A stretch of 5,141 bases of DNA from Burkholderiales bacterium (GTDB lineage Bacteria; Pseudomonadota; Gammaproteobacteria; Burkholderiales; Usitatibacteraceae). The notes beneath the pieces are model-generated. The model made no database searches, had not been told where the DNA came from, and was given only the letters and a program-made list of their open reading frames with translations. The stretch lies in the NCBI GenBank assembly GCA_017880705.1, contig JADGRS010000261.1:1-5141 (forward strand). Reading direction: 5' to 3'. Positions 1-5,141 of the stretch are shown piece after piece. The translations under genes were made by a program, and so were the position numbers. The stretch's first letter is position 1; each line of letters begins with the position of its first letter.

Positions 1-2
1 AC

Positions 3-1157
3 GCCGGACTCTCGATGGAGATTCCGGAGCACAAAGCGATCCGCGGCGCGTTGAGCTATTTTTCCACAGACCTGCACGAGAGCATTCAGACTTCGTTGGA
101 CCGCTCCAGAAAGTACAAGAGGATGATCGACTCGGTTCTCGCGGAGTACAAGCTTCCAAAGGGCCTGGCCTACCTGCCGGTCATCGAAAGCGCCTACCTG
201 GAGACGCTGACCTCGCGCGCCGGTGCCCACGGCGTCTGGCAATTCATGCCCGATACCGCGCGGGAGTATGGCTTGCGGGTCGACTGGTGGGTCGATGAGC
301 GCGCCGACTTCGACAAAGCGACCCGGGCCGCCGCAGCCTACCTGCGCGATCTCTATGGACAATTCCACGACTGGCCTTTGACTCTGGCGGCCTACAACGC
401 CGGACCCGGCCGGATCCGCCGGGCCCTCGACGAGAACGGCGCGACGGATTTCTGGCAGTTGCTCGAGGCCGGTGCGATTCCCAAGGAAACCCGCGGCTAC
501 GTGCCGACCTTTTTTGCCACGCTCATGATCGCCAACGATCCGGCTGCCTACGGCTTCCAGCTCTCCGAGCCCGCGCATTCCGGCGAGGATGAACGCCGCG
601 TGGAGATCGAGGGCCCGGTCTCCCTTCGTTATGTCGCCGAAGCCGGCAACATCGACGAGACACTGCTGCGCCGGCTGAACCCATCCCTCAAGCGCGGCAT
701 GGTTCCACCAGGCCGTTGCGCGATCCGCGTACCGGCGCAGGCAGCATCGACCGTGGCGCAACGGGCCACCACCCTGCGCAGCGAAGACGCGCGAATCGCT
801 CTGACCGCCTTCACCGTCCGGCCGGGCGACAGCCTCGCGGACCTGGCCGACGCCATCGGAACATCGACCGAGGTGCTCTCGCAGATGAATTCGCTGCGGG
901 GTGGCGGCATTCACGAAGGCCAGACCATCTATCTTCCGGTGCGCGAACGAGAGCTCGCGTCGCTCCTCAATGACGAGGACGACGATTCGTACTACGCAGT
1001 GACGAAGGGCGACACAATCTATTCGATCGCCCGTAATCACGGCCTTTCGGTGGAAGAGCTTGTCGATCTGAACCAGCTCGATGCCGGACAGAAGCTCCGC
1101 ATCGGCCAGAAACTTCGCACCACGGCACGCATGCCTCTGGCCGCCGGCGGCATGTAA
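3..1157 (+). CDS. mltD: MltD-like membrane-bound lytic murein transglycosylase with two LysM domains, 5'-truncated
   Basis: Cleaves the glycan backbone of peptidoglycan to give 1,6-anhydromuramyl products in the periplasm. The reading frame is open to the left edge, and the codons before the first ATG (position 15) read A-G-L-S, matching the 'GLSMEIPE' region found inside MltD proteins. The true start, signal peptide and N-terminus are therefore outside the window. Numbering from that ATG, the SLT domain spans about 45-180, with putative catalytic Glu58 in PVIESAY, the GVWQFMPDTAREYGL motif at 73-87 and AYNAGPGR at 126-133. A linker domain with LRRLNPSLKRG lies at 195-240. LysM repeats, which bind N-acetylglucosamine chains, lie at about 264-309 and 327-369, separated by an acidic linker (EDDD). 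The C-terminus is complete (TAA). It converges on glcD with 5 bases between them. Family assignment is secure; the exact symbol is by architecture. Confidence 0.9.
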   Translation, partial: AGLSMEIPEHKAIRGALSYFSTDLHESIQTSLDRSRKYKRMIDSVLAEYKLPKGLAYLPVIESAYLETLTSRAGAHGVWQFMPDTAREYGLRVDWWVDERADFDKATRAAAAYLRDLYGQFHDWPLTLAAYNAGPGRIRRALDENGATDFWQLLEAGAIPKETRGYVPTFFATLMIANDPAAYGFQLSEPAHSGEDERRVEIEGPVSLRYVAEAGNIDETLLRRLNPSLKRGMVPPGRCAIRVPAQAASTVAQRATTLRSEDARIALTAFTVRPGDSLADLADAIGTSTEVLSQMNSLRGGGIHEGQTIYLPVRERELASLLNDEDDDSYYAVTKGDTIYSIARNHGLSVEELVDLNQLDAGQKLRIGQKLRTTARMPLAAGGM

Positions 1158-1162
1158 CGGAG

Positions 1163-2557
1163 TTACAGGAACATCTTCATCGGATTCAGGATCCCGGTCG
1201 GATCGAACTGCTCCTTGATCCGCTTCATCAAGCCGATCTCGACCGCTCCCTGCGTGATGGGGAGATACTCCTTCTGCACGTAGCCGATTCCGTGCTCGCC
1301 TGAAACCTGCCCGCCGAGCGAGGCCGTGTGCTGGAAGATCTCGGTGATTGCTTTCGGCAGCGCCACCCGCCAGGCCTCGTCATCGACGGTCTTGATGATG
1401 TTGCAGTGGATGTTGCCATCGCCGGCGTGGCCGTAACAGATGACCAGCAGACCGTAGCGCGCAGCGATCTCCTTGACGCCCCGGATCAGCTCCGGGATCC
1501 TGTCGCGAGGAACGACGGTGTCCTCCTCCTTGTAGATGTTGATGCTCTTGACGGCCTCTCCGATCGAGCGCCGCAGCGACCAGATCTCGCGCATCCTCGG
1601 CTCATCCTGGGCCAGAAACACATCGTCCGCGCCCGACTCCATGCAGGCTTCGGCCATCATCATCGCTTCGGCGTCGACGCGCTCTTCGGTGAACCCGTCG
1701 GCCTCCAGAAGAAGATGCGCCGCAGCATCGGGATGCGGCCACTCCTTACCCAGCTGCTTGATCGCGCACTGCGCCGCATCGCGCTCGATGAGCTCGCAGG
1801 CGCTCGGCTGTACGCCCTTCGAAAATGCGGCGGTCACTGCGATCGCCGCTTTGTCCAGGGAGTCGAACGGCGCCAGGAGAACCTTGCGGAACGGCGGCCA
1901 GGGAAGCAGCTTGAAGAAGATCTTCGTGGTGATGGCCAGCGTCCCCTCGGAGCCGACCAGAAGCTGTGTGAGGTTGTAGCCGCTGACATCCTTGTAGAGC
2001 TTGCCGCCCGTTTTGATCAGCGAGCCGTCCGCGAGGACGGCCTCCAGTCCCATCACGAAGTCCTTGGTCACGCCATATTTGACCGCGCGCGGTCCGCCGG
2101 CGTTCTCGGCCACGTTGCCGCCGAGGGTGCATGAGCCGCGCGAAGCCGGGTCAGGCGGGTAGTAGAGACCGACCTTCTCGACCTCCTCCTGAAAAACCTG
2201 CGTGATCACCCCCGGCTCGACGACTCCCATCAGATTGCTGCGATCGATCTCCACGATGGCATTCATCCGATGGCATGAGAGGAGGATGCCTCCCAGCACC
2301 GGAAGGGCGCCCCCCGAAAGGCCGGTGCCGCCGGCACGGGCAGTCACCGGGACGTGATGCTCGAAGGCGATGCGCATGATGGCCTGCACCTGCTCGGCCG
2401 TTCGCGGCAGCACCGCCACCTCGGGCATGAACACGAGATCCTCGGTGTAATCGGATGCGAACGGCGTCAGCGTCTCCTCGTCGGTCACCACGCCGTCCGG
2501 GCCGAGCACATCGGTCAACTTCTTCAAAACCCCATCTGTGACTCGGTTGAATTCCAT
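1163..2557 (-). CDS. glcD: GlcD-type FAD-linked oxidase (glycolate / D-2-hydroxyacid dehydrogenase family)
   Basis: A 464-residue flavoprotein, close to the usual GlcD length. The family oxidises glycolate, D-lactate or related D-2-hydroxyacids. A PCMH-type FAD-binding domain covers about 43-220, with PRTAEQV (51-57), AGGTGLSGGALP (75-86), VVEPGV (112-117), YPPDPASRGSCTLGGN (133-148) and VGSEGTLAITT (201-211). The FAD-oxidase C-terminal domain covers about 225-464, with GHAGDGNIH (376-384), SGEHGIG (419-425) and the terminal FDPTGILNPMK. Start: ATG at 2557 gives MEFNRVTDGVL, which resembles GlcD N-termini beginning M-x-F-N-x-V-T. No Shine-Dalgarno precedes it, because the sequence upstream is peptidase code. 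The native leader, and perhaps the native ATG, was lost at the join. No glcE, glcF or glcC partner is visible, so the substrate is undecided. Confidence 0.88.
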   Translation of the reverse strand: MEFNRVTDGVLKKLTDVLGPDGVVTDEETLTPFASDYTEDLVFMPEVAVLPRTAEQVQAIMRIAFEHHVPVTARAGGTGLSGGALPVLGGILLSCHRMNAIVEIDRSNLMGVVEPGVITQVFQEEVEKVGLYYPPDPASRGSCTLGGNVAENAGGPRAVKYGVTKDFVMGLEAVLADGSLIKTGGKLYKDVSGYNLTQLLVGSEGTLAITTKIFFKLLPWPPFRKVLLAPFDSLDKAAIAVTAAFSKGVQPSACELIERDAAQCAIKQLGKEWPHPDAAAHLLLEADGFTEERVDAEAMMMAEACMESGADDVFLAQDEPRMREIWSLRRSIGEAVKSINIYKEEDTVVPRDRIPELIRGVKEIAARYGLLVICYGHAGDGNIHCNIIKTVDDEAWRVALPKAITEIFQHTASLGGQVSGEHGIGYVQKEYLPITQGAVEIGLMKRIKEQFDPTGILNPMKMFL

Positions 2558-3565
2558 GCCCGGCATCATCGCCTTGAGGCGCGCGAAGACCTTCTCGAGG
2601 TACGGGTCGAAGAACTTGCGTTCGGTCTTGTCGCGAAGGTAGGTGACCATCGTGAGCTTCCTGCGCGCGCGCGACCAGTCGGCACCGCCCGCGTCGACCT
2701 CCGGATCCACGGACAGGACCTCCTCCGCGTCGGGCCGCGCCGGATCGACCAGCACGAGCGCTTTCTTGTCGCGCCCGCGATTGCTGATCATGTAGACCTT
2801 GCTGTCGTCGGCGTTGAAGAACGCGGGATCGACCTCGGTCCGGTAATCGGTGGTGATGATCGGCTTGAACTCGCTCTTCTCGTCGGCGCGGTAGAGCAGG
2901 ATCGAGTTCAGCCCCTGGGTGCGCGCGGCCATGCGCACGTGCCCCGCGTGGTCGGTCTGCCAGCCGATGATGTCGCCCGGGTTCTGCGCGACCAGCTCTT
3001 CCTTGCCGCTGCGCAGCTCGATGCGGTAGACGTCGAACACTTCCGGATTGCGCCGGTTGTGCGAGACGAGGATGTGGTCGGCGTCCTCGGGCAGGTCGTC
3101 CTGGATGCTCGCGCGCACCTTGTCGCCCGGCGTGAGGTCGGTGATGCGGCCGCTCTTCACGTCGACCGCCACCACGTGGAAATTCTCGTCGCCGCCGAAG
3201 TCCTTCTCGTAGAGGATGATGTCGCCGCCCTTCCAGTAATAGATGCTGATGTCGCGCGCGGTCTCGCCGGTGAGCTTGCGCGGCTCCCCCACGGGAAGGC
3301 TGCCCTCGAGCGGCTGCACGTATACATTCAGGCGCCGCTTCCCGCCCTCGACCGCGACCGGCTGCATGAAGCCGAGCGTCCTGCCGTCGTCGCTCAGGCG
3401 GAAGTACGCGCGCTCGGGACTGCTGAAGAAATCGTGCAACGGAAATTGCGGCGCCGGCGCGACGACTTCTTCGGCGATCGGCGGGTTGTTGGAGCAGGCG
3501 GCGGCAAGGGCCAGCGCCGACCCGCAGGCGACGAGACGCAAGCCAAGAAAAGAAATCGGCGGCAT
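1163..3565 (-). CDS. Nominal in-frame fusion ORF: S9 peptidase propeller lipoprotein joined to GlcD oxidase (probable chimera)
   Basis: An automatic caller would probably report this uninterrupted 800-codon frame as one gene. Residues 1-339 are the signal peptide and beta-propeller of a prolyl-oligopeptidase-family lipoprotein. Residues 337-800 are a full-length GlcD-type FAD oxidase. The two parts share only the codons M-E-F at the join, which contain GAATTC. The hydrolase domain that should follow the propeller is absent, and GlcD lacks any export signal of its own. GlcD-type enzymes are normally cytoplasmic or on the inner face of the membrane, whereas the N-terminal lipobox would send this product to the outer membrane. 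I know of no family with this architecture. The two halves are described separately below because I doubt the fusion exists as a functional protein. The reading frame itself is certain. Confidence 0.5.
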   Translation of the reverse strand: MPPISFLGLRLVACGSALALAAACSNNPPIAEEVVAPAPQFPLHDFFSSPERAYFRLSDDGRTLGFMQPVAVEGGKRRLNVYVQPLEGSLPVGEPRKLTGETARDISIYYWKGGDIILYEKDFGGDENFHVVAVDVKSGRITDLTPGDKVRASIQDDLPEDADHILVSHNRRNPEVFDVYRIELRSGKEELVAQNPGDIIGWQTDHAGHVRMAARTQGLNSILLYRADEKSEFKPIITTDYRTEVDPAFFNADDSKVYMISNRGRDKKALVLVDPARPDAEEVLSVDPEVDAGGADWSRARRKLTMVTYLRDKTERKFFDPYLEKVFARLKAMMPGMEFNRVTDGVLKKLTDVLGPDGVVTDEETLTPFASDYTEDLVFMPEVAVLPRTAEQVQAIMRIAFEHHVPVTARAGGTGLSGGALPVLGGILLSCHRMNAIVEIDRSNLMGVVEPGVITQVFQEEVEKVGLYYPPDPASRGSCTLGGNVAENAGGPRAVKYGVTKDFVMGLEAVLADGSLIKTGGKLYKDVSGYNLTQLLVGSEGTLAITTKIFFKLLPWPPFRKVLLAPFDSLDKAAIAVTAAFSKGVQPSACELIERDAAQCAIKQLGKEWPHPDAAAHLLLEADGFTEERVDAEAMMMAEACMESGADDVFLAQDEPRMREIWSLRRSIGEAVKSINIYKEEDTVVPRDRIPELIRGVKEIAARYGLLVICYGHAGDGNIHCNIIKTVDDEAWRVALPKAITEIFQHTASLGGQVSGEHGIGYVQKEYLPITQGAVEIGLMKRIKEQFDPTGILNPMKMFL
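2549..2554. other. GAATTC at the junction of the peptidase and glcD halves
   Basis: The perfect EcoRI hexamer GAATTC forms codons E-F immediately after the ATG at 2557-2555. To its right, on the coding strand's 5' side, every residue fits the S9 propeller through PGMEF. To its left every residue fits GlcD from (M)EFNRVT onward. The break in homology therefore coincides with this site to within a few bases. That is what ligation of two EcoRI fragments would give, or recombination at short microhomology. Confidence 0.6.
2549..3565 (-). pseudogene. S9 (prolyl oligopeptidase) family peptidase lipoprotein, N-terminal propeller only, 3' part missing
   Basis: Only the first ~339 residues of a protein whose family is usually about 650-700 residues. 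It starts at ATG 3565 with AGGA seven bases upstream. The signal peptide (residues 1-23) is hydrophobic and ends in a lipobox-like L-A-A-A-C at 20-24. Cys24 would be lipidated, and Ser at +2 fits outer-membrane sorting. Residues about 45-315 show the repeated beta-propeller pattern of COG1506-type peptidases: LSDDGRTLGFMQP, YYWKGGDIILYEKDFGGDENFHV (109-131), NPGDIIGWQTD, TDYRTEVDPAFF and SNRGRDKKALVLVD. DWSRARRKLTMVTYLRDK (296-313) and PGMEF (335-339) are typical of the last blade region. The alpha/beta-hydrolase domain with Ser-Asp-His is absent; GlcD code follows instead. As it stands it cannot be a peptidase. The intact gene probably cleaved peptides in the periplasm. Confidence 0.8.
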
Positions 3566-3646
3566 GGAGGAATCCTGTTGGGCTGAGGTCGAATGGTGGC
3601 ACATCCTGCCGCTTGGACGTGCCCACCCAGCCGATTGGATTCCTCC
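3566..3646 (-). promoter_or_regulatory. Long interrupted inverted repeat in the peptidase leader, masking its ribosome binding site
   Basis: A perfect 10-base inverted repeat, GGAGGAATCC at 3566-3575 and GGATTCCTCC at 3637-3646, encloses further helices. GGCTG (3581-3585) pairs with CAGCC (3628-3632). GGCACATCC (3598-3606) pairs with GGACGTGCC (3615-3623), with one pair that becomes U-G in the minus-strand RNA. GGT (3595-3597) pairs with ACC (3625-3627) across a one-base bulge. The loop is 8 bases (3607-3614). In mRNA the structure ends one base before the AUG at 3565 and contains the AGGA ribosome binding site. This suggests translational control of the peptidase. There is no U-tract, so it is not a standard terminator. 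The pairing is seen in the sequence; its function is inferred. Confidence 0.5.
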
Positions 3647-3664
3647 CGCCGCGCAGTGGCGGCG
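3647..3664 (-). terminator. Small GC hairpin after the TonB-C-like gene (weak terminator candidate)
   Basis: CGCCGC (3647-3652) and GCGGCG (3659-3664) form a 6-bp stem with a 6-base loop, five bases past the TGA stop at 3670-3672. No U-run follows. The hairpin directly abuts the outer arm of the larger inverted repeat in the peptidase leader. It could slow polymerase or protect the 3' end, but it is weak as an intrinsic terminator. Confidence 0.25.
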
Positions 3665-3669
3665 CGGGG

Positions 3670-4236
3670 TCAGTAGTGAACGCCGTTCGGCGAAGGCGTC
3701 CACATGGCCGGATTCCAGTACGTGCGCGCGGTGTGGTGGCGCTCGAGCTCGAAGCGGTACTTGAACGAGAAATCGCCCTCGCAAGGCTTGCCGTCGCACT
3801 TGGCCGGCTTGTACGTGGCATCCAGCAACGCGAGCCCCATCGCCTGCTCCATGTTGCGGTTCGGGCTCGCGAGGACCGCGACGCCGAGGGGATGCCCGTT
3901 CGCGTCGACCCGGACCGCGAGATGCAGCAGCCCCGAATCGAAGTCCTGCGCCGAGACTTTCGCCAGGTCGCGCAGGATCGGGGTCATTCCCTCCAGCGGA
4001 TAGGGCGGCTCGTCTCGCGCTCCAAGCTGCACGTAGTCGTCGCGCACGAGACTCTTCTGCTCGCTCGTGAGCTCTTCGTAGCGCAGGTTGATGGGGACGG
4101 GCCAGACGACCGCGGCCCTGACGATATTGGTTCCGGTTGGTGCCACGTCTTCGCGCAGCGCGTACCGGTCCGCCGCCACGGCCGCCCCGGCCAAGGCTAG
4201 TGAAAGTGCCGCACCCACTCTTGCCATCGTGCGCAT
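3670..4236 (-). CDS. Secreted TonB C-terminal-like (energy transducer superfamily) protein, no membrane anchor
   Basis: A 188-residue protein starting at ATG 4236, chosen because GGAGG lies four bases upstream and the next ATG (4227) would be too far from it. Residues 1-22 form a cleavable signal peptide (M-R-T-M-A-R, hydrophobic core, A-V-A-A cut), so the mature protein is probably periplasmic. Residues about 78-165 resemble the TonB C-terminal fold: PPYPLEGM, then LLHLAVRVDANGHPLGVAVLASPN, then a helix (MEQAMGLALLDATYKPA), then GDFSFKYRFEL. A true TonB would have an N-terminal anchor and a proline-rich linker, and both are missing. Cys147 and Cys152 lie in the loop KCDGKPCEG and could form a disulphide. 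Function unknown. It lies 112 bases downstream of gst and 104 bases upstream of the peptidase start, all on the same strand, so co-transcription is possible. Confidence 0.7.
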   Translation of the reverse strand: MRTMARVGAALSLALAGAAVAADRYALREDVAPTGTNIVRAAVVWPVPINLRYEELTSEQKSLVRDDYVQLGARDEPPYPLEGMTPILRDLAKVSAQDFDSGLLHLAVRVDANGHPLGVAVLASPNRNMEQAMGLALLDATYKPAKCDGKPCEGDFSFKYRFELERHHTARTYWNPAMWTPSPNGVHY

Positions 4237-4240
4237 ATCG

Positions 4241-4245
4241 CCTCC
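4241..4245 (-). promoter_or_regulatory. Ribosome binding site of the TonB-C-like gene
   Basis: GGAGG on the minus strand (CCTCC at 4241-4245), four bases before ATG 4236. It decides in favour of this ATG over the in-frame ATG nine bases further in. A TATCAT (minus strand, 4265-4270) just upstream could be a -10 box, but no matching -35 is visible. Confidence 0.6.
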
Positions 4246-4284
4246 GAAGATGAGTCGAAGCCCGATGATAGGCGAGCGCAAGAG

Positions 4285-4322
4285 GGGCCCCGCCCGCGGT
4301 AACAAAACGTAAGACGGGGCCC
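4285..4322 (-). terminator. GC-rich hairpin between gst and the TonB-C-like gene (possible terminator)
   Basis: GGGCCCCG (4285-4292) and CGGGGCCC (4315-4322) form a perfect 8-bp stem around a 22-base loop. The stem begins 27 bases past the gst stop codon. No U-tract follows in the minus-strand transcript, so it may be a weak or Rho-assisted terminator, or simply a 3'-end stabilising stem. The loop contains the most AT-rich bases of this spacer (GGTAACAAAACGTAA). Confidence 0.3.
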
Positions 4323-4349
4323 GCGGCGAGCCCCCCCTGCACCCTTGCC

Positions 4350-4958
4350 CTACTTGATGAGCCCCTCGGCCCTCATCGCCGCCTGCACCGCGGGGCGCGC
4401 GGCGACGCGCTTCTGGAAAGCGGCGACGTTGGGAAAGGGCGAAAGATCGAACTTCACGTTGTGCGCCCAGTTGGTGACGGTGAAGAGGTACGCGTCGGCG
4501 ACGCTGAAGCGATTGCCGAAGAGATAGTCGTGGCCCGCGAGCTGCTTCTCCATCACGGCGTAGCGCTTGCCGAGGTACGCCAGCCTGTCCGCGCGCACTT
4601 CGGGAGGCGTCTTGTCGTTGAAGAGCGGCGAGTACGTCTTGTGGATCTCGGAATTGATGAAGCCCAGCGTCTCCTGCAGGCGATAGCGCTCCGTCGTGCC
4701 GTTGGCGGGTGCGAGGCCCGCCTCGGGCTTGCGGTCGGCGAGGTATTGCACGATCGCGGGGCCTTCGGTGAGGAGCTCGCCGTTTTCCATCTGCAGCGCG
4801 GGCACGTAGCCCTTGGGATTGATCGCGTAATAGTCCGCGCCGTCCGCCGCGACGTGCTTCCCGAGGTCGACCTTCTCGAGCTGCACGTCGAGGCCCAGCT
4901 CGGAAGCGACGATGTGGGGCGAGAGCGAGCACGCGCCCGGTGCGTAGTAGAGCTTCAT
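4350..4958 (-). CDS. gstA: Beta-class glutathione S-transferase (GstA type)
   Basis: A 202-residue cytosolic enzyme, the standard length for bacterial beta-class GST, which conjugates or reduces electrophiles using glutathione. The thioredoxin-like N-terminal domain (1-78) begins MKLYYAPGACSLSPHIV, with the class-defining Cys10-Ser11. It contains NPKGYVPAL with cis-Pro53 and EGPAIVQYLAD (65-75), the glutathione gamma-glutamyl contact. The helical C-terminal domain (about 88-202) has His106 in INSEIHK, where beta-class enzymes have a conserved His, and the N-capping motif FSVADAYLF (151-159, Asp155). The ATG at 4958 fits family N-termini and has GGAGA eight bases upstream; an in-frame TTG at 4973 overlaps that site and is rejected. 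A probable HxlR-type regulator is divergent across a 146-base spacer, suggesting induction by electrophiles or oxidants. Confidence 0.95.
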   Translation of the reverse strand: MKLYYAPGACSLSPHIVASELGLDVQLEKVDLGKHVAADGADYYAINPKGYVPALQMENGELLTEGPAIVQYLADRKPEAGLAPANGTTERYRLQETLGFINSEIHKTYSPLFNDKTPPEVRADRLAYLGKRYAVMEKQLAGHDYLFGNRFSVADAYLFTVTNWAHNVKFDLSPFPNVAAFQKRVAARPAVQAAMRAEGLIK

Positions 4959-4966
4959 GGATGTCG

Positions 4967-4971
4967 TCTCC
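4967..4971 (-). promoter_or_regulatory. Ribosome binding site of gst
   Basis: GGAGA on the minus strand (TCTCC at 4967-4971), eight bases before ATG 4958. It overlaps the alternative TTG start at 4973-4971, which supports choosing the ATG. Confidence 0.6.
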
Positions 4972-5025
4972 AATGGGGGTTGGGATGCGGGTGGGGTGAA
5001 TTCAGCGGCGAGAATAACCCTTGCA

Positions 5026-5048
5026 GTTACCTTTGTATAGCTGGTAAC
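5026..5048. promoter_or_regulatory. Operator-like inverted repeat GTTACC-N11-GGTAAC
   Basis: GTTACC (5026-5031) and GGTAAC (5043-5048) are perfect inverted half-sites with centres 17 bases apart. They flank the putative gst -10 box. Their position between gst and a probable HxlR-family regulator suggests the binding site of that regulator, a dimeric winged-helix protein. The repeat is seen; the binding is inferred. Confidence 0.5.
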
Positions 5049-5061
5049 CTTCAGATATCTG
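5033..5061 (+). promoter_or_regulatory. Weak candidate promoter of the divergent regulator
   Basis: TTGTAT (5033-5038) and TATCTG (5056-5061), 17 bases apart, are imperfect -35/-10 matches facing the right-edge gene. If real, this promoter is superimposed on the gst promoter and on the GGTAACC repeat, so one bound protein could control both directions. Confidence 0.22.
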
Positions 5062-5064
5062 CAA
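5035..5064 (-). promoter_or_regulatory. Candidate sigma70-type promoter of gst
   Basis: On the minus strand, TTGCAG (5064-5059) could be a -35 box and CTATAC (5040-5035) a -10 box, with an 18-base spacer. This is the only AT-rich stretch in the divergent spacer. The spacer between the boxes contains a GGTAAC repeat, so a bound regulator would block it. This is a motif match by eye only. Confidence 0.4.
5052..5061. repeat. Perfect 10-base palindrome CAGATATCTG
   Basis: CAGATATCTG is self-complementary with no gap and sits between the two GGTAACC copies. It overlaps the candidate -35 of gst and the candidate -10 of the divergent gene. It may be an extra protein site or a coincidence in an AT-rich stretch. 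Confidence 0.3.
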
Positions 5065-5071
5065 ATTCCGC

Positions 5072-5085
5072 TTACCTCGCGGTAA
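5072..5085. promoter_or_regulatory. Second operator-like repeat TTACC-N4-GGTAA
   Basis: TTACC (5072-5076) and GGTAA (5081-5085) form an inverted repeat with a 4-base gap. Its right half lies in GGTAACC (5081-5087), a direct copy of GGTAACC at 5043-5049, 38 bases away. This points to two related sites for the same protein, this one nearer the regulator gene and well placed for autoregulation. Confidence 0.4.
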
Positions 5086-5092
5086 CCGGTCC

Positions 5093-5098
5093 GAGGGG
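5093..5098 (+). promoter_or_regulatory. Ribosome binding site of the right-edge regulator
   Basis: GAGGGG at 5093-5098 lies six bases before ATG 5105. It supports a real translation start there although only 12 codons are visible. Confidence 0.5.
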
Positions 5099-5104
5099 AA
5101 TTCC

Positions 5105-5141
5105 ATGGCGTTGAAGATGCGCAAGAGCCGGGCCCCGCCGC
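5105..5141 (+). CDS. Probable HxlR-family winged-helix regulator, N-terminal fragment cut by the right edge
   Basis: Only 12 complete codons are present: M-A-L-K-M-R-K-S-R-A-P-P. From memory of the family, many proteobacterial HxlR regulators begin M-(A/P)-L-K-x-R-K-x-R-x-P-x-P-P, just before the Cys-containing start of the winged helix. The match, a good ribosome binding site, the divergent placement next to gst and GGTAACC repeats in the shared spacer all agree. HxlR regulators often sense electrophiles or oxidants through a conserved Cys, which would lie beyond the window. Twelve residues cannot prove the family. Confidence 0.5.
   Translation, partial: MALKMRKSRAPP

Follow-up and report, generated by a model that had tools for sequence, protein, structure and literature searches.

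The open reading frame of 800 aa at positions 1163-3565 (minus strand) of the DNA analyzed here raises the question of whether an exported protein that begins as a propeller and ends as a flavin oxidase exists in a bacterium, or whether the genes of two organisms have been brought together in one contig. The window, by which we mean the whole stretch of 5141 nucleotides, is all of contig C377 (1-5141) of the MAG G000, whose 509 contigs total 3.28 Mb, with 87.24% completeness and 0.95% contamination. The frame begins with an ATG at 3565, its stop ends at 1163, and there is no internal stop between them; upstream of 3565, the frame stays open to a GTG at 4342. The features of the window are given below, where L065 is a Thermoanaerobaculia contig and G003 a genome of the window's own genus, both of which are described in the following paragraphs.

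1-2545: probable foreign block of Thermoanaerobaculia-like source, holding the 3' part of an MltD-like gene and a GlcD-like gene, which are convergent (L065 match and k-mer score)
3-1157, plus strand: MltD-like lytic transglycosylase with LysM repeats, truncated by the left contig end (Pfam SLT and LysM, scan from 15)
1163-2566, minus strand: complete GlcD-like FAD-linked oxidase of 467 aa, first ATG at 2566 (PF01565 and PF02913; L065 and P0001)
2546-2566, minus strand: word probably common to both genes at the join, ATGCCGGGCATGGAATTCAAC (18 bases firmer, 21 with the Asn codon)
2549-2554: GAATTC, inside the shared word and native in the L065 oxidase gene
2549-3565, minus strand: S9 peptidase lipoprotein gene, 5' part only (residues 1-339), with signal, lipobox and propeller and without the catalytic part (G003:C256 and P0002)
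3670-4236, minus strand: small protein, weakly TonB-like, which goes with the right-hand part (NF038079; G003 DNA match)
4350-4958, minus strand: glutathione transferase GstA-like gene (NF007831; G003 DNA match)

Residues 1-25 of the frame form a lipoprotein-type signal with a C-S lipobox (ALAAAC-S, read by eye). Over residues 1-339, the frame is 94.7% identical at the amino acid level to P0002, a 649-aa S9 peptidase, and over residues 334-800 it is 98.7% identical to P0001, a 467-aa FAD-linked oxidase, which bears out the sequence-only reading of this DNA in its claim that an unbroken frame leads from a lipoprotein signal and propeller into an oxidase. The Pfam scan of the 800-aa frame returned only FAD_binding_4 (PF01565, 130.5 bits) and FAD-oxidase_C (PF02913, 213.3 bits), both above the gathering score and starting from residue 381. 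There was no Pfam match in this frame to the S9 catalytic domain, PF00326, which lies at residues 437-647 of P0002 and at about the same place (437-648) in the 650-aa S9 gene of G003. In comparison with the S9 prolyl-oligopeptidase family lipoproteins P0002 and G003:C256, the frame thus has their signal, lipobox and propeller part, but the catalytic domain is missing, as had been claimed.

The other half had been called a complete GlcD oxidase. It is indeed a complete FAD-linked oxidase of 467 aa; however, the GlcD NCBIfam equivalog TIGR00387 gives 415.8 bits over positions 2-413 of the 413 in the profile, and the cut-off of 567.9 is not reached. The oxidase half is, therefore, a GlcD-like FAD-linked oxidase, and not a certified GlcD. 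We note that another contig of the same MAG, C250, carries two GlcD-like FAD-oxidase genes in tandem (4067-6903), with similar neighboring pairs in several relatives.

When the oxidase half was searched against GTDB genome contigs, 47 loci were obtained, the best of which was L065, a 38,176-base contig of the MAG Thermoanaerobaculia bacterium isolate Chersky.13_21 (phylum Acidobacteriota; genome G061), which in this contig search encodes the oxidase half at 100% amino acid identity over 463 residues. Nearly all other loci (45 of 46) lie at 35-58% identity, and the remaining one is a short match of ~200 residues with a best segment of 74%. In BLASTN, positions 1-2566 of the window align to positions 7554-4989 of L065 with 99.53% identity, 12 mismatches and 0 gaps, a match that takes in the MltD-like gene and extends as far as the left end of the window's contig. 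Five of the 12 mismatches fall inside the oxidase gene, where all are silent, and the encoded protein is identical to that of the L065 gene at 467 of 467 residues. For the MltD-like protein, the part in the window differs from L065 at 3 of 385 positions (the L065 open reading frame, 6398-7816, encodes 472 aa), and the two genes stand in the same order in L065 as in the window.

On this side, the last base of the identity is the A in the first ATG of the oxidase frame of L065 (window position 2566), and before this ATG the window and L065 are unrelated, with identity at background level. Both the L065 oxidase and P0001 (467 aa, listed from a 5,690-base contig) start at MPGMEFN. The Thermoanaerobaculia oxidase (L065, P0001), like that in the window, is a complete gene for 467 aa; L065 has it as a gene apart, preceded by an upstream region of its own, whereas in the window it is fused. 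Within the order and family of the window itself, relatives of the oxidase half are distant: the matches listed outside the window reach at most 41% identity, except for one 142-residue fragment at 43%. On the strength of these alignments, bases 1-2566 probably come from a Thermoanaerobaculia-like bacterium.

To the right of the join, the nearest genome relative among the genomes searched is of the window's own genus. This congener, G003, has on its contig C256 a complete 650-aa S9 frame with PF00326, and the window from 3520 to 2546 matches this gene with 80% DNA identity. G003 also has matches to the two genes further to the right, with 68% DNA identity over 325 bases for the TonB-like gene and 71% for the GstA-like gene; the three genes of the right part match different G003 contigs, and the gene order of the window is not seen in that genome. 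The GstA assignment (NF007831) is above its cut-off, with 244 bits against 198, whereas the TonB-like name for 3670-4236 comes from a score of 20.2 bits against a cut-off of 925 (NF038079), and this gene has no Pfam match. The source names of related S9 proteins include Usitatibacter (P0023 and P0081), a betaproteobacterium, from which the MAG is probably Usitatibacter-like. Bases ~2546-5141 would, on this evidence, probably belong to the window's own MAG species. As is expected of an assembly chimera, the two sides find their matches in different genomes, and the genes continue normally there, in L065 on the left and in the S9 gene of G003 on the right.

The composition of the two parts was compared using an order-4 Markov k-mer log-ratio, trained on eight stretches of G000, which were regions matched in earlier searches and not a random sample, and on three stretches of G061, two of which were from L065's own contig outside the matched interval. 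This score classified all 82 test pieces of 1000 bases correctly (54/54 from the MAG itself and 28/28 from the other genome). It is -0.030 for positions 1-2545, on the side of the other organism, and +0.021 for positions 2567-5141, with the change of sign in windows centered near 2500-2700 and only positive values in windows with a start position of at least 2201. At +0.021, the right part falls short of the average for test pieces from the MAG itself (0.037, sd 0.013), which speaks mildly against a perfectly typical contig of this MAG.

The homology on the left ends at 2566 and that on the right at 2546, and the two therefore overlap by 18-21 bases, ATGCCGGGCATGGAATTC(AAC). The count of 18, through GAATTC, is the firmer one, as 21 requires the Asn codon to be native to the S9 gene; the Asn is seen in P0003, P0005 and G003, where the S9 motif reads LPGMEFN, while P0004 has LPGMEFV and the nearest S9 relative, P0002, has MPDMEFI rather than MPGMEFN. 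From the presence of PGMEF in P0003, P0004, P0005 and G003, it is likely that the S9 gene of this species itself carried the shared word. In L065, the GlcD-like gene begins with this word, and GAATTC is part of the native start region of the oxidase. The 18-base word occurs once in G000, at the join, and once in G061, and is absent from G001 and G003. The fused frame stays open because both genes read the shared word in the same frame. The codons M-E-F, noted earlier as fitting both families, lie in MPGMEFN of the oxidases and in PGMEF of the four S9 sequences above. The placement of the switch at GAATTC (2549-2554) was too narrow: the hexamer does lie within the shared stretch, but from the two alignments the exact switch point is to be sought somewhere within 2546-2566, and is not placeable at GAATTC itself.

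The presence of GAATTC at the join had also been taken as a clue to EcoRI, and this is what argues for a chimeric molecule made in the laboratory (by whole-genome amplification, PCR or ligation, including EcoRI cloning) and then sequenced faithfully. Molecules of this kind, too, are formed between unrelated genomes at short identities. However, GAATTC is native to the oxidase gene in the Thermoanaerobaculia contig, and the GAATTC at 887 shows no join but lies inside a block that is continuous in L065, such that an EcoRI cloning scar was rejected and the clue appears to be a coincidence. Furthermore, the two homologies overlap by more than six bases, and, as one of the 509 contigs of its genome, the window is more likely to stem from shotgun assembly than from EcoRI cloning. 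Taking these points into account, we regard a laboratory origin of the join as very unlikely. As a separate observation, GAATTC occurs in the window at 887, 2549, 4998 and 5098, that is, four sites compared to ~1.3 expected, and 6 of 200 shuffles reach four.

If the frame were instead a genuine two-domain exported propeller-oxidase with a function of its own, as its unbroken reading and lipoprotein signal would allow, the same architecture might be sought in other proteins and genomes. A database search with residues 240-440, in which candidates of up to 1.75 times the query length were allowed, gave 1353 proteins, of which the best 120, with lengths of 441-671 aa, each cover 44-58% of the query, and none of these spans the join. 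With residues 300-380, all 19 of the 19 matches cover 49-59%, and again none spans the join; four of these contain S9 domains and 15 contain FAD-oxidase domains. Independent proteins across the join, which the sequence-only reading had singled out as informative, are thus not found among the matches listed for either segment.

We also searched the whole 800-aa frame against 61 genomes (the MAG's own and 60 relatives) at E ≤ 1e-50. A continuation from S9 into oxidase occurs in 0 of the 60 relatives at this threshold, the window being the one sequence that spans the join. In the relatives, the 13 S9 matches stop at residues 339-343, and none of the oxidase matches starts before residue 281; some of the latter start at residues 281-335 with 29-37% identity, four of them containing an internal stop, and we read these as upstream sequence. 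Among the matches listed for 40 genomes of G061's class, 39 of which have a match, there is likewise no span across the join. As, in addition, the other organism has the oxidase as a gene on its own, with all 467 residues the same, a functional two-domain protein is so improbable as to be negligible.

A further possibility is that of real transfer, in which a Thermoanaerobaculia block would have recombined into the S9 gene of the MAG species at the 18-21 shared bases, destroying the peptidase and making the fusion. The open frame with its export signal is compatible with such an event, for which the shared word could act as microhomology, but the foreign block is 99.53% identical to the contig of another organism and reaches the contig end without a second boundary, its composition is unadapted, 0 of the 60 relatives carry the fusion at E ≤ 1e-50, and the MAG still retains, on contig C157, the C-terminal piece of an S9 gene of this lineage. 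We therefore consider real transfer to be extremely unlikely, and it is just as hard to credit that capture of the block at a 21-base microhomology made an exported propeller-flavoprotein out of an outer-membrane peptidase.

The piece on C157 (positions 9-1115, locus L113) aligns to residues 283-649 of P0002 and carries PF00326, but it is not uniform along its length. Up to about residue 183, its frame is 15-70% identical to P0004 per 20-residue block, whereas the blocks from about residue 184-192 onward match P0002 and P0004 at 80-100% identity. The first 440 bases have 56% GC compared to 65% after, with a strongly foreign k-mer score of -0.076, and the change point lies near the conserved RGSTGYG motif, at about base 540. 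In a comparison of the first 600 bases with G061, there was no match beyond 83 bases at 73%, and G061 is for this reason not the source of the early part. C157 thus looks like a second chimeric contig in the same MAG, and only its later part looks similar to the S9 lineage of the window. As a direct continuation of the window's S9 gene, C157 was rejected, given the divergence of its early part from P0004 and the foreign k-mer score. On the G000 contigs, no native continuation of this particular S9 gene beyond residue 340 was found, with C157 providing a C-terminal part only. These S9 remnants appear to agree better with a gene split at conserved words during assembly than with one that has lost its peptidase domain.

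Returning to the question posed at the outset, the 800-aa fused frame is, judging from the sequence comparisons, very likely an assembly chimera of DNA from two bacteria, which seem to be of different phyla. The sequence-only reading had placed a cloning or assembly chimera first among its explanations, and the match of the two sides to different organisms supports this, most likely in the assembly form. Thermoanaerobaculia-like DNA (1-2566) would have been joined to DNA of the MAG species (~2546-5141) at the 18-21-base word, which in the S9 gene would encode the (M/L)PGMEF motif between the propeller and the catalytic domain, the bases of this species' own gene being deduced from its relatives. 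An assembler of the de Bruijn type working on short reads could have entered the word on the S9 side and exited on the oxidase side. The contig name of L065, "contig-100_73", resembles IDBA-type naming.

That shared k-mers in metagenome graphs give rise to chimeric contigs is described in passages of PMC7299287. The window is like those cases in that two genomes are found in one contig, with the switch at a short word; it differs in that the passages in question are mainly on related species, whereas the sources here are seemingly of different phyla and the switch is in frame.

Most likely, then, no genome really has this fusion, and the fused protein is not expected in any cell. The window illustrates cleanly how an in-frame chimera would come to be annotated as a novel domain fusion, in a genome listed at 0.95% contamination, and serves as a warning that, before fusions are named in fragmented MAGs, the join should be checked for a short word common to two stand-alone genes.
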